Shown one piece after another: positions 1 through 64,000 of a DNA stretch of 64,000 nucleotides (within the stretch, counting starts at the first letter, position 1; each line of letters begins with the position of its first letter). The notes below the pieces were generated by a model. The model had not been told where the DNA came from. It saw nothing but the letters and a program-made list of their open reading frames with translations, and ran no database searches. Origin of the DNA: Bacteroidales bacterium (GTDB taxonomy: Bacteria > Bacteroidota > Bacteroidia > Bacteroidales > Bacteroidaceae); NCBI GenBank assembly GCA_015060965.1, contig SUXN01000007.1, positions 1-64,000 on the forward strand, written 5' to 3'. A program made the translations under genes and the position numbers.

Positions 1-88
1 GAAAAGAAACTTTTATAGACTGATTCGAGTCACCATTAAAGCTACACTCGTATCCTATTAGGCTTTGAGCAAGCAAAAGTAAGAACAA

Positions 89-123
89 AAGACGCATCAC
101 CCAATCTCTGGATGGTGCGTCTT
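89..123 (-). terminator. Intrinsic terminator of the orphan membrane-protein gene
   Basis: Two 15-base arms pair with one mismatch (outer stem AAGACGCA/TGCGTCTT) around a 5-base loop. On the minus strand the stem is followed by a T-rich run, and it lies just past the stop codon at 148. No gene is visible in bases 1-88. Confidence 0.7.
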
Positions 124-147
124 CATTTAGAGAGTACATCAAGTGTG

Positions 148-672
148 TCACTTGCGTTTTTGTTTTTGCTTCTGCTGCAACATCTGCTCGTGCTTTGAAC
201 GGATGTGGTCGTTCAGTTGCTCAATCTTCTCTCGGTTGAACTTGGTGTCCTCAAAGAGAATATCCACCTCGTTGAAGCGATTGACGGCAGCCGTGTCGCC
301 AGCGACATACGACCAGTTTCTTACAGTGACATACTTGACGCGATCATGATGCAAAGTACCGTTCTCACTTGCCAGAAGGACGATGAGACAGAACTCCAGC
401 ACCATCACAAGGAATGCGATCAAGAAACAGAATCTGCGGAAGTACTTCGACAGCCAGAGATACGAGAAAGCATACATTGGCCAGTGCCACAAGAGATAAG
501 CTAGACATGCCCATGAAGGGAATGGTGGTCTCTTGGGAGCCTTGATACCCTGCACGTTCTCGACTCTGCCGATGATAGTCTCCAGACGTACACAAGTGTT
601 TGCATTCTGCTTGACATATTCCTTGACCTCCTTCTGAACTCTATCAATTGCACCCTCATGCCTCTTGTACAT
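148..672 (-). CDS. Hypothetical membrane protein with C-terminal coiled coil
   Basis: About 174 residues, not recognised. The N-terminal third is charged and helical (begins MYKRHEGAIDRVQKEV). Two hydrophobic segments follow (one containing CLAYLLWHWPMYAFSYLWL, one containing FLIAFLVMVLEFCLIVLL). The C-terminus is a Lys/Gln-rich amphipathic helix ending QKQKQKRK. The reading frame is open upstream to 765, but that extension runs through the terminator of the preceding operon (746-774), so the start at 672 is preferred. The gene stands alone with its own terminator. Two transmembrane helices with flanking coiled coils resemble accessory proteins of mobile elements, but no mobile-element gene is nearby, so no function is assigned. 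Confidence 0.6.
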   Translation of the reverse strand: MYKRHEGAIDRVQKEVKEYVKQNANTCVRLETIIGRVENVQGIKAPKRPPFPSWACLAYLLWHWPMYAFSYLWLSKYFRRFCFLIAFLVMVLEFCLIVLLASENGTLHHDRVKYVTVRNWSYVAGDTAAVNRFNEVDILFEDTKFNREKIEQLNDHIRSKHEQMLQQKQKQKRK

Positions 673-745
673 GTTGTAATCCCTCTGGATTTGTAATGAC
701 CTTGTAGACCCTAAAGCCCCCGAAGCAGCCACGCGCAATAAAAAA

Positions 746-774
746 CATTCCCTCTTGCATAACAAAAGGGAATG
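746..774 (-). terminator. Intrinsic terminator of the SusC/SusD-TlpA operon
   Basis: Perfect 8-base arms (CATTCCCT/AGGGAATG) flank a 13-base loop. On the minus strand the hairpin is followed by six T residues. It lies 58 bases past the stop of the last thioredoxin-like gene. Confidence 0.8.
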
Positions 775-831
775 CTTATAACAGATTGAAAGCCTTGTAT
801 AACGCAGGAATCTGCATTAAGGCCATTCACA

Positions 832-1947
832 TTATTCTTCCTGATCAAGGTAATAAAGATCGCCCTCCATAATCTGCTCAATACGCATCTGAAGCTCCTC
901 AACTTCCTGGTCAAGTGACACGGCGCGACCCTCTGGCTCTATGAGAATTATCCTCGGAGCCTTATCGACACCGAAAAGCTTTGCTGCAGGCGAGTCTGCA
1001 CCCATACCATCACAAGCATTCAGCCAGCCCTCAACATTGGTGCCGTTGCTCTCTACAGCAGCCTTCCATGCCGCCGCATCGTTCTCAAGGGCAAAGCAGA
1101 GGAATACAAATTCATCATTATCCTTTATTACATTGTATACATTCTTCAACTCGGCAAGAACCGCAGCGGACTTCTCACAACCGTTTGCCCAGAAGCTTAG
1201 TACAACATATTTGCCACGGAGGTCGTTCAGGTGCTTCTTCTCACCACCGAGCATCGGCAATGTGATATCGGGGACCTCATTGCCCACCTTGAGGGCGCTT
1301 GCAAGTACCTTATTACGCAAAGAGAGATAATAAGGATGATCATACAAAGTTGCAGATACAGACTTGAGCATCTGATCGGCATAGGACGGTGTAAGCTGTT
1401 GCAACAGGTAACGCTCTATCTCAAGCGGTGTCATCGGTGACGCATTATGGTCAATGAGGAATCTTATTCTCTGCGAAAGAGATTTGATAGCCTCTTTTGA
1501 TCTCGCGCTCTCATCGGCACATTTCTCTGCGGCACTGACACCCTCTCCAATTATCTTCTTGTATTCGGAATAGGTATCATTGGTTGGTGTGCCGGCAATT
1601 ATTGTCGCGCAAGGGGTTGCTGCCGATGCTGTGTTTACGGCAACCTCGCCCGGCTCTACAAAGACCTCTATACCCTCTCCTTCGCCGAAGCCCGTTATAA
1701 CATACATTAGCACGGGCTCATCCTGCGCAAGCTCACGTTTAAATGTGTACTTGCCCTTCTTCACTTTTGCCTCGGCAACGGTCTCTGCCAGACCGTACTC
1801 ATTGGTACGTGTAAGATACACCTTCTTCACCTTCTTGCCGTCGGCAGTCTTAACGTCGTCTATGACACCGTTGATGACGCATGTTCCCTGTGCGCTCACT
1901 GCAATGCAGAAAGCAACTGATAATATTGTAGTCAATAATCTTTTCAT
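832..1947 (-). CDS. DUF4369-thioredoxin-like protein with degenerate CxxS site
   Basis: 371 residues: signal peptide (1-19), an N-terminal beta-rich DUF4369-like region (about 20-120), a helical linker, then a TlpA/AhpC-type thioredoxin fold from about 222. The active-site segment reads FWANGCEKS (252-260). Compared with FWASWCAPC in the next gene, the first cysteine (Cys257) is kept, the tryptophan before it is Gly and the resolving cysteine is Ser260. The presumed cis-proline (KAPRIIL) is kept. Family members with CxxC are periplasmic thiol-disulfide reductases; this one cannot complete a dithiol cycle by itself and may trap substrates or have a structural role. It is the last gene of the operon, 12 bases after its neighbour. 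Confidence 0.85.
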   Translation of the reverse strand: MKRLLTTILSVAFCIAVSAQGTCVINGVIDDVKTADGKKVKKVYLTRTNEYGLAETVAEAKVKKGKYTFKRELAQDEPVLMYVITGFGEGEGIEVFVEPGEVAVNTASAATPCATIIAGTPTNDTYSEYKKIIGEGVSAAEKCADESARSKEAIKSLSQRIRFLIDHNASPMTPLEIERYLLQQLTPSYADQMLKSVSATLYDHPYYLSLRNKVLASALKVGNEVPDITLPMLGGEKKHLNDLRGKYVVLSFWANGCEKSAAVLAELKNVYNVIKDNDEFVFLCFALENDAAAWKAAVESNGTNVEGWLNACDGMGADSPAAKLFGVDKAPRIILIEPEGRAVSLDQEVEELQMRIEQIMEGDLYYLDQEE

Positions 1948-1959
1948 GGCTCTACTCTT

Positions 1960-3111
1960 TTATTTGTTTGCACCATCAACGATGGCTTTCAGTTTCTTCA
2001 CCATCTCCTCACCTCTCAGGTTGAACTCCACGACATTACCGTCGGGGCCGACAAGTGCTGTAAAGGGGACACCCGTCACGCCAAAAAGCTTGATACCCTC
2101 ACTGTTCCAGCCCTTGAGAGTTGATATGTGTATCCAATTCTTGTGCACGAGCCCATTGCTCTCGATACAACCTGTCCAGGCATCCATATCATTGTCGATA
2201 GAGTAGCTCAGCACAACAAGATTATCGCTGTTCTCGGAATATGCAAGTGCCTCTTTAAGATAAGGGATCTCGCGGCGGCATGGCGCGCACCAGCTTGCCC
2301 AGAAATCAATGAACACATACTTACCTTTGAAATCGGACAGAGCAAGTTCCTTGCCCTGTGGAGTACGGCCTACAATGTCAGGAGCGGCAGAGCCCTCCTT
2401 GAGGTTAGCCGAGCGTATATCGTTTACAAGTTCACGGTACATTGCCTGCTTGTGGAGTTCCTGTGGCATAGCATCCAGGAAGCCCTGGATAACATTGGAA
2501 TTGAATGTTGGTACCATAGCATACTTTATCACATACAAAGTTACAGGTGACTCAATATTATCATAGACAAAGTCCATGATTGCCACCTTGAAGTGCATGT
2601 TGTTCACATAGAATGTAGGCGAGGTAAACTCCATTTCCAGATCTTGATTGCCCTGTATCTCCTTGGGGATATTTGCAAGCACCTCCTTCATTCGCACTTT
2701 GCTCTCCTGAATACACTTGTTGTTGAGGTCAAGGTACTCCTGATATTTCTCGTTGCTGGGGCTGCCGCCAATCTTTGCGGCTACCGGATATGCTGCATCG
2801 AACGGGAACACCTTTATTTCGCCTTCCTCAAGGAACAACGGTATACTACCGTTGTCAAAACCGGTAATGTTGCACAGTTCAATCATTTCAGGAGCCTCTC
2901 CCTCAAACACAAACTTTCCGTCAACCACTGGAGCAGTGGCAACCTCCACCTGCACACCGTCAATTGTACGCTGCAGCTTGACCTCATTCACCGTCTCATC
3001 GCTGTAGCATAACTTGTTGCTTGTCATTTCGCCTTTGATGACGAATTTTCTCTCTTGCGCAGTGGTGACAGTCGCTACGAACACCAGAGCAAATAGTAAT
3101 AACTTTTTCAT
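1960..3111 (-). CDS. TlpA-type thiol-disulfide oxidoreductase with DUF4369 domain
   Basis: 383 residues: signal peptide ending near TTAQ (19), a DUF4369-like N-terminal domain, a helical middle region and a C-terminal thioredoxin fold. The redox motif WCAPC lies at 274-278 (Cys275, Cys278), with the cis-proline region in GVTGVPFTALVGPDG. Proteins of this architecture reduce disulfides in the Bacteroidetes periplasm or at the outer membrane. Spacing of 12 bases to both flanking thioredoxin genes indicates one transcript. Placement behind SusC/SusD suggests a role linked to the imported ligand, possibly reduction of a thiol- or metal-containing substrate (inference). Confidence 0.9.
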   Translation of the reverse strand: MKKLLLFALVFVATVTTAQERKFVIKGEMTSNKLCYSDETVNEVKLQRTIDGVQVEVATAPVVDGKFVFEGEAPEMIELCNITGFDNGSIPLFLEEGEIKVFPFDAAYPVAAKIGGSPSNEKYQEYLDLNNKCIQESKVRMKEVLANIPKEIQGNQDLEMEFTSPTFYVNNMHFKVAIMDFVYDNIESPVTLYVIKYAMVPTFNSNVIQGFLDAMPQELHKQAMYRELVNDIRSANLKEGSAAPDIVGRTPQGKELALSDFKGKYVFIDFWASWCAPCRREIPYLKEALAYSENSDNLVVLSYSIDNDMDAWTGCIESNGLVHKNWIHISTLKGWNSEGIKLFGVTGVPFTALVGPDGNVVEFNLRGEEMVKKLKAIVDGANK

Positions 3112-3123
3112 TGTTTATGTCTT

Positions 3124-4224
3124 TTATTTCAGGTTCTCCTCCAGAAAAGCCTTGAGCCGCTCACCACGGAGACCTGTTGCCATTATATTATTGTACTCAT
3201 CAAGTATAAAGAGTGACGGCACACCGCTGATGCTGTAGAGCGATATTGTCTCGCACTGCCAGCCGTTGAGCGACGACACGTTCACCCATGTGAGACCGTC
3301 CTTCTCTATGGCTGCTTCCCAAGCATCCTTGTCAGTGTCAAGCGACACGCCTATAATCTCAAGCCCTTTGGGATGGAACTCCTCATAAAGTTTCTTCAGG
3401 TGAGGGTTATTCAGGCGGCAGGGACCGCACCAGCTTGCCCAGAAGTCAATAATCTTTATCTTGCCCTTGACGCTGCTCATTGTCACGGGGTTGCCTTTTG
3501 TATCGGGCAAAGTGAAATCGGGAGCCTTTGCGCCCTGGTCGGTCTTTGCAAGGCGGTCGATACGCTCCTTTATCATGCGGCCGTACTGTGTCGACCTGGC
3601 ACCATCACCCAGCGCGCCATACATGCTCCTTGTCTCCTTGAGACCGGCATCACGCATTACAATGTTCGAATAGACAGTGTATGATGATATCAGGTTATCG
3701 TTGCTCGCGAGGAACCTGTTTGTAGCATCGCGCAGCAGTTCCTTCTCACGACGCAAGCTGTCGTTAACAAGGCTTGCGCTACGGTACTTCTTTGCTGCAC
3801 GCAACGAGTCGTAACGCACCTGCATGCCATCTACCACAGTACGCAGAGAGTCGGACATCCTCATGTGCGCATTGTAGCTGTCATTGAGCTTGCCGCCATT
3901 TATAAAGAAGTCTGTGCCCTCGCTCAGACAAGCCTTGTATGCCGCACCGGGCTCGGCAAACAGCATAAAGCCGCCCGAGAAGCCATCAACCACAAGCTGG
4001 GCAACCAAAGGCTCCGTTGCAGTAGCCTTGAGCTCAAACTTACCCTTCTTGAAGTCACAAAAGCCTAAAGTATCGGTAACCTCCTCCGAAGCACGCGCAA
4101 GCAGATAGAGACGGCCTTTCTTTATGCCCACAATCTTTCCTTTTATTGTTATGTCCCCGGTCTGTGCAACCGAGCACAATGCACTGCACATCACAAGCAA
4201 TGCCGACAAAATAATCTTTTTCAT
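3124..4224 (-). CDS. TlpA-type thiol-disulfide oxidoreductase with DUF4369 domain
   Basis: 366 residues: signal peptide (to about VAQ, 21), a DUF4369-like domain (about 24-115), a long charged helical segment (about 118-225) and a C-terminal thioredoxin fold with FWASWCGPC (261-269; Cys266, Cys269). Cis-proline is in SISGVPSLFILDEY. It is the first of three consecutive thioredoxin-like genes and is separated from the upstream PKD-like gene by 96 bases holding a dispersed repeat, the only large gap in this part of the operon. Periplasmic disulfide reductase activity is the family role; the substrate is unknown. Confidence 0.9.
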   Translation of the reverse strand: MKKIILSALLVMCSALCSVAQTGDITIKGKIVGIKKGRLYLLARASEEVTDTLGFCDFKKGKFELKATATEPLVAQLVVDGFSGGFMLFAEPGAAYKACLSEGTDFFINGGKLNDSYNAHMRMSDSLRTVVDGMQVRYDSLRAAKKYRSASLVNDSLRREKELLRDATNRFLASNDNLISSYTVYSNIVMRDAGLKETRSMYGALGDGARSTQYGRMIKERIDRLAKTDQGAKAPDFTLPDTKGNPVTMSSVKGKIKIIDFWASWCGPCRLNNPHLKKLYEEFHPKGLEIIGVSLDTDKDAWEAAIEKDGLTWVNVSSLNGWQCETISLYSISGVPSLFILDEYNNIMATGLRGERLKAFLEENLK

Positions 4225-4265
4225 AATTATTCTAAAAGTAAATGAGATATCAAATCACATCATGC

Positions 4266-4305
4266 TGTCATCCCGAGCAGATTCTTCGCGCTGTTCAGGA
4301 TGACA
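4266..4305. repeat. Short copy of the TGTCAT...TGACA inverted-repeat element
   Basis: A 40-base element starts TGTCATCCCGAGCAGATTC and ends TTCAGGATGACA. The outer arms are inverted copies of each other (TGTCATCC/GGATGACA). It lies in the 96-base gap between the PKD-like gene and the first TlpA gene, and is the shortest family member in this window. Confidence 0.75.
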
Positions 4306-4320
4306 AGTAGATATGGTTTC

Positions 4321-6048
4321 TCAATATGTCATCTTGTATATGTAATCGTTCACAAACTGTATGTCCTTGATTTCACCCCACATGTTACCCTCGTTGTCAC
4401 GATCGTATAGCTTCGGCCCATAACTGCTGTCAACATCGGCAGCAGTATTGAACTTGATTTCTGCGATAGCACCGTTCGTACCGTTGAACAATACGATGTT
4501 CAAATGCAGACCGAGATCAGCGCTGAAAGCAGAGCTTTCCTCGGTACGGAACTTGATTTTTGTGATATCATAGCCCTCCGGAGCCTCATAGACAACAAAC
4601 TTGTCGCCGTTGGATACATTGTAGCGGTACACCGCATTGCCCTCGACAAAGAAGAGGTTCGTTGTGGTGAACCATGAGTTGTATGTGATTGTCGACATAT
4701 CTGTCGGAGTAAGGCCGGTGAGCCTCTTCTCGCTCAGGACAGTATATGCCGAGAGTTTCTCGCTCTCACTGCCGTCGCCGCTGCGCGCCGGAGCCACCTT
4801 GCTGCCGTCGCCGATGTTCTGCATCAGCAGCTCATAGCGGTAGTAGTTGCCTGTGGCCTCATCCTTGAAGATGAAGTAGGCATTCTGCTGGTCGTAGCTG
4901 TCGCGGTAGTTAATGTAGCCCATCACAGCCGTCATACCCTCGGGCGAGTGCTGAAGGGCATCGAACCTGACGTTGGCATCGAGCAGCGGGCTCATTGAGA
5001 TATAAGAAGGTCTTATAGAACCGGCCTCATACATGGCAAAGCCGGGGTCTTGTTTTGCGGCATAGAGGAAACGGTCGTTCTTCGCATCCCACATGAGGAA
5101 ACGGTTGTGTGTTATTGTAGCTGCCGTTATCTCGTAGTCACTCTCATGTGGCAGGTCGGGGTTGTTCTCGCAGCCGAAGCCGGGCTTGTAGAGAGCATGC
5201 ACATAGTTGCCCACATACACCTCGCCGTTCTCGGAGAGCACCACCTTGCACATGGTGTAGTTCGACGGGTCGCCCGTCTGCACAGTCCTCTTGTAAGAGA
5301 AATTCTCGCTCTCGGGCTTGAAAATCTGCGGAGCGGTGAATTTCACCCTCATCCCGTGCGGGTCGTACGCCCTTGTCTCGCCGTTGCTGCCGTAGAGTGT
5401 CAGCGCGCTGGTGACACCGATATTGGCGAAATCCTCGGGAATGTCCATATAGGTAGTGTAACCGAATCCCGTGGCATTCTCATAATGGTTGTTGTCCCTT
5501 GTCACGGACTTCACGTCGGTGTATATCTTTGTCTCGTTGCCGATGACCTCAATGTTACCTATCTTGCGGTCACCCTCCTGGCCGTGCATCACAAAGAGGC
5601 TGTTCTTGAACACCGGGCGTGTGTTTATCTTGAACGAAGAGTAATGCGAGAGGTCTGTGGTGCGGTCATAAATCTGCAGGAACACATCGTACGACATTGC
5701 CTTGCCCACAGGGAGGTCAAACTCAAGGAATCCCCTTGACAGGATTGTATCCTTGACGTTCTTGCCCTCTTCATTAATGTACGACCTACACCAGTAGAAG
5801 TCGAGGTTCTCAAGGTCCTTTGCCAGCGACTGCTCCACGATGGCATCGACACGGCGTGTCCTGCTGCTCTCCTCGAGAGCCTGCTGCACCTCAATCACAT
5901 TGCCCTCGACAGCCTGCACTATTGACGGAGAGAACGTAACGGACTTGATCTCGTTCATCGTGCCGAGAGAATAGTCATAGTTACCCTTATCCTCGTAACA
6001 GCCTGCCAGCACAAGGGCAAACAGTATAAGTGATGATATCTTTTTCAT
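4321..6048 (-). CDS. PKD-like family surface lipoprotein
   Basis: 575 residues with a lipoprotein signal (LAGC, Cys17). After YEDKGNYDYS the protein is beta-rich throughout, matching the PKD-like lipoproteins that follow SusC, SusD and DUF4843 genes in Bacteroidetes loci. No enzymatic motif is visible. It probably sits on the cell surface as part of the SusC/SusD assembly and binds substrate; this is inferred from position. It is 22 bases downstream of the DUF4843 gene, so co-transcribed. Confidence 0.8.
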   Translation of the reverse strand: MKKISSLILFALVLAGCYEDKGNYDYSLGTMNEIKSVTFSPSIVQAVEGNVIEVQQALEESSRTRRVDAIVEQSLAKDLENLDFYWCRSYINEEGKNVKDTILSRGFLEFDLPVGKAMSYDVFLQIYDRTTDLSHYSSFKINTRPVFKNSLFVMHGQEGDRKIGNIEVIGNETKIYTDVKSVTRDNNHYENATGFGYTTYMDIPEDFANIGVTSALTLYGSNGETRAYDPHGMRVKFTAPQIFKPESENFSYKRTVQTGDPSNYTMCKVVLSENGEVYVGNYVHALYKPGFGCENNPDLPHESDYEITAATITHNRFLMWDAKNDRFLYAAKQDPGFAMYEAGSIRPSYISMSPLLDANVRFDALQHSPEGMTAVMGYINYRDSYDQQNAYFIFKDEATGNYYRYELLMQNIGDGSKVAPARSGDGSESEKLSAYTVLSEKRLTGLTPTDMSTITYNSWFTTTNLFFVEGNAVYRYNVSNGDKFVVYEAPEGYDITKIKFRTEESSAFSADLGLHLNIVLFNGTNGAIAEIKFNTAADVDSSYGPKLYDRDNEGNMWGEIKDIQFVNDYIYKMTY

Positions 6049-6070
6049 AATATTTCCTTTCGATAGTTAA

Positions 6071-7417
6071 TTATAGTTCAACCTCGGGAATGTCGAAGCG
6101 ACGTGAAGCCGGACGCTTGTCGTTTGCGGCCTTTATGATGCGGTAGCACTCCTTCAGACGCTCCTCGCCGCTGAGCTGCTTGGTGCCGAACGGTGAGTTG
6201 TCCCACGCGAAGGTGTTGTTCGCCGCATCGTACACGAACGGGAACAAAGACTCGGCAACAAAATCCGCGGCACCGTCCTCCTTAAGCATTGTCTTGAGCA
6301 TGAACTGGTACTTGTCGTCCTTGTACTCGCCGAAATACTTCTTTACGATGGCGCCTGCACCCAGCTCCTTGGAATCCTCCCACCAGAAAGGAATTCTCAC
6401 GGTGTAGTTCACATTATTCTTGAACTCTACCCAGAAGAGGTCCCTGTACTGCGACAGCGGAGTACCTGTCAATGCGTAATCATAGTACTGGTTAAGCATG
6501 AAGAGGACATCGTCCTTGTGGAAATTGTCGGCCTCCTCTTCCATTTTCTGCACGGCGGCATCACTTGCGAACAGTGCGGCAATATCCCTTGTGTTCGAGC
6601 CACCCAACATTGTGGTGAAACGGCAGAACTTGCCGGCCCTGAAGGCACCCAGCTGTTCCTCGTATCCGCTCCAGAAGTAAGGCTCGTTGTATGCAGGATA
6701 CTCAGTCTCCTTGAGGATTGGCAGGTCTACTGCGATAGGCTCCTCGGGCTCGCTTGCGAGCAACGCGTTGACAGCGCTCACGTTGAGGGCCACAATCGCA
6801 TCGAACACATGCATTCCCATCTCATAGTCGAAGAGGCTTGTGTAGAACAGGTTGTCACCTGTGTGGTTGGCAAGGAAAATCTGCTTCTCCTTGCTCCACT
6901 CGCCCAGGTAAGTGAGGATATGGCTGTACCACACTGCAGGCTGTTCGTATGACTCGGTCACATAGAGGTTAATCTCGTTCTTGCCGCTTATGCCTGTACC
7001 CAGGTCACCGCTGCCGTCGAGATATATGCACACGGCATACATCTGGTCCTCAACTGCAGGGCGCTTCACCTTGACAACAATCTCCTTCTCATACTCCTTG
7101 CCCGAGAAGACCACCTCGTCAATGGCAACGTCGGCAAGCTCATAGCCCTCGATGTCCTTTGTCTTTACCGCGAGTGTGCGCTCACCGTCCATGAGGTAAC
7201 CAAGCAGCTTCACTTTCAGCGCCACCTCAACGGTGTCAGGGTTACCCACCACATGCTCACCGAAGTTGAGCGTGCGGTCAAAGTCGGCCGCATACTCATA
7301 GTCGAAGTAAGCACCGTTGGCACCCTTGTCAAAGAGGTCGGGCTCAATTTTCTCACAGGCTGTAAATGCGAGTGTAAGGCACAACAGCCCAATTATATAA
7401 TGGATACTCTTTTTCAT
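6071..7417 (-). CDS. DUF4843 domain lipoprotein
   Basis: 448 residues with a lipoprotein signal (LAFTAC, Cys21). The region after it (KGANGAYFDYEY, then a beta-sandwich-like stretch to about 170) fits DUF4843, a family found next to SusD in thioredoxin-associated uptake loci. The C-terminal half is mixed helix/strand without a recognised motif. Function of the family is not established; location suggests an accessory ligand-binding lipoprotein. Spaced 22 bases from both neighbours. Confidence 0.8.
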   Translation of the reverse strand: MKKSIHYIIGLLCLTLAFTACEKIEPDLFDKGANGAYFDYEYAADFDRTLNFGEHVVGNPDTVEVALKVKLLGYLMDGERTLAVKTKDIEGYELADVAIDEVVFSGKEYEKEIVVKVKRPAVEDQMYAVCIYLDGSGDLGTGISGKNEINLYVTESYEQPAVWYSHILTYLGEWSKEKQIFLANHTGDNLFYTSLFDYEMGMHVFDAIVALNVSAVNALLASEPEEPIAVDLPILKETEYPAYNEPYFWSGYEEQLGAFRAGKFCRFTTMLGGSNTRDIAALFASDAAVQKMEEEADNFHKDDVLFMLNQYYDYALTGTPLSQYRDLFWVEFKNNVNYTVRIPFWWEDSKELGAGAIVKKYFGEYKDDKYQFMLKTMLKEDGAADFVAESLFPFVYDAANNTFAWDNSPFGTKQLSGEERLKECYRIIKAANDKRPASRRFDIPEVEL

Positions 7418-7439
7418 ATTCTATATAATAGTCTAATTC

Positions 7440-8915
7440 TTATCCTCTTGGTATTATCTCCCCGGCAGGGTCAGTCGGTTCCTCCTCGACCTCCTTGTCG
7501 TCCTGCGCCCAGCCATACTCGACCTCGGCATCAGGCAACGGGAATATGAAGTTCTCCTGTGCGAGTGTCACCTCGGGGCAGTGTGCAAGTGTGCCTGTAA
7601 TGCCGTGCGCCTTGAGGAACCAGAAGTACTGTCCCTCGCCGTAGAACTCCTTGCGGTACTCCTTGTTGAGGGCCGCCACGCGCTGTTCGTCGGTGTCACA
7701 GGCAACATCCTTTGCCTTTGAGATACCTCTCTTGTTCCTCACCTGGTTTATGTACTCCGCGGCATCTTCGCCCTGCCCGCACGCCTCACAGGCAATGTAA
7801 TACATCTCGGGCAGGCGGATAAGAGGGATAACCTCATTGTCATTGTCGATATATTTGAGCGACATTGCGCACTGCAGCTCGTTGTTGCGGTAGAATGCGG
7901 TACCCTTGGCACGCATATCCTCGCTCTCGCTGCCCACAGTCTCAAAGATTGCGTTCAGGGTAGAGAGGTTGAGATAATACTTTGTGGTCATCTTGTCACC
8001 AACAGCGAAATAATCGGAGAGGTTATCCTTGAGCTCATGCATATTGATGCCGAAGATGACCTCCTTTGAAAGGACTGGGTCATTGTCGTTGCCGCTCTGC
8101 AGGGCAAGGCCACACTCCTCTATCACCTTGCGGGCATGCATTGCCGCGCTGTCCTTGATGCCAGCGTAGTTGTACACACGCGCCAGCATCGCGTTCACAG
8201 CATGGTAGTTCATGCGCAGATGCCTCTTCTCGAGGTCTTTGGCAAGGTCAATGTCCTTCTCATAGCTCAGGCACTCCCTTGCCTCCTTGAGGTCCTTGAT
8301 GATATTGTCCACAATCTCTTTTGCCGGCAACAGAGGCTGCTTCGTGTGGTCGGCGACAAGGCGGTAAGGGATGCACTTGACATCCTTTGCAGCCTCGTCG
8401 GCAGCATAGTTTGCAGGCCCCCAGCCGCGCAACAGGTCGAAGTGCAGGAAGGCACGCAAGGCGAGAGCCTCGCCGCGTATCATGCGGCGTGTCAGTGAGT
8501 CGGTGAGCACAATCTCGCCGTTGATGTCCCACCACTCCAGCAGATTGTTAGCGTTGGCGATAGTGTGGTACTGCGAGCGCCACAGGTTCGCCAGCACACC
8601 CTTGGTGTTGTAGGCACCGCTTGTCTCGCGGTCATATATGTAGACAGTGCTGCGGTTTGTTGTTCCGTCGGGAAGCTTGTCGTACATCTGCGCAAGCTGC
8701 TCCATGAGACCGAAGCTCAGGTTCTTGCCGTATGTATCCTCCTCGGTCATCACAATATACAGACCCGCAAGAGCACTCTTGTAACCGTTCTCCGTGGTGA
8801 ACAGTTCCTTTGCCGGGACATCGGTGTTGGGGCTTACATCCAACCAGTCGTCGCACGAAGCAAGAGAGAACATGCCCACAAGCCCGGCAATAAGTATATA
8901 AATGGTCTTTTTCAT
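7440..8915 (-). CDS. RagB/SusD family nutrient-uptake lipoprotein
   Basis: 491 residues with a lipoprotein signal (FSLASC, Cys21) followed by DDWLDVSPN, the usual SusD beginning. The helical TPR-like core is evident (GEALALRAFLHFDLLRGWG near 150; LPEMYYIACEACG in the C-terminal half, followed by INQVRNKRG). SusD proteins cap the SusC barrel from outside and hand ligand to it. The gene starts 12 bases after the SusC stop, the standard arrangement. The ligand cannot be read from sequence; absence of any glycosidase in the operon argues against a polysaccharide utilisation locus. Confidence 0.95.
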   Translation of the reverse strand: MKKTIYILIAGLVGMFSLASCDDWLDVSPNTDVPAKELFTTENGYKSALAGLYIVMTEEDTYGKNLSFGLMEQLAQMYDKLPDGTTNRSTVYIYDRETSGAYNTKGVLANLWRSQYHTIANANNLLEWWDINGEIVLTDSLTRRMIRGEALALRAFLHFDLLRGWGPANYAADEAAKDVKCIPYRLVADHTKQPLLPAKEIVDNIIKDLKEARECLSYEKDIDLAKDLEKRHLRMNYHAVNAMLARVYNYAGIKDSAAMHARKVIEECGLALQSGNDNDPVLSKEVIFGINMHELKDNLSDYFAVGDKMTTKYYLNLSTLNAIFETVGSESEDMRAKGTAFYRNNELQCAMSLKYIDNDNEVIPLIRLPEMYYIACEACGQGEDAAEYINQVRNKRGISKAKDVACDTDEQRVAALNKEYRKEFYGEGQYFWFLKAHGITGTLAHCPEVTLAQENFIFPLPDAEVEYGWAQDDKEVEEEPTDPAGEIIPRG

Positions 8916-8927
8916 ATTTCTTTTCGT

Positions 8928-11900
8928 TTATCGGAACATTATTGACAGTGATAGTGTGTATGAACGTGCAAACGGGTAATCGAGGCCTCGCTCCATTCTG
9001 ATGGGCGAGATACGCGCGATGTCGTTTGTGGTGAAGTTCAAGGCAAGCACATCCACATTGGCCTGACGCAGGAACTTGAAGTTCTCGCCGCTGAACCTGT
9101 AACCGAAATTGAGTGACGCGAACCTTATTTCGTTGTCGTCCATGATGAAACGCGTACTTGCAGGAGTATTGGCACCAGTGGGGCTGAAACCTACATAAGG
9201 CTTAACGTCACCGGGCTTTTCCCAACGTCCCTGACCGGCACGCTTGTCGAGGTTATATGCCACATTCTGGTTCTCAATCTTGTCTACGAGTGTCTGGTTG
9301 TACACCACTCCACCATACTTGTAAGTAAAGCCGAGTGAGCATGAGAAATCCTTCCAGTTGATGTTTGTTGAGAGGGTACCGCTTATCTTGGGGTTGGTAT
9401 CACCCACAGGCACCTTGTCGTTGGCATTCCACACGAATGTCTTCGTTCCGTCGCGTTTCAGGTACACCTCCTTACCTGTCACAGGGTCAACGCCCAACGA
9501 GCGCACCACATAGAGTGTTGTGGTTGACTCGCCCTCGCGGTACTGCGGCAGAGGCGCATCGGCCGACTTCATCTGCTCCTCGTTAACCTTCTTCAGGTAA
9601 TCGGAGAGCTTGCGTATCTTGTTCTGGTTGCGGTTGGCATTGGCATTGATGGTCCAGAAGAACTGACGGCGCAAATCCTGCACTGCAATGATGTTCAACG
9701 AAGCATCGAAGCCCCTGTTCTGCAACTCACCCGCGTTCATCACCATGGTGGTGAAGCCCGTTGACGGAGCAAGGTCGTAGCTTGTAAGCAGCTCCTTGGT
9801 GATATTGTTATAATAGTTGAACGACACGTTCACGCGGTTCTTCCAGAAGCCGAAGTCAACGGAGAGGCTGGTGTTGTGGGTCTTTGCCCAGCCCAGCTCA
9901 GTGTTGTTGAGGCCGCTGAGGAGCGCTCCCAGCACAGGGAACGAGCCGTAAGGACGCATGGTGTTCGAGAATGTATAGTACTCGATGGCATCGGACGGGC
10001 TGAAGTTCTGCTCACCTGTCACACCGTAGCTTGCACGGAAGACGAGGTTCGACAGATAGCCCTTGAGCCAACGCTCGTTATGGGCATTCCAACGTCCGCC
10101 GACAGACCAGAACGGCACGAGGTCGTGATTTGCATAGCGTGACGAAGCCTCACCGCTGATGTTGAAGTCAACAGAATAGCGGTTGTCGTAGCTGTAAGAG
10201 AACTGGCCGATAAGACCCACCGAACGTGAGATATTCTCGTTACCGATGTTGCTCATGTTGGTCTCCATCTTGTTACCGAAGATGAAGTCATCCATGTGCG
10301 GGTCGGGGTAGCCGGTAGCCGACAGGTTAACATACTCGTTCCTGTCCTCGCTTATTGTCCAGTTACCGAAGATACTGAACAGGTGCTTCTTTATTACAAG
10401 GTTGTAGTTGATACCCAGGTTGCTTGACCATGAGGACATGTTACCGGTACTCTTGAAATAGCTGCCCTTGCGTGTGAGGTCATCCTCGAGCTCAAAGCTT
10501 GTGTGGTCGGCAGGGAGGAACTTGTCTGTTCCGGCCATACCTCTTGAATATGAGAACTGCTCTGTTATGCGCAGGTTCTTCAGCAACATATACTCAAGGC
10601 CGATGCTTGTCGTCACATTGAGGCTGTTGGTGAGGTCCTTTATACCCACGGTAGCATCGTAGAGCGGGTTGGTGATGATTGTGCTCTGGCCGCTGACGGT
10701 GTTGTTGTCGAGCACCTTCTGCTGCTTGCCGTTGGCATCGGTAGGTATATAATAAGGATTGAGCCTTGTATACTGCGAGAATGAGCCGTATGGCGAGTTC
10801 TTGCTGTCCGACTCGGAGACGCTCACATTGGCACGCATGGTGAACTTGTCCTTCATATATGTCATGTTGAAGTTCACGCCCTTTGTCTGGTTCTCCGACT
10901 CCTTCATGACACCCGGCTGCATTGCCGCGTTCACGTCGAGGCTGTAACGGAATGCCTCGGTACCGCCGGCAACGCTCACCGAGTGGCGGTGCTGTATCGC
11001 TGTGCGCAAAGGCTTCGACAGCCAGTAGGTGTTCACGCCGCCCAGCACATTGCGCCTGTACTTATTATAAAGGTTCATGTGCGCGGCATTGTTGGGGTTG
11101 TAAAGGCCCGCTCTCCACTCGGTTTCGAGCTTTGTGGCCGCATCCATCATATTATAGTCGGTGAGGTCGGGAGCCTGTACGGTCATTGTTCCGTTGTACG
11201 ATACCGAGAGGGCGCCGTCGGGAGCCACCTTTGTCTCCACTACTACAACACCGTTGGCGGCACGTGAACCGTACACCGATGTTGCCGCGGCATCCTTTAG
11301 GATTGTGATGCTCTCCACACGCTCAGGGTCGAGGTCAAGGATTCGGCTCAACGGCACTGTGAAGCCGTCGAGCACAAAGAGCGGAGTGTTGGGACGGCTC
11401 GACACATTGTCGAGCATAAGGTCCATGCTGTTCATTGACTTTGAACCGAGAGACTGGTCACCACGTATCTGGAAGTCAGGCTCGGCATTGGGGTCGGAAC
11501 CGCTCCTGTTGTTCTCGATAATCTTGAAGCTTGGGTCGAAGAACTGCAATCCCTTGAGGATGTTCGTCGGGCTCATCTTGCGCAGGTCGTCACCCTTCAC
11601 CTCGACATAGTTACCGGTGAAGCTGTTCTTGCTTCGGCGGCTGATACCTGTGACCACAACATCATCGAGCTCAATGCTCGGCTTCAGCTCAATGACAATG
11701 TTGGGCTCATTCCTCTGTATCTGCTTTGACTGTGCTGTGTAGCCCACATAAGAGACATTGATTGACTCGTTCCTGTGGAGGCGCAGGCTGAACTTTCCGT
11801 CAATGTCAGTCATACCGCCACGGGCACCGTCGCTCTTGCCGGTTCCGTCCGTGATGAGCACCGTAGCACCGATGAGCGGTTCCTTGGTGTCATTGTCCAG

Positions 11901-12296
11901 CACCACACCAGACACCGTGAGCAGCTGTTCACCTTTCTCCTGCAGCTTGTCAGGCTCAACGATAATCTGGTTGGCTCCCTCGTAGCGGATAACCACATTC
12001 TGGTCGCCGATGAGATCGCCCAGCACCTTGTCCAGCGGTTTGTCCTTAACGACAAGACTTGTAGGCTTGTTTATGTTCCATAGCGAGACCTCCTGCAATG
12101 AAATCTTGGCATTGGCGGCCTCGGCAACCATCTCAAGGACCTTACCCAGAGGCTGATTGCTGACCCTCAGGGTTACAGGCTTTTCTTTCCACGAGGCGGC
12201 CGACTGCGCATGCACGGCAGCATTGCTGCACACAAGCACAATGGCAACCACAAGCAATTTGAAGAAAAACCTGAAATCAGAAATAGTTTTTCTCAT
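8928..12296 (-). CDS. SusC/RagA TonB-linked outer-membrane transporter with STN domain
   Basis: 1122 residues from the start at 12296. Order: signal peptide (1-31), secretin/TonB short N-terminal (STN) domain (about 38-112), carboxypeptidase-like beta-sandwich (about 125-205, starting LTVSGVVLDNDTKEPLIGA), plug with the SusC signature (ILKDAAATSVYGSRAANGV), then a beta-barrel ending LSLSIMFR. The frame is open 37 codons further upstream, but that stretch overlaps a dispersed repeat (12345-12411), so the Met before RKTISDF is chosen. STN domains usually relay ligand occupancy to a FecR-type anti-sigma factor; none is encoded nearby. Confidence 0.95.
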   Translation of the reverse strand: MRKTISDFRFFFKLLVVAIVLVCSNAAVHAQSAASWKEKPVTLRVSNQPLGKVLEMVAEAANAKISLQEVSLWNINKPTSLVVKDKPLDKVLGDLIGDQNVVIRYEGANQIIVEPDKLQEKGEQLLTVSGVVLDNDTKEPLIGATVLITDGTGKSDGARGGMTDIDGKFSLRLHRNESINVSYVGYTAQSKQIQRNEPNIVIELKPSIELDDVVVTGISRRSKNSFTGNYVEVKGDDLRKMSPTNILKGLQFFDPSFKIIENNRSGSDPNAEPDFQIRGDQSLGSKSMNSMDLMLDNVSSRPNTPLFVLDGFTVPLSRILDLDPERVESITILKDAAATSVYGSRAANGVVVVETKVAPDGALSVSYNGTMTVQAPDLTDYNMMDAATKLETEWRAGLYNPNNAAHMNLYNKYRRNVLGGVNTYWLSKPLRTAIQHRHSVSVAGGTEAFRYSLDVNAAMQPGVMKESENQTKGVNFNMTYMKDKFTMRANVSVSESDSKNSPYGSFSQYTRLNPYYIPTDANGKQQKVLDNNTVSGQSTIITNPLYDATVGIKDLTNSLNVTTSIGLEYMLLKNLRITEQFSYSRGMAGTDKFLPADHTSFELEDDLTRKGSYFKSTGNMSSWSSNLGINYNLVIKKHLFSIFGNWTISEDRNEYVNLSATGYPDPHMDDFIFGNKMETNMSNIGNENISRSVGLIGQFSYSYDNRYSVDFNISGEASSRYANHDLVPFWSVGGRWNAHNERWLKGYLSNLVFRASYGVTGEQNFSPSDAIEYYTFSNTMRPYGSFPVLGALLSGLNNTELGWAKTHNTSLSVDFGFWKNRVNVSFNYYNNITKELLTSYDLAPSTGFTTMVMNAGELQNRGFDASLNIIAVQDLRRQFFWTINANANRNQNKIRKLSDYLKKVNEEQMKSADAPLPQYREGESTTTLYVVRSLGVDPVTGKEVYLKRDGTKTFVWNANDKVPVGDTNPKISGTLSTNINWKDFSCSLGFTYKYGGVVYNQTLVDKIENQNVAYNLDKRAGQGRWEKPGDVKPYVGFSPTGANTPASTRFIMDDNEIRFASLNFGYRFSGENFKFLRQANVDVLALNFTTNDIARISPIRMERGLDYPFARSYTLSLSIMFR

Positions 12297-12344
12297 ATTA
12301 TTGTCAGTTAGTTTTTGGACCAAATTAATGTTAGTTTGCAATGT

Positions 12345-12411
12345 TGTCATCTCGAGAAAGAATCTCTTTTCCGCGGTTTTTTGAGATGCTTCGCTACGCT
12401 CCAGCATGACA
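12345..12411. repeat. TGTCAT...TGACA inverted-repeat element upstream of susC
   Basis: A 67-base element begins TGTCATCTCGAGAAAGAATC and ends TCCAGCATGACA. Outer ends are inverted copies, and the inner parts GAATCTC and GAGATGCTTC are also inverted, so the whole element can fold on itself. It lies between the operon's first gene and susC. It is related to elements at 4266, 21324 and 24081. Confidence 0.8.
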
Positions 12412-12458
12412 AGTCAGCGGTTTTGAGATTCTTTGACAATACTTGCGGTTTCGCGTAC

Positions 12459-13427
12459 TTATTGCAGAAGCATTTCAAGGATTCCCTTATAGAAAGTATT
12501 GCTATTGTACTTTTCAATATAATCCTTATAAAGGACATCGGCTCTCTCAATCTCCTGACCGTTCATTATGAAGTTACGCAACAGGGTGTAGAGCACAAAG
12601 TCGCGCTGCTCGCCTGTGTAGAACGCGGCGAACTCCTTGTACATATCCTCCATCACCTTGGGCATTTCATACTCCTTGCCGCTCTCCTTTGCAGCCTTCT
12701 CGTTCATGAAGAAAGAGTAACGCATAAGCAGGCTCGCATACTCGGGGCAGTTCATTGACTCCGCATCGGTTCTTGTAACATAGCCGTCCATAATGTTCCA
12801 GTAGTCACCAATCTCCTGCTCGGCAACAGCAAGGCCACGGGTGCTTGCATACATCACAGGATACTCCATGAACGACATATATACATCGAAATCGACCAGT
12901 GCAGTGGCATAATTCTTCATTTCGGGGCTTGCAGCGCTCTTCTCTATAAGGGCTGTAACCTTCTCAAGCAAGGCACGTGAGTCGTCGATACGCTTTTTGG
13001 GCTTTACATCAAGAGCGATACATCCAAGCAACTGGCTCTTGTAACGCATAGTGCGCTTTACATTTTCGATGCTCCTCATAAGGCGGTTGTTCTTTACCGC
13101 GCGCTCCGAACCGCTGTACTCCACCTTTGCATTCTTGCCGTCATAGTTGACATCGACGTGCAGGCTATCGCCAGGCTGCAGATAGACATTCACGCGGCCG
13201 TTGATTGTGATACACACAAGACCATCGCACTCAAAGCTGTATAGATGCTCCTCGCCTGGGTTTGTGTGGAACTCTGACGCAATGAGCGGTGTCTGGACGC
13301 AGTCAAAGTAGACCATATCCTTTTGATAACCATAGACTTGAGCACTCAAAGTAGTCCTCTGCTGTGCTGTTGCTGAGCCGATAACGGCAAAAACAGCCAC
13401 AAGTGCGAACAATAGATTTTTCTTCAT
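12459..13427 (-). CDS. Secreted DUF4369/TlpA-N-like protein lacking a thioredoxin domain
   Basis: About 322 residues from the Met before KKNLLFALVAVF (an earlier in-frame Met lies 7 codons upstream). After a signal peptide, the beta-rich region (VNVYLQPGDSLHVDVNYDG near 90) resembles the N-terminal domain of the thioredoxin-like genes downstream, and a helical domain follows. The protein stops at ILEMLLQ, where TlpA relatives would continue into the thioredoxin fold. No thioredoxin remnant was seen between its stop and susC. It is the promoter-proximal gene of the operon (promoter at 13475-13505). Function unknown; possibly a binding or regulatory relative of the TlpA proteins. Confidence 0.75.
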   Translation of the reverse strand: MKKNLLFALVAVFAVIGSATAQQRTTLSAQVYGYQKDMVYFDCVQTPLIASEFHTNPGEEHLYSFECDGLVCITINGRVNVYLQPGDSLHVDVNYDGKNAKVEYSGSERAVKNNRLMRSIENVKRTMRYKSQLLGCIALDVKPKKRIDDSRALLEKVTALIEKSAASPEMKNYATALVDFDVYMSFMEYPVMYASTRGLAVAEQEIGDYWNIMDGYVTRTDAESMNCPEYASLLMRYSFFMNEKAAKESGKEYEMPKVMEDMYKEFAAFYTGEQRDFVLYTLLRNFIMNGQEIERADVLYKDYIEKYNSNTFYKGILEMLLQ

Positions 13428-13474
13428 AGTTGTGTTTTTATATAACATATTTACAAATTTTTCCTTTAAAAAGG

Positions 13475-13505
13475 CAAAATTATCACAAATGTATATAAAT
13501 ACAAA
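13475..13505 (-). promoter_or_regulatory. Bacteroidetes-type promoter of the SusC/SusD-TlpA operon
   Basis: On the minus strand TTTG (13502-13505) is followed after exactly 19 bases by TAATTTTG (13475-13482), matching the -33/-7 consensus TTTG-N19-TAnnTTTG. The start codon of the first gene is about 48 bases further on. The stretch 13506-13707, up to the divergent promoter, is low-complexity and holds no other signal I can support. Confidence 0.7.
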
Positions 13506-13707
13506 TTTGATACAGGAAAATCATTCACAATAATTGTTAAAAGAACGTTTAACGGGTAAGGGCGCCGTTTTATAAGTGCCTAAAGGTCTCTAAAGTCCTT
13601 AGGGTCCTTAATGGGCGCTACACATTACAACACCTCCCCAACCCTTACCCCTCACCTTTAACCCATAACCTTTTTTTAAGTTCATTGTAAAAAAAAATGT
13701 TTTTTTC

Positions 13708-13737
13708 TTGTTTAAAACTCAAAAATAAGTATATTTG
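13708..13737 (+). promoter_or_regulatory. Strong promoter of the 1733-residue secreted protein
   Basis: TTG (13708-13710) is separated by 19 bases from TATATTTG (13730-13737), a perfect -7 box of the Bacteroidetes type. Runs of A and T upstream resemble an UP element. The predicted transcript has a leader of about 130 bases. Confidence 0.75.
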
Positions 13738-13753
13738 TGTGCTCGGACTATAT

Positions 13754-13816
13754 TGCCTTACAAGGCATTAGAACCGCGAAATAGCAAAAAGTAAGGCTAT
13801 AAAAAAGAAGTCTTAC
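13754..13816 (+). other. Leader with mutually exclusive RNA pairings
   Basis: Segment GCCTTAC (13755-13761) is the exact complement of GTAAGGC (13791-13797). It can also form a small local hairpin with AGGCA (13763-13767), while GTAAG (13791-13795) can instead pair with CTTAC (13812-13816). The choices exclude each other. Whether this regulates the gene or only stabilises its message cannot be told from sequence. Confidence 0.4.
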
Positions 13817-13873
13817 ATTATGACGTGATTTTTATTTTTTAATTAACCTATTTATTAACCAAAACCAACATTT

Positions 13874-16800
13874 ATGAAAAAGTTTACACTTTTCTTAATG
13901 TCGATGTTCCTTTTCTTGGGAACAGCGATGGCGCAGAGCTACAGTCTCACCGAGACAAGATTGAGCTCTGACGAGTTGAATGCAAAGACCGCATCGACTC
14001 TTATCGCCATTAAGAACCTGTCGGCTACCAACAATTACTACTTTGTTGGCAACACAGGTGCCACACCTTACAGCGCAGCTGAGTTCAGCGATGCAGCTGT
14101 ATTCGTATGGCAGCCTGTTGAGGAAGGAGTTGCAGGCTCTTATTATCTGATGAAGCCCGATGGCACTTACATGCAGGCTACATCACCAAAGGATTTCGGT
14201 ACTGTTGACGGTGCCGCAGTATTCACAGCCGCTAACCCAACAACTGCCAACGGCGAGTTCAACGGCGACGGTGACTCTCAGGCCTACATTGACGACGAGG
14301 CACTGCTTGTACGTTTCATGAACTCTGCTGCAGGCAACTGGATTAACGTTCAGAACGGCGAGGCAGGTACTCCTCTCTACAACACAGGTAAGGGTGGATG
14401 GACAATCCACTACATATACGCTGTTGAGGCTGCTACTGTTGAGCCAGAACCAGAGCCAGAGCCAGAGCTTCCAGCTGAGGGTGAGCTTGTATTGGCTTTG
14501 ACAGCCGACCAGATTGGCGAGGCTCCTTATCAGCTCTCTGACGAGGATGCCGCTAAGGTATTTGCATTGTCAGACCTGACAGTTGCTGTCAAGGTGAACA
14601 CTCCTGCTACTATGAGCGGCCGTTGCGCACTCTTCTGCACATCAGACCCCACACAGGCTGCAAACACAGGCGCTATGGGTATGAATTCAGCTTACGTTGC
14701 TTACGGAACAAACAACGCAACAACAGGCTACTTGGCTTCTTGCAAGGACGGTGACCGTTTCACATCAGGTAATATCCCTGTAGCTGCAGAGGGTGTTGTG
14801 CTGGTTTACGTAATCAGCCCCACAAACAACCTTTGCCAGCTTTACGTAGATGGTACACTCGCAAGAGAGTGGAACAACGCTCACGCTGACGGTTTCATGG
14901 CTGCCTATGAGATTGCTACTCCACAGATGGTGAAGGCTGACTACGCAGATGCAAACATCTACATCGGTGGTGGTATGACAGCTGAAGGCGCAAGAGAGGC
15001 ATTCACTGGCGCTGTTACAGGCGTTGAGGTTTACAACGGTGCACTCACAGCCGAGGAGGTTGCAAACGTATTCGCAGTTACCGAGCCGGAGCCATCTGTT
15101 GAGACATTTGCTGTTACAGCAGACCTCTTCCCAACAGTCGAGGGTGACGTTACAGAGATCAAGGGTATCCGCGTTGAGGCTGGTCAGGGTGCTGCTCTTG
15201 CAAGCCTCCCGACAGAGTGGACACTTACAAACGAGGCCGGCGATGAGTTCGAAATGAACATTCAGTGGCTATATGACTACGAGACAGTCCTGATAATGGT
15301 TAACCCGGCTATCACAGAGGCCGGCACTTACACACTTACTATCCCCGCAGGTAGCTTGAAGACCGACGACGGCAAGGAGTGTGAGGCTGCCGAGTTCAGC
15401 TGGACAATCGCTGGTACAGTTGTTGAAGAGACATTCCCCAAGCTTTCTAACGACGAGACTCGTTACTACTACAAGATAGCAAGCTACAACCGTGGCGGTT
15501 ACCTCTCTTCAGTAGGTGACGGAGCAGGCGTTCAGCACGTTGCTGAGACAATGGCAAGCTACTGGTATTTCACAAAGGCTGACGAGAATGGCGGTGTTTA
15601 CTTCCACAACTACACATCAGAGCAGACTCTCGGTGCAGACAGAGCTATGTCTGACACTCCTGCAATTTGGTATGTTCTTGCAAACGGTGTAAACGAGGAG
15701 GGTCACGCAATTTCTTCTACCAACCCAATCAGCAGCAGCAGCTGTATCGACGCTAACAACTACAACACAGGCGTAGGTTCATGGAACCCAAGCGCAACCG
15801 ACTGGCACGGTACCACATGGGTATTCTCAGAGGTTGACGTTGACGCTATGATTGCTGAGCTCCAGGCTGCACGCGACGCATTTGACGCAGCATACGCAGA
15901 GGCACAGGCTATCCTTGATGAGGCAGGCCTCCAGACTGTAGAAGAGGCTATCACATTGCAGACCACAGACGAGACCGCAGCTGGTTATATCTACTCAAAT
16001 GCTCCAGATACAGGCGAGGGAAGTATCCACCACCTTGTTGACGGCATTGTTGGTGATGCTCAGAACTACTTCCACTCTAACTGGCATGACAACGGTGCAT
16101 CAAGCGACGGACTTGACCACTATCTGCTTGTTGACTTGGGCGCAGAGGCTTCAATCTCTGACTTCAAGTTCAATTACCACACACGTACAGGTGCCGCAAA
16201 CGACTACCCGGTAGACATTCTCGTTGAGGGTAGCAACGACGGAACTGAATTCTTTGAGGTTGGTAATGTTACCGGTATTACAGCACGTGGCAACGAAAGC
16301 TACACATCTCCTGCTATCACATCAGAGACAGCATATCGTTATCTGCGTTTCATGGTAACCAAGACATCTACAGACCGCACTGGTGCCGGTGTTGCTCACA
16401 ACTACTTCCACATGGCAGAGTTCGGTATCTCAAGCATTACCGCAACTATCGCCGAGGAGTATGCTGACCTTGTAGGTGAGATTTCAAACCTTGAAGTTGT
16501 TGCAGGTCAGTATGCTGACAACGCCGAGTACGGCAAGGATCAGCTTATCGCCGCTACTGAGGCTATCAAGGCTGCTGTAGCAGGTATCTATGCAACAGAC
16601 GAGCAGATTTCAGCTCTCGAGGAGTTGATTGCACAGGCTGATGCAATGTTGGAGGAGGTTGGCTATTCAGCTACTTCTACAACACTCACAGCTATTGACA
16701 TCGCTTCAAATGCCGATGCAATGCTCTACAGCAACGCACCTTGTACAAATACAAGTTGGGGCGACCAGTTCACAACATGGCAGTATCTCTTCGACAACGA

Positions 16801-19075
16801 TCCTTCTACTCTCTTCCACTCTGAATATGACAACGGTACAGGCCTTACTTCTGTTGACGGCCTTGACCACTACCTCCGTGTAGACCTTGGCGAGGGTAAC
16901 GAGCTCTCTTCATTTGCGTTCACATTCACTACACGTGATAGAAACTGCACAGTAAACTCTCCGACAACAATCGTAGTTGAGGGTAGCAACGAGGCTGAGG
17001 GTGAGTACACAGAGATTGCAACAATCACTGACATCCCACAGGAGAACTCTTACAAGTTCGAGTCTGATGTTCTTTCAACAGCAGACGGCACAGCTTACCG
17101 TTATATCCGCTTCCGCGTAACAGCTACCGGTAGTAACCAGACTGACGGTGGTGGCAAGATTTTCTTCTTCATCTCTGAGTTCGGTATGAGCAAGGCAGTT
17201 GTTGAGGATACACCTTCAGTAGGTGAGGGCAACGCCAACAAGCTCGCCGGTTATGTAGCACTCGCTGCTGCAAACGAGGCTGCCAAGGCTGTTCTCGAGG
17301 GTGAGAAGCCTTTCGCTAAGGATGTAGAGAAGGCAACTGCTGACCTTGAGGCAGCTCTTAACGTAGCAGCTCCATTGGAGGTTGTTGCTGTAACTCCTGC
17401 TGAGGCTGTAGAGGCTCTCGAGGTTATCACAATCGAGTTCAACAAGGATATTATCGTTGACTGGGGTACATCTGACGCAGGTACAGGTACTGGCACAGGC
17501 ACAGGTACAGGTACTGGCACTGGTACTGGTACTGGCACTGGCACTGGTACTGGCACTGGCACTGGCACAGGTACTGACGCAGGCGTTCAGTTCATCAAGG
17601 TTAAGAACGGTAACAACGTTGTTGGTACAATCTGGACAAGCCAGGCTGTAGTTGAGGGCAACATGATTACTCTTAAGCTTGAGAGCGCTATTGTTGCCGG
17701 TGGTGAGTACACTATCGCATTCCCAGCAGGCGTTGTAACAACTGCTGACGGCGACGAGTACGCCGGTGAAACATTCACATTCACTGTTGAGGAGCCTATC
17801 CCATTCGAGGTTGTAGCAGTAACTCCAGCCGAGGAGGTTGAGGCACTTGAGGTTATCACTCTCGAGTTCAGCAAGGAGTTCACAGTAGACTGGGGTACAT
17901 CTGACGCAGGTACAGGCACTGGCACTGGTACAGGTACTGGTACTGGTACTGGTACAGGTACAGGTACTGGCACTGGCACAGGCACAGGTACTGACGCAGG
18001 CGTTCAGTTCATCAAGGTTAAGAACGGCAACAACGTTGTTGGTACAATCTGGACAAGCCAGGCTACAACTGAGGGTACAGTTCTTAGACTCCCGCTCGAG
18101 GCTGCTATCACAGCTGCCGGTGAGTACACCATCGCATTCCCTGCTGGCGTTGTAACAAGCGTTAACGGTGAGGAATATGCCGGTGAGACATTCACATTCA
18201 CAGTTGTTGAGCCTGCTGCTCCACTGGAGGTTGTAGCAGTAACTCCTGCTGAGGCTGTTGAGTCACTCGAGGTTATCGAGATTGAGTTCACCGAGGAGAT
18301 TGTTTCTAACTATGGTGAGGATGGCAAGGTTAACCTCAGCAAGGGTGCCGAGACTATCGCTATCACAAACATCGTAGCTGAGGGCAACATCTTGAGACTC
18401 ACACTCGACGAGGCTCTCACAACAGAGGGTACATACGGCTTCACAATCGGTAAGGGTAAGGTTGCAAGCAAGGCTACCGGCGTTGAGTACGGTGGTGGTA
18501 ACTTCAGCGTTGAGGTTGTTGCTGCTTCTGTTCCTGTAATTGACCTTAACAAGACATACCGCGTTAAGCATGTTGAGAGCGGCAAGTATCTCCACGCAAG
18601 TGAGTACAACGCTGACAATTCAACCGGTCCTATCGGTTCTGTAATCGTTACTGACGAGGCTGTTGACGCAAAGCAGGTATTCAAGATTGAGGAGACTGGC
18701 GACGGTCAGTACTATCTTGCAACTGTTGAGGGTTACTACATCGTTTGCCGCGCATGGAACGTTGACGCTTGCGACAACGAGAAGACAGCTCTTGGTTTCA
18801 CATACGTGAACGACACAGACTTTGTCATCACAAATGCTAACGGCTACTTCAAGGTAGAGAACGTAGGCGGCATTGACTATCCATTCTGCGACGCTCAGGA
18901 TCCTTCTATTGCAGCCACATGGACACTCGAGGAGGTTGAGCTCCCAGAGGGTATCATCGGCGTAAACAACGACAACGCAGTTAAGGGTATCTATGATGTA
19001 ACAGGTCGCAAGATCGAGAACATCACAAAGCCTGGTATCTACATTGTAAACGGTAAGAAGATTATGGTTAAGTAA
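13874..19075 (+). CDS. Large secreted multidomain protein with two Thr-Gly tracts
   Basis: 1733 residues. Signal peptide (1-20); beta-rich N-terminal domain (to about 185); Glu-Pro linker; LamG-like domain (about 200-405); beta domains (to about 650); discoidin (F5/8 type C)-like domain 1 (about 693-857), helical spacer, discoidin-like domain 2 (about 935-1111); helical spacer; three Ig-like domains starting at LEVVAVTPAE (about 1166, 1310, 1453); a ricin-like beta region; C-terminal tail VTGRKI...PGIYIVNGKK. Pure (GT)n tracts occupy 1203-1234 and 1346-1373 in Ig-like domains 1 and 2 but not 3. Predicted role: surface or secreted glycan-binding adhesin. No catalytic domain recognised. Codon use (many GTT, GCT, ACA, GGT/GGC) differs from neighbours and suggests high expression. 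Confidence 0.85.
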   Translation: MKKFTLFLMSMFLFLGTAMAQSYSLTETRLSSDELNAKTASTLIAIKNLSATNNYYFVGNTGATPYSAAEFSDAAVFVWQPVEEGVAGSYYLMKPDGTYMQATSPKDFGTVDGAAVFTAANPTTANGEFNGDGDSQAYIDDEALLVRFMNSAAGNWINVQNGEAGTPLYNTGKGGWTIHYIYAVEAATVEPEPEPEPELPAEGELVLALTADQIGEAPYQLSDEDAAKVFALSDLTVAVKVNTPATMSGRCALFCTSDPTQAANTGAMGMNSAYVAYGTNNATTGYLASCKDGDRFTSGNIPVAAEGVVLVYVISPTNNLCQLYVDGTLAREWNNAHADGFMAAYEIATPQMVKADYADANIYIGGGMTAEGAREAFTGAVTGVEVYNGALTAEEVANVFAVTEPEPSVETFAVTADLFPTVEGDVTEIKGIRVEAGQGAALASLPTEWTLTNEAGDEFEMNIQWLYDYETVLIMVNPAITEAGTYTLTIPAGSLKTDDGKECEAAEFSWTIAGTVVEETFPKLSNDETRYYYKIASYNRGGYLSSVGDGAGVQHVAETMASYWYFTKADENGGVYFHNYTSEQTLGADRAMSDTPAIWYVLANGVNEEGHAISSTNPISSSSCIDANNYNTGVGSWNPSATDWHGTTWVFSEVDVDAMIAELQAARDAFDAAYAEAQAILDEAGLQTVEEAITLQTTDETAAGYIYSNAPDTGEGSIHHLVDGIVGDAQNYFHSNWHDNGASSDGLDHYLLVDLGAEASISDFKFNYHTRTGAANDYPVDILVEGSNDGTEFFEVGNVTGITARGNESYTSPAITSETAYRYLRFMVTKTSTDRTGAGVAHNYFHMAEFGISSITATIAEEYADLVGEISNLEVVAGQYADNAEYGKDQLIAATEAIKAAVAGIYATDEQISALEELIAQADAMLEEVGYSATSTTLTAIDIASNADAMLYSNAPCTNTSWGDQFTTWQYLFDNDPSTLFHSEYDNGTGLTSVDGLDHYLRVDLGEGNELSSFAFTFTTRDRNCTVNSPTTIVVEGSNEAEGEYTEIATITDIPQENSYKFESDVLSTADGTAYRYIRFRVTATGSNQTDGGGKIFFFISEFGMSKAVVEDTPSVGEGNANKLAGYVALAAANEAAKAVLEGEKPFAKDVEKATADLEAALNVAAPLEVVAVTPAEAVEALEVITIEFNKDIIVDWGTSDAGTGTGTGTGTGTGTGTGTGTGTGTGTGTGTGTDAGVQFIKVKNGNNVVGTIWTSQAVVEGNMITLKLESAIVAGGEYTIAFPAGVVTTADGDEYAGETFTFTVEEPIPFEVVAVTPAEEVEALEVITLEFSKEFTVDWGTSDAGTGTGTGTGTGTGTGTGTGTGTGTGTGTDAGVQFIKVKNGNNVVGTIWTSQATTEGTVLRLPLEAAITAAGEYTIAFPAGVVTSVNGEEYAGETFTFTVVEPAAPLEVVAVTPAEAVESLEVIEIEFTEEIVSNYGEDGKVNLSKGAETIAITNIVAEGNILRLTLDEALTTEGTYGFTIGKGKVASKATGVEYGGGNFSVEVVAASVPVIDLNKTYRVKHVESGKYLHASEYNADNSTGPIGSVIVTDEAVDAKQVFKIEETGDGQYYLATVEGYYIVCRAWNVDACDNEKTALGFTYVNDTDFVITNANGYFKVENVGGIDYPFCDAQDPSIAATWTLEEVELPEGIIGVNNDNAVKGIYDVTGRKIENITKPGIYIVNGKKIMVK
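17480..17575 (+). repeat. Hexanucleotide Gly-Thr coding tract 1 (16 units)
   Basis: Sixteen uninterrupted 6-base units of the form GGYACW (GGT or GGC, then ACT or ACA) encode 16 Gly-Thr pairs (residues 1203-1234). Third positions vary only between two choices per codon. Unit length is a multiple of three, so gain or loss of units keeps the frame. Confidence 0.95.
17909..17992 (+). repeat. Hexanucleotide Gly-Thr coding tract 2 (14 units)
   Basis: Fourteen GGYACW units encode Gly-Thr pairs (residues 1346-1373) at the equivalent position of the second Ig-like domain. Flanking sequence (DWGTSDAG before, TDAGVQFIKVKNG after) is the same as at tract 1, but the third-base pattern and unit number differ. 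Confidence 0.95.
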
Positions 19076-19098
19076 TTTTCATACTATAGACCTTTCAA

Positions 19099-19128
19099 GG
19101 AGGGTGGCTTTTGCCACCCTCCTTTTTT
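19099..19128 (+). terminator. Strong intrinsic terminator
   Basis: A perfect 10-base stem (GGAGGGTGGC/GCCACCCTCC) with a TTTT loop is followed by six T residues, 23 bases after the stop of the 1733-residue protein. Confidence 0.95.
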
Positions 19129-19204
19129 ATATGCAAAAAATATTCACCCTGTCCATGCTTTTACGAAAAATATCCCTACATTTGTCATAGAGCGTGAACT
19201 TGCG

Positions 19205-19472
19205 CAAGCATTGTCATCCCGAACCGCAGGGAGGGATCTCAAAAACGCGAACTTGTCATCCCGACAGAGCGTAGCGACGAAATCCGGAGGGTTCGACAAT
19301 GCTGCGATTAAGCAAGCGAGATACAAGTTTACTTTAATCTCACTGCGAGCGAAAGCAGGTTCAACGAAGTTAATGCCGACGGCAAATGGTCGCACGTAGT
19401 ATGGGCAATGCTCATGCCGTGCGGGTTGCGAAAAGCAAAACGAGTCAATGACAGTGCAAATATAGAATGACA
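19205..19472 (+). repeat. Composite dispersed-repeat array upstream of ftcD
   Basis: The region 19129-19501 has no supportable gene. It holds two TGTCATCCCGA-type repeat starts (19212 and 19255), a middle section of related GCGAG/GAGCGAAAGC sequence, a 33-nt bulged hairpin (19391-19423) and a conserved tail (AAAAGCAAAACGAGTCAATG...GAATGACA) ending at 19472. The same tail occurs at 21717-21759 and, inverted, at 23960-24001. The first and last 8 bases (TGTCATCC, GAATGACA) are near-inverted copies, as in a mobile repeat. No ORF inside is plausible. Confidence 0.8.
19391..19423 (+). repeat. 33-nt bulged hairpin, copy A
   Basis: Lower stem CGCACG/CGTGCG, 2-base 5' bulge TA, upper 8-base stem GTATGGGC/GCTCATGC with two G-T pairs, loop AAT. 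See copies B, C and D for compensatory changes. Confidence 0.8.
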
Positions 19473-19501
19473 AGAACAAGGATTTAGACATTAACAATAA
19501 T

Positions 19502-21211
19502 ATGCAGAAGAGAATCATTGAGTGCGTGCCTAATTTTTCCGAAGGCCGCAACGCAGAGACAATCAAGCAGATAACTGATGCTATCGAGAGTGTTAAGGGT
19601 GTAAAGCTACTGGACGTTGACCCGGGAGAAGCTACCAACCGCACCGTAGTAACCTTTGTTGGAGAGCCCGAGGCTGTGATGAATGCGGCAGTGGCATCAA
19701 TAAAACGTGCCACAGAACTCATTGACATGCGCCAGCACAAGGGAGCCCACCCACGCATGGGTGCCTGCGACGTGTGTCCGCTCATTCCTGTATCGGGCAT
19801 CACCATGGAGGAGTGTGCCGAGCTTGCGCGAGGCCTTGCCAAGCGCATTGCCGAGGAACTGGCCGTGCCCACATACTGCTACGAGGCGGCAGCCTTCAAG
19901 CCCGAGCGCCGTAACCTTGCCGTATGCCGTAAGGGAGAGTATGAGGCCCTGCCCGAGAGGATGACAAGCAACGAGGAGCAGCCCGACTTTGGCGCACGTG
20001 CCTTTGACGAGGGAATCGCACGTACAGGAGCGACCGCAGTGGGAGCGCGCGATTTCCTTGTTGCCGTAAACTATAACCTGAATACCACATCCACCCGCCG
20101 CGCGAACGCGATAGCATTTGACGTGCGCGAGAAGGGACGCCCCATGCGTGAGGGCAACCCCATCGTGGGCAAGATAATAAAGGACGAGAACGGTGAGCCT
20201 GTAATGAAGCCCGGCACACTGAAGGCATGCAAGGCCATAGGCTGGTTCATTGACGAGTATGGAATTGCACAGGTATCGATGAACATGACCGACCTCTCTG
20301 TCACCCCGTTGCACGTTGCCTTTGACGAGGTGTGCCGTGCGGCAGATGCCCGTGGCGTGCGCGTGACAGGAACCGAGATTGTGGGCCTTGTGCCGAAGAA
20401 GGTTCTTGTTGATGCCGGCCGTTACTTCCTGCGCAAGCAGCACCGCTCGACAGGCGTGCCCGAGAGAGAACTGGTGCGCATAGCTATTGAGACAATGGGC
20501 CTTTCTACACTCAAGGAGTTCAAGCCCGAGGAGAAGGTCATAGAGTATATGCTTGAGGCTGATGAGCAGAAGAGCGTGAACAAACTCGTTGACATGACCT
20601 GCAAGGCTTTTGCCGAGGAGACAGCGAGCGAGTCACCGGCACCCGGTGGAGGCTCAATATCGGCATATATGGGTGCCCTTGCAGCAGCACTGGGCACAAT
20701 GGTTGCCAACCTCTCATCGCACAAAGCCGGATGGGACGACCGTTGGGAATACTTCTCGGGCTGGGCCGAGAACGGCATGCAGGTGATGAACGAGCTGCTT
20801 GCACTTGTCGACGAGGACACTGCTGCCTTCAACAAGATTATGGATGTATTCGCAATGCCAAAGAACACCCCAGAGGAGAAAGCGGCACGTGCCGCAGCAA
20901 TGCAGGTCGCGACACTCTATGCCACGGAGGTTCCCCTGCGTACTATGAAGGCTGCCTACAAGGCATTTGACGTTGTACGCGCCATGGCCGAAGAGGGCAA
21001 CCCGAATTCAGTATCAGACGCAGGAGTGGGCGCATTGGCCGCACGCTCGGCGGTGATGGGCGCTTGCCTCAACGTCAAGATTAACGCTGCCGGACTCAAG
21101 GACCGCGAGACAGCCGACAGGCTTGTAAAGGAAGCCGAGGAGATTCAGGCACTTGCACAGCAGGCCGAGAAGGAGATTCTTGCCGTTGTTGAGAGTAAGA
21201 TAAATGCATAA
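19502..21211 (+). CDS. ftcD: Bifunctional glutamate formimidoyltransferase / formimidotetrahydrofolate cyclodeaminase
   Basis: 569 residues, cytosolic. Residues 1-330 form the formiminotransferase domain, opening with CVPNFSEGRN and carrying RQHKGAHPRMG with His79 and His83 (one matches the family's catalytic His). From about 345 the cyclodeaminase domain follows, with SPAPGGGSISAYMGALAAAL. It transfers the formimino group of N-formimino-glutamate to tetrahydrofolate, giving glutamate, then releases ammonia to give 5,10-methenyl-tetrahydrofolate. It replaces HutG-type hydrolysis as the final step of histidine degradation. The fused form resembles the animal enzyme and is usual in Bacteroidetes. 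It is first of the four hut genes here, isolated by repeats on both sides. Confidence 0.97.
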   Translation: MQKRIIECVPNFSEGRNAETIKQITDAIESVKGVKLLDVDPGEATNRTVVTFVGEPEAVMNAAVASIKRATELIDMRQHKGAHPRMGACDVCPLIPVSGITMEECAELARGLAKRIAEELAVPTYCYEAAAFKPERRNLAVCRKGEYEALPERMTSNEEQPDFGARAFDEGIARTGATAVGARDFLVAVNYNLNTTSTRRANAIAFDVREKGRPMREGNPIVGKIIKDENGEPVMKPGTLKACKAIGWFIDEYGIAQVSMNMTDLSVTPLHVAFDEVCRAADARGVRVTGTEIVGLVPKKVLVDAGRYFLRKQHRSTGVPERELVRIAIETMGLSTLKEFKPEEKVIEYMLEADEQKSVNKLVDMTCKAFAEETASESPAPGGGSISAYMGALAAALGTMVANLSSHKAGWDDRWEYFSGWAENGMQVMNELLALVDEDTAAFNKIMDVFAMPKNTPEEKAARAAAMQVATLYATEVPLRTMKAAYKAFDVVRAMAEEGNPNSVSDAGVGALAARSAVMGACLNVKINAAGLKDRETADRLVKEAEEIQALAQQAEKEILAVVESKINA

Positions 21212-21235
21212 CCGGGTTGCCTTTCCGGCTGTAGG

Positions 21236-21394
21236 GGCGGTACCGGAGTGTCCGCCAAAAGCACCGCGAACAATGTCATCCCGAGCGAGCAAAGCGACGA
21301 GGGATCTCAAAAACCGCGAAAAATGTCATTCCGAGCGAAGCGAAGCATCTAAAACAGCAAGAAAAGAGATCCTTCACATACGTTCAGGATGACA
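21236..21394. repeat. Dispersed repeats downstream of ftcD, including a 71-base inverted-repeat element
   Basis: Three pieces follow each other. A GGCGG...CCGCC hairpin lies at 21236-21256. A TGTCATCCCGAGCGAGC repeat start begins at 21273. A complete element spans 21324-21394: it starts TGTCATTCCGAGCGAAG, ends CGTTCAGGATGACA, and carries inner inverted parts GAAGCATCT and AGATCCTTC. The region 21212-21805 contains no gene I can support. Confidence 0.8.
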
Positions 21395-21470
21395 AGTACG
21401 CGGACAATGTCATCCCGAGCGAGTGAAACGACGAATGCCGCAGGTTTAGATAATGCCGACAGCGAATGGT

Positions 21471-21503
21471 CGCACGTAGCATGGGCAATGCTCATGCCGT
21501 GCG
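21471..21503 (+). repeat. 33-nt bulged hairpin, copy B
   Basis: CGCACG/CGTGCG lower stem, TA bulge, GCATGGGC/GCTCATGC upper stem, AAT loop. It differs from copy A by one C/T change that turns a G-T pair into C-G. Confidence 0.8.
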
Positions 21504-21677
21504 GGTCGCGAAAAGGCGGCATTGTCAAAGAATCTCTAAAACAACAGCGGAAAAGGAGATTCTTCATTGCACTCAGAATGACAAAACAACGTTTTGTTAT
21601 CGGTGAGTTCATTAGTGTAACAATGAACGAACCAATGCTCTTTTGTTTTGTTATCGACGAGTTTTGCAGCAACAGGT

Positions 21678-21710
21678 CAAACGTAGCATAGCCGTAGGTT
21701 ATGCCGTTTG
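21678..21710 (+). repeat. 33-nt bulged hairpin, copy C
   Basis: CAAACG/CGTTTG lower stem, TA bulge, GCATAGCC/GGTTATGC upper stem, GTA loop. Relative to copy B both strands of the lower stem and of the upper stem have changed together, keeping the pairing. Confidence 0.85.
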
Positions 21711-21805
21711 GGTTGCGAAAAGCAAAACGAGTCAATGACAGTGCAAATATAGAATGACAGTTCTATGAGAAAAAACAAAAACAAACAGACCAAAACCATA
21801 ATATA

Positions 21806-23821
21806 ATGACCGACTTTCAAAAGGATATACTTGCAGGAATACCCGATGTATTGCCTGCAAAGAAAGAGTACGACAAGAGTGCGAACCATGCCCCAAAGCG
21901 CAAGGACATCCTCACCGATGAGGAGAAGAAACTGGCGCTTGCCAATGCACTGCGCTACTTCCCCGAGAAGCACCATGCCGAGCTTGCACCGGAGTTCTTA
22001 GACGAGCTGAAGAGATACGGCCGAATATACATGTACCGTCTGCGCCCTGACTATGAGATGTATGCACGCTCAATAGACGAGTACCCTGCACGCTCACGTC
22101 AGGCTGCTGCCATAATGCTCATGATTCAGAACAATCTTGACAAGGCTGTGGCACAGCATCCTCACGAGCTCATCACATACGGAGGCAATGGCGCGGTGTT
22201 CCAGAACTGGGCACAGTACCGCCTGGCGATGAAATACCTTGCCGAGATGACCGACGAGCAGACACTTGTGATGTACTCGGGCCACCCGCTGGGGCTGTTC
22301 CCCTCGCACAAGGATGCTCCGCGCGTAATCGTAACCAACGGTATGGTAATCCCCAACCACTCGTCACAGGACGACTGGGAGCGCTTCAATGCAATGGGTG
22401 TATCGCAGTACGGACAGATGACTGCCGGCTCATATATGTACATTGGGCCACAGGGCATTGTGCACGGCACTACAATCACGGTGATGAATGCCGCACGCAA
22501 ACGCATGAAGCCCGGACAGAGCGACCTCAAGGGAATGCTGTTCGTGACCGCCGGACTGGGCGGAATGTCGGGTGCCCAGCCAAAGGCCGGAAACATCTCG
22601 GGCGTTGTGAGCGTGACAGCAGAAATAAATATTGCAGCAGCCGAGAAGCGCTACAAGCAGGGCTGGGTGGACGAACTGCACTCATCGCTCGATGAGCTTA
22701 TTCCTCGCATCAGGGAGGCTGTCGAGAAGAAAGAGGTTGTATCATTCGCATACGTGGGCAACGTGGTTGACCTTTGGGAGCGTCTTGCCGACGAGGAGAT
22801 GAACGTTGACCTGGGAAGTGACCAGACATCACTGCACAACCCATGGGCAGGCGGCTACTACCCTGTGGGCTACAGCTACGAGGAGAGCAACCGCATGATG
22901 GCTGAGGAGCCCGAGCGCTTCCGCGAGTGCGTGCAGGAGTCACTGCGCCGCCACGTGGCAGCCATCAACAGGCTGACAGCACGCGGAATGTATTTCTTCG
23001 ACTACGGCAATGCCTTCCTGCTTGAATCATCACGCGCAGGAGCGGACATCCTTGCCGCCGACGGCAAGTTCCGTTACCCCTCATACGTGCAGGACATTAT
23101 GGGACCTATGTTTTTTGACTATGGCTTCGGCCCGTTCCGCTGGGTATGTACATCGGGCAACGAGAAGGATCTTGAAATAACCGACCGCCTTGCAGCCGAG
23201 GTACTTGAGCAGATGCTCACCGAGGCACCTGAGGAGATTCGCGGACAGCTCGAGGATAACCTGCACTGGATTCGTGAGGCAAAGCAGAACAAGCTTGTGG
23301 TAGGTTCACAGGCGCGCATCCTCTATGCCGACTCCGAGGGCCGCACACGCATTGCCCTTGCCTTCAACGAGGCGATTGCAAAGGGTGAGATTTCGGCACC
23401 CGTAGTGCTTGGACGCGACCACCACGATGTATCGGGAACCGACTCTCCTTACCGTGAGACATCGAACATATACGACGGTTCACAGTTCTGTGCCGACATG
23501 GCAGTGCACAATGTCATCGGCGACTCGTTCCGCGGTGCCACCTGGGTGTCAATACACAACGGCGGCGGCGTTGGCTGGGGTGAGGTGATGAACGGCGGCT
23601 TCGGCATGGTGATTGACGGCAGCGACGACTCGGCACGACACATCGAGGAGATGTTGTTATGGGATGTGAACAACGGTATCGCACGCCGCAGCTGGGCACG
23701 CAACGAGGGCGCGATGTTCGCCATCAAACGACAGATGGAGCGCACTCCGTTGCTTAAGGTTACAATGCCTAACCTTGCCGACAAGGAACTGATTGAAAGA
23801 GTATTCAACGAGAATAGATAA
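21806..23821 (+). CDS. hutU: Urocanate hydratase
   Basis: 671 residues, cytosolic, the long form seen in Bacteroidetes and eukaryotes rather than the roughly 550-residue proteobacterial form. Recognisable segments: YGGNGAVFQNWAQYRLAMKYL (about 128-148), GPQGIVHGTT, GLGGMSGAQP (NAD-binding Gly-rich region) and SIHNGGGVGWGEVMNGG near 580. It adds water to urocanate using tightly bound NAD+ as electrophile, giving 4-imidazolone-5-propionate, the HutI substrate. It is separated from ftcD by 594 bases and from hutH by 404 bases, both full of repeats; no clear promoter is seen just upstream, so read-through from ftcD is likely. Confidence 0.97.
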   Translation: MTDFQKDILAGIPDVLPAKKEYDKSANHAPKRKDILTDEEKKLALANALRYFPEKHHAELAPEFLDELKRYGRIYMYRLRPDYEMYARSIDEYPARSRQAAAIMLMIQNNLDKAVAQHPHELITYGGNGAVFQNWAQYRLAMKYLAEMTDEQTLVMYSGHPLGLFPSHKDAPRVIVTNGMVIPNHSSQDDWERFNAMGVSQYGQMTAGSYMYIGPQGIVHGTTITVMNAARKRMKPGQSDLKGMLFVTAGLGGMSGAQPKAGNISGVVSVTAEINIAAAEKRYKQGWVDELHSSLDELIPRIREAVEKKEVVSFAYVGNVVDLWERLADEEMNVDLGSDQTSLHNPWAGGYYPVGYSYEESNRMMAEEPERFRECVQESLRRHVAAINRLTARGMYFFDYGNAFLLESSRAGADILAADGKFRYPSYVQDIMGPMFFDYGFGPFRWVCTSGNEKDLEITDRLAAEVLEQMLTEAPEEIRGQLEDNLHWIREAKQNKLVVGSQARILYADSEGRTRIALAFNEAIAKGEISAPVVLGRDHHDVSGTDSPYRETSNIYDGSQFCADMAVHNVIGDSFRGATWVSIHNGGGVGWGEVMNGGFGMVIDGSDDSARHIEEMLLWDVNNGIARRSWARNEGAMFAIKRQMERTPLLKVTMPNLADKELIERVFNENR

Positions 23822-23822
23822 A

Positions 23823-23932
23823 GGATTTATTGTCCCCCTGCATTAGGGGTACGAGCATAGCGGAGGGGGTGCAATAAGATAACCCCTCCGGTCCTTGACC
23901 ACCTCCCCTAAAACAGGGGAGGAATACAAGAC
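23823..23932 (+). repeat. G/C-rich hairpin repeat downstream of hutU
   Basis: Two pairings are visible: ATTGTCCCCCT (from 23830) with AGGGGGTGCAAT (ending about 23876), and CCTCCCC (23902-23908) with GGGGAGG (23916-23922). Without a T tract it looks like an extragenic repeat more than a terminator. The rest of 23822-24225 is covered by the next array. Confidence 0.55.
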
Positions 23933-23959
23933 TTTCGCGTACTTGTCATTTCATAGAAC

Positions 23960-24149
23960 TGTCATTCTGTATTTGCACTGCCATTGACTCGTTTTGCTTT
24001 TAGTGCACCGCAGGGCATCACTTTTAGCGATGCAGCCTGCGACGTTCACTGCAAAACTCGTCGATAACAAAACGTTGTTTTGTCATTCTGAGTGCAACGA
24101 AGAATCTATTTCATTGCAGTTGTTTTAGATGCTTCGCTCCAGCATGACA
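23960..24149 (-). repeat. Composite dispersed-repeat array between hutU and hutH (inverted)
   Basis: It starts TGTCATTCTGTATTTGCAC, the inverse of the conserved tail found at 19472 and 21759. It contains hairpin copy D (24009-24041), the TCGATAACAAAACG segment shared with the array upstream of hutU, and a complete inverted-repeat element (24081-24149) that starts TGTCATTCTGAGTGCAACG and ends TCCAGCATGACA. Confidence 0.8.
24009..24041 (-). repeat. 33-nt bulged hairpin, copy D
   Basis: Read on the minus strand: lower stem CGCAGG/CCTGCG, bulge CT, upper stem GCATCGCT/AGTGATGC, loop AAA. Three upper-stem pairs and one lower-stem pair differ from copy B, each by matched changes, and the G-T pair at the sixth position of the upper stem is kept. 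Confidence 0.85.
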
Positions 24150-24225
24150 AGTCAGTGCACCAGCGCAAGCATTGTCAAAGGACCTCAACAACAGCAGAAT
24201 AACGACTAACCAACATAACAATATT

Positions 24226-25716
24226 ATGACTCATTATATCAGTGCAGAGCATCTTACCATTGACCGGGTGGAAGAAATCCTGGTCAAGGGTTACAACATC
24301 GCCCTGAGTGACGATGCAGTAAAGCGCATAAACCATTGCCGCGAGTATCTTGACAAGAAGATGGAGAACGCCGGGCGTCCCATCTATGGTGTAACAACAG
24401 GCTTCGGCTCATTGTGCAACATTTCGGTAGACAAGGAGAACCTGTCGCAGTTGCAGAAGAACCTGATGATGTCGCACGCCTGCGGAACAGGTGCGCGCGT
24501 GCCAAGGGAGATTGCACGCCTCATGCTACTTTTGAAGGTGCAGTCACTATCTTACGGCCATTCAGGAGTGCAGCTGATTACCGTTCAGCGCCTTGTCGAC
24601 ATGTTCAACAGCAACATCATTCCGGTGGTGTACGAGCAGGGCTCATTGGGTGCATCGGGCGACCTTTCGCCTCTGGCACATATGTGCCTGCCGCTCCTCG
24701 GCCTTGGCGAGGTTGAGGTTGAGGGCAACATCATCAGCGGTGGGGAGCTGATGCAGAGAATGGGCTGGGAGCCTATCACACTGTGCTCAAAGGAGGGCCT
24801 CGCACTGCTCAACGGCACACAGTTCATGCAGGCATACGGTGTGTACTCACTTATCAACGCAAAGCGTCTGAGCCGATGGGCCGACCACATAGGCGCAATG
24901 TCGCTGGATGCCTTTGACGGACGTATTGAACCGTTCGAGCATAACGTGCATGCCATACGCCCGCACGCAGGACAGATTGAGACAGCAAAGAACATACGTA
25001 CCATCCTCGACGGCAGCGAGATTATCAGGCAGCCGAAGAAGCATGTGCAGGACCCCTACTCTTTCCGTTGCATTCCACAGGTACACGGAGCTTCGAAGGA
25101 CACAATTGCATACGTCTGGAGCGTGCTTGAGACAGAGATAAACTCGGCTACCGACAACCCGACCGTGTTCCCCGACACCGACGAGGTTATATCTGCCGGC
25201 AACTTCCACGGACAACCCATTGCCCTTGCGATGGATTTCCTTGCCATAGCCGTTGCCGAGCTCGCAAATATCTCGGAGCGCCGCATCTATAAGATTATAT
25301 CTGGCGCACGTAATCTGCCGCACTTCCTCGTTGCCAACCCCGGCCTGAACAGCGGCTTCATGATTCCGCAGTATACGGCAGCCTCTATCGTGAGCCAGTC
25401 AAAAGGACTCTGCTGGCCCGCATCGTGCGACTCCATTCCATCGTCACAGGGACAGGAGGACCACGTGAGCATGGGTTCAAATGCAGCGACAAAACTGTGG
25501 AAGGTTGTGCAGAACAGCGAGCGTGTGCTTGCCATCGAACTGATGAACGCCGCACAGGCGTTGGAGTTCCGCCGCCCGATGCGTTCTTCGGAGACAGTAG
25601 AGGCAATCTTCGAGGCATACCGCAAGGTGGTTCCATTCGTTGACTACGACACAGTGATGTTCCCGCATATTGCATCATCGGTTAAGTTCCTGAATGAATA
25701 TGAACTTGCTAATTAA
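24226..25716 (+). CDS. hutH: Histidine ammonia-lyase
   Basis: 496 residues from the ATG at 24226; the frame is open 18 codons upstream, but that stretch is repeat-derived and MTHYISAEHLTIDRVEEIL matches the family start. The YGVTTGFGSL motif is present. The Ala143-Ser144-Gly145 triplet in GSLGASGDLSPLAHM cyclises to the MIO prosthetic group. The enzyme removes ammonia from L-histidine to give urocanate, the first step of the pathway. The 3' end overlaps the start of hutI, so these two are translationally coupled. Confidence 0.97.
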   Translation: MTHYISAEHLTIDRVEEILVKGYNIALSDDAVKRINHCREYLDKKMENAGRPIYGVTTGFGSLCNISVDKENLSQLQKNLMMSHACGTGARVPREIARLMLLLKVQSLSYGHSGVQLITVQRLVDMFNSNIIPVVYEQGSLGASGDLSPLAHMCLPLLGLGEVEVEGNIISGGELMQRMGWEPITLCSKEGLALLNGTQFMQAYGVYSLINAKRLSRWADHIGAMSLDAFDGRIEPFEHNVHAIRPHAGQIETAKNIRTILDGSEIIRQPKKHVQDPYSFRCIPQVHGASKDTIAYVWSVLETEINSATDNPTVFPDTDEVISAGNFHGQPIALAMDFLAIAVAELANISERRIYKIISGARNLPHFLVANPGLNSGFMIPQYTAASIVSQSKGLCWPASCDSIPSSQGQEDHVSMGSNAATKLWKVVQNSERVLAIELMNAAQALEFRRPMRSSETVEAIFEAYRKVVPFVDYDTVMFPHIASSVKFLNEYELAN

Positions 25717-26938
25717 GAACATAGGCACTATTGTAGGCATTGACGAGAGCGGACGCACACGCGTCAGCGGCAAGGCCATGGACGAGATTGCCATGCTTGA
25801 GAATGCGTGGCTGCTCACCGACGGGGCACGCATAAAGGATTACGGCACAATGGACACCATGCCCGATGCCGACAGCTATGAAGTCATTGATGCACAGGAT
25901 GGCTGGCTGTTCCCGTCGTTCTGTGACTCGCACACGCATATCGTTTATGCCGGCAGCCGCGAGCAGGAGTTCCTTGACAAAATAAACGGCCTCTCATACG
26001 AGGAGATTGCAAAGCGCGGCGGCGGCATCCTGAATTCTGCCGACCGTCTGCATGACACTCCCGAGGAGGAGCTCTACCGTCAGGCAATGGAACGCATTGA
26101 CGAGATTGTGGCAATGGGCACAGGCCTTGTGGAGATAAAATCGGGCTATGGACTCACGCTCGAGGACGAATTGAAAATCCTGCGCGTGATACGTCGCATA
26201 AGGGAAACTGCACCACTTGAGGTACGCGCCACATTCCTGGGCGCACATGCCGTGGGACGCGCATACAGAGGACGTCAGAGCGAATATGTGGAGCACGTGT
26301 GCAACGACATGATTCCTGCCGTTGCAGCAGAGGGGCTTGCCGATTATGTGGATGTGTTCTGCGACCGCGGATTCTTCACCCCCGAGGAGACTGCAAAGAT
26401 CATTGAGACGGGCGCACGCTACGGCCTCCGCGCGAAGATTCATGCCAATGAGCTCGCCGTCTCGGGCGGTGTAGAGGTTGGTGTGGAGCACGGTGCACTC
26501 TCCGTTGACCACCTTGAATCGATGGGCGATGAGCAGATTGAGGCCCTGCGCGGCAGCGGGACAATACCGACGATGCTCCCCGGCTGCGCATTCTTCCTTG
26601 GCATCACCTACCCGCCTGCACGCAAGATGATTGATGCAGGGTTGGCTGTTGCGCTGGCATCGGACTACAACCCGGGCACTGCTCCGTCGGGCAACATGAG
26701 GTTCGTGACCTCGCTCGCAAGCATAAAGATGAAGATGACCCCTGCCGAGGCACTGAACGCAGCCACCCTGAACAGCGCATGCGCAATGGGCGAGAGCAAG
26801 GATTTCGGTTCAATAACCCGCGGTAAAATGGCGAATCTTTACATTACAAAGCCATTGCCGTCATTAGCCTTCATGCCTTACGCACACCAGACCCCGATTA
26901 TTGAACGGGTGATTCTGAAGGGCAAGGTAGTGAAGTGA
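25694..26938 (+). CDS. hutI: Imidazolonepropionase
   Basis: 414 residues, amidohydrolase family, cytosolic. Metal ligands: His80 and His82 (CDSHTHIVYAG), a further His in KIHANELAVSGG, and the Asp in ASDYNPGTAPSGNM. It hydrolyses 4-imidazolone-5-propionate to N-formimino-L-glutamate, the FtcD substrate, so all four steps are encoded here. The start overlaps the hutH end by 23 bases; a second Met two codons on (25700) is an equally good start. A terminator follows at 26962. Confidence 0.97.
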   Translation: MNMNLLIKNIGTIVGIDESGRTRVSGKAMDEIAMLENAWLLTDGARIKDYGTMDTMPDADSYEVIDAQDGWLFPSFCDSHTHIVYAGSREQEFLDKINGLSYEEIAKRGGGILNSADRLHDTPEEELYRQAMERIDEIVAMGTGLVEIKSGYGLTLEDELKILRVIRRIRETAPLEVRATFLGAHAVGRAYRGRQSEYVEHVCNDMIPAVAAEGLADYVDVFCDRGFFTPEETAKIIETGARYGLRAKIHANELAVSGGVEVGVEHGALSVDHLESMGDEQIEALRGSGTIPTMLPGCAFFLGITYPPARKMIDAGLAVALASDYNPGTAPSGNMRFVTSLASIKMKMTPAEALNAATLNSACAMGESKDFGSITRGKMANLYITKPLPSLAFMPYAHQTPIIERVILKGKVVK

Positions 26939-26961
26939 CAACAAGGTAAACAAACATTACA

Positions 26962-27003
26962 ACGGACAATTATCGGTCAACGGCTGGTGATTGTCTGTTT
27001 TTT
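26962..27003 (+). terminator. Intrinsic terminator of the hut genes
   Basis: Fifteen-base arms, including G-T pairs (outer ACGGACAAT with ATTGTCTGT), surround a 7-base loop and lead directly into a T run. Confidence 0.85.
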
Positions 27004-27028
27004 ATGGTTACATTTCGCTTAAAAGTAT

Positions 27029-27036
27029 TATATTCG
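27029..27036 (+). promoter_or_regulatory. Possible -7 box upstream of the S46 peptidase
   Basis: TATATTCG differs from TAnnTTTG by one base and lies 25 bases before the start codon, just after a terminator. No convincing -33 element was found. Confidence 0.35.
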
Positions 27037-27061
27037 CGGAAAATATAACACAACATAAATT

Positions 27062-29119
27062 ATGATAAAGAGACTTTTCCTATGCGCGCTTGCGTGCATC
27101 ACATTCGCAACTGCCACTGCCGATGAGGGCATGTGGTTGCCCAACAACATAAAGAGCCGCATCAAGGAGATGCGTAAGATGGGCTTCAAGCTGAAAGCCG
27201 ATGACATCTACTCCGACGACAAGGCATCACTCAAGGATGCCGTGGTGCAGTTCGGTGGCGGATGTACCGGTGAGTTCATATCACCCGACGGACTCCTCAT
27301 CACCAACCACCACTGCGGTTACAGTTCGATACAGAAGCTTTCATCGGTTGAGCACGACTACCTCACCGACGGTTTCTGGGCAATGTCGCGCAGCGAGGAG
27401 CTGCCTGTTCCGGGGCTCACGGTGACACTGCTTGTAAAGATGGAGGATGTCACCGCACGCATTGCCGCAGGTGAGAATGAGGCTACAATCATCGAGGAGG
27501 CGAAGAAGAAGCACAATGCCGACAAGGCGAGCATAGAGCCAATCTACTACGGCAACCAGAAGGTGCTTTATGTCTACCGCACATTCCGCGACGTGCGCCT
27601 GGTGGGTGCACCGCCATCATCAATAGGCAAGTTCGGCGGTGATACCGACAACTGGGTATGGCCACGCCACACTGGCGACTTCTCTATTTTCCGCGTATAC
27701 GCTGACGCGGACAACGAGCCTGCCGAATATTCCGAGAACAACGTGCCTTACCACCCTGCACGCCACTTCAAGGTATCGACAAAGGGTGTCGAGGAGGGTG
27801 ACTTCACAATGATTTACGGTTTCCCGGGCAACACACAGGAGTATGTGACAGCCGATGCCGTGGAGTACGTTGCAGAGGTATCTAACCCCATGAAGATTGC
27901 TTTGCGCACAATCCGCCTTGACATCATCAGCGAGGCGCAGTCAAAGGATGTGGCAACACGTATCGCATACGCCGCAAAGCACGCGAACATTGCCAACGCA
28001 TGGAAGAAGTGGCAGGGCGAGAGCCTCGGCCTGGGCAAGTTAGGTACTGTGGAGAAGAAGAAAGAGTATGAGAAGGCTTTCGCGGCATGGGCCGCCGACA
28101 AGCCACAGTATGCGAACCTGCTCGACTCGATGCACGCCGCATACAAGGAGGTTATCCCGCACTACTTTGCACGCGAGCTCTTCAATGAGTCAATTCTTGG
28201 CATGGAGTTCTTCAATTTTGCATACTGGTTCCACATATACGATGCCGCAGGGCACAAGCTCACTGCCGACAAGCAGGCCGAGGCACGCAAGACCTACCTC
28301 AACGACTACAGGAAGGAGATTGACCATGCCATTTCGCGCCGTATGCTCAGCGAGTATATCGCACGTATGCCGAAGGAGAATGTCCCAGCTCCGCTCGTTG
28401 CCGCAATAAAGGAACACGGAACCCCCGAGGCTTTTGTCGATTATATGTTCGCCAACACACGCATACTCACAGAGTACCCTTTGACACGCGAGAAGTATAT
28501 TGCCGACCCGATGGTGCAGTTCGCAGGCTGGTTTGCCGATGCGCTCGCACATAACCGCAAATATGCATACCGCAACCTGAGCAACGTACCTGCCATCGAG
28601 AAGTGGTACCGCACATATATGCAGGCACTGCGCGAGTGGGACAAGGAACGTGCCTTCTACCCCGATGCGAACTTCACGTTGCGTGTGGCATACGGCACCG
28701 TGACAGGCTATGAGAATGCCGACGGAGAGTACCACACACACCTCACCACCCTCGACGGTATCATCGCAAAGGACAACCCCGAGATTTATGACTATGACAT
28801 CCCGCAGTCGCTGCGCGACATATACAAGAACAAGGACTACGGCCGCTGGGCTATCGGCAAGAACGGCAAGCAGAGCGTGCCTGTATGCTTCCTCGCATCG
28901 AACCATACTACAGGCGGAAACTCCGGTTCACCGGTGCTCAACGGCAAGGGCGAGCTTGTAGGTATCAACTTTGACCGCACATGGCGCTCTACAATGAGCG
29001 ACATAGAGTTTGACCCCACCATCTGCCGCAACATATCGGTTGACATACGTTACGTGCTGTTCGTCGTTGACCGCATAGGCGGTGCCGGATACCTGCTCGA
29101 GGAGATGGGCATAAAATAA
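27062..29119 (+). CDS. S46 family dipeptidyl-peptidase, DPP11-type
   Basis: 685 residues with a signal peptide cleaved near ATA-DEG (20). Catalytic elements of the chymotrypsin-like S46 family: TNHHCGYSSIQ (His83/84) and GGNSGSPVLNG (Ser621). Arg639 (GINFDRTW) is 18 residues after the serine, the same spacing as Ser655-Arg673 in Porphyromonas gingivalis DPP11, where that arginine selects Asp or Glu at P1; DPP7 has Gly there. So Asp/Glu-specific release of dipeptides in the periplasm is predicted. It comes right after the hut genes and 26 bases before an AspT-family transporter, fitting a cluster for peptide and amino-acid use. Confidence 0.93.
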   Translation: MIKRLFLCALACITFATATADEGMWLPNNIKSRIKEMRKMGFKLKADDIYSDDKASLKDAVVQFGGGCTGEFISPDGLLITNHHCGYSSIQKLSSVEHDYLTDGFWAMSRSEELPVPGLTVTLLVKMEDVTARIAAGENEATIIEEAKKKHNADKASIEPIYYGNQKVLYVYRTFRDVRLVGAPPSSIGKFGGDTDNWVWPRHTGDFSIFRVYADADNEPAEYSENNVPYHPARHFKVSTKGVEEGDFTMIYGFPGNTQEYVTADAVEYVAEVSNPMKIALRTIRLDIISEAQSKDVATRIAYAAKHANIANAWKKWQGESLGLGKLGTVEKKKEYEKAFAAWAADKPQYANLLDSMHAAYKEVIPHYFARELFNESILGMEFFNFAYWFHIYDAAGHKLTADKQAEARKTYLNDYRKEIDHAISRRMLSEYIARMPKENVPAPLVAAIKEHGTPEAFVDYMFANTRILTEYPLTREKYIADPMVQFAGWFADALAHNRKYAYRNLSNVPAIEKWYRTYMQALREWDKERAFYPDANFTLRVAYGTVTGYENADGEYHTHLTTLDGIIAKDNPEIYDYDIPQSLRDIYKNKDYGRWAIGKNGKQSVPVCFLASNHTTGGNSGSPVLNGKGELVGINFDRTWRSTMSDIEFDPTICRNISVDIRYVLFVVDRIGGAGYLLEEMGIK

Positions 29120-29145
29120 CATACAAAGACGGAGAAAGATAGAGA

Positions 29146-30807
29146 ATGGACTATATAAGCACACTGTTCATTGAGCACTCGGCACTGCAAGCGATTGTGG
29201 TGCTGTCGCTCATTTCGGCCCTGGGACTTGTCCTGGGACGTATACACGTGCGCGGTATATCGCTCGGCATCACCTTTGTGTTTTTCATCGGTATTCTTGC
29301 CGGACACTTCGGGCTGAGCATAGACAGTCAGATGCTATACTATGCCGAAACATTCGGACTGGTGCTCTTTGTATATGCCCTTGGACTGCAGGTCGGTCCC
29401 GGTTTTTTCAGTTCCATGCGTACCGAGGGGGCAAAGCTCATTACCCCGGCATTGATGGTGCTGTTCACCGGTACAGCAGCCGCCATTGTGTTGGGCATAT
29501 TGTGCGGCGTACCGATGTCGGATATGTCGGGTATACTATGTGGGGCAACCACCAACACTCCGGCACTTGCTGCTGCACAGCAGACATTGGAACAGATGGG
29601 CATTGAGAGTAGCGGAGCTGCACTGGGCTGCGCGCTGACCTATCCGTTGGGTGTTGTGGGAGTGATAATGGCGATAATAGTGTTGCGCAGGTTTTTTGTG
29701 CGCAAGAGTGATATGCCGCTACCCGACAGCAAGCACCAGAAGAATGTTTTCATTGCAAGCTACCGCGTCACAAACCCAGGAATATTCGGCAAGACCATTG
29801 CTGAGGTCGCAAGCATAAGCAAGCACCACTTCGTCATTTCACGTATGTGGCACAACGGGCACGTGCTGATACCGATGTCCGACAGGCAACTGCTTGAGAA
29901 TGACATTCTATTAGTGATAACAAAACCCAATGAAGCCGAGGCTCTGGGGCTTGTCTTCGGCGAGAAGGAGAAGAAGGACTGGAACAGCAGCGAGATTGAC
30001 TGGAACAAAATTGACAGTGAACTCATCTCGCAGCGTATACTCGTTACACGCCCCGAGATAAACGGCAAGAAGCTTGCATCATTGAGGTTGAGGAACAACT
30101 ACGGAATAAACATCAGCCGCGTTTACCGCTCGGGAGTGCAGTTGCTTGCCACGCCCGACCTTATACTGCAGCTTGGCGACCGCATCACCGTGGTGGGTGA
30201 GGCTGCCGACATAAAACGCGTTGAAGGCATCCTCGGCAACGCCGTCAAGAGCCTCAACGAGCCTAACCTTGTATCGGTGTTCATAGGTATAATTCTGGGA
30301 CTTATGGTAGGATGTATCCCACTTTCGATTCCGGGAATATCACTCCCCGTGAAGCTGGGACTTGCCGGAGGACCTATCATCGTGGGAATACTCATAGGCA
30401 CATTCGGCCCGCGTCTGCATATGGTAACATACACCACACAGAGCGCGAACATGATGCTTAGGGCATTGGGACTGAACCTGTACCTTGCCTGTCTGGGCCT
30501 TGATGCAGGAAAGCATTTCTTTGAGACGGTGATGCGCCCCGAGGGAATATTATGGCTGGCACTCGGACTGCTGATAACCTTCGTTCCGGTGGTGATAACA
30601 GGAATATTCGCGATGCGCAGGCTCAGGCTCGATTTCGGCTCTGTTTCAGGAATGTTGTGCGGCTCCATGGCGAACCCCATGGCACTGAGCTATGCCAACG
30701 AGACTATCGACGGTGACAACCCGTCAGTGGCATATGCTACCGTGTACCCCGTGTGTATGTTCCTGCGGGTGGTGATAATACAGCTTGTTGTAATGTTCTT
30801 TGTGTAA
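29146..30807 (+). CDS. AspT/YidE-type putative transporter with two TrkA-C (RCK_C) domains
   Basis: 553 residues. Two homologous membrane halves (about 1-185 and 380-553, each with a GxxCGxxxNxPALAxA-like motif: LCGATTNTPALAAA and LCGSMANPMALSYA) flank two soluble RCK_C-like domains (about 200-370). This is the aspartate:alanine exchanger (AspT) family layout in the inner membrane; substrates of most members are unproven. Direct linkage to a DPP11-type peptidase makes an acidic amino acid or dipeptide product plausible (inference). Confidence 0.88.
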   Translation: MDYISTLFIEHSALQAIVVLSLISALGLVLGRIHVRGISLGITFVFFIGILAGHFGLSIDSQMLYYAETFGLVLFVYALGLQVGPGFFSSMRTEGAKLITPALMVLFTGTAAAIVLGILCGVPMSDMSGILCGATTNTPALAAAQQTLEQMGIESSGAALGCALTYPLGVVGVIMAIIVLRRFFVRKSDMPLPDSKHQKNVFIASYRVTNPGIFGKTIAEVASISKHHFVISRMWHNGHVLIPMSDRQLLENDILLVITKPNEAEALGLVFGEKEKKDWNSSEIDWNKIDSELISQRILVTRPEINGKKLASLRLRNNYGINISRVYRSGVQLLATPDLILQLGDRITVVGEAADIKRVEGILGNAVKSLNEPNLVSVFIGIILGLMVGCIPLSIPGISLPVKLGLAGGPIIVGILIGTFGPRLHMVTYTTQSANMMLRALGLNLYLACLGLDAGKHFFETVMRPEGILWLALGLLITFVPVVITGIFAMRRLRLDFGSVSGMLCGSMANPMALSYANETIDGDNPSVAYATVYPVCMFLRVVIIQLVVMFFV

Positions 30808-30812
30808 TCAGG

Positions 30813-31058
30813 ATGGCGACAGTAAAGAGGACTGCGATTGCCGGCGGTTACTTCATTGAACTCGGCAGCAAGGATATTGAGATATACAGCATTGCAAGCG
30901 ACGGCAGTGGGGCACTCAAGCGCGTGGATGACATACAGGGCACCGTGCGCAGACTCACAGAGCAGGCCGGGCTGGAACGCGACTACAACCAGAGTTTCCG
31001 TCAGCACGTGGCAAGGCTTATACAGCATATAAACACGCAAGAAGACAAAACCAAATGA
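30813..31058 (+). CDS. Small protein of unknown function
   Basis: 81 residues, starting MATVKRTAIAGGYFIELGSK, no signal peptide or membrane segment. The N-terminal half looks beta-rich, the C-terminal half helical and basic. The start lies 5 bases after the transporter stop with AGG just upstream, and the stop is 1 base before the GH95 start, so it is tightly embedded in an operon, which supports it being real. Not recognised. Confidence 0.6.
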   Translation: MATVKRTAIAGGYFIELGSKDIEIYSIASDGSGALKRVDDIQGTVRRLTEQAGLERDYNQSFRQHVARLIQHINTQEDKTK

Positions 31059-31059
31059 T

Positions 31060-33564
31060 ATGAAAAGGACAAGCACTTTAATCGTTTTATTGATGTGTGC
31101 GCTTGGCATCAAGGCACAGAGTGATTATATCCACGGCCTTTCGGTGTGGTTCGACCAGCCCACAACCCTCAACGGCCGCAGTATATGGTACGGCGGACGC
31201 CCCGACCTCTGGGTGGGACGCGACAAGCCCGAGTGGGCAGGTGACGGAGCGGTGAACCCCGACCAGGAGTGGGAGTCGCAGTCATTGCCTATTGGCAACG
31301 GCAGCATTGGCGCCAACATCATGGGTTCTTTGGAGGCTGAGCGCATCACCCTGAACGAGAAGACCCTGTGGCGCGGCGGCCCGAACACAGAGAAAGGCGC
31401 CGAGTACTACTGGAACGTGAACAAGGAGTCGGCACATCTGCTCGATGACATACGCCAGGCATTCCTTGACGGCGACGACGAGAAGGCTGCAAAGCTCACA
31501 CGCGAGAACTTCAACAGTACAGCAGCATACGAGTATTACGGCGAGAAACCCTTCCGTTTCGGCAACTTCACGACAATGGGCGAGATTTACATCGAGACAG
31601 GGCACAGCATGATTGGCCTTGGCGATTACAAACGCATTCTCTCGCTCGATTCGGCACTTGCAGTGGTACAGTACCGCAAGGACGGAGTCGAATATGAACG
31701 TAAATCATTTGTCTCATACCCCGCCAACGTGCTGGTAATGAAGTTCAACGCAAGCAAACCCGGAATGCAGGACCTGACATTAAGTTATGCCCCCAACCCT
31801 GTATCGGAGGGCAAATTGGAGAGTGACGGAAACAACGGCATCGTATGGAAGGCAAAACTTGACAACAACAGTATGCAGTACACCCTGCGAGTGAAGGCTG
31901 TCAACAAAGGTGGCAAGATGGAGGTAAAGGAAGGCAAAATTCGTATCAGCGGTGCCGATGAGGTATGTTTCTACGTTACCGCCGATACTGATTATAAAAT
32001 CAATTTTGACCCTGATTTCAGCGACCCGAAGGCATATGTCGGCGTGAACCCGGACGAGACAACAGCCCTGTGGATGAAGAACGCTGTCGCAAAGGGATAC
32101 GACGAATTGTTCAAGGAGCACTATGCCGATTACTCGGCACTCTTCAACCGCGTGCAGCTGGACATCAACCCCAACGCACCCACCACACTGGAATATCCTG
32201 GTGTAGCAAGCCTGCCAACCCCAAAACGTCTAAAGAGCTACCGCACCGGCAAGCCTGATTACGGGCTTGAGCATCTCTACTTCCAGTTCGGACGTTACCT
32301 GCTCATAGCAAGCTCACGTCCGGGCAACCTGCCGGCGAACCTTCAGGGAATGTGGCACAATAATGTGGACGGCCCATGGCGCGTGGACTACCACAACAAC
32401 ATCAACCTGCAGATGAACTACTGGCCCGCATGCGCGACCAACCTCGACGAGTGCGTGCTGCCGTTGGTTGACTTCATACGCACACTCATCAAGCCGGGTG
32501 CGGTTACTGCAAAATCATACTTTGGCGCAAGAGGCTGGACAGCAAGCATCTCGGGCAATATTTTCGGCTTTACGGCTCCGCTCATAAGCCAGGATATGTC
32601 ATGGAACTTCAACCCCATGGCAGGCCCATGGCTCGCGACACACGTGTGGGACTACTATGACTACACACGCGACAAGAAGTTCCTCAGGGAGACAGGATAC
32701 GAAATCATAAAGAGCAGCGCGATTTTTGCCGTAGACTACCTTTGGAAGAAACCCGACGGCACATATACCGCAGCTCCTTCTACATCACCCGAGCATGGCC
32801 CCATTGACCAGGGCGCGACATTCGTTCATGGTGTAGTGCGCGAGATTCTGCTCGATGCAATCGCAGCCAGCGAGGAGCTCGGTGTTGACGCAAAGCTGCG
32901 CAAGGAGTGGAAGAACGTGCTTGCGAAGCTCGCGCCATATGAGATTGGACGCTATGGACAGCTCATGGAGTGGAGCAAGGACATCGATGACCCCAACGAC
33001 CAGCACCGCCACGTGAACCATCTGTTCGGCTTGCACCCGGGACACACAATTTCCCCGGTTACAACTCCCGAACTTGCCGAGGCATCAAAAGTGGTGCTTA
33101 CCCACCGCGGCGACGGTGCTACAGGCTGGAGCATGGGCTGGAAGCTCAACCAGTGGGCACGCCTGCATGACGGCAACCATGCATACACCCTTTTCGGCAA
33201 CCTGCTGAAGAACGGCACTCTTGACAACCTTTGGGACACTCACGCACCGTTCCAGATTGACGGCAATTTCGGCGGAACAGCCGGTATTACAGAGATGCTT
33301 ATGCAGAGCCACATGGGCTTCATACACCTGCTGCCTGCACTCCCCGACGCATGGGAAGAGGGTACCGTGAAGGGTATCTGCGCAAAGGGCGGCTTTGACG
33401 TTGACATCACCTGGAAAGAGGGCAAGCTCGCCGAGGTTGTGGTGAAGTCAAAGAGCGGTGAGCGCTGTAACCTGCGTTATGGCAACGAGACACTCTCTTT
33501 CGGTACAAAGAAAGGCAAGAGCTACAAGGTTGTATTAAAGGACGGCAAACTAAAAAGAGCATAA
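31060..33564 (+). CDS. Glycoside hydrolase family 95 alpha-L-fucosidase
   Basis: 834 residues with a signal peptide (to about IKA, 19). The N-terminal beta-sandwich includes SLPIGNGSIGANIMGSLEAE. The (alpha/alpha)6 catalytic domain carries HNNINLQMNYWP (Asn447, Asn449), SPEHGPIDQG (Glu578) and QIDGNFGGTAGITEML (Asp734), matching the catalytic Asn, Glu and Asp set of GH95. Typical activity is inverting hydrolysis of alpha-1,2-L-fucosyl (sometimes galactosyl) caps on mucin, milk or plant glycans, in the periplasm or at the surface. No SusC/SusD pair accompanies it. Confidence 0.95.
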   Translation: MKRTSTLIVLLMCALGIKAQSDYIHGLSVWFDQPTTLNGRSIWYGGRPDLWVGRDKPEWAGDGAVNPDQEWESQSLPIGNGSIGANIMGSLEAERITLNEKTLWRGGPNTEKGAEYYWNVNKESAHLLDDIRQAFLDGDDEKAAKLTRENFNSTAAYEYYGEKPFRFGNFTTMGEIYIETGHSMIGLGDYKRILSLDSALAVVQYRKDGVEYERKSFVSYPANVLVMKFNASKPGMQDLTLSYAPNPVSEGKLESDGNNGIVWKAKLDNNSMQYTLRVKAVNKGGKMEVKEGKIRISGADEVCFYVTADTDYKINFDPDFSDPKAYVGVNPDETTALWMKNAVAKGYDELFKEHYADYSALFNRVQLDINPNAPTTLEYPGVASLPTPKRLKSYRTGKPDYGLEHLYFQFGRYLLIASSRPGNLPANLQGMWHNNVDGPWRVDYHNNINLQMNYWPACATNLDECVLPLVDFIRTLIKPGAVTAKSYFGARGWTASISGNIFGFTAPLISQDMSWNFNPMAGPWLATHVWDYYDYTRDKKFLRETGYEIIKSSAIFAVDYLWKKPDGTYTAAPSTSPEHGPIDQGATFVHGVVREILLDAIAASEELGVDAKLRKEWKNVLAKLAPYEIGRYGQLMEWSKDIDDPNDQHRHVNHLFGLHPGHTISPVTTPELAEASKVVLTHRGDGATGWSMGWKLNQWARLHDGNHAYTLFGNLLKNGTLDNLWDTHAPFQIDGNFGGTAGITEMLMQSHMGFIHLLPALPDAWEEGTVKGICAKGGFDVDITWKEGKLAEVVVKSKSGERCNLRYGNETLSFGTKKGKSYKVVLKDGKLKRA

Positions 33565-33570
33565 GAGAGA

Positions 33571-34425
33571 ATGACCACAGGGCGAAAGAAAAAAGGCACA
33601 GGCAAGAGCAGACTCTACGGATTCCTGTTTGCTGTTGCCATTGCGATAGCCGTAAGCTGCCTGACAAAGAAAGAAGGCGAGCAGACGCAACTGCAACAGC
33701 CGCAACAATCTGCAGCAGCAGGGCATAATGTGGAGTTTTCCATTGACCTTGCCATTCCGCAGTTCACAAAAGCCACCGAGAGCCAGATTGTTAAACACAG
33801 AGGCTACACCGTATCGTACAACAAGAAACGCAAAAATCCCAACTGGGTGGCATACGAATTGACAGCAGAGGAGGCTGAAGGAACAGTACCCCGTAATGGA
33901 GAGTTCATTCCCGACCCTCTGGTGAAAGGTGCACAAGGTGACACCAGGGACTATAACAACAGCGGCTGGACCAGAGGACACCATGCTCCTGCAGGAGACA
34001 TGAAGTGGAGCGAGGAGAGCATGACCGAGAGTTTCTACCTCTCGAACATATCACCACAGAACGGCAACCTGAACAATGGTGTATGGAAATACATTGAGAA
34101 TATCGCGAGGGACAATGCCTTAAAGTACGGCAAGATTCTCATTGTCACCGGTCCCGTGTTCACCACAGAAAAGGGACTTGGCAGCATCGGCAGGAACAGG
34201 ATACTTATTCCCGACGGATTCTACAAGGTGCTTCTCATAGATGACGACGGCTACAAAGGCATAGGCTTCTACTGTGACAATGTTGCAGGCAAGAATAAAT
34301 TGAGCAGCTACGCCGTGAGCATTGACAGCATTGAGAAGATGACCGGTATTGACTTTTTCCACAAGCTGCCTGACGAAGTCGAGGACGTAGTGGAGAGCGA
34401 ATATAATTGGAACGTTTGGAGATAA
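33571..34425 (+). CDS. DNA/RNA non-specific endonuclease (NUC1 family), predicted lipoprotein
   Basis: 284 residues. An N-terminal hydrophobic segment ends in AVSC (Cys30), a plausible lipobox. The ββα-metal nuclease motif is TRGHHAPAGDM (Arg135-Gly136-His137, the His being general base), followed by SNISPQNGNLNNGVWKYIE with the Mg2+-ligand Asn and conserved Glu. Expected role: degrading extracellular nucleic acid for nucleotides and phosphate. It starts 7 bases after the GH95 stop, so it is in the same transcript. Confidence 0.92.
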   Translation: MTTGRKKKGTGKSRLYGFLFAVAIAIAVSCLTKKEGEQTQLQQPQQSAAAGHNVEFSIDLAIPQFTKATESQIVKHRGYTVSYNKKRKNPNWVAYELTAEEAEGTVPRNGEFIPDPLVKGAQGDTRDYNNSGWTRGHHAPAGDMKWSEESMTESFYLSNISPQNGNLNNGVWKYIENIARDNALKYGKILIVTGPVFTTEKGLGSIGRNRILIPDGFYKVLLIDDDGYKGIGFYCDNVAGKNKLSSYAVSIDSIEKMTGIDFFHKLPDEVEDVVESEYNWNVWR

Positions 34426-34476
34426 ACTTAAAGAGGGTGACCCATTTACTTTTGGGTCACCCTCTTTAAGTGATTT
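34426..34476. terminator. Bidirectional terminator between nuclease and thioredoxin
   Basis: A perfect 18-base stem (34426-34443 with 34454-34471; core AGAGGGTGACCC) surrounds a 10-base loop, with GATTTTT after it on the plus strand. It sits between convergent genes ending at 34425 and 34481. Confidence 0.9.
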
Positions 34477-34480
34477 TTCT

Positions 34481-34837
34481 TTACAACAGAAGCCTGTTTA
34501 TAGCCTCCTCAAGCTGCGGTTGACCTACTGCACCTTGGGCGATCTTCAACTCTCCGTTCATGGGGATAAAGACAAGTGTGGGAATGGAACGCACATTGAA
34601 CAGCGATGCGAGTTCCTCCTCCTGGTCTACATTCACTTTATATATATCCACCTTGCCGGCAAACTTGTCCGACACGGTCTCAAGCACAGGTGCAAGCATC
34701 TTGCACGGACCGCACCAGTCGGCATAAAAGTCTATCAACGCAGGCCTTTCGCCCAAAAACTCGAACCCTCCGGGGTTCTTTTCGTAATCGGCAATTCTCT
34801 TGATGAACTGCTCTTTTGTCAAATGTATTGTTGCCAT
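34481..34837 (-). CDS. trxA: Thioredoxin
   Basis: 118 residues, no signal peptide, so cytosolic. DFYADWCGPCKM carries the active Cys42 and Cys45, and the cis-proline is in RSIPTLVFIP. General protein-disulfide reductase, expected to use thioredoxin reductase (not in this window). It is a single gene on the minus strand between two plus-strand groups. Confidence 0.95.
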   Translation of the reverse strand: MATIHLTKEQFIKRIADYEKNPGGFEFLGERPALIDFYADWCGPCKMLAPVLETVSDKFAGKVDIYKVNVDQEEELASLFNVRSIPTLVFIPMNGELKIAQGAVGQPQLEEAINRLLL

Positions 34838-35002
34838 AGTTTCTCAGTTGTTTACGCCGCTAAGATATAAACAAAAAACTCCATAGAGGCCACACCATAT
34901 CATAAAAAATCCAAAATACAGTCACATAGCTGTAGATACAGCCTCCATTATCTATTCAACAATAAAATTATTGATAATTATAATTAATAAACCGCCTTAC
35001 TT

Positions 35003-35034
35003 TTTGATTGTTTGAATAGTTTAGAGTAAATTAG
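35003..35034 (+). promoter_or_regulatory. Possible promoter of the DASS transporter
   Basis: TTTG (35003-35006), 20 bases, then TAAATTAG (35027-35034), an imperfect -7 box. The region 34838-35073 is otherwise AT-rich without features. Confidence 0.35.
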
Positions 35035-35073
35035 CACCTGATACAATAAATTGGGAAATATCTTTATATTTTT

Positions 35074-36540
35074 ATGGAACAACGTACTTCTGTTGATAAA
35101 ATATGGCGTTTTCTGCGCCGTTATAACCGATACATAAAAGTAGGATTAATATCGCTCATTGCACTTGTTATAGCAATGTTGCCTACCGAGATGTTCGGTG
35201 TCCCTGGACTCAACCCTATACAGCAGCGCGTGATTGCAATATTCGTATGGGCTGCCTGTATGTGGATTGTAGAGGCCGTTCCGGCCTGGACAACATCTCT
35301 GCTGATCATAGTAATAATGCTGTTGACGGTATCGGACAGCGCCATTACCCCGCTGATAAGCGGATATGACAAGAGTGAACTGATGAGCTACAAGACAATA
35401 ATGTACACCTTTGCCAACCCCACGGTAATGCTGTTCATGGGTGGATTCATCCTTGCTCTTGTGGCATCGAAAAGCGGTGTCGACGTGAGTATGGCACGTG
35501 CCATGCTCAAGCCGTTCGGCTCAAAGCCGAGTGTGGTACTGTTCGGTTTCATGCTTGTTACAGCCGTATTCTCGATGTTCGTGAGCAACACAGCCACTGC
35601 GGCAATGATGCTCACATTCCTCGCACCCGTTCTGCGTCAGTTGCCACCCACAGAGAAGGGCACGGCAGCCCTTGCACTTGCAATACCTATCGGCGCCAAC
35701 ATCGGCGGATTGGCTACACCTATCGGGACACCTCCTAACGGTATTGCCCTGCAATACATCAATGGTGAACTTGGACTGGGTGTTGACTTCGGCGAGTGGA
35801 TGATGGTGATGACACCGTTGATGCTTGTAATATTGATAATATCCTGGATACTCCTACGCATCATTTACCCTTTCACCGCAAAGAAAGTGAATATGCACAT
35901 TGTCGGTGGAGCAAAGAAAGGCTGGCGCACATACGTGATATACGGGACACTGGCGGTAACAATTCTGCTTTGGATGTTCGAGAAGGTGACAGGTATAAAC
36001 TCATACGTCGTGGCACTGTTCCCCATAGGAGTCTTTGCCATAACACGAATCATCAAGTCAAGCGACCTTAAGGATATCGACTGGGCCTGTCTGTGGATGG
36101 TTGCCGGAGGTTTCGCGCTTGGTGAGGGAATGTCAAAGACCGGACTTGCCGACAACCTTGTACAGGCCATTCCGTTTGACAACTGGCCTGCAATCATTGT
36201 TCTTTTAGGAGGCGGACTCATCTGCTGGTTGCTGTCACAGTTCATCTCAAACTCGGCTGCAACAGCCCTTATGATACCCATCATGGTTGCAGTGGGCAAA
36301 GGTATCGAAGGTCCGTTAGGCGAATACGGTGGCATAGGCACACTGCTTGTCGGTGTGGCAATGGCGGCATCGTTCGCTATGTCACTGCCTATAAGCACAC
36401 CTCCTAACGCAATCGCCTACTCTACCGGTCTCATAAAGACAAAACAGATGTTCGTGACCGGAATGACAATTGGAGTGATATCGCTTGTCATAGGTTACAT
36501 ACTGATAATTACAGTAGGCAGAACTGGATATTTCGGATAA
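35074..36540 (+). CDS. DASS (SLC13) family sodium:anion symporter
   Basis: 488 residues with about 11-12 membrane segments. Two Ser-Asn-Thr-type motifs that bind sodium and carboxylate are visible as VSNTATAAMM and ISNSAATALM, each followed by a TPP motif (TPIGTPPNGIA and LPISTPPNAIA). The family imports dicarboxylates such as succinate or citrate, or sulfate, with Na+. The DcaP-like porin 20 bases downstream suggests a paired outer- and inner-membrane route for one substrate. Confidence 0.92.
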   Translation: MEQRTSVDKIWRFLRRYNRYIKVGLISLIALVIAMLPTEMFGVPGLNPIQQRVIAIFVWAACMWIVEAVPAWTTSLLIIVIMLLTVSDSAITPLISGYDKSELMSYKTIMYTFANPTVMLFMGGFILALVASKSGVDVSMARAMLKPFGSKPSVVLFGFMLVTAVFSMFVSNTATAAMMLTFLAPVLRQLPPTEKGTAALALAIPIGANIGGLATPIGTPPNGIALQYINGELGLGVDFGEWMMVMTPLMLVILIISWILLRIIYPFTAKKVNMHIVGGAKKGWRTYVIYGTLAVTILLWMFEKVTGINSYVVALFPIGVFAITRIIKSSDLKDIDWACLWMVAGGFALGEGMSKTGLADNLVQAIPFDNWPAIIVLLGGGLICWLLSQFISNSAATALMIPIMVAVGKGIEGPLGEYGGIGTLLVGVAMAASFAMSLPISTPPNAIAYSTGLIKTKQMFVTGMTIGVISLVIGYILIITVGRTGYFG

Positions 36541-36560
36541 AAATCAACACAAACACAAAT

Positions 36561-37820
36561 ATGAAAAAAACACTATTTATGGCAGCGCTGATGGCAATGT
36601 TCTTCGGCGGTGCAAAGGCACAGGAGAAGCCGAGCGTGAAACTCTACGGATTTATCCGCAACTACGCATGCTTCGACACACGAGAGAGCCTTACCTCGAA
36701 CAGCGAGCAGTTCTACTACATGCCAAAGGACGAGAAACTCGACGCGAACGGGAAAGACATCAACGAGCAGCCCAACATGATGCTCTTGAGTATCACCACA
36801 CGTCTGGGCGTGAACATCACAGGCCCCGAGTTCCTGGGCGCAAAGACATCGGCAAAGATTGAGTCGGACTTTGCAGGATTCGGTACCAGCAACACCGTAC
36901 TCCGCATACGTCAGGCATACGCAAAGATGGAGTGGGAGAAGAGTTCTGTCCTTGTCGGTCAGGCTTGGCACCCTATCATGGGCGACATGATGCCCGATGT
37001 ATTCTCGCTTGAGACAGGTGCGCCTTTCACACCATTCAGCCGCTCGCCACAGTTGAGATACGACTACAAGAACAAGGGATTCACCCTGACAGCGACAGCT
37101 CTCTACCAGTACCAGTATACATCAAACGGCCCTGACGGCTCATCATTCAACTACGCACGCAATGCCGTTGTTCCCGAGCTCTATTTCCAGGCAATGTACA
37201 AGAACGGCGGTTTCATGATTGGTGCAGGTGTCGACTTTTTGGCAATCAAGCCACGCCAGAGCTACACACATACTACAACCGGAGAGAATGGAGAAACTGT
37301 TACAAACACCATCAAGTGCAATGAGGACCTTGCAGTAGGCATCACACCGAACATCTTTGCATCGTACAAGAAAGGTGACTGGGGCTTCAAGGGCCGTGTC
37401 ACTTATGCACAGAACGCATCGCACCTGAGCATGATAAGCGGTTACGGTGTAACTGAGATCTACGACAACGGCGAACAGAAGTACGGTGCACTCAACAGCA
37501 TCGGCGGCTGGTTCGACATAACGAAAAAGGAGCAGCTCAAGAAAGGTTATCTCACATGGTGCTGGTTCTGGGGTTATACAAAGAACCTCGGCTGCAACGA
37601 TGACATTGTAGGCCCTATCTACATGCGTGGCGAAAAGAACATGGACCGTATGTGGCGCGTTGCCCCAAGCGTGCTCTACACACACAACGCGATGTCAATC
37701 GGTATCGAGCTCGACGCGACGACAGTGGCATACGGTACACCCGACAGCCGCTACAAGGTAAGTGACACACACAACGTGACAAATTTCCGCATCTGCACAA
37801 TGCTGAAATATAATTTCTAA
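36561..37820 (+). CDS. DcaP-like outer-membrane porin
   Basis: 419 residues with a signal peptide (to GAKA, 20). The mature protein starts VKLYGFIRNYACFDTR and is beta-barrel-like, with alternating aromatic strands and a C-terminal Phe (CTMLKYNF). DcaP-type porins pass dicarboxylates or other small anions across the outer membrane. Co-directional and 20 bases after the DASS transporter gene, so probably one operon; 8 bases precede the GH84 gene. Confidence 0.8.
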   Translation: MKKTLFMAALMAMFFGGAKAQEKPSVKLYGFIRNYACFDTRESLTSNSEQFYYMPKDEKLDANGKDINEQPNMMLLSITTRLGVNITGPEFLGAKTSAKIESDFAGFGTSNTVLRIRQAYAKMEWEKSSVLVGQAWHPIMGDMMPDVFSLETGAPFTPFSRSPQLRYDYKNKGFTLTATALYQYQYTSNGPDGSSFNYARNAVVPELYFQAMYKNGGFMIGAGVDFLAIKPRQSYTHTTTGENGETVTNTIKCNEDLAVGITPNIFASYKKGDWGFKGRVTYAQNASHLSMISGYGVTEIYDNGEQKYGALNSIGGWFDITKKEQLKKGYLTWCWFWGYTKNLGCNDDIVGPIYMRGEKNMDRMWRVAPSVLYTHNAMSIGIELDATTVAYGTPDSRYKVSDTHNVTNFRICTMLKYNF

Positions 37821-37828
37821 ACCATAAT

Positions 37829-40057
37829 ATGATGAACAAGAAGATTCTTACATTAGGCCTTATGCTTATGGCCGGATTGGGTGCCACCGCACAGGTGAGC
37901 CTCGTGAACCCGGTTCCGCAGGAGGTTACAACAAGCGAAGCCCTTTTCGAGGCTCCCGCACAGTGGAAAATCAATGCCGACAAGAAGCGTATGTCGGGCT
38001 ATGTCTATGATGCATTGCTTACAGCATCGCCCGAGGTGGCAAACAAGGCTGACTTCAAGATCACCATCGGCGTACGTGGTGACGGCAAGGTAAGCAAGTA
38101 CAAGAAGAATATCCCTGCAAAAGCCGAGGGATATTTCATGAAGGTTACAGACAAGGAGGTTGTCATTGCCGGTAACGACGAGAAGGGTCTCTTCTATGGT
38201 ATACAGACCCTTTTGGGCATGATGGGTGAGGGCAAGCTCGAGGCCTGCACAATCACCGACTGGCCCGACGTTCCTTTCCGTGGAACAGTCGAGGGCTTCT
38301 ACGGCACTCCATGGAGCCACGAGGCACGCAAGAGCCAGCTTGAGTTCTATGGCCGCAACAAGATGAACGTATACATCTATGGCCCGAAGGATGATCCCTG
38401 GCACCGCGACAAGTGGCGTGAGCCATATCCCGAGGTTGAGGCAAACCGCATTGCCGAGCTCGTTGAGGTTGCCAAAAAGAACGGCGTGAACTTCTACTGG
38501 GCTATCCACCCGGGCGTTGACATCAAGTGGAACGACGAGGACCGTGACAAGCTCATCGCAAAGTTCGAGGTAATGTACCAGCTTGGCGTACGCTCATTCG
38601 CAGTATTCTTCGACGATATCTGGGGCGAGGGCACAAAGGCCGACAAGCAGGCAGCCCTGCTCAACTATGTTGACGACAACTTCGTAAAGGCAAAGAAAGA
38701 CGTTGCTCCTCTTATCCTCTGCCCTACAGAGTACAACAAGAGTTGGGCAAACGAGGAGAAAGGTTACCTGCGCACGCTGGGTAAGGAGCTCAACGAGGGT
38801 ATCGAGGTTATGTGGACCGGTAACTCTGTCGTAGCCTGCATCGACAAGCCTACCATGGAGTGGATCAACGAGCGCATACAGCGCAAGGGTTATATATGGT
38901 TGAACTTCCCTGTGAATGACTTCGTACGCGACCACATCCTCATGGGCCCTGCATATGGCAACGGTCTTGACATCGCCGGTGACGTATCAGGTTTCGTAAG
39001 CAACCCTATGGAGTATGCCGAGACATCAAAGATTTCGCTCTACGGCATTGCCGACTACTGCTGGAACATGGAGGCATATGACTACAAGAGCAACTGGGAA
39101 AAGAGTATCAAGAACATCCTCCCGAGCAACCCGCAGGCACTGCGCACATTCGCTCTCTACAACAAGGACCTCGGCCCCAACGGTCACGGGTTCCGCCGCG
39201 AAGAGGGTGACGAGCTGAAGGATATCGTAGATAGAGTGCTACAGGGCGACATGTTTGCAACAGCAATGCTGAACGTTACATGCAACGAGCTTGAGATGGC
39301 CTGTGACATTCTGCTCAACGAGAAGGGTAACCCACAACTCATCCACGAGATCCGTCCATGGGTTCTCCAGTGCAAGAACCTCGCAGCATACGGCCGTGCT
39401 GTGGCACTCATGAATATGCTTGCCGAGACAACCGATAGCAGCAATACGACAAGCCAGTTCATCAACTTCGAGAATCTCTACAAGCAGGCACGTTCACTGC
39501 AGAAGCAGATGTTCGACCTTGAGAACAACAAAGAGATGCGTCACCCTTACCAGATTGGTACAAAAGTTGGTACAAAGGTAATGCTCCCTACACTGAACAA
39601 GCTTTTTGCATTGGCTACAGAAAAGTACAATGAAATCAATGGTACAGACCTTGACACAACAGCCGAGTACAACCCATACAAGCTCAGTTCAACAGTCACA
39701 CAGCTTGCATTGCTCCCGGTGAAGCTCAACGGTGACGTGATTGAGATCAACCCGTCAAATGAGGTCATAAACTGGCAGGCAGGCGGCGAGCTGTTGCTTG
39801 AGACAGAGACAACCATCACATTCCAAGGCCTTGACTTCAACTTCGGCGTGAACAACGTGGCACAGCACTTCAGCCTCGAAATATATGTTGACGGCGTATG
39901 GAAGGAGATTCCTATCATGCACTACAAAGACACCGACCCCGTTATCCACACAGGCAATGAGCTCGGTGGCCAAACTGCGACAAAGCTCCGCATCACAAAC
40001 AAGAGCGGCGCTGAGCAGAAGGTATACTTCAAGAACTTCAGACTTGTCAGAAGATAA
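37829..40057 (+). CDS. Glycoside hydrolase family 84 beta-N-acetylglucosaminidase
   Basis: 742 residues with a signal peptide (to TAQ, 22). A GH20b-like N-terminal domain (about 25-145) precedes the catalytic barrel, with RGTVEGFYGTPWSHEAR (151-167) and the catalytic pair Asp262-Asp263 in FFDDIWGEG, equivalent to the pair in BtGH84. Substrate-assisted catalysis releases terminal GlcNAc from host glycoproteins or glycans. A helical region and a C-terminal beta domain follow. A Met one codon on (37832) could also be the start. Confidence 0.95.
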   Translation: MMNKKILTLGLMLMAGLGATAQVSLVNPVPQEVTTSEALFEAPAQWKINADKKRMSGYVYDALLTASPEVANKADFKITIGVRGDGKVSKYKKNIPAKAEGYFMKVTDKEVVIAGNDEKGLFYGIQTLLGMMGEGKLEACTITDWPDVPFRGTVEGFYGTPWSHEARKSQLEFYGRNKMNVYIYGPKDDPWHRDKWREPYPEVEANRIAELVEVAKKNGVNFYWAIHPGVDIKWNDEDRDKLIAKFEVMYQLGVRSFAVFFDDIWGEGTKADKQAALLNYVDDNFVKAKKDVAPLILCPTEYNKSWANEEKGYLRTLGKELNEGIEVMWTGNSVVACIDKPTMEWINERIQRKGYIWLNFPVNDFVRDHILMGPAYGNGLDIAGDVSGFVSNPMEYAETSKISLYGIADYCWNMEAYDYKSNWEKSIKNILPSNPQALRTFALYNKDLGPNGHGFRREEGDELKDIVDRVLQGDMFATAMLNVTCNELEMACDILLNEKGNPQLIHEIRPWVLQCKNLAAYGRAVALMNMLAETTDSSNTTSQFINFENLYKQARSLQKQMFDLENNKEMRHPYQIGTKVGTKVMLPTLNKLFALATEKYNEINGTDLDTTAEYNPYKLSSTVTQLALLPVKLNGDVIEINPSNEVINWQAGGELLLETETTITFQGLDFNFGVNNVAQHFSLEIYVDGVWKEIPIMHYKDTDPVIHTGNELGGQTATKLRITNKSGAEQKVYFKNFRLVRR

Positions 40058-40071
40058 GATGCTGCATAATA

Positions 40072-40111
40072 ACATAGATTGCACCGCCCAATTGGGCGGT
40101 GCAATCTATGT
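40072..40111. terminator. Bidirectional terminator between GH84 and BspA-like genes
   Basis: A perfect 18-base stem (core GATTGCACCGCCC) with an AATT loop is followed by TTATTG on the plus strand. It sits between convergent genes ending at 40057 and 40135. Confidence 0.85.
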
Positions 40112-40134
40112 TTATTGTCTATTTGCTTATGGTT

Positions 40135-41220
40135 TTACTTTACAAAGACCTTTTTGCCGTTGATAATATATACACCTTTATCAAAGATTCCCACCTTTCT
40201 TCCCGACAAGTCATAAACATTTCCCATGTTTTTGCTTTCACCATTCACATCATCAATGCCCGTTACCGGCATTTCCACAATATTTGTAAAGTTTTCCCAA
40301 CCCATTGCAGAACGATAAGTTTCCAGCGCCCCTGCGGGTATATACAGTATTGCCGTATCATAACTGCCGGTAAAACAGTGCGGAGTAGTCGTAGGAGGAA
40401 CCGTTGCAAGTGAATATACCGTGCCTATTCCATCGCAATTTGAGAAAGCACCGTCACCGATGCTTACAACGCTTGCAGAGATTGTTACGCTATCCAGCGC
40501 CGAACATCCAAAGAATGCATTGTCCCCAACCTCGGCAACACCTTCTTCAAACGTAACACCCGTCAACGCCGTGCAATAGCTGAATGAGTGACCGCCTACG
40601 CTCTTTACATTGCCTGGAATTATGACGTTCTTGAGCTCTTGACAAAGTTCAAAAGCGCTTTTCCCGATGCTTGTGACATTCACCGGAAATTCAATGCTCT
40701 TGAGCCCCAGACAGCCGCTGAACGCAAAAGGATTGATAACGGTAACCGCATCAGGAATTACAAGGTCCGTCACCAACTCACCTTTCACATAGAGACTGTA
40801 TCCACGACCCAGAGGAGTCTCGACGACATTGTCGAACTCAATACCACACCACGCCGTAAGGTCATCAATATGTATCTTGCTAACGTTATTCGACTCCTTG
40901 AACACATCCTTGCCTATGACTCTCACACTTTTGGGGATAACGACCTCGTCCAACCATGTGCAGTTGAGAAAAGCCTCATCGCCAATACGTGTCACATCGT
41001 ATGTCACTCCGTCATATGTAACCACCGAGGGGATTATGACCTTACCGGAATATTCATAATAATACTCGTTACTGTATGCCCCTTTATATGTCACCTCCAC
41101 GGTCTTTGCAGTTTCATCGGTTATATTGTAGTAAATGCCATCTACCTCAAAATCATGGGCTGCAGCAACGGTACTGCACAACAGCAGCAAAAGGACTGAC
41201 AGTTTCTTCAGGCTTTCCAT
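40135..41220 (-). CDS. BspA-like leucine-rich repeat (LRR_5) secreted protein
   Basis: 361 residues: signal peptide (to about AAA-HDF), a beta segment, then BspA/Treponema-type LRR_5 repeats (for example VTRIGDEAFLNCTWLDEVVIP, with further units near 165-290 carrying the SIGxxAFxxC pattern). The C-terminus reads YDLSGRKVGIFDKGVYIING, like the tail of the 1733-residue protein. Such proteins are surface or secreted binders of host matrix. It starts 12 bases after the BASS transporter stop, an odd partner. Confidence 0.88.
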   Translation of the reverse strand: MESLKKLSVLLLLLCSTVAAAHDFEVDGIYYNITDETAKTVEVTYKGAYSNEYYYEYSGKVIIPSVVTYDGVTYDVTRIGDEAFLNCTWLDEVVIPKSVRVIGKDVFKESNNVSKIHIDDLTAWCGIEFDNVVETPLGRGYSLYVKGELVTDLVIPDAVTVINPFAFSGCLGLKSIEFPVNVTSIGKSAFELCQELKNVIIPGNVKSVGGHSFSYCTALTGVTFEEGVAEVGDNAFFGCSALDSVTISASVVSIGDGAFSNCDGIGTVYSLATVPPTTTPHCFTGSYDTAILYIPAGALETYRSAMGWENFTNIVEMPVTGIDDVNGESKNMGNVYDLSGRKVGIFDKGVYIINGKKVFVK

Positions 41221-41232
41221 TTTTCTATTGTT

Positions 41233-42201
41233 TTACAGGTTCTTATCTATCAGACGGTTCTTTTTATACAGCTGAAAGGTATTTACAAGATTATGCCACA
41301 CAGAGTAGAAACCGCCGGCGATGGCAGTGACCGGTGTCATGAATGTGTAGGCGAACCATATTGCAAAAACGGTGTTCTTTTGCCCTAAAGCCTGACCTCC
41401 GGTGACCACCTCACCGTAGCGCGCACCTATTCGGCGCCCTGCATAGAACTGCAACAGACAGCAGATGAGAGAGACCACGCCTATACCGGCCATGACAAAC
41501 AGCGAGAGACGAGCGTTTACTATTGCCCTTGTCGTCACAGCAATGGCAAGCGACAATGCGACCAGCCACAGCATGAACGGCAGGTTACGTCCTTTTGTCA
41601 CAAGCCAGCCATGCAGACCCGGGGCGAACCTTCGCGCCAGCGAGGCGAAGAGCAGCGGAAGTAGCAGCAACGGAAACACCTTGGCGATAATTACAAGGAA
41701 CGAACCACTCAAAGACATCCCCTCGACAGGGTGCGAGAATGCAAGGAAAAGCGGTGCAACAACTGCTACTGCGATGTTTATCTGCATTGTGTAGGAGATG
41801 AGCGACGCAGAGTTCCCGCCTAACTTTGCCGTGATGACAGCTGCAGCTGTTGCCGTAGGGCATATGAGGCAGAGCATCGCTGTCTCAAGAAGCACCTTGA
41901 CTCCGAACGGCATTCCGTGGGAAAAAGTTATCATAAGCGAGAGCACCATGAACGGCAGAAGCTGGAACGCCAACAGCCAAAGATGCCAACGCGAGGGTCT
42001 CAGTTCCTTTACACGTACCTTACAGAAGGTGACAAAGAGCATGGCGAAAATAAGCCCCGGCTGAACCACTGAGACAACAGAGGAGACAATATCATTTGTA
42101 CCTTCGGGCAACGGGAGAGCCTTATATATGAAATAAGCCGCGGCTCCGCCCACCATTGCAATGGGCAGTGACCAGTCGCGCAGAAATTGTGGTACTCTCA
42201 T
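41233..42201 (-). CDS. BASS family (bile acid:sodium symporter-like) transporter
   Basis: 322 residues from the Met before RVPQFLRDW. This start overlaps the nnr stop as ATGA with GGAGG upstream; a longer frame opens at 42231. About 9-10 membrane segments with the family's CPTATAAAVITAKLGGN region and a C-terminal GQKNTVFAIW motif. Relatives carry bile acids, pantoate, pyruvate or other organic anions with Na+. Substrate not predictable here. Translationally coupled to nnr. Confidence 0.85.
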   Translation of the reverse strand: MRVPQFLRDWSLPIAMVGGAAAYFIYKALPLPEGTNDIVSSVVSVVQPGLIFAMLFVTFCKVRVKELRPSRWHLWLLAFQLLPFMVLSLMITFSHGMPFGVKVLLETAMLCLICPTATAAAVITAKLGGNSASLISYTMQINIAVAVVAPLFLAFSHPVEGMSLSGSFLVIIAKVFPLLLLPLLFASLARRFAPGLHGWLVTKGRNLPFMLWLVALSLAIAVTTRAIVNARLSLFVMAGIGVVSLICCLLQFYAGRRIGARYGEVVTGGQALGQKNTVFAIWFAYTFMTPVTAIAGGFYSVWHNLVNTFQLYKKNRLIDKNL

Positions 42202-43715
42202 CGCAGGCCTCCTTTCCCAGATGACAGCCATGCCTTTGGCAGATAATTGACGATATCGCCTGCTACAAGAGCAGTCTCACCAATTTCGGCCACAGCAAGG
42301 TCACCTGCAAGGCCGTGTATGTAAGCTGCTATACGCGCAGCATCGACACTATTGTACCCCTGCGCACGGAGCGCGAGGACAATGCCTGTAAGCACATCGC
42401 CGCTACCGCCTGTTGCCATGCCTGGGTTACCGGTGCTGTTGAAATATATATTGCCGTCGGGAGCAACTATTGTGGTATATGCACCCTTCAGAAGAACAGC
42501 GATGCTATATTTGCGTGCAACTCCACGTACTGCGCAAATGGTTGCGTATCTATCGGCAAACTTGCCGAAAAGACGCTCTGCCTCTCCCGGGTGCGGAGTA
42601 AGCACGCTACCCTCAGGCAGGAGTGACAGCCACTCCTTGTTGCGCGAAAGGATATTCAGCGCATCGGCATCAAGCACCAGCGGAGCGGAGCTGCTCTTTA
42701 TAAGATTATACAAAGCCTCCTCACTCTCCTTGCACTGCCCTAACCCGGGACCTACAGCAACGGCATTATATTTTGACGAATCAACCTGGTCACTGAAACA
42801 ACAGTCGTTGCTGTCAATGCTTGTCATTGCCTCGGGAACAGCCACCTGCACAATGGGATTGTTGCAAGCAGGCACATGAACAGTGAGCAGCCCCACACCC
42901 GAGCGTAAAGTTGCGCGGGAAGCAAGCACCGACGCTCCTGCCATTCCTCTTGAGCCGGCAACGAGCAGTGCGCGTCCGAAATTGCCTTTATGCGCATGCC
43001 TTGCACGGGGCCTCAACAGCGCCTTTATCTCCTTTTCATCGGTAAAATGCAGTGGCGAAGGCTCCCTATCTATCCACTCCCGGGAAAGCCCGATATCAAG
43101 GATTGAGATATCGCCCACAAACGGAGCATTCTCGGGCATCAGCAGCGAGAGTTTGGGAAAGTGCAGGGTAAGAGTGTCGGTTGCCGAAACGACAACGCCC
43201 TCAAGCGGGTGATTATTCTCGCCCAACAGGCCCGACGGCATATCCACAGCCACCACACGGCAACCCGATGCGTTGATACCATTGATTGCATCAGCAAAGA
43301 CAGAGCCCGAGACATGCTTGTTGAGGCCGCTACCGAAGAGCGCATCAATTATTACAGTGTCCTTATCGAGCACAGGCATTGAAAAGACATCTTTCACCTC
43401 AACAACTGACACAGTTGTATTCTTCAAGCGTTCAAGATTCACTGCACAATCAGGTGAGAGTTTACCTTTAGGGTTTACCAGCCAAACTGCCACACTGTGA
43501 CCCTCTGCAGCAAGCATGCGTGCCACGGCAAGACCGTCACCTCCATTGTTCCCCGAGCCGGCAAACACAGCAAAGTGACAGCCGGAATAACGCTCAAGAA
43601 CAGCTGCAGTGAGCGCACGCGCAGCCCGTTCCATAAGATCAATGGAAGCAATTGGCTCGTGCTCAATGGTGTAGGCATCGAGTTCCTTTACCTGCGCAGT
43701 ATAAAAGAATTTCAT
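42198..43715 (-). CDS. nnr: Bifunctional NAD(P)H-hydrate epimerase / ADP-dependent dehydratase
   Basis: 505 residues. The YjeF-type epimerase domain (about 1-210) has AGSGNNGGDGLAVARML. The ribokinase-like dehydratase domain (about 225-500) has LTPHPGEAERLF and GSGDVLTGIVLALRAQG. Together they repair hydrated NADH and NADPH. The start codon overlaps the aroQ stop (ATGA) and its stop overlaps the next start, so three genes are translationally coupled. Confidence 0.96.
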   Translation of the reverse strand: MKFFYTAQVKELDAYTIEHEPIASIDLMERAARALTAAVLERYSGCHFAVFAGSGNNGGDGLAVARMLAAEGHSVAVWLVNPKGKLSPDCAVNLERLKNTTVSVVEVKDVFSMPVLDKDTVIIDALFGSGLNKHVSGSVFADAINGINASGCRVVAVDMPSGLLGENNHPLEGVVVSATDTLTLHFPKLSLLMPENAPFVGDISILDIGLSREWIDREPSPLHFTDEKEIKALLRPRARHAHKGNFGRALLVAGSRGMAGASVLASRATLRSGVGLLTVHVPACNNPIVQVAVPEAMTSIDSNDCCFSDQVDSSKYNAVAVGPGLGQCKESEEALYNLIKSSSAPLVLDADALNILSRNKEWLSLLPEGSVLTPHPGEAERLFGKFADRYATICAVRGVARKYSIAVLLKGAYTTIVAPDGNIYFNSTGNPGMATGGSGDVLTGIVLALRAQGYNSVDAARIAAYIHGLAGDLAVAEIGETALVAGDIVNYLPKAWLSSGKGGLR

Positions 43716-44140
43716 AATGTTGCAAGATATTCAAGCCCCTCCTTATAACCGTCGAAGCCCTTGCCACAGATTGTCTTCTGGGCATGGAGCGACACGAATG
43801 AGAAACGGCGGAACTCCTCACGGGTTGATATGTCGGTGAGGTGAACCTCCACCGTAGGCAGAGCCACCGCCTTGAGTGCATCAAGGATTGCCACACTCGT
43901 GTGGGTATATGCCGCAGGGTTTATGAGGATTGCATCGAACACACCGTAAGCAGCCTGGATTTTATCCACAATAGCACCCTCATGGTTCGACTGGAAGAGC
44001 TCCACATCAAGAGAGAGTTCCCCGGCTACAGAAAGGATGAACTCCTCAAGCGCCTTGAAGTTCTTCGCGCCATAAAGAGCCGGCTCACGCAACCCCAACA
44101 GATTGAGGTTAGGACCGTTGATTACAAGTATCTTTTTCAT
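43712..44140 (-). CDS. aroQ: 3-dehydroquinate dehydratase, type II
   Basis: 142 residues from MKKILVINGPNLNLLGLREP (an upstream extension to 44209 is unlike the family). Tyr23 (REPALYG), NPAAYTHTSVA and VEVHLTDI are the catalytic and shikimate-pathway substrate-binding segments of the dodecameric type II enzyme. It converts 3-dehydroquinate to 3-dehydroshikimate. First gene of the aroQ-nnr-BASS-BspA operon, 76 bases after the regulator gene. Confidence 0.96.
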   Translation of the reverse strand: MKKILVINGPNLNLLGLREPALYGAKNFKALEEFILSVAGELSLDVELFQSNHEGAIVDKIQAAYGVFDAILINPAAYTHTSVAILDALKAVALPTVEVHLTDISTREEFRRFSFVSLHAQKTICGKGFDGYKEGLEYLATL

Positions 44141-44216
44141 ATCGTCTGCAATACAATTATTCTGCCTGCGAAGATACAATAAAGAAATGAAAAAGAAGAA
44201 AAGGAACAACCGCAGT

Positions 44217-45170
44217 TCACTGCATCCTCTGAATTTCGTGCAGGTCGAGCAACCTGTTGACTATCGCATAGATTGTTATTCCTGCCGGGGAGTGTATCTG
44301 CAGTTTATTGGAGATATTACGGCGATGGGTGGTGACTGTATGCACCGACAGGTTAAGTGCATCGGCAACCTCCTTGTTGCTCATTCCTTTGGCGATACAC
44401 ACGACAATTTCTTTCTCGCGCTGGCTCAGGATATCAGCTTTTGATGTATCGGAGTCATCGGCAGGTGCCACAGTCTCACAACCACCCTGCTCGCGCACAC
44501 GCCTCTCGAGCTCCTCAACAGCGGGAATAAAAAGCATGTCCTCTACATTACAATGCGACGCAAGGTCCTGCTCGCAATTGATGATGTCGAACAGCACTGA
44601 ATTGAGCATATCATTGCATTTGTTGGGGTAATAGCTTATGACAATATCCTTGAGTTCCTTGAGCTTGACATCAATATGATTATGCTTTCCACTGAATACA
44701 CTGATTGTAAATCCGCTACCCAGACGGTTCTGTAACAGATCGTCGACATAAGTGAATACCACGGTATCCTCATACTCCATATGCTTGCGCACCTCGGTGA
44801 CATACTCATCATAGAATTTAAGGATAAGGAAAGCTACGTCATCGGAGCCGGAACAGTCGAGAGCCTCAATGAGACGGCGGCGTATCGTGGGGAGATTGTA
44901 GTCCAGAAAATAGGTGTGCGCACGACGCAGGTAGCCTATCAGTGAGGATAGCGAGAGACTTCTGTGGTCATTATCCTTTCCGCTTATAAGATTTGCCACC
45001 GCAAGGAATGTAGCGACATCCACGCCATGCATGTTGCATACCTCGTCGACACTCTTTTCACCGAAGCCTGATGATATGCCGAAACGGCTCATCACCATCA
45101 ACAGCGACGAGTTGTCACGGACAAGATTCCTCAGTTTGTCCGTAGGTTTGTATTTAACCGTATCGGCCAT
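44217..45170 (-). CDS. Hemerythrin/RIC-like sensor fused to LuxR-type HTH regulator
   Basis: 317 residues, cytosolic. Residues about 10-65 resemble the ScdA/DUF542 N-terminal domain of RIC (YtfE) iron-centre repair proteins. Residues about 75-222 look like a hemerythrin-type four-helix bundle: His85, HMEYED (His130, Glu134), His163/165 and HCNVEDMLFIP (His206, Glu210), the spacing of di-iron ligands. After a linker, residues 247-308 are a LuxR/GerE HTH (LSQREKEIVVCIAKGMSNKE). No receiver domain. I infer a transcription factor sensing NO, O2 or iron. Divergent from the di-haem operon with matched promoters. Confidence 0.85.
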   Translation of the reverse strand: MADTVKYKPTDKLRNLVRDNSSLLMVMSRFGISSGFGEKSVDEVCNMHGVDVATFLAVANLISGKDNDHRSLSLSSLIGYLRRAHTYFLDYNLPTIRRRLIEALDCSGSDDVAFLILKFYDEYVTEVRKHMEYEDTVVFTYVDDLLQNRLGSGFTISVFSGKHNHIDVKLKELKDIVISYYPNKCNDMLNSVLFDIINCEQDLASHCNVEDMLFIPAVEELERRVREQGGCETVAPADDSDTSKADILSQREKEIVVCIAKGMSNKEVADALNLSVHTVTTHRRNISNKLQIHSPAGITIYAIVNRLLDLHEIQRMQ

Positions 45171-45198
45171 ATTATCTCCCGGAGCATATTATGCACCA

Positions 45199-45233
45199 CA
45201 AAATTACTGCCATACGGAAACATGGACAATACC
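45199..45233 (-). promoter_or_regulatory. Promoter of the hemerythrin-LuxR regulator
   Basis: On the minus strand GGTATTG (45227-45233) ends in the -33 TTG, and after 20 bases comes TAATTTTG (45199-45206). The leader is about 28 bases to the start at 45170. Confidence 0.65.
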
Positions 45234-45270
45234 TAAAAATAATTAAAACAACAATTTTTCACAATCAGAA

Positions 45271-45319
45271 AATACCACAAATTCGGTATTGCCAGGCACG
45301 GGCTGCCGCAATAATTTTG
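45271..45319 (+). promoter_or_regulatory. Promoter and candidate operator of the di-haem/imelysin operon
   Basis: GGTATTG (45285-45291), 20 bases, TAATTTTG (45312-45319): the same sequence and spacing as the divergent promoter. AATACC (45271-45276) with GGTATT (45285-45290) forms an inverted repeat with an 8-base spacer over the -33 region, a likely regulator site. Confidence 0.65.
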
Positions 45320-45340
45320 CACTCGAAAAAATGTATTGGA

Positions 45341-46636
45341 ATGAAAAGAAACATAATTATCACAATGCTGATACTCTCCTTTGCATCCACTTTTGCGGTA
45401 GCTCAGGAGAAGAAAGAGACTGGCGGGAAAGGCAACATCTGGTCAAGGCTCTCATTAGGAGGCTACGGCGAGGCAGTATACACCCGCAACTTCTACAGTG
45501 ACAAATACCTGAGATACACCGACGCTGCCACATACAAGGACGATGACAGCCACGGCCGTTTCGACCTGCCGCACATTGTGTTTTGGGTAGGCTACGACTT
45601 TGGCAAGGGCTGGACCCTTGGAACAGAGATTGAATTTGAGCACGGTGGCACTGAGAGCGCCGTGGAGATTGAAGAGGAGGAGGCCGGCGAGTACGAGTCG
45701 GAAGTTGAACGCGGAGGCGAGGTTGCCATTGAGCAATTCTGGATAAACAAACGCTTCAGCCGTGCACTGAACCTGAAGATAGGACATATTATCGTGCCCG
45801 TGGGAGCGACCAACATGTACCACATGCCCACAGAGTTCTTCACCAACTACCGTCCCGAGGGCGAGAGCACCATCATGCCCTGCACCTGGCATGAGACCGG
45901 TATAAGCCTGTGGGGAGAGACCGACCACTGGCGATACGAGGTATTGTTCCTGCCGGGACTCGACTCCGACCGTTTCGGACGCCAGACATGGATTGCCGGA
46001 GGTGCCGGAAGCCCATACGAGTTCAAGATTGCCAACAGCTACGCAGGAGCATTCCGTGTGGACAACACATCCATAAAAGGATTGCGTCTGTCGCTCAGCG
46101 GCTATGTAGGCAACTCCTTCAAGAACACACTGAGCGCAACGGACAATGCAAAGTTCAAGGATGTGAAAGGAACAGTATACATCGGCGCATTCGACTTCTG
46201 CTATAAGAGCAGGAACCTCACTGTAAGGGGCAACTTTGACTATGGTCACCTCACCGACTCCGAGATGATAACAAAGTACAATATGTCAATGCGCAAGGAC
46301 TCCCCATCGCCCAAGCAGGCTGTCGGCTCCGATGCCATTGCTGCAGGCGTTGAGGCGGGTTATAATATCCTCGCACTTTTCAACGGCAAGGAAGTGGAGC
46401 ATGAGAAGCTTTACCTCTTCGGACGCTATGAATATTACGATTCAATGTTCAAGACCGAAGGCAGCATACAGGACTACAAATGGTGCAGCAGACAGCGCAT
46501 TGCAGCCGGCATAAACTACTGCCCGGTAAAGGATATTGTCATCAAAGGCGAATACAGCATAGGCCTGCTCGACAGCCGCTACAACAACGAGCCTTCAATA
46601 TCCCTGGGAATAGCATACGCGGGACTTTTCAAGTAA
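45341..46636 (+). CDS. Outer-membrane beta-barrel (porin-like) protein with acidic loop
   Basis: 431 residues from MKRNIIITMLILSF; a longer frame from 45191 would run through the promoter. Signal peptide to VAQ (about 20). The barrel has alternating aromatic strands (WSRLSLGGYGEAVYTRNF; IEQFWINKRF; IGHIIVPVGATN) and resembles the OprO/P porin group. A loop at about 105-125 (AVEIEEEEAGEYESEVE) is very acidic, which suits cations such as iron better than phosphate. It is the first gene of the operon with imelysin and the di-haem protein. Confidence 0.85.
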   Translation: MKRNIIITMLILSFASTFAVAQEKKETGGKGNIWSRLSLGGYGEAVYTRNFYSDKYLRYTDAATYKDDDSHGRFDLPHIVFWVGYDFGKGWTLGTEIEFEHGGTESAVEIEEEEAGEYESEVERGGEVAIEQFWINKRFSRALNLKIGHIIVPVGATNMYHMPTEFFTNYRPEGESTIMPCTWHETGISLWGETDHWRYEVLFLPGLDSDRFGRQTWIAGGAGSPYEFKIANSYAGAFRVDNTSIKGLRLSLSGYVGNSFKNTLSATDNAKFKDVKGTVYIGAFDFCYKSRNLTVRGNFDYGHLTDSEMITKYNMSMRKDSPSPKQAVGSDAIAAGVEAGYNILALFNGKEVEHEKLYLFGRYEYYDSMFKTEGSIQDYKWCSRQRIAAGINYCPVKDIVIKGEYSIGLLDSRYNNEPSISLGIAYAGLFK

Positions 46637-46660
46637 TGAACCAACTAAACAAATAACACT

Positions 46661-47830
46661 ATGTATTTCAAGAAACTTTTGAACATTGCGCTTGCAGCGA
46701 CACTCATGATTGGTTTCACAGCCTGCAGCGACGATGATGACAACAACGGCCCGGGCAATGAGCTGAGCCAGAAAGAGAAGACATTCAAGGCAGCCATCGT
46801 GCCATACGTTGACAACACCATTGTCCCCACATACAAGGGAATGGCCGACAATGCGATACTTATGTCCGATGCCTGCAATGCCATTGCCGAGGCTTTCGAC
46901 AACGGCACGCTCACAAGCGAGCATGTAAAGGCTGCCGGCAACTACTGGAACCTGTGCCGTGACTACTGGGAGAAGAGCGAGGCTTTCCTCTACGGTGCCG
47001 CAGCCGACTATAACATTGACCCGCACATCGATTCATGGCCTCTTGACAAGAACGCGATGGAAGAACTGCTTGTTGACCTCCGCGGTGGCAAGAGCTGGAC
47101 TATCGACAACAATGCAGGATACGGCCTTCTCGGTTTCCATGCTGTAGAGTATATGCTCTTTGAGCTGAGCGAGGACGGCAACACCTCACTCCCCCACAAC
47201 ACCAACTACACTAGAGAGGAACTTGTGTACCTGTGCACCGTAGCCGAAGACCTCCGCAACCAGTGCGTACGCCTTGAAGTTTCTTGGGCAGGAATGGAGA
47301 ATGTAAGCGTTGAGAAGCAGGATATCCTTGCCGAGGCCGAGCTTGAGCCTTCAATCAACTACGGTTGGAGCATGAAGAACGCAGGCGAGGGCGGCAGCCT
47401 CTACAAGACTTATCAGGAGGCAGCCGAGGACCTTGTACAGGGCTGCATCGACATTGCCGACGAGGTTGGAAATACAAAAATCGGCCGCCCGGCGAACGGC
47501 AGTTCCGAGGATGACAAGAACTACATCGAGTCGCCCTACAGCCTCAACTCAATCAACGACTTTGTAGGCAACATAATAAGCATACGCAACGCTTATCAGG
47601 GCAGCAATGCCGGCGACGCGTCAATCAGCGACTACATAAAGAGCGTAAATCCTGCGCTTGACACAAAAGTCAAGGCGCAGATTGAGGAGTGCATCGTGCT
47701 CATCAAGAAGATTCCCGAGCCGTTCGCAAAGAGCGCAACAGGCCCTGAGGCCGATGCAGCAGTAACAGCAGTAGGTACAGACCTTGTCGACACACTCGAA
47801 GAGGTAATGACTGCATTGTCAAGATATTGA
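46661..47830 (+). CDS. Imelysin-family (M75) iron-binding lipoprotein
   Basis: 389 residues. Lipobox TAC (Cys22) is followed by SDDDDNN, matching the Bacteroides surface-lipoprotein export signal. Alpha-helical imelysin fold with the GxHxxE motif GFHAVEYML (158-166; His160, Glu163) and a C-terminal repeat of the fold. Imelysins (IrpA, ICMP, EfeO relatives) bind or help acquire iron; proteolysis by the family is doubtful. Spaced 24 bases after the barrel gene and 12 before the di-haem gene. Confidence 0.93.
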   Translation: MYFKKLLNIALAATLMIGFTACSDDDDNNGPGNELSQKEKTFKAAIVPYVDNTIVPTYKGMADNAILMSDACNAIAEAFDNGTLTSEHVKAAGNYWNLCRDYWEKSEAFLYGAAADYNIDPHIDSWPLDKNAMEELLVDLRGGKSWTIDNNAGYGLLGFHAVEYMLFELSEDGNTSLPHNTNYTREELVYLCTVAEDLRNQCVRLEVSWAGMENVSVEKQDILAEAELEPSINYGWSMKNAGEGGSLYKTYQEAAEDLVQGCIDIADEVGNTKIGRPANGSSEDDKNYIESPYSLNSINDFVGNIISIRNAYQGSNAGDASISDYIKSVNPALDTKVKAQIEECIVLIKKIPEPFAKSATGPEADAAVTAVGTDLVDTLEEVMTALSRY

Positions 47831-47842
47831 TAAAGAATCATT

Positions 47843-49489
47843 ATGAAGAAGAATACTTTATTGCTCTTTGCGCTTTTGAGCCTTGGTATTGTCTCATGTA
47901 GCGATGATGACAACAACTCAAAGCCGGCACCACAGCCCGAGGCAAATCTTCCCGAGTGGTATTACACCGGTGGAGAGCTCGGAACAACACATCTTGCCAC
48001 ATTCAATGCCTTCGAGCAACCGACAGTCTCTGTTGAGGAGGGAGGTATGTACCAGTCGTTCAAGAACGGCGAAGCACTCTTTGAGAAGCCGTTCATGAGC
48101 AACAACAGTGGTGTGCGCCACGGCCTGGGCCCTATATACATACGTACATCGTGCCTCCATTGCCACCCGGGCTACGGACACGGCAAACGTATTGAGGCCG
48201 GCACATTCAACACCAACGAGATTGGCAACGGTAACCTGCTTGTCGTGTATAACAAGGATACCGAGGGTTACGTGCCCTGGCTTGCAGGAATGCCTCAGAG
48301 CCATGCAGTGGCACCGTTCAAGGCCCCTGTCGACGAGAGCAAGATTACCGTCGAGTGGAAAGATTATACCGATGAATGGGGCAACAAGTTCCCCGACGGC
48401 GAGACATACGAGCTGCAATATCCCGAGGTCAATATGCCCGAGGATGCCGTTTACGTATACAACCAGGGATATGACCAATTGGGCAACTATGGTGTAAAGC
48501 TCGAGTCGACCATCGGCATATACGGTACAGGACTGCTCGATGCAATCAGCGATGAGGATATAACCGCCGAATGGAAGAAGCAGGAGCAGGACGGACTGAT
48601 GCAGAACGGACTGAACATAGCCTATTTTGAGAACGGACAGTGGAAGAGTTTCTATGCAAACACAGCCCAGGGCGGTGACGGCACAAAGTACATACGCCGT
48701 TATACATACGCCATGAGCCGTGGCCCGTTGCAGGACGGAGCAGGGGCAAACGCTTTCTGGAACATCACCAACGCCACACGCAGCGACCGCCGTATGCACT
48801 ATCTTGATGCTGCCGGAACATACGCACTCTACTCATCAAAGGACCCCGAGGTTCAGGCAGGCTTCGAGAAATATATTGCCGGCATTGACCCCGAGAAGAA
48901 GTACCCCGAATTCTGGGAGGGCACAATGGAGGAGCGCATATACGCCTATCTCACATCAAAGAACCTGCCCGTTGAGGTAAGCGACGAGGAGTATACCGAC
49001 CTTATGGTATGGCACCGCGGACTTGCTGTTCCGGCAGCCCGTAACGTACACGACGAGGATGTACAGAAAGGACGCAACCTCTTTGAGAAAATCGGCTGTA
49101 CTTACTGCCATCGTCCATCGTGGACAACAGGCGAGGACAATCTGAGAGACCCTGCACGTTTCTTTGCTGATGGCGGCGACGAACTTCCACGTTACCCCCA
49201 CCAGAAGATATGGCCATATACCGACATGGTACAGCACAAGCTGCACATGGAGAATGACATACGCACCGGTTGGTGCCGCACTACCCCGTTGTGGGGACGT
49301 GGCCTGCACCAGAAATGTACAGGCTCACCTACTGCCGACCGACTGCACGACTGCCGCGCGCGCACTACAATGGAGGCTATCATGTGGCACGGCAATGCAA
49401 AAAGCGATGCACGTTACACCGTTGAGAATTTCCGCAACCTCTCAAAGGAAGAACGTGATGCCGTCATAAAGTTTATTGACTCTATCTAA
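47843..49489 (+). CDS. Di-haem oxidoreductase (DHOR/cytochrome c peroxidase-like) lipoprotein
   Basis: 548 residues. Lipobox VSC (Cys19) is followed by SDDDNNS, again a surface-export type signal. Two haem c sites: CLHCH (104-108) and CTYCH (419-423). The segment LHDCRARTTMEAIMWHGNA corresponds to the HDGRA region of DHOR proteins. The family sits beside imelysin genes in proteobacterial iron-regulated clusters. Expected role: electron transfer or peroxide/iron redox chemistry outside the inner membrane, here probably on the cell surface. Confidence 0.92.
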   Translation: MKKNTLLLFALLSLGIVSCSDDDNNSKPAPQPEANLPEWYYTGGELGTTHLATFNAFEQPTVSVEEGGMYQSFKNGEALFEKPFMSNNSGVRHGLGPIYIRTSCLHCHPGYGHGKRIEAGTFNTNEIGNGNLLVVYNKDTEGYVPWLAGMPQSHAVAPFKAPVDESKITVEWKDYTDEWGNKFPDGETYELQYPEVNMPEDAVYVYNQGYDQLGNYGVKLESTIGIYGTGLLDAISDEDITAEWKKQEQDGLMQNGLNIAYFENGQWKSFYANTAQGGDGTKYIRRYTYAMSRGPLQDGAGANAFWNITNATRSDRRMHYLDAAGTYALYSSKDPEVQAGFEKYIAGIDPEKKYPEFWEGTMEERIYAYLTSKNLPVEVSDEEYTDLMVWHRGLAVPAARNVHDEDVQKGRNLFEKIGCTYCHRPSWTTGEDNLRDPARFFADGGDELPRYPHQKIWPYTDMVQHKLHMENDIRTGWCRTTPLWGRGLHQKCTGSPTADRLHDCRARTTMEAIMWHGNAKSDARYTVENFRNLSKEERDAVIKFIDSI

Positions 49490-49500
49490 AATATTATTAT

Positions 49501-49530
49501 CTTTGGTCCCATGCGGGACCAAAGATTTTT
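49501..49530 (+). terminator. Intrinsic terminator between the di-haem gene and ccsBA
   Basis: A perfect 10-base stem CTTTGGTCCC/GGGACCAAAG with loop ATGC is followed by ATTTTTTAT, 12 bases after the di-haem stop and 24 before the ccsBA start. It may limit downstream expression. Confidence 0.85.
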
Positions 49531-49553
49531 TATCCCTTTATCCCTTTGATACA

Positions 49554-51752
49554 ATGAGACGAGAAAAACTGTTCAAATATCTTTCATTCGGTCTTTTTGC
49601 CGTGATAACAGCCATTCTTATGGTTGCCACCATAATGGAGAAACTCTACGGCACGGAATATGCGCTGGAGAATATCTACTGCGCCCACTGGATGATTGCA
49701 CTGTGGACAGCAGCCACCCTCTCGGCCATTGTATATATACTGCAACGCAAGCTGCACAGGCAGCCGGCTACCCTGTGTCTTCATCTTTCCTTTGCTGTCA
49801 TTCTCATAGGAGCACTCGTGACGCACACTACAGGCAAGCAGGGACAGACACACCTGCGCATAGGCGAGCTTACCAACCAATATGTGCTACCCGACAGCAC
49901 AATAGAGAAACTGCCGTTCAGCATCTCACTGCACGGCTTTGAGGTAACACGTTACGCAGGTACCCAAGCCCCCATGGACTTTATAAGCACAATCGTTATA
50001 TATGACAACGAGCGCATTGAGGGCACTGTATCCATGAACAACATCTTCAAGCACCGCGGATACCGTTTCTACCAGTCGGGATATGACAATGACGAGAAAG
50101 GAACGTTCCTCTCAATCTCATACGACCCGTGGGGAATAGGTATCACATACGCAGGCTATGCGATGCTGCTATTGTCGATGATGTTGTTTTTCGTTCAGCC
50201 GGACAGCCGTTTCCGTGCCGCATTGCGCAAAGGTGGCGTTGCGCTACTTCTGATATTTGCATCAGCGACAGCCAATGCCCGGGAAATGCCACAGACACTG
50301 CCTCGGGATGTTGCAGAGAAATTCTGCGACATATATGTCAGGTATAACGACCGTATATGTCCATTGCAGACACTCGCCATTGACTTTACGGCAAAAGTAT
50401 ACGGCAAAAGGAGCTACAAGGAGTACACCGCCGAACAGGTCCTATGCGGCTGGTTCTTCTACTACGACGAGTGGAAAAACGAGCCAATGATAAAGATAAA
50501 AGGCACAGAGGTAAAAGAGACGCTCGGAATAAATGGCGACTATGCGGCGCTTACCGACTTTACAAACTGCGACGGCTATAAATTGGAAACCGCCCTACGC
50601 GAAAAAGACAACCGTAAAGTAAAGGATTTTGCCGCTGCCAACGAGAAGTTCAGCATAATCAGCATGCTCTGCACCGGCACTCTGTTGAAAATATTCCCAT
50701 ACACAGAAAAAGAGACAGACGGCATCACATGGTACTCCTTTGCCGAAAGGCTCCCGTTGGAGATAGAGCCCGACCGGCAACTTTTCATCAGCAAGAGCAT
50801 GGGCCTCATTGCCGAGAAGGTAGCGATGTGTGACTATGCAAGTGTAGAAACCATTGCCGCAAAGATAAGGCAATACCAGACAAAAGAGGGAGGCAACAGT
50901 ATACCCGGCGAGGTCTCATTCAAGGCCGAGAAGCTCTACAACAGCATCAACGGCAACCGCCCGCTTGCAATGGCATGCCTCACAATAGGTATTGTACTCT
51001 TTTTCATAATGTGCGTGCATACAAAAGAGAGCAAGGCAAAGCGCGTTGCCGCCATTATACTGAAAACCGTTGCATGGGGTATTGTTGCATACCTGACATT
51101 GCAGATACTCCTGCGCTGGCACATAAGCGGACACGTTCCCCTTGCCAACGGTCACGAAACAATGATGTTCATGGCGTGGTGCAGCATGTCGCTCACCCCC
51201 CTGCTTGCCGGCAGGATGAGGATGATGCTACCTTTCGGCTACATCGTGTGCGGATTCACACTGCTTGTGGCCACAATGGGCGAGGCAACACCACAGATTA
51301 CCCCCTTGATGCCCGTGTTGCAGTCACCGTTGCTGTGCATACACGTTCTTGTTATAATGATTTCATACACTCTTTTGGCAGTCACCATGCTCAACGGCAT
51401 TGCAGCAGTAGCAATAAAGGTAACCCGCAAGAATACAGAAGAGGAGATTGCCGAACTGCAGAGAACAAGCATCCTCATGCTCTACCCTGCCGTGTTCCTG
51501 CTCACTGCCGGAATATTCATCGGAGCCGTATGGGCAAACGTATCATGGGGACGCTACTGGGGCTGGGACCCCAAGGAGGTGTGGGCACTCATCACCATGC
51601 TCGTCTACAGCGCCGCCCTGCACAGCGGCTCGATAAAGGCAATGCGTCGCCCGATGTTCTTCCATATATACTGCATACTCGCATTCCTGACAGTGCTCAT
51701 CACCTACTTTGGCGTCAACTTCATCCTGGGCGGCATGCACAGCTACGCGTGA
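49554..51752 (+). CDS. ccsBA: Fused ResB/CcsA cytochrome c assembly protein (System II)
   Basis: 732 residues from MRREKLFKYLSFG; an upstream frame extension crosses the terminator and is rejected. The N-terminal ResB (CcsB) part has membrane helices and a periplasmic domain (about 100-450). The C-terminal CcsA part has NGHETMMFMAW, HVLVIMISYTLLA and the haem-handling WGRYWGWDPKEVWALITML motif. It exports haem and attaches it to CxxCH sites. Lying directly behind a di-haem protein gene, it may be dedicated to that cytochrome. Confidence 0.93.
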   Translation: MRREKLFKYLSFGLFAVITAILMVATIMEKLYGTEYALENIYCAHWMIALWTAATLSAIVYILQRKLHRQPATLCLHLSFAVILIGALVTHTTGKQGQTHLRIGELTNQYVLPDSTIEKLPFSISLHGFEVTRYAGTQAPMDFISTIVIYDNERIEGTVSMNNIFKHRGYRFYQSGYDNDEKGTFLSISYDPWGIGITYAGYAMLLLSMMLFFVQPDSRFRAALRKGGVALLLIFASATANAREMPQTLPRDVAEKFCDIYVRYNDRICPLQTLAIDFTAKVYGKRSYKEYTAEQVLCGWFFYYDEWKNEPMIKIKGTEVKETLGINGDYAALTDFTNCDGYKLETALREKDNRKVKDFAAANEKFSIISMLCTGTLLKIFPYTEKETDGITWYSFAERLPLEIEPDRQLFISKSMGLIAEKVAMCDYASVETIAAKIRQYQTKEGGNSIPGEVSFKAEKLYNSINGNRPLAMACLTIGIVLFFIMCVHTKESKAKRVAAIILKTVAWGIVAYLTLQILLRWHISGHVPLANGHETMMFMAWCSMSLTPLLAGRMRMMLPFGYIVCGFTLLVATMGEATPQITPLMPVLQSPLLCIHVLVIMISYTLLAVTMLNGIAAVAIKVTRKNTEEEIAELQRTSILMLYPAVFLLTAGIFIGAVWANVSWGRYWGWDPKEVWALITMLVYSAALHSGSIKAMRRPMFFHIYCILAFLTVLITYFGVNFILGGMHSYA

Positions 51753-51767
51753 AAAAACATCCGGCCA

Positions 51768-52535
51768 TTATCCCATTTTGCCTGTGAGATAGGCTTTGGT
51801 ACGTTCATCCGAAGGATTGGAGAACAATGTGGCCGTATCGCCATATTCAACCAGTTCGCCAAGATACATGAACATCGATTTTGAGGATATACGCATTGCC
51901 TGGCCCATATTGTGAGTAACAATAAGGATAGTTACCTCCTTTTGAAGTTCCTGCATCAGTTCCTCGATATGCGCTGTCGCTATCGGGTCAAGAGCCGAGG
52001 TCGGTTCGTCCATCAGTAGCACATCGGGCTTCATGGCCAATGCGCGGGCAATACAGAGACGCTGCTGCTGACCACCGGAAAGGAATGTGCCTTTCTTGTT
52101 CAGAACATCCTTGACCTCGTCCCAAAGTGCAACACTCTTCAGGCAGCGTTCAACGGTTTCGTCCTTCTCGGTTTTTGAAAGACGGATGCCGTTAAGTGCA
52201 TAACCGGAAAGCACATTGTCATAGATACTCATAGTGGGGAAAGGTGCAGGTCGCTGAAAGACCATACCTACCCTGCGACGTACATCTATCGGCTCCATTG
52301 AGAGGATATTTTCTCCATTCAACAAAATCTCGCCATCTACACGGATATTGGGATAAAGGTTATGCATCAGGTTTACAGCACGCAACAATGTACTTTTACC
52401 ACAACCAGAGGGACCCATTATAGCAGTTATACTGTTTTTATCGATGGCAGCCGATACATATTTCACTGCCATCGTCTGCTTGGTATATGATACACAAGTT
52501 TTGTTGAATTCAAGTATAGGTGTTACTGATTCCAT
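51768..52535 (-). CDS. pstB: Phosphate ABC transporter ATP-binding protein
   Basis: 255 residues. Walker A GPSGCGKST (41-49), FQRPAPFPTMSIYDNV typical of PstB, signature LSGGQQQR and Walker B VLLMDEPTSALDP. It powers uptake through PstCA. Overlaps the pstA end by 13 bases. Its stop is 15 bases from the convergent ccsBA stop with no terminator in between. Confidence 0.97.
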   Translation of the reverse strand: MESVTPILEFNKTCVSYTKQTMAVKYVSAAIDKNSITAIMGPSGCGKSTLLRAVNLMHNLYPNIRVDGEILLNGENILSMEPIDVRRRVGMVFQRPAPFPTMSIYDNVLSGYALNGIRLSKTEKDETVERCLKSVALWDEVKDVLNKKGTFLSGGQQQRLCIARALAMKPDVLLMDEPTSALDPIATAHIEELMQELQKEVTILIVTHNMGQAMRISSKSMFMYLGELVEYGDTATLFSNPSDERTKAYLTGKMG

Positions 52536-53389
52536 TTTTTTGCAAGATACTTAGATAAAAGATTCAATGTAAGAACAAATAATAACAAGAAGAGTGATGC
52601 GCCCCAAATCAGTTCCTGGAGATTAGGGTCATTGAAGAACTCCCATATAAGCAGAGGAACTGCCGATATCGGCTTGTCAACCGCAAAGCGGATGAATGAG
52701 CAGCCGAGTGCGGTAAACATTAGCGGTGCCGTCTCGCCAATTACGCGCGAGATTGCCAACAATACGCCGGTAAAGATACCGCCGAAAGCAGCGGGAAGCT
52801 GTACTTTAAGCATTACACGGGCACGGTTTCCACCGAGAGCCAGCCCCGCCTCCTTGAGTGACGTAGGCAATATCTTCAATGTCTCTTCAGTAGAACGGAT
52901 AATCAGCGGCAACATCATGATAAATAGTGCCACGCTACCGGCAATGGCCGAGTAACCTTTCATTGGAACAACCACCCATATATAAACCACAATACCGATT
53001 ATGACCGAGGGGGTTCCCTGCAACAGGTCGGTAAGATAACTCACTGTCTGGGCAAATCTGCTTTTGGGATTCTCCGCCAGAAATGCACCGCATAAGATGC
53101 CTACCGGGATTGCTACAACCGCAGCCATGCCAAGCATCAGCATTGTTCCTACAATTCCGTTTGCAATACCGCCGGGGATAGGTTCACCGGCCTCAATTGC
53201 TTTCATTGCCTTGTATGCTGTTGGAGTAGGCTCGGTGAAGAAGGACCACGAAAGTTGGTCGTAACCACGCAGGAACACCTCTCCCAAAATGGCAAACAGA
53301 GGGACAGCAGTAAGGGCTGCCAGCAAACATACGGCCCATAGCAACGCTTTATCCTTTGCCAGACGATTCCTGATTTTCAACTTTTCCAT
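52523..53389 (-). CDS. pstA: Phosphate ABC transporter permease
   Basis: 288 residues with about six membrane segments. The permease loop for PstB contact is visible as LKEAGLALGGNRARVMLKVQLP. Co-transcribed between pstC (2-base gap) and pstB (overlap). Confidence 0.95.
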   Translation of the reverse strand: MEKLKIRNRLAKDKALLWAVCLLAALTAVPLFAILGEVFLRGYDQLSWSFFTEPTPTAYKAMKAIEAGEPIPGGIANGIVGTMLMLGMAAVVAIPVGILCGAFLAENPKSRFAQTVSYLTDLLQGTPSVIIGIVVYIWVVVPMKGYSAIAGSVALFIMMLPLIIRSTEETLKILPTSLKEAGLALGGNRARVMLKVQLPAAFGGIFTGVLLAISRVIGETAPLMFTALGCSFIRFAVDKPISAVPLLIWEFFNDPNLQELIWGASLFLLLFVLTLNLLSKYLAKKWNQ

Positions 53390-53391
53390 AG

Positions 53392-54249
53392 TTATGCTAT
53401 TCTTGCGCGTTTAATCATTATTTTACCTATCATATTGATGAATGCCGTAATCAGGAACAGTATCAGGCCTATGGCAATCAGTGACGAGAGTCTCAAGTCA
53501 TCAGCCTCACCGAACTGGTTGGCAATGATTGATGCCATTGAGTTACCCGTTGATGTGATTGAATCGGGGATGTTGTTCGTATTACCGATAAGCATCGTTA
53601 CAGTCATTGTCTCGCCCAATGCACGGCCAATCGCCAGGATATAAGAAGAGAAGATACCTGAGCCGGCAACAGGGAACACTACTTTACGGATAACTTCGGC
53701 ATGAGTTGCGCCAAGGCTGTATGCACCCTCTTTGAGCTCATTCGGCACCATTTTTATAAACTCGGCACTCAGCGAGGCTGCGTAAGGAACAATCATAATG
53801 GCCAACACTAACGAAGCTGTAAGCACGCCTGAACCTTGTGGTGAAATATTGAGCGCCATAATCAGAGGGCGCAAAGTGTAGAAGCCCCATAAGCCATATA
53901 TAATGGATGGTATACCGGCCAACAAGTCCGTTACAGTGCTCAACACGGCAGCAATACGTGTCCCTTTGAAATACTCACCTACAAACAATGCTACGGGCAG
54001 CGAAAACGGGATACAGAACAAAAGGGCAAGCAACGTAGTCATCAGAGTACCCGTAATGAACGGCAGTGCACCGTACTGTTCCGCTCCTTCCGTGTAGCTC
54101 CACTCCGAAGAGGTCAGGAACTTAAAGAACCCGAAATGCTCGAATGCCTCGTACGCGTCAGTGACGAGGGCGTAGACTACGCCCCCGCACACTATCGGCA
54201 TTATCAATGCTGCTGCGAACAATAGGATTTTGTATAACTTATCGCTCAT
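53392..54249 (-). CDS. pstC: Phosphate ABC transporter permease
   Basis: 285 residues with six membrane segments and the EAA-type loop LKEGAYSLGATHAEVIRKVVFP, followed by GSGIFSSYILAIGRALGETM, a PstC hallmark. Starts 9 bases after pstS. Confidence 0.95.
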   Translation of the reverse strand: MSDKLYKILLFAAALIMPIVCGGVVYALVTDAYEAFEHFGFFKFLTSSEWSYTEGAEQYGALPFITGTLMTTLLALLFCIPFSLPVALFVGEYFKGTRIAAVLSTVTDLLAGIPSIIYGLWGFYTLRPLIMALNISPQGSGVLTASLVLAIMIVPYAASLSAEFIKMVPNELKEGAYSLGATHAEVIRKVVFPVAGSGIFSSYILAIGRALGETMTVTMLIGNTNNIPDSITSTGNSMASIIANQFGEADDLRLSSLIAIGLILFLITAFINMIGKIMIKRARIA

Positions 54250-54258
54250 AACGTTTTA

Positions 54259-55320
54259 TTATTGCAACATTGGGATTCCGTCATATGTCACAGTCTTTAG
54301 ATTCTTAAGGCTCAACTCCTTGGCTTTAGCCGGTAGCGGAGCATAATGCACCTCCGATGTAATCTGTTGCGCCTCGTCCGAAAGGATGTACTCCAAGAGG
54401 TCAAGTGTTGCCAAAGCCTGCTCCTTTGTACGGTCGGAGTAGTTCTGTTCCTTGTATATTATCATCCAAGTGAAGGTTGAAATCGGGTATGCACCGGCAG
54501 CATCCGAATTTGTTATTGAACAACGGGTATCGGCTGGAATTTCACCTGATGCGGCAGCCGAGATCGATGCTGATGACGGCATAACAAACTCACCTTTCTG
54601 ATTCTCGACACATGCATAAGGTATCTTCTGTGCAAAAGCATACTCCGAGCCTACATAGCCGATTGAGTTCTTTGTCTGTTTGATGACACCTGCCACACCG
54701 GGATTTCCCTTTGCAGCCTGTCCGGCAGGAAAGTCAACCGATTTACCGGCACCATATTTTGAAGCCCACATAGGACTTACCTTGGTAAGGTAATCAGTGA
54801 ACACGAATGTTGTACCTGAACCATCGGAACGATATACAGGGATGATAGTCTCCTCCGGGAGCTTTACATCGGGATTGAGAGCAGCCAAACGCTCATCGTT
54901 CCACATCTTTATCTCACCGGCAAAGATGTCCGCGATAATCTCACCTGACAGTTTCAATTCATTTACGCCATCAAGATTGTAGGCAACAACCACAGCGCCC
55001 ATACAGGTTGGGATATGTACTACAGGATCCATCTCTGCCATCTCCTTGTCCGAAAGAAAGGCATCGCTGCCTGCAAAATCTACAATCTTGTCACGAAGGT
55101 TCCGTACGCCTCCGCCCGAACCTATACCACCATACGCTACCTGGTCACCGCCGAGCTGTCCGAACTGCTCGAATACCACATTGTAGAAGGGGAGAGGGAA
55201 TGTAGCACCCGCACCGGAAAGTTCCTGCGGTGCACGACCGCCATTGTTCTCTTTACTGCCGCAAGCCACAAAAGCAAGTGCAACAGCCAATATCATTACT
55301 GATGATAGAATCTTTTTCAT
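54259..55320 (-). CDS. pstS: Phosphate-binding lipoprotein
   Basis: 353 residues; lipobox FVAC (Cys20) followed by GSKENNGG, without acidic +2/+3 residues, so retained facing the periplasm. Phosphate-binding segments: SGAGATFPLPFY, FAGSDAFL, and RSDGSGTTFVFTDYL. It delivers phosphate to PstCA. It lies 26 bases downstream of the porin gene and shares its Pho-box promoter. Confidence 0.96.
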   Translation of the reverse strand: MKKILSSVMILAVALAFVACGSKENNGGRAPQELSGAGATFPLPFYNVVFEQFGQLGGDQVAYGGIGSGGGVRNLRDKIVDFAGSDAFLSDKEMAEMDPVVHIPTCMGAVVVAYNLDGVNELKLSGEIIADIFAGEIKMWNDERLAALNPDVKLPEETIIPVYRSDGSGTTFVFTDYLTKVSPMWASKYGAGKSVDFPAGQAAKGNPGVAGVIKQTKNSIGYVGSEYAFAQKIPYACVENQKGEFVMPSSASISAAASGEIPADTRCSITNSDAAGAYPISTFTWMIIYKEQNYSDRTKEQALATLDLLEYILSDEAQQITSEVHYAPLPAKAKELSLKNLKTVTYDGIPMLQ

Positions 55321-55346
55321 ATAATATTTATTTTAGATATTTTTAT

Positions 55347-56327
55347 TTAAAACCCGAAGTAACAACTCACATATGCATAGTGTCCGTTCTTTGCCCCGTC
55401 AGCCTTTGGCATTGTCATTCTGAAATTAGGAGCAATCTTCACATACTTACCGAGCTTGAACTGTGCACCGAAGATAGCAGCCGACTCATCCTTGGAGATG
55501 TTCCAGTCATCTTTAGAGTACAAGTCATCGAAGCGGGCATAAAGGTCGGCGGTTTTTGTAAGACGGGCCGAAGCAAACAGTGAATATCCATACTGGTCGG
55601 CACCATCAGCATATGAGGCGTTCCACATCTGGTTATACTCTGCACCAAGCGTAAACTTCTCGTGCTTGTAACCGACAAATGCAGCCAAGTTTGTAATATC
55701 CTTCTTGCCATCTTCGCCACTCTCGTTCAGACCGCCATAAACACGGACCTGGAGACCTTTGACCGGGGTAAGAGTCAGACCCAGGCCATAATTGAGTCCA
55801 TCGTTCTTTTGAATCTTCTTGTAGCCCTCGCCATTCACAATGATAGCATCAGCAGATAGCCAATCAGCGAATTTGTAGGCTACAGAGAGACCTAAATCGG
55901 CACTGCTGCCGAATTTGTACTCATCCTGAAAAGACTTCATAACGTAACGGTAGCCCCAGAATTTCTCCTGAAAGTTGAACTGGGTAGTAGAGATAAGACC
56001 GCCAGAGAGTGTAAGATTTCCGCTCTTCCACTGTACCTGTGCATTCTTGATATAGGCAATGCGCTGATAGTCATTGACATCTGAAGACTTGCCGATATCC
56101 ATTACAGCTTTTGCAGACAGACCCTTGCCGAAGTTGTATTCATAGCCCAGATAGCTACGCTCCAGCTCAAAGCCACGGTCATCATTATCAGCCCCGAAAC
56201 CAGTGTGGAAATTACCGAACACCTGAACAATCGCTTTGCCCTTGGGATCCTCTGTCTTGGCATTCTGCGCCTGTGCGCCGATGCCGATGCAGGTTAAAAA
56301 ACCTGCCAAAATCAGTTTTGTTTTCAT
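55347..56327 (-). CDS. Phosphate-starvation outer-membrane porin (OprO/P-like)
   Basis: 326 residues from MKTKLILAGFLTCIG; a longer frame from 56381 crosses the promoter. Signal peptide to AQA/AQN, then a barrel with IVQVFGNFHTGFGAD at the start and a C-terminal aromatic end (YVSCYFGF). Position at the head of the pst operon behind a Pho-box-like promoter suggests phosphate passage across the outer membrane. Confidence 0.88.
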   Translation of the reverse strand: MKTKLILAGFLTCIGIGAQAQNAKTEDPKGKAIVQVFGNFHTGFGADNDDRGFELERSYLGYEYNFGKGLSAKAVMDIGKSSDVNDYQRIAYIKNAQVQWKSGNLTLSGGLISTTQFNFQEKFWGYRYVMKSFQDEYKFGSSADLGLSVAYKFADWLSADAIIVNGEGYKKIQKNDGLNYGLGLTLTPVKGLQVRVYGGLNESGEDGKKDITNLAAFVGYKHEKFTLGAEYNQMWNASYADGADQYGYSLFASARLTKTADLYARFDDLYSKDDWNISKDESAAIFGAQFKLGKYVKIAPNFRMTMPKADGAKNGHYAYVSCYFGF

Positions 56328-56356
56328 AGTCTTTTGTCTCATTAAATTTGACACTG

Positions 56357-56392
56357 CAAAAATATCGGGAAGACATTTCATAAATGTTACAA
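56357..56392 (-). promoter_or_regulatory. Predicted Pho-box promoter of the porin-pstSCAB operon
   Basis: On the minus strand, direct repeats TTGTAAC (56386-56392) and ATGAAAT (56375-56381) are 11 bases apart and followed after 10 bases by the -7 box TATTTTTG (56357-56364). No -33 TTTG is present, as expected for an activated promoter. The same layout occurs at 60358-60393. Confidence 0.7.
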
Positions 56393-56435
56393 AACAATTA
56401 GGCTTTAGTGAAATACTTGTTCACGATATAAATGT

Positions 56436-56472
56436 ATTCCCCTTGTCAGAAATCACTTCTAACAAGAGGAAT
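56436..56472. other. Hairpin downstream of the metallophosphatase gene
   Basis: Eleven-base arms with one mismatch (ATTCCCCTTGT/ACAAGAGGAAT) surround a 15-base loop. No T tract on the minus side, so only possibly a terminator of the operon ending at 56523. Confidence 0.35.
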
Positions 56473-56522
56473 CAAATGCTCGGGACAAACAGATAAGTTA
56501 AAGAAACCTCTATGGTACTTTG

Positions 56523-57458
56523 TTATTTGCTTCTCTTTACAGTGTGCAATACTTTACCGTTCTTGTCTATCATATGTACGCACAACTCCTTCTCATCAGC
56601 AGCAATGACCAAGAATCCCGGTTCAGGACTACAAAAGACTGTATCCTCCAAAGGCATCACTTTACGGCTCAGTGAAGCTGATGAATTCACCACATAATTA
56701 ATACCGTCTCCCTCTACTTGAAGATGCTGGAAATTATGTATATGTCCACATAGATACATTGCAACCTGTTTGTGCTTGGCCAGTACCCTACCCAATGTGT
56801 TCTGCATATCCTCACGTTCACTTGCATCTTTCGGGGTTTCTGCATAAATAGGATGATGTCCTACAACAATTACCCAATCTTCCTTGGATGAGGTAAGTAC
56901 GGAATCCAGCCATGCCAATTGTTTTGCATTATCCTGCTTGCAGGCATCAGGATATTTTTCACTCTCTTTTCTGTACTTGCTCATCAATGGAGTGGTGTCC
57001 ACCATAACGAAACGCACGGTAGTGCCGTCTTCTTCATAAACTTTAGTATAATATCTTGCAGGCATGTTCCAACGACGGCTCTTATTCGAATAATCCATAA
57101 CGGCCTGCGTGTTGCCACGATACTCATGGTTTCCCAAAACGGGGAGCCAATCTATCATCAGTTCAGGATGACTATATACGAGTTCATAATTGGTCATCCA
57201 TAACGGGTCATCCACGCTCTGTACACCATCAAAATGATGTATATCTCCTGCTGCAATTATACACTCCGGCCCAATTTCTTCTGCCATTATTCCCATTAGT
57301 TCCGCTATCGGTTTCTGGTCGTAATACCCATTTCGCCCCAGATCACTGGCCAGAAAGAAATTGGCATTTTTCTTTAACGAACTCCAGGCCTCATAATTTT
57401 GCGCAAATGCTCCTGCAGAAAGGATAAGAGCAATTGCCAATGTCATTAACTTTTTCAT
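56523..57458 (-). CDS. Secreted metallophosphoesterase (purple acid phosphatase-like)
   Basis: 311 residues from MKKLMTLAIA (a Met two codons earlier at 57464 is also possible). Signal peptide to FAQ (about 20). Metallophosphoesterase motifs in order: SDLGRNG (Asp39), AAGDIHHF (Asp72), GNHEY (Asn110-His111), GHHPIY (about 200-205), GHIHNFQH (His239, His241). The pattern is closest to tartrate-resistant acid phosphatases. It should free phosphate from organic esters in the periplasm or outside. It starts about 20 bases after the TonB receptor stop, so it shares the Pho-box promoter. Confidence 0.92.
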   Translation of the reverse strand: MKKLMTLAIALILSAGAFAQNYEAWSSLKKNANFFLASDLGRNGYYDQKPIAELMGIMAEEIGPECIIAAGDIHHFDGVQSVDDPLWMTNYELVYSHPELMIDWLPVLGNHEYRGNTQAVMDYSNKSRRWNMPARYYTKVYEEDGTTVRFVMVDTTPLMSKYRKESEKYPDACKQDNAKQLAWLDSVLTSSKEDWVIVVGHHPIYAETPKDASEREDMQNTLGRVLAKHKQVAMYLCGHIHNFQHLQVEGDGINYVVNSSASLSRKVMPLEDTVFCSPEPGFLVIAADEKELCVHMIDKNGKVLHTVKRSK

Positions 57459-57479
57459 TGTCATATTGTTTATTTGAAT

Positions 57480-60329
57480 TTAAAATTGAAATTTCACTCC
57501 GAGATTTGCCCTGATTCCATAGTATTCCAACTGCATCGTACGATCTTTGCTTCCCTGGTAGTATCGCAATGGTTGGTTAAGCAGATTATTTGCATCTGCA
57601 TAGATTGTAGTTTTACATCTTTTGCCGAATGTATAGCTGGCATTGAGATCCAAATAATTCACCTTGTCATAATAACGGTCCAAAGCTGCAACAGTACCGA
57701 ATTCATCTACAAACTCTGATGCAAAGTTATATGACAGTCTTATGTTCAGACCCTTGTTCTCAAAATACAGTGATGCGTTGGCTGTATGTTCGGGAGATCC
57801 TGTCATCTTTATTTTCTCTCCGTCCTCCAATGTACGGTGCTCAAAATGATAATTCTTTGTTGTACTATATGTGTATGTATAGGTTCCATAGAATCCAAAA
57901 CACTTCAATGTTGGAGAAATGAAACCGAAATCTCTCTGGTAAGCTACCTCCACACCAAACAAATCGGCATCGTACGCATTAATGGGCTTGGTAATCTCAT
58001 ATTTAACTGGTTCACCATCTTCATTCAGCAGACCGTTTGGAATGTTAGGGTCATTTGTGCTCTTCCATTTCTCATCAGCTATAACATCATGTACATTCTT
58101 ATAGAAAAGTCCTAAACTTACAAGACCAACGCTCTCAAAGTAATACTCTCCACCAAGATCAAAATTGTATGATGTTGTCGGTTTCAAGTTTGCATTACCA
58201 AAACTTGCCTCCTCCTCGGCTATGTTATAATGAATGCAAGGAACCAATGCCGAGTACTTTGGACGAGAGAGGGTTTTGGTAAATGAAGCTCTCAACTTCA
58301 AGTCATCCGTCGCATTATACTTCAACAAGACACTTGGCAACCAGTTTATATAGCTGTTCTTTTTATCTCCAGTGGATTCCAAACGGCCTTGCTCGTCCTC
58401 CAGATTATCAACGACCCAGTTGAATCCGCTGTAATTAAGTGAAGTATGTTCCATTCTTAATCCAAACACCAGGTCTAATTTATTCCACAGTTTCTGGTCA
58501 TAGCGTACATAAGCACTGGTAATGGCCTCTTTGGCTCTGTAGTTACCCGATGCTTCTTCATATAATTCATATGCACCTTTCTGGTTTGGACTCATAGTGA
58601 GACCGCTTAAATACTCTTTTGTTACAAATGAGGTGTTCTGCGGATAATTACCGTCCGGCATGAATCCTTCACGAATCTGTCCGTTCACGTTGTTCATCCA
58701 ATCATTGTCAGATTCATTTTCATAAACCTCAACATAATCATAGCAGTGCGTCTCACGCTCCTTATTTTTATTTGCATATTTAGCACCAAATTTCAATATA
58801 CTCCCGAATGCGCCGGTAGCCAATGGCAGCTCAAAATTAACTCGGAATTTCCACTCGTTCTCCTTGATTTGCTGGTCCGAATTTGTCAACTCATCAATAC
58901 TCCAGTCGTAGTTATCAACATTACCTAAACCTTTGTTGGGATAAGGATTACGTCCGCCTGCACCCACAAAACTCAGATCCTTGAAATAATCTTCATTCTT
59001 TTTGCCCTTCATAGCAACGCCAAAATATCGTTCATCCGGACGATCCTCCGTGGCACGGGAGTAAGATCCGGCCCAGTCCATATTCAGTTTCCCGAACGTA
59101 TGTTCACCATCCAGCATAAAATCCATAGTCTGTTGTAACTCCAGGCGTGCATCCCTATTGTCTCCACTGCCACCTTTAGTCTGAAATACGACAGACTGTT
59201 TTGAAGGAGCTTCGTTCAACTTTTTGTATGTTATTCTATAACGGTTCTCCCAATCACTGCGTCTGTTGTATATTCCTTTGAAGGAGATCTTATGATAAGG
59301 ATTGAATTTATAGTCAGTAGCCAATGAATAGCTCTGTCGCTCACGCGTCACGTAATACTGTCGTATTTCCGCTTTGTCCAGAAATACATTACCATTGTCA
59401 TCAACGTCATATTCAAATTCTGTATTGTCTGCACCTCCGGGAGAGTTCTGGTAAGAAGCAGCCATCATCAATCCTAATTTGCCGTTAAAGAAACGGTCGC
59501 CATAGGTAAGTCCAAGATTAAGCTGCATCTTGTCGCTCACGGCATTGTAACCTGTACCCACTGTTGCATTAAGGACTCTGTCGTAAGGTGTATTCTTGGT
59601 TACAAGATTGATGGCACCTCCAATGGCATCACCGTCCATGTCACTTGTAACGACCTTGCTGACCTCAATTGTCTGTACCATATCAGCCGGTATCAGGTCA
59701 AGCTGTACATTGCGGGTATCGCCTTCGGCAGAAGGTAATCGGTTTCCGTTTACAGTAACCGATGCCAAGTCTGCACTTGTTCCTCTAACCTGCCCAAAAC
59801 GCGCTTCTCCCATATCATACTGCACATTTATACCATTTATACGCTTCAAGGCATCGCCGATGTTTGAATCGGGAAACTTTCCCACCTGGTCGGCAGAAAC
59901 GACGTTTGTTATACCCAGATTATTTTTCTGCACATTTACTGCCTTTCTTTGACCAGAGAATGCACCTACCACGACCACCTCCTGAAGTTCAACACCTTCG
60001 GTCAATTCAATATCGTGTTCAGTAGCCTTACCTTCTTTTACAATCAATTCCATTATATAAGGATTGTAGCCTACATAAGAAACGACCACCTTATAATTAC
60101 CCGGTTTAAGATTCCTGATTGAGTAGAACCCATTGACATCACTGACATCTCCTGTTTGCAAGCCATCAATATACACATAAGCTCCGGGTAATACCTGTTT
60201 GGTATTGTCAATTACTCGTCCACGAATAGAACCGACCTTAGGTTCCGGATCTCTGTTTTCTGCAAGGACCGCATTGCTGAATCCTGTAAGCAGCAACACT
60301 GATAAGAATACATGAATGAATTTTTTCAT
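57480..60329 (-). CDS. TonB-dependent receptor, predicted phosphate-starvation type
   Basis: 949 residues from MKKFIHVFLSVLL (Met two codons earlier at 60335 also possible). Signal peptide (to about LAE), carboxypeptidase-like beta-sandwich (about 35-120; RGRVIDNTKQVLPGAYVYIDG), plug (about 135-245; KFPDSNIGDALKRINGINV), then a barrel ending GVKFQF. No SusD partner and no SusC signature. Linkage with a phosphatase and a Pho-box promoter suggests uptake of a phosphorylated compound or its product. Confidence 0.93.
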   Translation of the reverse strand: MKKFIHVFLSVLLLTGFSNAVLAENRDPEPKVGSIRGRVIDNTKQVLPGAYVYIDGLQTGDVSDVNGFYSIRNLKPGNYKVVVSYVGYNPYIMELIVKEGKATEHDIELTEGVELQEVVVVGAFSGQRKAVNVQKNNLGITNVVSADQVGKFPDSNIGDALKRINGINVQYDMGEARFGQVRGTSADLASVTVNGNRLPSAEGDTRNVQLDLIPADMVQTIEVSKVVTSDMDGDAIGGAINLVTKNTPYDRVLNATVGTGYNAVSDKMQLNLGLTYGDRFFNGKLGLMMAASYQNSPGGADNTEFEYDVDDNGNVFLDKAEIRQYYVTRERQSYSLATDYKFNPYHKISFKGIYNRRSDWENRYRITYKKLNEAPSKQSVVFQTKGGSGDNRDARLELQQTMDFMLDGEHTFGKLNMDWAGSYSRATEDRPDERYFGVAMKGKKNEDYFKDLSFVGAGGRNPYPNKGLGNVDNYDWSIDELTNSDQQIKENEWKFRVNFELPLATGAFGSILKFGAKYANKNKERETHCYDYVEVYENESDNDWMNNVNGQIREGFMPDGNYPQNTSFVTKEYLSGLTMSPNQKGAYELYEEASGNYRAKEAITSAYVRYDQKLWNKLDLVFGLRMEHTSLNYSGFNWVVDNLEDEQGRLESTGDKKNSYINWLPSVLLKYNATDDLKLRASFTKTLSRPKYSALVPCIHYNIAEEEASFGNANLKPTTSYNFDLGGEYYFESVGLVSLGLFYKNVHDVIADEKWKSTNDPNIPNGLLNEDGEPVKYEITKPINAYDADLFGVEVAYQRDFGFISPTLKCFGFYGTYTYTYSTTKNYHFEHRTLEDGEKIKMTGSPEHTANASLYFENKGLNIRLSYNFASEFVDEFGTVAALDRYYDKVNYLDLNASYTFGKRCKTTIYADANNLLNQPLRYYQGSKDRTMQLEYYGIRANLGVKFQF

Positions 60330-60357
60330 CGTCATTTATATTTAAAGTTTGACGCTG

Positions 60358-60393
60358 CAAAAGTATCGGTTTAAGATTTCAGAAAGATTTCAA
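60358..60393 (-). promoter_or_regulatory. Predicted Pho-box promoter of the TonB receptor-phosphatase operon
   Basis: On the minus strand, TTGAAAT (60387-60393) and CTGAAAT (60376-60382) are 11 bases apart, then 10 bases to the -7 box TACTTTTG (60358-60365). Aligned without gaps to the porin-pst promoter, the shared parts include CCGATA, TTTTG, CAG and GTCAAA after the box. Confidence 0.7.
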
Positions 60394-60487
60394 GAAATTT
60401 AGAGTATCATTAAAATAATGTTTCCGGGAAAATGTGACATTTTCGTTAAATCTGCCATCACCCATGCTGCCGTTCAAATTTTCTCTA

Positions 60488-60495
60488 TACATTTG
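60488..60495 (+). promoter_or_regulatory. Possible -7 box of the phoB-phoR-like operon
   Basis: TACATTTG matches TAnnTTTG and lies 22 bases before the start codon. No -33 TTTG and no clear Pho-box repeats were found at the equivalent distance. Confidence 0.45.
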
Positions 60496-60517
60496 TAGCA
60501 CAATAAATAATGAGTAT

Positions 60518-61216
60518 ATGGCAACAGAGCGTATATTGATAGTGGATGACGAGGATACTCTATGCGAAGTCCTGAAACTGAATCTCGAGAATGAGGGGTA
60601 TGATGTAGATATAGCCTTCAGTGCAGAACAGGCACTCGGCTATAATCTAAAAGAGTATTCACTCATTCTGCTTGACATTATGATGGGCGAGATTAGCGGT
60701 ATAAAGATGGCCAAGATGCTGAAAGCCGATGTTGCGACAGCAGATATTCCCATCATATTCTGTACGGCCCGTGATACAGAGGATGATATGATTATGGGAT
60801 TGAACATTGGTGCCGATGATTATATCATAAAGCCCTATACCATCCGCAATGTGATTGCACGCGTCAAGAGCGTTCTGCGCCGTACTGCCAACCATAAAAA
60901 CAACAATACCCCAATAGAAAAGCCGAACCGGTTACTGGTTGATGGCTTATGTCTCGATTTGGAGTTCAAGCGTTGTACAGTTGATGGCGAGGAGGTGAAG
61001 TTGGCACGAAAAGAGTTCGAGCTACTTGCATACCTGATCCAACATCGAGGCAAGATATGCTCACGCGAACAGATACTGAGTCGTGTATGGAGCAATGAGG
61101 TAGTTGTGTTAGACCGTACCATTGACGTGAACATTACCCGCCTTCGCTCAAAGATTGGAGCCTACGGCTCGTACATTGTAACCCGTTCTGGATTCGGCTA
61201 TGGCTTCAGAGATTAA
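60518..61216 (+). CDS. OmpR/PhoB-family response regulator
   Basis: 232 residues from MATERILIVDDED; a longer frame from 60434 covers the promoter. Receiver domain (1-120) with the acidic pair Asp10-Asp11, phosphoacceptor Asp53 (LILLDIMMG) and the conserved Lys in DDYIIKPY. Winged-helix DNA-binding domain (about 135-230) with ARKEFELLAYLIQH and SRVWSNEVVVLDRTIDVNI. Its place beside pst genes and their predicted 11-base-repeat sites supports a PhoB role. Overlaps the kinase gene by 17 bases. Confidence 0.9.
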   Translation: MATERILIVDDEDTLCEVLKLNLENEGYDVDIAFSAEQALGYNLKEYSLILLDIMMGEISGIKMAKMLKADVATADIPIIFCTARDTEDDMIMGLNIGADDYIIKPYTIRNVIARVKSVLRRTANHKNNNTPIEKPNRLLVDGLCLDLEFKRCTVDGEEVKLARKEFELLAYLIQHRGKICSREQILSRVWSNEVVVLDRTIDVNITRLRSKIGAYGSYIVTRSGFGYGFRD

Positions 61217-62492
61217 GATATCGTTTCACAAACAGCTGTTTTTGCAGCTAATCATATTCTCGTGGACAATTGTACTATGTTTCATAGGATTCCAGTATCA
61301 GCGCGAGAAAGAGTATAAATCGGAGTTCCTGAACGCACAGCTCCAACAATATAACCGTCATCTGCTCAATACTGTTGAGGAGGGGTTGCCATATGAAGAT
61401 TATATTGCAACCCATGACAAGCCATTTGACGAGTTGCGAATATCCATCATCGCTCTTTCAGGTGCTGTGGTTTACGACAATACCATATCGCTTGACTCGC
61501 TCGACAACCACCGTAGTCGCCCTGAAGTAGCCAATGCCCTTGCAAAAGGTGAGGGATATAATATCAGCCGACAATCGGCAAGCGACGGACGCGAGTATTT
61601 CTACTCTGCCACACGAGGTGAGAGGGTCGTTGTCCGCACTGCCATTCCATACTCAAACACACTGCGTGAGCTGCTTGAAGCTGATTGGACATTTCTTATG
61701 GTCATGATTTCCATAAGTTTTGCCATGAGTGTACTGGCATACTTTACTACCCGCAAGCTCGGTAAGGACATTGAACGTGTAAACAGATATGAAGCAGAGC
61801 AGGAAAAGAACCGCATCAAACGACAGCTCACAAACAATATAAACCATGAACTGAAAACCCCGGTAGCATCTATTCAGGTATGCCTTGAGACCCTGCTTTC
61901 AGGCATAAGCCTCAGCGAAGAGAAACGGCAGGAACTGATTGGCCGATGCTACACCCACAACGAGCGTCTCCGACATCTCCTCAATGATGTCTCGCTTATC
62001 ACCCGCATAGAAGATGGAGGTGCCATAATAAGCAAAGAACCCGTCCTCATCAATGAAATAATCAAGGAGATTGCCGAAGATTTGGAGATAATGCCCGAGG
62101 AAGAACGGTTGACACTCCATGCAGATTTCAGCAATGAGGTTATCGTTAACGGTAACCCCTCGTTGATAGGCTCAATATTCCGCAACCTTACTGAAAATGC
62201 CATAGCATATTCCGAAGGCAAGAACATATATATATCGTTGCTTGAAAACAACGAGACAGTGTGCCGTATCCGTTTCGAGGATGACGGCAAAGGAGTGAGA
62301 AGAGAGCAGTTGCCACACCTTTTCGAGCGGTTTTACCGTATTGACAAAGGACGCTCCCGCCAGAAAGGCGGTACCGGGCTCGGCCTTGCCATAGTAAAGC
62401 ATGCCGTCCAATTCCATGGAGGCAACATAACCGTCACCAACCGCCCGGGCGGAGGACTCAGATTCGACTTCACATTGAAAAAGCAGATTTAA
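61200..62492 (+). CDS. Sensor histidine kinase, PhoR-like
   Basis: 430 residues. Two membrane segments (about 13-31 and 164-183) enclose an extracytoplasmic sensor of about 130 residues. HisKA box INHELKTPV with His216; ATPase motifs FRNLTENAIAYS (N), FEDDGKGV (G1), FERFYR (F) and GGTGLGLAI (G2). It phosphorylates the preceding regulator. Unlike E. coli PhoR it has a large periplasmic domain, so the sensed signal may be different. Assigned PhoR-like by context. Confidence 0.9.
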   Translation: MASEIKISFHKQLFLQLIIFSWTIVLCFIGFQYQREKEYKSEFLNAQLQQYNRHLLNTVEEGLPYEDYIATHDKPFDELRISIIALSGAVVYDNTISLDSLDNHRSRPEVANALAKGEGYNISRQSASDGREYFYSATRGERVVVRTAIPYSNTLRELLEADWTFLMVMISISFAMSVLAYFTTRKLGKDIERVNRYEAEQEKNRIKRQLTNNINHELKTPVASIQVCLETLLSGISLSEEKRQELIGRCYTHNERLRHLLNDVSLITRIEDGGAIISKEPVLINEIIKEIAEDLEIMPEEERLTLHADFSNEVIVNGNPSLIGSIFRNLTENAIAYSEGKNIYISLLENNETVCRIRFEDDGKGVRREQLPHLFERFYRIDKGRSRQKGGTGLGLAIVKHAVQFHGGNITVTNRPGGGLRFDFTLKKQI

Positions 62493-62570
62493 CCAAAGTC
62501 CTACATAAGCCCCTGAATGGCAGCAATGACATACAAGAAACAGGCATAATATCAGTTCAGAAGAATCATC

Positions 62571-62617
62571 ATAAATCAAATCAGGCCCCGTAAAACGGAG
62601 CCTGATTTGATTTATGA
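62571..62617. terminator. Bidirectional terminator between kinase and M23 peptidase genes
   Basis: Twenty-two-base arms with one mismatch (outer CATAAATCAAATCAGG) surround an AAA loop. It lies between convergent genes ending at 62492 and 62625. Confidence 0.85.
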
Positions 62618-62624
62618 TAAGATA

Positions 62625-63488
62625 TCACTGATATCTCAGTCTTTGTCCCGGACGTATAACAGAACGTGCGTTAAGCCCGTTGAGCTTGAATATCGTACGC
62701 TGCGATACTCCGTGCTTCCTTGCAATTCTCTCGATTGTATCGCCCGATTTCACCTTGTGGTATTTTGGCTCGGGACCGGCAACCTTCATCTTGCCGTTCT
62801 CCATGTATCGTGAACCCGGCTTGCGGTATACATAGTGGTCACCCGTCACGTTCTGGTTCGGGAAATCGAACAACAAGGCAGGATCTATGCACTTGCCAAG
62901 AAGAATGGTCTCAAAGTGCAGGTGAGAGCCTGTTGAACGTCCTGTATTGCCACCAAGGCCAATGGGATCACCGGCCTTCACATTCTGGTTCTCGTTGACC
63001 AGTTTCTTTGAGAGGTGGGCATAGAGAGTCTCGATACCGTTGTTGTGACGTATCACCACATAGTGGCCGTAACCGCGACGCTGATATGCAGTAACACGCA
63101 CTTTTCCATCGAATGCGGCATAGATTGTATCGCCTTTCTCCACCTTTATATCAAGACCGTTATGTACACGGCGACGGCGTGGGCGGTAACCGAAGATATC
63201 GGTTATCTTGCGGCTTGCTGTAGGCATCACAAAGCCTGTCAGGTCAATCTTGAACGAGTCGGGAAGTGTTGCAGTAAAGTGTACCCTGTCATTTTCCCAA
63301 GTGGGATACATATCCATTGAAGGAACCACATAAGACTCATTCAACAGCATATTGTGCAATGCCATTGAATCGACGGAACCCATCGGCTCGCAGACTCTTA
63401 CTTCGTCGGCAAGCATATCCTGCGCGTTCGCTGATGTGAACGAAACGGCAAGAATTGTTGTAAGCAATATTGACTTCAGTATTCTCAC
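62625..63488 (-). CDS. M23 family peptidoglycan endopeptidase with C-terminal LysM
   Basis: 287 residues if started at the GTG at 63488, which gives a clean signal peptide (VRILKSILLTTILAVSF...) and follows the ndk stop by 4 bases; an ATG at 63551 would overlap ndk by 59 bases. M23 zinc motifs: HNGLDIKVEKGD (HxxxD) and GSHLHFET (HxH), with DIFGYRPRRRR before. The LysM domain at the C-terminus (YHKVKSGDTIERIARKHGVS) binds peptidoglycan. Role: cleaving peptide cross-links during growth or division. Confidence 0.9.
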   Translation of the reverse strand: MRILKSILLTTILAVSFTSANAQDMLADEVRVCEPMGSVDSMALHNMLLNESYVVPSMDMYPTWENDRVHFTATLPDSFKIDLTGFVMPTASRKITDIFGYRPRRRRVHNGLDIKVEKGDTIYAAFDGKVRVTAYQRRGYGHYVVIRHNNGIETLYAHLSKKLVNENQNVKAGDPIGLGGNTGRSTGSHLHFETILLGKCIDPALLFDFPNQNVTGDHYVYRKPGSRYMENGKMKVAGPEPKYHKVKSGDTIERIARKHGVSQRTIFKLNGLNARSVIRPGQRLRYQ

Positions 63489-63492
63489 TTTA

Positions 63493-63966
63493 TTACATGT
63501 ATTTCTGGCTCTCCTCGCCACCGTACTCAAAACGTGTAACAGCCGACTCATAGTCGTAGAGCTCGTTGGGGCTGAAGAAGCGGTTAATCTCTACAAGTGC
63601 ATTCTCTACAGAGTCAGATGCGTGGACAACATTCTGCTCACCACTCATTGAGAAGTCGCCACGGATTGTACCGGGGAGTGCCTTGCGTGAGTTGGTTACA
63701 CCTACAAGCAAACGTACAGTCTCAACAGCCTCTGCACCCTCTACGCAGCAAGCGATGATGGGAGCTGCCTGCATCGAAGCCCTGAGGTAAGGAAAGAATG
63801 GACGCTCAACAAGATGAGCATAGTGTTCGTTTACGATCTCATCTGTCATAAACATCATCTTGATGCCTACGAATCGGAGACCTTTACGCTCGAAGCGTGT
63901 GATAATGTCGCCCATAAGGCCACGCTGGATGGCATTCGGCTTAATAAGAATAAGTGTTCTCTCCAT
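63493..63966 (-). CDS. ndk: Nucleoside diphosphate kinase
   Basis: 157 residues, cytosolic. KPNAIQRGLMGDII at the start, TNSRKALPGTIRGDF, and catalytic His115 in QNVVHASDS. It transfers the gamma phosphate from ATP to NDPs. Slightly longer than the usual 140-150 residues because of a C-terminal tail. It lies at the window edge; the promoter is not resolved. Confidence 0.97.
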   Translation of the reverse strand: MERTLILIKPNAIQRGLMGDIITRFERKGLRFVGIKMMFMTDEIVNEHYAHLVERPFFPYLRASMQAAPIIACCVEGAEAVETVRLLVGVTNSRKALPGTIRGDFSMSGEQNVVHASDSVENALVEINRFFSPNELYDYESAVTRFEYGGEESQKYM

Positions 63967-64000
63967 TGTATTATAGTTTGGTTATAAGTATCAAGAAGAA

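Follow-up and report, generated by a model that had tools for sequence, protein, structure and literature searches.

A regulator with a di-iron domain faces a four-gene operon

In the 64,000-nucleotide stretch of Bacteroidales DNA that we analysed (the window), a single regulator gene faces an operon for an outer-membrane barrel, an imelysin, a di-haem protein and a cytochrome c haem lyase. What does this operon do, and which signal switches it? The literature describes iron sensing in Bacteroidales as unresolved, with knowledge of the regulators scarce and iron binding by CdhR not shown (PMC10434189). We think it probable that gut Bacteroidales use this operon under iron starvation to acquire inorganic iron at the cell surface, and that a di-iron LuxR-type activator controls it.

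The regulator gene (44217 to 45170, minus strand) matches Hemerythrin (PF01814, E=5e-9) and GerE (PF00196, E=1e-17) in Pfam and NCBIfam searches. Its product carries on one chain a di-iron hemerythrin domain like that of RIC/ScdA/YtfE proteins (approximately residues 1-223) and a GerE/LuxR-type DNA-binding domain (residues 246-302), and its profile matches include YtfE (5fnn, E=5e-8) and ScdA (9j47). All six di-iron ligands of the RIC/YtfE/ScdA family (H, H, E, H, H, E) are present; among the 38 regulators compared, none departs from H85, H130, E134, H206 or E210, 36 have H163, and C45 is also conserved. The regulator thus shares its ligands and overall domain with these iron-sulfur repair proteins but differs from them in being fused to a DNA-binding domain and in having GFGE where the ScdA_N domain has Cys-Cys, and it scores below the equivalog model for the family (TIGR03652; 40.1 bits versus a cut-off of 204.7 bits).

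The combination of a hemerythrin domain with a GerE-type helix-turn-helix, fused or adjacent, is that of CdhR (PG1236-1237), of the BT0519-0520 pair and of a fused form in P. intermedia. CdhR has been described as an activator of hmu genes (PMC10101095), BT0519-0520 is up-regulated 16- to 20-fold without iron, and the hemerythrin-regulator fusion was itself noted earlier (PMC10434189). In most Bacteroidales the two halves are adjacent separate genes, and in most the family is located away from the imelysin operon; one fused regulator (locus L109) adjoins a gene for a ChaN-type haem-binding protein. Unlike the CdhR-type pairs, the fused regulator studied here faces an imelysin operon, and we propose a DNA box that links the family to feoAB, hmuYR and the operon.

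The first gene of the operon (45341 to 46636, plus strand) encodes a porin-like outer-membrane barrel, modelled by AlphaFold with 16 strands (pLDDT 84.7) and matched by Foldseek to OmpC/DcaP porins. An acidic loop in the region of E96-E131 is invariant, as judged from the invariant Glu columns of the alignment. The barrel has no Pfam match of its own, and some of its homologues match Porin_O_P or BBP2. (We placed the start at 45341 because the longer open reading frame, which opens at 45191, would put the start codon ahead of the predicted promoter.) The second gene (46661 to 47830, plus strand) encodes an imelysin lipoprotein of the M75/IrpA type (PF09375, E=2e-43; 149 bits for Peptidase_M75 against a cut-off of 23.5) whose order is canonical rather than permuted when compared with PDB 4ecg and 3n8u. 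Its GFHAVE is an instance of the GxHxxE motif that is found in 88 of 89 imelysin homologues, the exception being truncated; M75 proteins bind metals (PMC9174327).

The third gene (47843 to 49489, plus strand) encodes a DHOR (DUF1111) di-haem lipoprotein (PF06537, E=2e-36; 125.8 bits against a cut-off of 22) with two CxxCH motifs, a number found exactly in 95 of 95 homologues. The best matches in a fold search, MacA and bacterial di-haem cytochrome c peroxidase, are weak (E=0.03-0.05), and we therefore draw no mechanism from them. Because the lipoprotein starts of the imelysin (CSDDDD) and the DHOR protein (CSDDD) both fit S(D/E)3, the surface-export signal of Bacteroides (PMC6222051), the surface location claimed in the original prediction is supported for both.

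The last gene (49554 to 51752, plus strand) encodes CcsBA, a ResB/CcsA fusion and System II cytochrome c haem lyase (PF01578 and PF05140); its reading frame is open from 49476, and the ATG at 49554 is the probable start. Both domains lie on one chain together with a WWD motif (WGRYWGWDPKE), and the protein resembles known System II lyases (PDB 7s9y and 25vk, the latter with E=2e-100) over its full length. It falls below the TIGR03144 equivalog cut-off (149.1 versus 187.6 bits); since this model covers only the CcsA-type half (252 positions), the shortfall bears on naming and not on the System II assignment. The lyase sits here within an iron operon and is the only PF01578 protein or haem lyase found in the genome, which is 94.9% complete, such that a second could be missing; to call it dedicated, as had been done, is fair, and the view that it serves the di-haem protein is supported. 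Indeed, the five gene calls, their order, the di-iron ligands, the two CxxCH motifs, the imelysin motif and the acidic barrel all stand as first described, with only small corrections to the starts.

The structural genes form a conserved block to which the regulator is loosely linked

If the genes act together, as the original prediction held, their association should persist in related genomes, and a lack of conservation had been named in advance as grounds for abandoning the idea. Among 198 Bacteroidales genomes, the 22 with an imelysin are the same 22 that have a close barrel, and DHOR is on the same contig in all of them. In every related locus with enough flanking sequence the barrel, imelysin, DHOR and CcsBA genes keep the same order and strand, the imelysin and DUF1111 genes being adjacent throughout, while other neighbours vary. 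Across the clustered loci DHOR is present in 94, CcsBA in 92, and the barrel and the imelysin in 89; the order never differs and no further structural gene is widely shared. The conservation expected of one functional block is thus there, and the idea stands. The regulator is tied to the block more loosely: of 102 loci, 23 have it as a neighbour, far more than the approximately 1% expected by chance. At least five different arrangements occur, and the tree requires several separate changes of linkage. Thus the regulator is linked to the operon beyond chance, but not exclusively, given that its family is found elsewhere in most Bacteroidales.

The operon is not undescribed, contrary to what had been claimed. 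A homologous locus of B. thetaiotaomicron, BT2473-BT2482, contains a barrel/porin, a peptidase M75 (imelysin), a 'thiol oxidoreductase' (DHOR) and CcsA, and is up-regulated 63- to 324-fold without iron and also induced in colitis (PMC10434189); moreover, a crystal structure is available for the imelysin of the related locus in B. ovatus. Judged from similar loci (L098 and L100-L103), the BT2473-BT2482 type has a DHOR of reduced length and, in some cases, a permuted imelysin; it also includes a further porin, a lipoprotein with one haem and, ahead of CcsBA, a RidA-like gene. The locus in the window, by contrast, is compact, with four genes and a regulator in fused form. Iron-regulated outer-membrane imelysin/DUF1111 clusters are also known from P. 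aeruginosa (PA4370-4373) and V. cholerae (VC1264-1266), alongside EfeUOB (PMC3143127). The pairing of an imelysin with a di-haem DUF1111 protein is common to them and to the locus described here. In the latter, however, the block also contains a haem lyase and an acidic porin that is conserved, no EfeU (Ftr1-like) permease is among the five genes, and the control box is not Fur-like.

A proposed iron box at the divergent promoters and in other Bacteroidales

The two predicted promoters between the regulator and the operon share a dyad, TACC-N8-GGTATTG, at the -33 position. The predicted operon promoter (45273 to 45319, plus strand) has an exact box, TACCACAAATTCGGTATTG (45273-45291), and the -7 element TAATTTTG; the predicted regulator promoter (45199 to 45245, minus strand) has, in minus-strand reading, an imperfect box, TAATTATTTTTAGGTATTG (45227-45245), and the same -7 element. 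The imperfect copy, with 2 mismatches, is one of just two such matches in the entire window, and the exact copy is the sole exact match to the promoter-linked pattern in its own genome. (A scan of that genome for the bare dyad ATACC-N8-GGTAT gave 7 sites versus 5 for the control, so that without the promoter part there is no enrichment.)

We then searched the 198 Bacteroidales genomes with the exact promoter-linked pattern, using the reversed pattern as a control. There were 58 matches in 44 of the genomes compared to 3 for the control, and even where the pattern allowed any base, a symmetric preference is seen (TACCtAa..tTaGGTA). The commonest target is FeoAB, which lies downstream of the box in 19 genomes; other genes preceded by it are hmuY-hmuR (one genome, L235), flavodoxin-DUF2023, TonB receptors, hemerythrin genes (including hemerythrin-LuxR) and a barrel paralogue. 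Neither peroxide genes nor nitrosative-stress genes were seen among the targets surveyed. In the genome that contains the window, the box was not found upstream of feoAB, despite a split regulator pair adjoining feoAB. (An apparent enrichment of the half element GGTATTG with a -7 box in genomes with strong regulators was not used as evidence, because many of the matches in G182 and G078 lack the dyad and precede tRNA-like or unrelated genes.)

Which protein binds the box? The hemerythrin regulator is present in 37 of the 44 genomes with the box and in 89 of the 154 without it (p=0.0013), a co-occurrence that partly reflects shared ancestry; in one box genome, G155 (92% complete, box before feoAB), the hemerythrin half was not detected. 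It could be argued that Fur or another NarL-type protein binds the box and that the hemerythrin protein is merely one more target, since the hemerythrin genes carry the box themselves, as targets would, these genomes encode many further LuxR-type proteins, and PgFur affects hmuY (PMC6558696). We consider this somewhat unlikely, given that CdhR is a reported activator of hmu genes and that the divergent promoters fit autoregulation. Moreover, the expectation that the box should occur only where Fur exists failed: three genomes (G126, G055 and G036) have the box upstream of feoAB and a hemerythrin regulator, yet no FUR-family gene was matched in them, which weakens the case for Fur. The box is also unlike the classical Fur box and resembles the 7-2-7 dyad of NarL-type proteins.

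The alternative that we propose, to which we give an even chance, is that iron uptake in Bacteroidales is controlled independently of Fur, by an activator whose RIC-type di-iron domain, co-opted from iron-sulfur repair, is itself the iron sensor. Its LuxR/NarL-type domain would bind TACC-N8-GGTA upstream of feoAB, hmuYR and flavodoxin as well as of the regulator gene and the operon. Neither the box nor its assignment to the di-iron regulator seems to have been described before. We found no open-access literature joining hemerythrin, LuxR and Bacteroides, nor any on a hemerythrin/feoB regulon in Bacteroidetes. With a defined cis-element and a specific candidate for the sensor, both found in genomes without Fur, the question of iron sensing in Bacteroidales, the dominant Gram-negative order of the gut, becomes directly testable.

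A model for surface iron acquisition

DNA binding and iron sensing by the regulator, and the transport chemistry of the operon, are what we infer from these genes and sites. In iron-replete cells, the RIC-like domain would hold a di-iron centre and keep the LuxR domain inactive; as iron falls, the empty regulator would bind TACC-N8-GGTA adjoining the -33 element and activate its own gene and the operon. At the surface, the imelysin would bind iron and the di-haem protein, its haem attached by CcsBA, would alter the redox state of the iron, most likely from Fe3+ to Fe2+, a reductase step that is weakly based because none of the genes in the operon codes for a protein that would donate electrons to it. 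The acidic barrel could then pass iron across the outer membrane and FeoAB carry Fe2+ inward. The operon is a candidate, and a compact one, for taking up iron at the surface via a porin and a cytochrome in place of a TonB receptor, and its B. thetaiotaomicron relative is strongly induced in colitis.

An iron-regulated defence against peroxide, in which DHOR is a surface peroxidase or oxidant scavenger, the imelysin keeps iron from Fenton chemistry and nothing is imported, would suit the usual annotation of DHOR proteins as putative peroxidases, the weak best fit of the model to MacA/di-haem peroxidase and the fact that colitis, and not iron loss alone, induces the related locus. We regard it as unlikely, in that the box precedes iron uptake genes (feoAB, hmuYR and TonB receptors) rather than peroxide genes, and an imelysin with an acidic barrel fits metal handling. 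The iron role foreseen for the system is supported.

RIC/YtfE proteins react with NO and are linked to NO stress, and with a domain related to theirs the regulator might mainly sense NO or O2 at its di-iron site, the iron response being indirect. This is rather improbable, because the box targets are iron genes, nitrosative-stress genes are not among them, and the published induction is by iron depletion. O2, NO and iron had been suggested at first as signals; the box and its targets speak for iron, and iron starvation is the best-supported of them; O2 and NO may modulate the regulator. Uptake of haem or haem iron in place of inorganic iron is very doubtful: Bacteroidales depend on haem, the box precedes hmuY-hmuR in L235 and the L109 regulator adjoins its ChaN-type gene, but porins that, like this barrel, have no TonB plug are not known to import haem, the ligands of imelysins are metal ions, and FeoAB, the commonest box target, handles ferrous iron.

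Weak barrel matches in other genomes were rejected as barrels of the operon, as they form a distinct unit of two genes, the second of which encodes a small exported (FMN-binding) protein. Downstream of the paralogous barrel, all 14 loci examined have a member of this one protein family, with FMN_bind (Pfam) in the one that was checked, and barrels of this family would therefore seem to partner with exported redox proteins.

Conservation of the gene block

The five genes of the original prediction were confirmed at 44217-51752, with the hemerythrin-LuxR regulator gene running leftward and the genes for the barrel, the imelysin, the di-haem protein and CcsBA running rightward with short intergenic gaps. 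The expectation that all five stay together was borne out for the four structural genes, which have one order and lie on one strand in every locus with enough flank (80 named loci were recovered with the di-haem protein), while the regulator, fused or as two adjacent genes, is a looser partner: 23 of 102 loci have it near the block, as do 13 of the 52 with at least 6 kb on each side. Each of the 22 imelysin genomes among 198 Bacteroidales has a close barrel gene and di-haem gene on the same contig. Chance linkage of the regulator was estimated at ~1%, given one or two regulator genes per 3-Mb genome, and when all neighbouring genes were clustered the regulator family was the sole further common neighbour. 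Its arrangements are fused divergent, split divergent, split convergent, split co-directional downstream and fused convergent, and on the tree its linkage requires several separate changes. The regulator pair also adjoins feoAB (loci L105, L250 and L252), a TonB receptor gene (L110) or a ChaN-type gene (L109). In L105:623-4549, on contig C7 of the window's own genome, a second hemerythrin-LuxR pair, in split form, comes after a FeoAB fusion gene.

A larger version of the operon (L098, L100-L103), with an extra Porin_O_P porin, a one-haem lipoprotein and a RidA-like gene before CcsBA, is similar to the locus published for B. thetaiotaomicron. Earlier work had already encountered the window's type of operon and the fused form of the regulator, so the proposal that the system is undescribed was not supported. 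Note that a protein of ~380 aa whose C-terminal domain is RidA-like is encoded beside or near CcsBA in L098, L100-L103, L044, L054, L061 and L083. Downstream of the iron operon in the window, on the opposite strand, is a phosphate-transport (pst) operon (51768-56381) that includes an outer-membrane porin-like gene (55347-56381) and appears to have no relation to the iron operon.

A candidate iron-starvation box

The dyad AATACC-N8-GGTATT was found 5' of the barrel gene, with at most two mismatches, in 44 of 87 loci compared with 19 of 870 shuffled sequences; it overlaps the -33 position at a fixed distance from the Bacteroidales -7 element. An exact box with its -7 element (45273-45319, + strand) forms the predicted operon promoter, and an imperfect box directed toward the regulator gene (45245-45199, - strand) forms another predicted promoter; with up to two mismatches allowed, the 64-kb window holds no further matches. 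The predicted operon promoter extends to 45319, and we accordingly place the start of the barrel gene at 45341. Across 198 genomes a strict box pattern gave 58 matches and the reversed pattern, serving as control, 3. Inner positions left unspecified by the pattern are also symmetric (TACCtAa..tTaGGTA). NarL/GerE-type proteins have sites of similar appearance, and the box looks, by sequence, like those of the class to which the regulator's DNA-binding domain belongs.

FeoAB lies immediately 3' of the box in 19 genomes; no clear box was found upstream of the FeoAB fusion gene in L105. Also directly 3' of boxes are HmuY then HmuR, flavodoxin then DUF2023, several TonB receptors, a FeoB-associated protein, hemerythrin-regulator genes, a barrel paralogue and the window operon, and part of the matches precede genes without an evident iron role. 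In B. thetaiotaomicron, the published response to iron starvation covers hmu, flavodoxin-DUF2023, a hemerythrin-regulator pair and BT2473-2482 (PMC10434189). Thus, in terms of gene families, boxes and published iron response are in agreement. In L231:337-2031 and in L245, a gene for a ferredoxin-DUF1858-DUF2249 protein follows a box.

A candidate binder of the box

In the regulator, a single chain carries a hemerythrin domain and a DNA-binding domain of the GerE/LuxR type. PDB matches of its family profile were YtfE (E=5e-8) and ScdA, which marks the sensor domain as one of the RIC kind; the ScdA Cys-Cys pair has been lost. Each of the proposed di-iron ligands (H85, H130, E134, H163, H206 and E210) is shared by 36 to 38 of the 38 relatives, among which C45 is likewise conserved. 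The hemerythrin regulator occurs in 37 of the 44 box-carrying genomes versus 89 of the 154 that have no box (p=0.0013, uncorrected for ancestry), and in 18 of the 19 with the box before feoAB. In three genomes with both the regulator and a box before feoAB (G126, G055 and G036), a search for a FUR-family gene found none. In P. gingivalis, CdhR reportedly activates hmu genes (PMC10101095). Most likely, under low iron the metal-free regulator would activate from the candidate box. We found no report of the cis-element, its regulon or its Fur-independent link to a RIC-type regulator among the open-access papers that the search covered, relative to which this candidate link would be new.

Products of the operon

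The barrel was modelled as a 16-strand porin (pLDDT 84.7), with OmpC and DcaP as Foldseek matches. Ten invariant glutamates at positions 96-131, in and around a low-confidence modelled loop, argue that its acidity is a selected feature. A barrel paralogue (~400 aa) was followed by a small exported protein (~180 aa) of one family in all 14 loci fetched (L118-L131, e.g. L119:9153-10959), which supports a theme of porin plus redox partner; the one exported protein tested was FMN_bind by Pfam, and in four loci (L118-L121) the two genes directly follow the hemerythrin-LuxR pair.

The processed imelysin and di-haem lipoproteins start CSDDDD and CSDDD, respectively. Both fit the S(D/E)3 signal that sends Bacteroides lipoproteins to the surface and to vesicles (PMC6222051), in keeping with their predicted surface location. 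There, the two proteins would capture iron and alter its redox state. Passage through the acidic porin would follow, with FeoAB then importing Fe2+. The window imelysin has the normal order, whereas that of B. ovatus is permuted; imelysins of L100, L102 and L103, all in the larger operon version, have swapped halves (a circular permutation, like the solved B. ovatus protein). An extra half-box and -7 element immediately 5' of the imelysin gene in L004, L005 and L056 suggests an internal promoter in some relatives.

As proposed, the di-haem protein has two CxxCH motifs, a feature of all 95 relatives, and in L089:8031-11373 its gene is present as two tandem copies. CcsBA aligns over its full length with a solved CcsA-type structure and is the sole PF01578 protein detected in the window's own genome (94.9% complete).
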